From Bacteroidales bacterium (GTDB lineage Bacteria; Bacteroidota; Bacteroidia; Bacteroidales; UBA932), in contig JAGAAD010000069.1 in the NCBI GenBank assembly GCA_017615445.1, positions 1 through 6,903 on the forward strand: a DNA stretch of 6,903 nt, in the 5' to 3' direction. How positions within the stretch are numbered: position 1 is the first letter of the stretch; the number at the start of each line of letters is the position of its first letter. The position numbers and the translations under genes are program-made. Under the pieces are notes generated by a model. The model saw only the letters and a program-made list of their open reading frames with translations. It searched no databases and was not told where the DNA came from. Below, one piece after another: positions 1-6,903 of the stretch.

Positions 1-1
1 C

Positions 2-481
2 CACAATATCTTCAAGGACGACTTCCTCGTCCTTCACGGCGTGTCCATGGGCGGCGCCACAGTGATGATGGCTTCCGGAGACAAACTCCAGCCGTTCATC
101 AAGGCGATAGTGGAAGACTGCGGCTATGCTTCAGTGGTTGCACAGTTCAACAAGAACCGCAGGGACAGCTTCTGGTTCGTTCCTGCCGACATCCTTCAGA
201 GCGCCTCGCTCGTGACCAAGAAAAAGCACGGCTGGGGCTTCTGGGAGGCTTCTTCGGTGGAGCAGCTTAAGAAATCCACGGTCCCTATGCTCTTCATCCA
301 CGGCGACGCAGACGACTTCGTGCCGTTCTCGCATCTGGACAAGTGCTACAATGCCAAGACCCAGGGTTATAAAGAGAAATGGGTAGCGGAAGGAGCGGTG
401 CACGCCAACTCCTTCCAAAAGCACCCTGAAGAGTATAAACAGCACGTCCATGACTTCCTGGAGAAGGTCAAGAGCCTGTAA
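2..481 (+). CDS. Alpha/beta hydrolase, C-terminal part (5' end outside window)
   Basis: The frame is already open at the left edge, so about 159 C-terminal residues are visible. A GTG at 41 lies inside the nucleophile motif and cannot be the true start. The whole catalytic triad can be read. The nucleophile elbow H-G-V-S-M-G-G (GxSxG) has its serine at 44-46. The acid motif HGDADDFVP (HGxxDxxVP) has its Asp at 311-313. The His lies in AVHAN at 401-403. This fits the serine-hydrolase family common in Bacteroidetes, whose members are usually about 300-330 residues with an N-terminal membrane or signal segment, so roughly half is missing. The substrate cannot be read from the sequence; an ester or thioester linked to the steroid/bile-acid chemistry of the next two genes is only a guess from context. 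Its stop overlaps the next start (TAATG), implying one operon and probable translational coupling. Confidence 0.86.
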   Translation, partial: HNIFKDDFLVLHGVSMGGATVMMASGDKLQPFIKAIVEDCGYASVVAQFNKNRRDSFWFVPADILQSASLVTKKKHGWGFWEASSVEQLKKSTVPMLFIHGDADDFVPFSHLDKCYNAKTQGYKEKWVAEGAVHANSFQKHPEEYKQHVHDFLEKVKSL

Positions 482-483
482 TG
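479..483 (+). promoter_or_regulatory. Stop/start overlap TAATG (translational coupling site)
   Basis: The hydrolase stop TAA (479-481) shares its last A with the ATG (481-483) of the 5-alpha-reductase gene. A purine-rich stretch GGAGAAGG at 460-467 lies 13 bases upstream of that ATG. It could act as a weak ribosome binding site but is rather far, and Bacteroidetes often do without one. The overlap itself is seen directly; termination-reinitiation coupling is inferred. Confidence 0.6.
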
Positions 484-1251
484 TTTACTCCGGAAGGTTT
501 TAACATCTTTCTGATCGTAATGGCCGCGGTGGCGGCCGTCGTGTTCGTCTCCCTGTTTTTCGTGGACGCCGGATACGGTAAGTTCTACCAGCCCAAGTGG
601 GGTCCCTCGCTGGACAACCATCTGGGCTGGTTCCTTATGGAAGTGCCCGTGTTCCTGGCGATGCTCCTGCTCTGGTGGTTTTCAGAGCGGCGCTTCGACT
701 GGACAAGACTGGCTTTCCTCTTTCTTTTCGAGCTGCACTACTTCCACCGCTCGTTCATCTTCCCGAACCAGCTTCGCGGCCACAGCCGTATGCCGCTGAG
801 TATAATCCTGATGGGAGTCGTGTTCAACACCCTGAACGCGCTGATGCAGGGCGGCTGGATCTTCTACGTCTCCCCCGCCGCCTACTACGGCATAGACTGG
901 CTGCACAGCATCCCCTTCGTGCTCGGCACCTGCATCTTCATCGCCGGTATGTACATAAACATAAGCTCGGACGCGATTATCCGCGGTCTGCGCCAGCCCG
1001 GCGACACGAAGCACTACCTGCCGCGCGCGGGAATGTTTCGCTATGTCACGAGCGCGAACTATTTCGGCGAGCTGCTGGAGTGGGTGGGGTTCGCGATCCT
1101 GACGTGGTCGCTCGCCGGAGCCGTGTTCGCGCTCTGGACTTTTGCGAATCTCGCCCCGCGCGCGGCCCGCATCTACGACCTCTACCAACGGGAATTCCCC
1201 GGCCAGATAGACACAAAGCGCACCAAGCGCATGATTCCGTTCATTTACTAA
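481..1251 (+). CDS. 3-oxo-5-alpha-steroid 4-dehydrogenase (steroid 5-alpha-reductase) family membrane protein
   Basis: A 256-residue integral membrane protein with six to seven hydrophobic segments (about residues 8-28, 48-67, 76-93, 105-129, 143-163, 198-222). It is nearly the length of human SRD5A2 (254). The C-terminal half carries the family signature: NISSDAIIRGLR (160-171), LPRAGMFRYVTSANYFGE (180-197), LLEWVGFA (198-205) and the terminal IPFIY. Compared from memory with human SRD5A2, Glu54 (MEVP) matches catalytic Glu57, Tyr87 (LHYFHR) matches Tyr91, and Asn160, Asp164, Arg168, Arg171, Asn193, Glu197, Arg227 and Tyr235 match residues around the NADPH site. The family reduces the C4=C5 bond of 3-oxo-delta4 steroids with NADPH to the 5-alpha product, inside the membrane. 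The ATG at 481 fits the length and overlaps the previous stop. The next gene, a flavin ene-reductase 3 bases on, suggests steroid or bile-acid ring reduction. The exact substrate is unknown; a lipid enone such as a polyprenal is an alternative. Confidence 0.93.
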   Translation: MFTPEGFNIFLIVMAAVAAVVFVSLFFVDAGYGKFYQPKWGPSLDNHLGWFLMEVPVFLAMLLLWWFSERRFDWTRLAFLFLFELHYFHRSFIFPNQLRGHSRMPLSIILMGVVFNTLNALMQGGWIFYVSPAAYYGIDWLHSIPFVLGTCIFIAGMYINISSDAIIRGLRQPGDTKHYLPRAGMFRYVTSANYFGELLEWVGFAILTWSLAGAVFALWTFANLAPRAARIYDLYQREFPGQIDTKRTKRMIPFIY

Positions 1252-1254
1252 ACT

Positions 1255-2490
1255 ATGATCCAATCCCCCGTTTTCACCCCGGTCAGTTTCGGGCCGGTGA
1301 CCCTTCGCAACCGCATCATCCGCTCGGCCGCATTTGAGAATATGGCCTACGGCAACAGCCCTTCCGAGGACCTGTATAACTACCACACAGCGGTAGCGCG
1401 GGGCGGCGTGGGCATGACCACCCTCGCCTACGCGTCCGTCAGCCGCAGCGGACTGTCCTTCGACGGCCAGCTCTGGATGCGCGAGGAGATAGTCCCCGGG
1501 CTCAAGCGAATCACGGACGCCATCCACGCCGAAGGCGCGAAATGCTCGATCCAGCTCGGCCATTGCGGCAACATGACGCACCGTGCCACTTGCGGCTGCA
1601 CGCCCGTGGGCGCATCAGGCGGGTTCAACATCTATTCGCCCACTTTCTGCCGCCGCCTGAGCGTCAAGGACATCGACCAGCTGGTGGAAGACTTCGGCCA
1701 CGCCGTGAATCTCGCGCGCGAGGCGGGCTTCGACTGTGTGGAGATCCACGCCGGCCACGGATATCTGATCAGCCAGTTCCTCTCGCCGTTCACCAACCAT
1801 CGCCGCGACGAATACGGCGGCTCGCTGGAGAACCGCATGCGCTTTATGAGACGCGTGATCACCCGCGTTATGCAAGAAGCCCGCGACGACATAGCCGTCG
1901 TGGTGAAGATGAACATGCACGACGGCTTCAAGGGCGGAATGCAGGAGGACGAGTGCCTGGAGGTGGCCCGCGAGCTCGAGAGGCTGGGCGTGCACGGAAT
2001 AGTGCTCTCCGCAGGCTTCGTGAGCAAGGCGCCAATGGAAGTTATGCGCGGCGCGATGCCCATCAAGACCATGTCGCACTACATGGACACGAAGAAGTTC
2101 TGGTGGCTTCAGTTGCTGCTGTTCTTCTTCGGCAGGGTGCTCATTCCCACCGTGCCCTACAAAGAGGCTTATTTCCTGGAGGATGCGAAGAAGTTCCGCG
2201 CCGCGGTGAAACTGCCGCTGATCTATGTAGGCGGAATGGTCTCGCTCAGCAAGATGGAAGAAGTTCTGGCAGCCGGCTTCGACGGCCTGCAGATGGCCCG
2301 TGCACTGATCCGCGACACTGATTTCGTGAACAAACTTCATTCGGGCGAACTCACCAAGAGCCCCTGCGGCCATTCTAACTATTGCATAGGCAGGATGTAC
2401 ACCCTCGAAATGAAATGCAACAAATGCATAGCCGACCTCCCTGCGAAACTTCGCAAAGAGGTCGACCAGGCTGAAGCCAAGTGGGAATAG
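1255..2490 (+). CDS. Old Yellow Enzyme-type NADH:flavin oxidoreductase, candidate 5-beta-reductase-like ene-reductase
   Basis: This 411-residue protein is a single FMN-binding TIM barrel. Family signatures are NRIIRSA (19-25), the QLGHCG strand (100-105), IHAGHGYLISQFLSP (164-178), then NHRRDEYGGSLENR (181-194), and the FMN-phosphate region YVGG (324-327) plus GFDGLQMARALI (341-352). His165 and His168 fit the pair that holds a substrate carbonyl, and Tyr170 is a candidate proton donor. Bile-acid enzymes of the BaiCD/BaiH type and 2,4-dienoyl-CoA reductases are about 640-670 residues, with FAD and NAD(P) domains; these are absent here. A C-terminal cysteine group (Cys371, 377, 388, 391) has non-standard spacing, and a strongly hydrophobic stretch at 282-301 may touch the membrane. 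The gene starts 3 bases after the 5-alpha-reductase stop, so the two are surely co-transcribed. Reduction of a C=C conjugated to a ketone is the safe call; 5-beta-reduction of 3-oxo-delta4 steroids or bile acids is inferred from the pairing. Confidence 0.92.
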   Translation: MIQSPVFTPVSFGPVTLRNRIIRSAAFENMAYGNSPSEDLYNYHTAVARGGVGMTTLAYASVSRSGLSFDGQLWMREEIVPGLKRITDAIHAEGAKCSIQLGHCGNMTHRATCGCTPVGASGGFNIYSPTFCRRLSVKDIDQLVEDFGHAVNLAREAGFDCVEIHAGHGYLISQFLSPFTNHRRDEYGGSLENRMRFMRRVITRVMQEARDDIAVVVKMNMHDGFKGGMQEDECLEVARELERLGVHGIVLSAGFVSKAPMEVMRGAMPIKTMSHYMDTKKFWWLQLLLFFFGRVLIPTVPYKEAYFLEDAKKFRAAVKLPLIYVGGMVSLSKMEEVLAAGFDGLQMARALIRDTDFVNKLHSGELTKSPCGHSNYCIGRMYTLEMKCNKCIADLPAKLRKEVDQAEAKWE

Positions 2491-2520
2491 CTTCCTAGAA
2501 AACTATCTCCACTTTCTGGC
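2476..2520. terminator. Imperfect inverted repeat across the convergent stop codons (possible bidirectional terminator)
   Basis: The left arm GCCAAGTGGGAATAG (2476-2490) can pair with the right arm CTATCTCCACTTTCTGGC (2503-2520). This gives about 14 pairs, with one G-U, one A-C mismatch and a 3-base bulge. The 12-base loop can form three further pairs. The arms lie in the last codons of the two convergent genes and include both stop regions. There is only 4 bp between the genes, so any terminator must overlap coding sequence. No clear T-run follows on either strand, which weakens the case for a classical intrinsic terminator. Folding energy was not computed. Confidence 0.35.
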
Positions 2521-4750
2521 GTATATCATCCGATGCGGCTCCGAGAAGGAGCTGCATTTTTTTGCCCTGCTCAAGAGTCCAGCAGTTCTCCTGGACATTC
2601 CAGTAGCGCAGTTCTTTGACGGGAATCTCGAGGGTGACGGTCTTGGTCTGACCGGGCTTCAGGCTCACGCGCTCGAAGGCCTTCAGTTCCTTCTCAGGCC
2701 ACTCCACCTCGGACTCGCAGCGGTGCACATAGAGCTGCACGACCTCCTCAGCCGGCATATCGCCGTTGTTGGTGAGCGGGAAGCTGACTCTGATCACGTT
2801 TTTCCCGCCGCCCACACGCATAGCGCCGTAGGTGAAATCCACATAGGAAAGTCCATGGCCGAAGGCGTACATAGGCTTGACGTTCTTAGTGTCGAACCAG
2901 CGGTAGCCCACGAGGAAGCCCTCGGTGTAGTGCGACTCAGGCTTCGGGAGCGAATCGATGAGCTTCTGGCGCTCTTCGCGTGTCATCCTCATCACGTCCG
3001 GCCTGAACATAAGGGTGAACAGGTCGCCGCCGGCGTTCGGGTCCGGGAAATTGCCGAGCGCATAGGCCGGCGAATCTTCCAGCTTCATCGGGAAGGTGAA
3101 CGGCAGCTTGCCGGAAGGGGCGATGTCGCCGAAGAGGACTTCGGCCAGCGCCGTTCCGCCCTCAGTGCCGTTCCACCAGCCCTGCACGATGGCGGGGGAA
3201 GCGGGCTCCAGCACCTGCAGATCGGTGGGGCCGCCGGAAATCAGCACGCTCACGAGATTGGCGTTAGCTTCGCGCAGAGCCAGGACGAGTTCTTCCTGGC
3301 CGCAAGGGAGTTTGATGCTCTTGCGGTCCGAGCCCTCGGTCTCGATGCTCTTGTTCGTGCCGCCGAAGAAGATGACCAGGTCGGCCTCCTTCGCGAGGGC
3401 GACAGCCTCGGCGAGCAGCGCGGAATCCGCGGGTTCGTCGATAGCGGCGGCTTCCAGCGGGTTGGGCTCGGCAGGAGCGGGTCCCCAGCGGAAGCCGGGA
3501 TAGTTCTTATAACCAGGCGCGTAGACGACTTCGATGCCCTCGGCGCGCTTCTGAATACCCTCAAGCGGAGTGACCTCATAGAGAGCTTTCACGCCTGCGC
3601 CCATTCCGCCGCTCTGGGTCTTCAGCACGGCATTCTGGCCGATCACGGCTATCTTTTTGACGGTCGGAGCGACAGGCAGCAGGCCACCTTCGTTCTTGAG
3701 AAGGACTATAGACTTTTCAGCCACCTCGAGGGCTATCTTCTGGCACTCGGGCTGCGAGGTCATCACCGTGTTCGCGACATCGGCCGGAACAGCCTCGATG
3801 GCATAGCGGACGCGCAGAATCTGACGGACTTTCTCGTCCACGAGGTCCTCGGTCAGCGCGCCGGTGGCGATCGAATCGATCACGGGCTGGCCCAGATAAT
3901 TGTCGCCCGTCATCTGCACGTTAAGGCCGTGCAGCATAGCGCCCATCGTGCTATGGGTTCCGCCCCAGTCCGAGACGGTCATTCCCTTGAAGCCCCATTC
4001 GCCGCGCAGGATCTCGTTCAGCAGGTGCTCGTTTTCCGAGCAATAGTCGCCGTTGACCTTGTTGTAGGCCGGCATCACGCTCATCGCGCCGCCTTCCACG
4101 ATCGCGCTCTCGAAGGGCTTGAGGTAAATCTCCCTGAGCGTGCGCTCGTCTATTTTGACGTCCACGCTGCCGCGGTTGGTTTCCTGGTTGTTCACGGCGA
4201 AGTGCTTGATGCACACGGCAGTGCCCTGGTCCTGACAGCCCTTCGTGTACTCGAGCGAAAGAGCGGCCGAGAGGATCGGGTCCTCGCTCAGGTACTCGTA
4301 GGTGCGGCCGCCCACGGGCAGACGCTGAATGTTCACTGCCGGGCCGAGGATCACGTCCTTGCCGCGCAGACGGGCTTCCTTGCCCATGCCCTTGCCGTAG
4401 ATGTAGGCCATCTCACGACTCCAGGTGGCGGCGAGGGCCGAACCTGTGGGGAAATAGGTGGCGGAGTCCAGCTTCCAGCCGGCGCTCATAAAGCCGTTCG
4501 GCTGGCCTTCTTCGCGTATGCCGAACGGGCCGTCCGCGTAGTTGATGTCCGCGATGCCGAGGCGCTCGACTCCGGCTGAGGACATGTTGGTCTTCGAATG
4601 AAGCATGTTGACTTTCTCCTCGAGAGTCATCTTGGAGATGACTGCATTGATCATCGCATCGTTGACGGTGAGTCTTTCCTGAGGAGTGCTTGTGATGCAG
4701 GAGGCGCCGAGTACGGCCGCGGCTGCAAGGAGTAAAAATATTCTTTTCAT
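2495..4750 (-). CDS. Glycoside hydrolase family 3 beta-glycosidase (beta-glucosidase-like), exported lipoprotein
   Basis: A full-length 751-residue GH3 enzyme with the three-part layout: TIM barrel (about 30-320), alpha/beta sandwich (about 345-560) and a fibronectin III-like C-terminal domain (about 650-735). The barrel shows DGPFGIR (73-79), GGRTYEYLSEDP (147-158), KHFAVNNQETNRG (182-194) and TVSDWGG (258-264). Asp261 is the nucleophile, codon 3968-3970. The sandwich has GGTN and ETEGSDR (470-476), with Glu472 (codon 3335-3337) as the likely acid/base. It should hydrolyse terminal non-reducing beta-glycosides, most often beta-glucosides; the exact sugar and aglycone cannot be read. An N-terminal signal with a Cys at 18 suggests a lipoprotein. 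No acidic export signal follows the Cys (ITSTP), so periplasmic placement is favoured over the surface. It starts one base after the regulator stop (TAG-T-ATG), so the two form an operon. A roughly 38-residue charged stretch (570-607) between the sandwich and the C-terminal domain looks longer than usual. Confidence 0.97.
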   Translation of the reverse strand: MKRIFLLLAAAAVLGASCITSTPQERLTVNDAMINAVISKMTLEEKVNMLHSKTNMSSAGVERLGIADINYADGPFGIREEGQPNGFMSAGWKLDSATYFPTGSALAATWSREMAYIYGKGMGKEARLRGKDVILGPAVNIQRLPVGGRTYEYLSEDPILSAALSLEYTKGCQDQGTAVCIKHFAVNNQETNRGSVDVKIDERTLREIYLKPFESAIVEGGAMSVMPAYNKVNGDYCSENEHLLNEILRGEWGFKGMTVSDWGGTHSTMGAMLHGLNVQMTGDNYLGQPVIDSIATGALTEDLVDEKVRQILRVRYAIEAVPADVANTVMTSQPECQKIALEVAEKSIVLLKNEGGLLPVAPTVKKIAVIGQNAVLKTQSGGMGAGVKALYEVTPLEGIQKRAEGIEVVYAPGYKNYPGFRWGPAPAEPNPLEAAAIDEPADSALLAEAVALAKEADLVIFFGGTNKSIETEGSDRKSIKLPCGQEELVLALREANANLVSVLISGGPTDLQVLEPASPAIVQGWWNGTEGGTALAEVLFGDIAPSGKLPFTFPMKLEDSPAYALGNFPDPNAGGDLFTLMFRPDVMRMTREERQKLIDSLPKPESHYTEGFLVGYRWFDTKNVKPMYAFGHGLSYVDFTYGAMRVGGGKNVIRVSFPLTNNGDMPAEEVVQLYVHRCESEVEWPEKELKAFERVSLKPGQTKTVTLEIPVKELRYWNVQENCWTLEQGKKMQLLLGAASDDIRQKVEIVF
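4697..4750 (-). other. Lipoprotein signal peptide of the GH3 enzyme
   Basis: Residues 1-18 consist of the basic start MKR, an Ala/Leu-rich hydrophobic core and LGASC, with Cys18 as the probable lipidated residue. The residue at -3 is Gly rather than the preferred Leu, with Leu at -4, so this is a relaxed lipobox of the kind tolerated in Bacteroidetes. Ordinary signal peptidase I cleavage is the alternative. Confidence 0.7.
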
Positions 4751-4751
4751 A

Positions 4752-6902
4752 CTATCCAGTGTATTCAGAAGGGGGCACTCCGAACTGTTTCTTGAACGAA
4801 GTGCTGAAGTGAGACAAGGTGTTGAAGCCGGTCATCCAGGCTATCTCGGACATGTTGTATTTGCCCTCGCGCAGGAGCTCGGCCGCCCTGTTAAGTTTGT
4901 AGTGCTTGAAGAACACGGACGGATTCTCGCCAGTCAGGCCCTTCACTTTGTAGTAGAACTTCGTGCGGGAGATCTTCATCATCTCGCAGACCTTCACTAT
5001 CTCCAGATCCGTGTTAGCCAGTTCCTTTTCCATCAGCGCATAGAGGTCGCGCATGAAGGCCGCATCGCGCGGCGAGAGAGCTTCCGGCGGGATGTTTTCG
5101 GTGGTGGTGGCGTTGCCCAGCTGCCTGCGAAGCTTCTCGCGGTTTTCGAGCAGCGACTTCACGAGCGCCAGCAGATACTGCGGCTGGAAGGGCTTGCTGA
5201 CATAGGCGTCCGCGCCCTTGTCCAGGCCCTGCACCTGGCTCTCCACTGCCACCTTGGCGGTGACGAGCACCACGGGGATATGCGAGAGTTGCAGGTCGTT
5301 CTTAATCTTTTCGCAGAGCTGATAGCCGCTCTCGCCCGGCATCACCACATCGCTGATGACGAGGTCCGGGGCGTCGTCCTGCATTCCGCGCAGCGCACTC
5401 GCCACGTCGAAATAGATGGACACACGGTACTGCGGTTTCAGCAGGAGCTTTATGTAGTTCGCGATGTCTATATCGTCGTCCACCACAGCGATGTGCTTGC
5501 GGTCCTGATCCTCCGAATTGTCTTCCGGCATCAGAATCTCAGGAATGCTCTCGGTGATAAGGTTCTGAGGTTCCGCGTCCGTGCGCTCGTCCTTCGTGTA
5601 GGAGGATGCGCTCACCGGCACGATGAAGCAGAATTCCGCTCCGCCTCCGGGCCTGTTGATCGCCTTGATGTAGCCGTGGTGCAGAGTGATCAGCACGCGG
5701 GCATAGTACAGACCGATTCCGGAACCGTGGGTGTTCGATTTCGATGCGCCCTGGTAGAAGCGTTCGAAGATCTTTTCCATTTCGTCTTCAGGAATTCCGG
5801 GGCCGGTGTCGGAAACGCGGATTGCGGCGTACTGGCCGTCCGTGTCTTCATCCGTGAGCGGGAAAAGAGCCGCTGCGTCCGCGCGGGAAATAACGTCGAA
5901 CGAAAGGGTGACCTTGCCGCCGGAGGGCGTGAATTTCAGCGCGTTCGAGAGAAGATTCATAAGGATCTTCTGCACTTTGTCCGCGTCTACCCACATAGTG
6001 AAGCTGTCCTCCAGACCGGTGGTGGCGAGTTCTATTCCCTTGCTCTGGGCATTGAAACGGAAGAGGTCCGCAATACTCTTGAGCGGCGGAACGATGTCCA
6101 TCTTCGCCACCTTCATCTGGAGTTTGCGGTTGCCGATGCGGTTGAAATCCAGCAGCTGGTTCACCAGCGAGAGCATCCACGCCGAATTGCGTCTGATTAT
6201 GTCCACCAAAGCGCGATCTGCGCCTTTTATGTTCTCCGATGCTGCCAGCTGGCCAGCAGGACCTGCAATCATAGTCAGAGGGGTGCGGAACTCGTGAGCC
6301 ACGTTCGAGAAGTAGTTCATCTGGATCTTGTTCAGCTTCTTCTCCTCCTGCTCGGCCATCTCGGCACGTTCCTGCTCAAGCTTCACCTCGCGAATACGCT
6401 CGGCGGCTTCGGCCCTCACGCGCCTGACGTGCTTCCAGAAAGTGTAACCCATGCCCACCAGGAAGCCTCCCAGCAGCACCCAAATTATAATAGCCCACCA
6501 GGTGGCGTACCACGGCGGGAGCACCCTGATGCGGAGGACCTGCTCGTCCGAAATGACATTGCGGCCTTCGCCGGAGAGCCTCACCTTGAAGAGGTAACGG
6601 CCAGAGGGAATGTTAGAATAATAAGCTTCATTCGCGGTGCCGCATTCGACCCAATCCTGGTCGAAACCCTCCATCTTATATTTGTAGTGCATGTGCACAT
6701 GCTCGCCGTAGTCCAGCGCTGCGAAAGCGATACTGAAGGCGTTGTCTTTGTGCGGAATCACCACATCAGGCCTGCCCGGAAGTGAGCTCTCGACGGGAGC
6801 GTTCGGGCCCGGCTGCACGAGGGTGTTGTGGATCTTCAGGTATTCGAAGACTATGGGCACGGTGCGCTGGTCGCTGACTTCCAGCGGGGTGAACGAAGTC
6901 AG
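4752..6902 (-). CDS. Hybrid two-component system sensor kinase/response regulator with AraC DNA-binding domain (5' end outside window)
   Basis: The frame is open to the right edge, and GTG at 6858-6860 is an internal Val, so the N-terminal sensor repeats are missing. Counting from that Val, the visible order is as follows. A Y_Y_Y domain (about 38-113) is periplasmic. A membrane helix (about 118-141, nt 6438-6509) leads into a charged coiled linker (144-180). A HisKA domain carries the phospho-acceptor His189 in HEFRTP. The kinase ATPase domain shows an N box (Asn302/Asn306), DTGPGIP (351-357) and GSGIGL (379-384). A receiver domain (about 455-570) has Asp461-463, phospho-acceptor Asp504, Thr534 and Lys556. 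A C-terminal AraC helix-turn-helix pair spans about 605-700. All key phosphorelay residues are present, so it looks functional. Family members are inner-membrane sensors that bind a glycan breakdown product in the periplasm and activate nearby polysaccharide-use genes. The GH3 gene one base downstream is the obvious candidate target. The ligand cannot be judged because the sensor repeats lie outside the window. Confidence 0.97.
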   Translation of the reverse strand: MTSFTPLEVSDQRTVPIVFEYLKIHNTLVQPGPNAPVESSLPGRPDVVIPHKDNAFSIAFAALDYGEHVHMHYKYKMEGFDQDWVECGTANEAYYSNIPSGRYLFKVRLSGEGRNVISDEQVLRIRVLPPWYATWWAIIIWVLLGGFLVGMGYTFWKHVRRVRAEAAERIREVKLEQERAEMAEQEEKKLNKIQMNYFSNVAHEFRTPLTMIAGPAGQLAASENIKGADRALVDIIRRNSAWMLSLVNQLLDFNRIGNRKLQMKVAKMDIVPPLKSIADLFRFNAQSKGIELATTGLEDSFTMWVDADKVQKILMNLLSNALKFTPSGGKVTLSFDVISRADAAALFPLTDEDTDGQYAAIRVSDTGPGIPEDEMEKIFERFYQGASKSNTHGSGIGLYYARVLITLHHGYIKAINRPGGGAEFCFIVPVSASSYTKDERTDAEPQNLITESIPEILMPEDNSEDQDRKHIAVVDDDIDIANYIKLLLKPQYRVSIYFDVASALRGMQDDAPDLVISDVVMPGESGYQLCEKIKNDLQLSHIPVVLVTAKVAVESQVQGLDKGADAYVSKPFQPQYLLALVKSLLENREKLRRQLGNATTTENIPPEALSPRDAAFMRDLYALMEKELANTDLEIVKVCEMMKISRTKFYYKVKGLTGENPSVFFKHYKLNRAAELLREGKYNMSEIAWMTGFNTLSHFSTSFKKQFGVPPSEYTG

Positions 6903-6903
6903 G

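What the first reader, a model, noticed from the sequence alone, without database searches (positions are those of the whole stretch)
481..2490. Back-to-back steroid 5-alpha-reductase and flavin ene-reductase: a candidate stereodivergent steroid/bile-acid reduction operon
An SRD5A-like membrane reductase and an Old Yellow Enzyme-type reductase sit 3 bases apart in one transcription unit. Both folds can reduce the C4=C5 bond of 3-oxo-delta4 steroids, typically to 5-alpha and 5-beta products. Gut Bacteroidetes such as Parabacteroides and Odoribacteraceae are known to carry 5-alpha- and 5-beta-reductase genes for isoallo-bile acid formation together with a 3-beta-hydroxysteroid dehydrogenase. Here the visible partner is an alpha/beta hydrolase instead, so this may be a variant cluster with a different substrate.
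Basis: partly seen in the sequence, partly recalled or inferred. Interest (0 to 1): 0.82.

Follow-up and report, generated by a model that had tools for sequence, protein, structure and literature searches.

The report
Bacteroidales steroid-ring-flipping reductase gene pair
Two neighbouring genes of a gut Bacteroidales bacterium encode enzymes that very probably reduce the same ring bond of steroids from opposite faces; the gene pair is already known from bile-acid-modifying gut bacteria, but this copy belongs to a branch found mostly in ruminant foregut that lacks the bile-salt-cleaving enzyme, so its steroid is probably not a bile acid.

Summary
An SRD5A-type membrane reductase (481-1251) and a flavin ene-reductase (1255-2490) lie 3 bases apart on one strand, and the tail of an alpha/beta hydrolase (2-481) overlaps the first gene by one base. 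The adjacency is conserved in 79 of 80 close relatives. All 52 OYE-paired SRD5A rows put in a tree fall in one branch, apart from 38 other Bacteroidia SRD5A copies. Close relatives normally carry one or two short-chain dehydrogenases (67 of 69 loci with 3 kb of room on both sides), so the missing hydroxysteroid dehydrogenase is at least partly an effect of where this contig ends. A 5AR gene clustered with a 3beta-HSDH and a BaiCD/BaiH-like flavoenzyme is already reported in Bacteroidota: this is a new member of a known kind. Two things go further. The ene-reductase is a short, 'headless' relative of FadH/BaiCD Fe-S flavoenzymes (barrel plus three-cysteine tail, no FAD/NAD(P) domain). And sampled species with the window-like type rarely have full-length bile salt hydrolase (3 of 43), whereas those with the more distant type in the same genus usually do (35 of 47). 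The branch may work on dietary or protozoal steroids. No substrate was tested.

The parts
2..481 (+). C-terminal part (159 aa) of an alpha/beta hydrolase; its stop overlaps the next start by one base (TAATG). Possible but unproven operon member
   Evidence: Peptidase_S9 38.9 bits; homologue upstream in L029 and convergent downstream in L007; rarely conserved
481..1251 (+). SRD5A-type integral membrane 3-oxo-steroid 4-ene reductase (candidate 5-alpha-reductase, 5AR), 256 aa
   Evidence: PF02544 142.7 bits; PDB 7c83 E 3.8e-50 and 7bw1 E 1.8e-38; AlphaFold2 model mean pLDDT 83.4, TM 0.87 to 7c83
640..642 (+). Codon of Glu54, counterpart of human SRD5A2 Glu57 (catalytic role recalled)
   Evidence: E in 162 of 162 aligned Bacteroidia SRD5A copies (2 further copies, L087 and L104, fell to a length filter); the human Gln56 position is Met in 162 of 162
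739..741 (+). Codon of Tyr87, counterpart of human SRD5A2 Tyr91 (catalytic role recalled)
   Evidence: Y in 162 of 162
1255..2490 (+). Short Fe-S-flavoenzyme-like Old Yellow Enzyme (candidate 5-beta-reductase / 3-oxo-5beta-steroid 4-dehydrogenase, 5BR), 411 aa, no FAD/NAD(P) domain
   Evidence: PF00724 193.6 bits; NCBIfam top hits mycofactocin OYE 2 and BaiCD, far below cut-offs; structural match to FadH/TMADH/NCR
1747..1764 (+). Active-site motif H165-A-G-H168-G-Y170 (OYE catalytic His/His/Tyr; roles recalled)
   Evidence: H165, H168 and Y170 at least 97% conserved in 126 aligned sequences
2098..2145 (+). Hydrophobic helix FWWLQLLLFFFGRVLI (residues 282-297); possible membrane-docking element (inference)
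   Evidence: sequence; predicted helix 279-296; segment present in the relatives printed, hydrophobicity and length vary
2365..2418 (+). Invariant Cys371-x5-Cys377-x10-Cys388: looks like a reduced form of the four-Cys Fe-S motif of FadH/BaiCD (that motif recalled)
   Evidence: each Cys in 126 of 126 aligned sequences

Best explanation
The pair is a branch of the Bacteroidales steroid A-ring redox operon. The SRD5A-type membrane enzyme reduces the C4=C5 bond of a 3-oxo-delta4 steroid with NADPH to the flat 5-alpha product. The short flavin ene-reductase acts on the same bond to give, or to oxidise, the bent 5-beta product. SDR partners, seen beside the pair in nearly all close relatives but not within this contig, interconvert the 3-oxo and 3-hydroxy forms. 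Together they would switch a steroid between 5-beta and 5-alpha forms through the shared delta4-3-ketone. In this branch, found mostly in ruminant foregut, the substrate is more likely a dietary, protozoal or hormonal steroid than a bile acid. Shown here: gene identity, conserved adjacency, common branch of the paired SRD5A copies, conserved catalytic residues, SDR partners in close relatives, low frequency of full-length bile salt hydrolase in the branch. Inferred: substrate, stereochemistry, reaction direction, cofactor, SDR specificity, presence of SDRs near this copy.
For: Conserved adjacency: 79 of 80 and 38 of 54 loci. One SRD5A branch (SH-aLRT 100) holds all 52 paired rows of the tree, window included, plus 7 unpaired; the other 38 Bacteroidia SRD5A copies lie outside it. 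The only PDB fold matches with E under 0.001 are the steroid 5alpha-reductases 7c83 and 7bw1. Glu and Tyr counterparts of the SRD5A active site invariant in 162 of 162. OYE catalytic motif conserved. SDRs beside the pair in 67 of 69 close-relative loci and 33 of 42 order-sample loci with room. Literature: 5AR clustered with 3beta-HSDH and a BaiCD/BaiH-like flavoenzyme, and the P. merdae 5AR disruption (PMC10382948 passages). In the order sample the OYE clade goes with full-length CBAH (31 of 57 against 35 of 336), fitting exposure to steroids in many carriers. Bile-poor branch: 3 of 43, 0 of 50.
Against: No activity data for any protein of this clade were examined. No sequence of a characterised 5AR or 5BR was available under its name, so orthology to P. 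merdae rests on shared architecture, not alignment. The SRD5A fold also serves polyprenal and enoyl-CoA reductases (recalled), and 22of_A, a probable enoyl-CoA reductase, matches weakly (E 1.9e-7). All 162 aligned Bacteroidia SRD5A copies have Met where human SRD5A2 and 7c83 have Gln. The OYE lacks the FAD/NAD(P) domain of BaiCD-type enzymes. In 16 of 54 OYE-bearing order-sample loci SRD5A is not beside it. In the more distant type of the same genus, 44 of 47 fetched loci show no match to the two SDRs near the pair (several are cut short).
Confidence: 0.67

Rival explanations
1. Same operon and same enzymes, with bile acids as the natural substrate here as in Parabacteroides and Odoribacter (isoallo-bile-acid formation).
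For: Architecture matches the reported bile-acid cluster (PMC10382948 passage). Many carriers elsewhere in the order have full-length CBAH: 31 of 57. isoalloLCA is reported in the dairy-cow large intestine (PMC9750977 passage). The window's own body site is unknown.
Against: The window-like type rarely has full-length CBAH: 3 of 43 in the genus sample, no different from species without the OYE, 4 of 102, p 0.42; 0 of 50 tested genomes of the 80 relatives. Of the 38 relatives whose record title names a site, 35 are foregut, upstream of bile entry (recalled anatomy).
Confidence: 0.2
2. The pair acts on a non-steroid alpha,beta-unsaturated carbonyl, for instance a polyprenoid, an enoyl thioester or a plant terpenoid.
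For: SRD5A and OYE folds are broad ene-reductase folds (recalled). No substrate data. The Met substitution in the SRD5A active site is shared by all 162 aligned Bacteroidia copies.
Against: Patchy spread argues against a core lipid step: OYE clade in 57 of 393 Bacteroidales species sampled. The fold is closest to the two solved steroid 5alpha-reductases. SDR partners fit 3-hydroxysteroid chemistry, though SDRs serve many substrates.
Confidence: 0.13

Closest known systems
Bacteroidota 5AR/5BR/3beta-HSDH isoallo-bile-acid gene cluster (Parabacteroides merdae and others; primary papers Sato 2021 and Li 2021 not held, seen only through passages of PMC10382948 and PMC11271093)
   Same: SRD5A-type gene clustered with an NADH:flavin oxidoreductase and, in relatives of the window, SDR genes; Bacteroidales hosts
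   Different: Window branch is found mostly in ruminant foregut and rarely has full-length bile salt hydrolase; close relatives often have two SDRs and a PCMD protein; the visible neighbour in the window is an alpha/beta hydrolase; sequence orthology to the characterised enzymes not tested
PbSRD5A (PDB 7c83) and human SRD5A2 (7bw1)
   Same: Same fold (TM 0.87 and 0.78); Glu and Tyr active-site counterparts
   Different: Met instead of Gln at the human Gln56 position; 39% and 35% identity in the structural alignments
BaiCD/BaiH and Clostridial steroid 5beta-reductase ci2350 (Old Yellow Enzyme family; OsrB recalled)
   Same: OYE barrel; the tail aligns with the region beyond the barrel of FadH-like two-domain enzymes
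   Different: 411 aa, no FAD/NAD(P) domain, three rather than four motif cysteines; far below the BaiCD cut-off (185 against 825 bits). PMC12238238 left ci2350 homologues under 500 aa out of its tree (passage)

Membership tests
Steroid 5-alpha-reductase (SRD5A) family | Pfam Steroid_dh C-terminal domain above cut-off | tested here: met
   142.7 bits against 22.6
Steroid 5-alpha-reductase (SRD5A) family | SRD5A fold | tested here: met
   Model mean pLDDT 83.4; TM 0.87 to 7c83, 0.78 to 7bw1
Steroid 5-alpha-reductase (SRD5A) family | Active-site Gln-Glu and Tyr | tested here: inconclusive
   Glu and Tyr conserved 162 of 162; Gln replaced by Met 162 of 162
Steroid 5-alpha-reductase (SRD5A) family | NADPH-dependent 5alpha-reduction of a 3-oxo-delta4 steroid | not testable with these tools
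   no assay
Fe-S flavoenzymes of the FadH/BaiCD type | OYE barrel with His/His/Tyr active site | tested here: met
   PF00724 193.6 bits; motif conserved
Fe-S flavoenzymes of the FadH/BaiCD type | Four-cysteine [4Fe-4S] motif (recalled) | tested here: not met
   Three motif cysteines, C-x5-C-x10-C, in 126 of 126; cluster binding untested
Fe-S flavoenzymes of the FadH/BaiCD type | C-terminal FAD and NAD(P)H domains | tested here: not met
   Protein ends at 411 aa; the best stretch of the two top NCBIfam models covers only about the first 260 of 642-645 positions
BaiCD equivalog (NF041087) | Score over the curated cut-off | tested here: not met
   185 against 825 bits
Bacteroidota 5AR/5BR/3beta-HSDH cluster | SRD5A gene clustered with NADH:flavin oxidoreductase | tested here: met
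   Window 481-2490; conserved in 79 of 80 loci
Bacteroidota 5AR/5BR/3beta-HSDH cluster | Hydroxysteroid dehydrogenase gene in the cluster | tested here: inconclusive
   Not visible in the window, whose upstream side is cut; an SDR is present in 67 of 69 close relatives with room; SDR substrate unknown
Bacteroidota 5AR/5BR/3beta-HSDH cluster | Sequence orthology to the characterised P. merdae/Odoribacter proteins | not tested
   Those sequences were not obtainable under a name; Sato 2021 and Li 2021 are not held
Bacteroidota 5AR/5BR/3beta-HSDH cluster | Formation of allo/isoallo bile acids | not testable with these tools
   no assay

The most novel reading that the evidence does not exclude
The window belongs to a bile-independent branch of the 5AR/5BR operon, used by ruminant-foregut Bacteroidales to saturate dietary plant-sterol or protozoal 3-oxo-delta4 steroids to both 5-alpha and 5-beta products. 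It could be a source of ruminant stanols and an anaerobic electron sink. The 5BR partner would be a headless flavoenzyme that takes electrons through its three-cysteine tail from an outside donor and may dock on the membrane beside SRD5A.
Probability: 0.3. Interest if true: 0.75.

Novelty: new member of a known kind. Interest (0 to 1): 0.5.

Why it matters
The papers whose passages I saw treat the Bacteroidota 5AR/5BR cluster as a bile-acid trait of the gut. Finding the same pair widespread in Bacteroidales that mostly lack full-length bile salt hydrolase, many of them from ruminant foregut, suggests the chemistry is broader than bile acids. Herbivore faeces are dominated by 5beta-stanols expected from plant sterols (PMC6366745 passage). 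A 2021 review found no purified bacterial 3-oxo-delta4-steroid 5beta-reductase and cites only unpublished homologues for the cholesterol-reducing Bacteroides sp. D8 (PMC8468837 passages); clostridial 5beta-reductases have since been identified (PMC12238238 passages), in a survey that left out homologues under 500 aa. The operon gives a concrete, testable candidate, and the short ene-reductase would extend what a 5beta-reductase can look like.

Tried and rejected
Rejected: 'the hydrolase replaces the HSDH'. The contig begins inside the hydrolase, and close relatives carry SDRs on either side. Rejected: the GH3 and hybrid-kinase genes (2495-6902, minus strand) as parts. In the 80 loci a GH3 match is on the operon strand within 5 kb in 2 and the kinase in 0; one 54% GH3 lies on the other strand in L019. 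Doubted: SRD5A as a near-universal Bacteroidia gene. Full-length matches (E 2.1e-36 or better) occur in 35 of 295 class genomes, against 97 of 295 with any match at E 0.001; a chicken-caecum genome paper reports the SRD5A annotation in all but three of its Bacteroidetes isolates (PMC6069880 passage), which I could not reconcile and which may rest on the weaker homologues.

Led nowhere: no genome is held for the window. Two draws of the nearest genus, 200 and 400 species, found nothing closer than G001 (OYE 86%, SRD5A 84%), so the upstream side of this very contig stayed unread. The third protein search showed 120 of 6592 hits, none with the name of a cultured species. Rumen or stanol literature searches listed no paper that, by title and abstract start, is about such an operon; one search gave only general rumen papers. 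My guesses that some unnamed loci are Alistipes, Odoribacteraceae or Parabacteroides (note) were never verified and are not used.

Cautions on the CBAH cross-tab: species are related, and on the OYE tree the label needs 17 changes against about 47 in shuffles, so the Fisher p-values overstate independence. PF02275 also covers enzymes other than bile salt hydrolase (recalled); I counted near-full-length matches only, E 2.2e-51 or better in the genus sample and 1.7e-36 or better in the order sample, while shorter weak matches (111 of 200 and 106 of 393 genomes had any match) were not counted. The three post-gastric relatives tested (caecum, horse faeces, duodenum) also lacked it, so absence marks the lineage, not strictly the foregut. 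Genome completeness was not controlled.
Full report
WHAT IS THERE. The window holds five genes. On the plus strand are the tail of an alpha/beta hydrolase (2-481), an SRD5A-type membrane protein (481-1251, 256 aa) and an Old-Yellow-Enzyme-type protein (1255-2490, 411 aa). On the minus strand are a GH3 glycosidase (2495-4750) and a hybrid histidine kinase with a C-terminal HTH_18 domain (4752-6902). Pfam assigns Steroid_dh at 142.7 bits and Oxidored_FMN at 193.6 bits, both far above cut-off.

THE PAIR IS CONSERVED. A scan of genome contigs found 318 relatives of the SRD5A protein and kept the best 80 loci; their record titles all say Bacteroidales, Bacteroidia, Bacteroidaceae or Candidatus Limimorpha. 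In 79 of the 80 the OYE orthologue follows on the same strand, median gap 8 nt by tblastn edges; L009 is the exception. Among 393 Bacteroidales species sampled, 66 had an OYE match at E 1e-60 or better, and 57 of these are at 48% identity or more (counted). I fetched 60 of the 66 loci; 54 have the OYE over 45% identity and 38 of those have SRD5A adjacent. Of the 16 where it is not, 5 genomes hold an operon-type SRD5A on another contig (47-58% identity), 10 hold only the generic type (35-41%) and 1 holds none; of two genomes with a more distant OYE, one had a generic copy and one none.

ONE SRD5A BRANCH. The tree has 99 rows: the window, 7c83, 7bw1, 13 chosen loci of the 79 paired close relatives, all 38 paired order-sample copies, and 45 of the 47 unpaired copies (L087 and L104 fell to a length filter). 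All 52 paired rows, window included, fall in one branch with SH-aLRT 100 and a stem of 1.05. Seven unpaired rows fall inside it. The other 38 Bacteroidia SRD5A copies lie outside, and no OYE was found beside any of them (loci with about 1.5 kb of flank, some less). The catalytic Glu and Tyr of SRD5A2 (roles recalled) have counterparts in 162 of 162 copies, paired and unpaired, while the human Gln56 position is Met in all 162. The AlphaFold2 model (mean pLDDT 83.4) matches only 7c83 (TM 0.87) and 7bw1 (TM 0.78) with E under 0.001. It is a quick tree with long branches for the two outgroup rows.

PARTNERS. Two SDR families recur beside the pair: SDR-A (classical SDR) and SDR-B (closest NCBIfam models PRK06197/PRK05854; protochlorophyllide reductases among its PDB hits), both adh_short by Pfam. 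Of 69 loci among the 80 with at least 3 kb on both sides, 67 have an SDR on the same strand within 5 kb and 40 have both; in the order sample 33 of 42 and 11 of 42. A PCMD-domain protein is near in 35 of 80. Gene order varies, and SDR-A is often upstream of SRD5A, as in the nearest relative L007. The window shows no SDR downstream, and its upstream side is cut inside the hydrolase. L029 has hydrolase, PCMD, SDR-A, SRD5A, OYE, SDR-B in that order. Against a fixed operon: of the 47 fetched genus loci of the more distant type, 44 show no match to these SDRs near the pair, though several end soon after the OYE.

KNOWN KIND. [quoted passage not shown] The primary papers are not held, so membership rests on architecture and family, not on alignment to those proteins.

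BILE OR NOT. Of 80 record titles, 38 name a body site: 35 foregut (omasum 15, rumen 12, reticulum 5, abomasum 3), one caecum, one faeces, one duodenum; 24 more bear a RUG or RUI label and 18 name no site. In the genus sample of 200 species, 98 carry the OYE. Near-full-length CBAH (bile salt hydrolase family) is in 3 of 43 species with an OYE at 74% identity or more, 1 of 8 at 63-68%, 35 of 47 at 62% or less, and 4 of 102 without the OYE. The window-like type does not differ from OYE-less species (p 0.42). None of 50 tested genomes of the 80 loci has a CBAH match at E 1e-20; 30 were not tested. In the OYE tree the window sits in a set of 28 rows whose 27 labelled members all lack CBAH; the next larger sets hold 1 of 28 and 3 of 39 labelled rows with it. 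In the order as a whole the OYE clade goes with CBAH (31 of 57 against 35 of 336), which speaks for bile acids in many carriers. I read this as one redox toolkit used in bile-rich and bile-poor settings. Relatedness weakens the statistics, and no substrate is shown.

VERDICT. A real, conserved operon core and a new member of a known kind. Its bile-poor branch, mostly from ruminant foregut, and its shortened flavoenzyme are the parts worth a bench test.

Noticed in passing
window 2495-6902: GH3 glycosidase (best NCBIfam model exo-alpha-1,6-L-arabinopyranosidase, 475 bits against a cut-off of 1300) next to a hybrid histidine kinase with an HTH_18 domain: looks like a small glycan-utilisation locus, not conserved beside the reductase pair.
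   Followed up: partly
L050 6087-7538 and L068 11934-13388: In the two horse-associated loci (L068 is titled horse feces; L050 is Candidatus Limimorpha equi) a rhamnosidase-like glycoside hydrolase lies between OYE and SDR-A, which could hint at steroid glycosides (only the L050 protein was scanned).
   Followed up: partly
L173 10002-17301: The pair sits beside a response regulator, a P-II-like protein and an AcrB-type transporter gene.
   Followed up: no
L149, L152, L162, L163, L176, L179, L186: OYE plus SDR-A without a neighbouring SRD5A; L149, L152, L162 and L176 lie in the first branch of the midpoint-rooted OYE tree, so the OYE-SDR unit may be older than the SRD5A partnership.
   Followed up: partly
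L305, L306, L307: Loci with two SDR-A-like genes flanking the OYE and no SRD5A match nearby.
   Followed up: no
G700, G855, G861, G766: OYE matches with one in-frame stop each: possible decay or assembly error in a few species.
   Followed up: no
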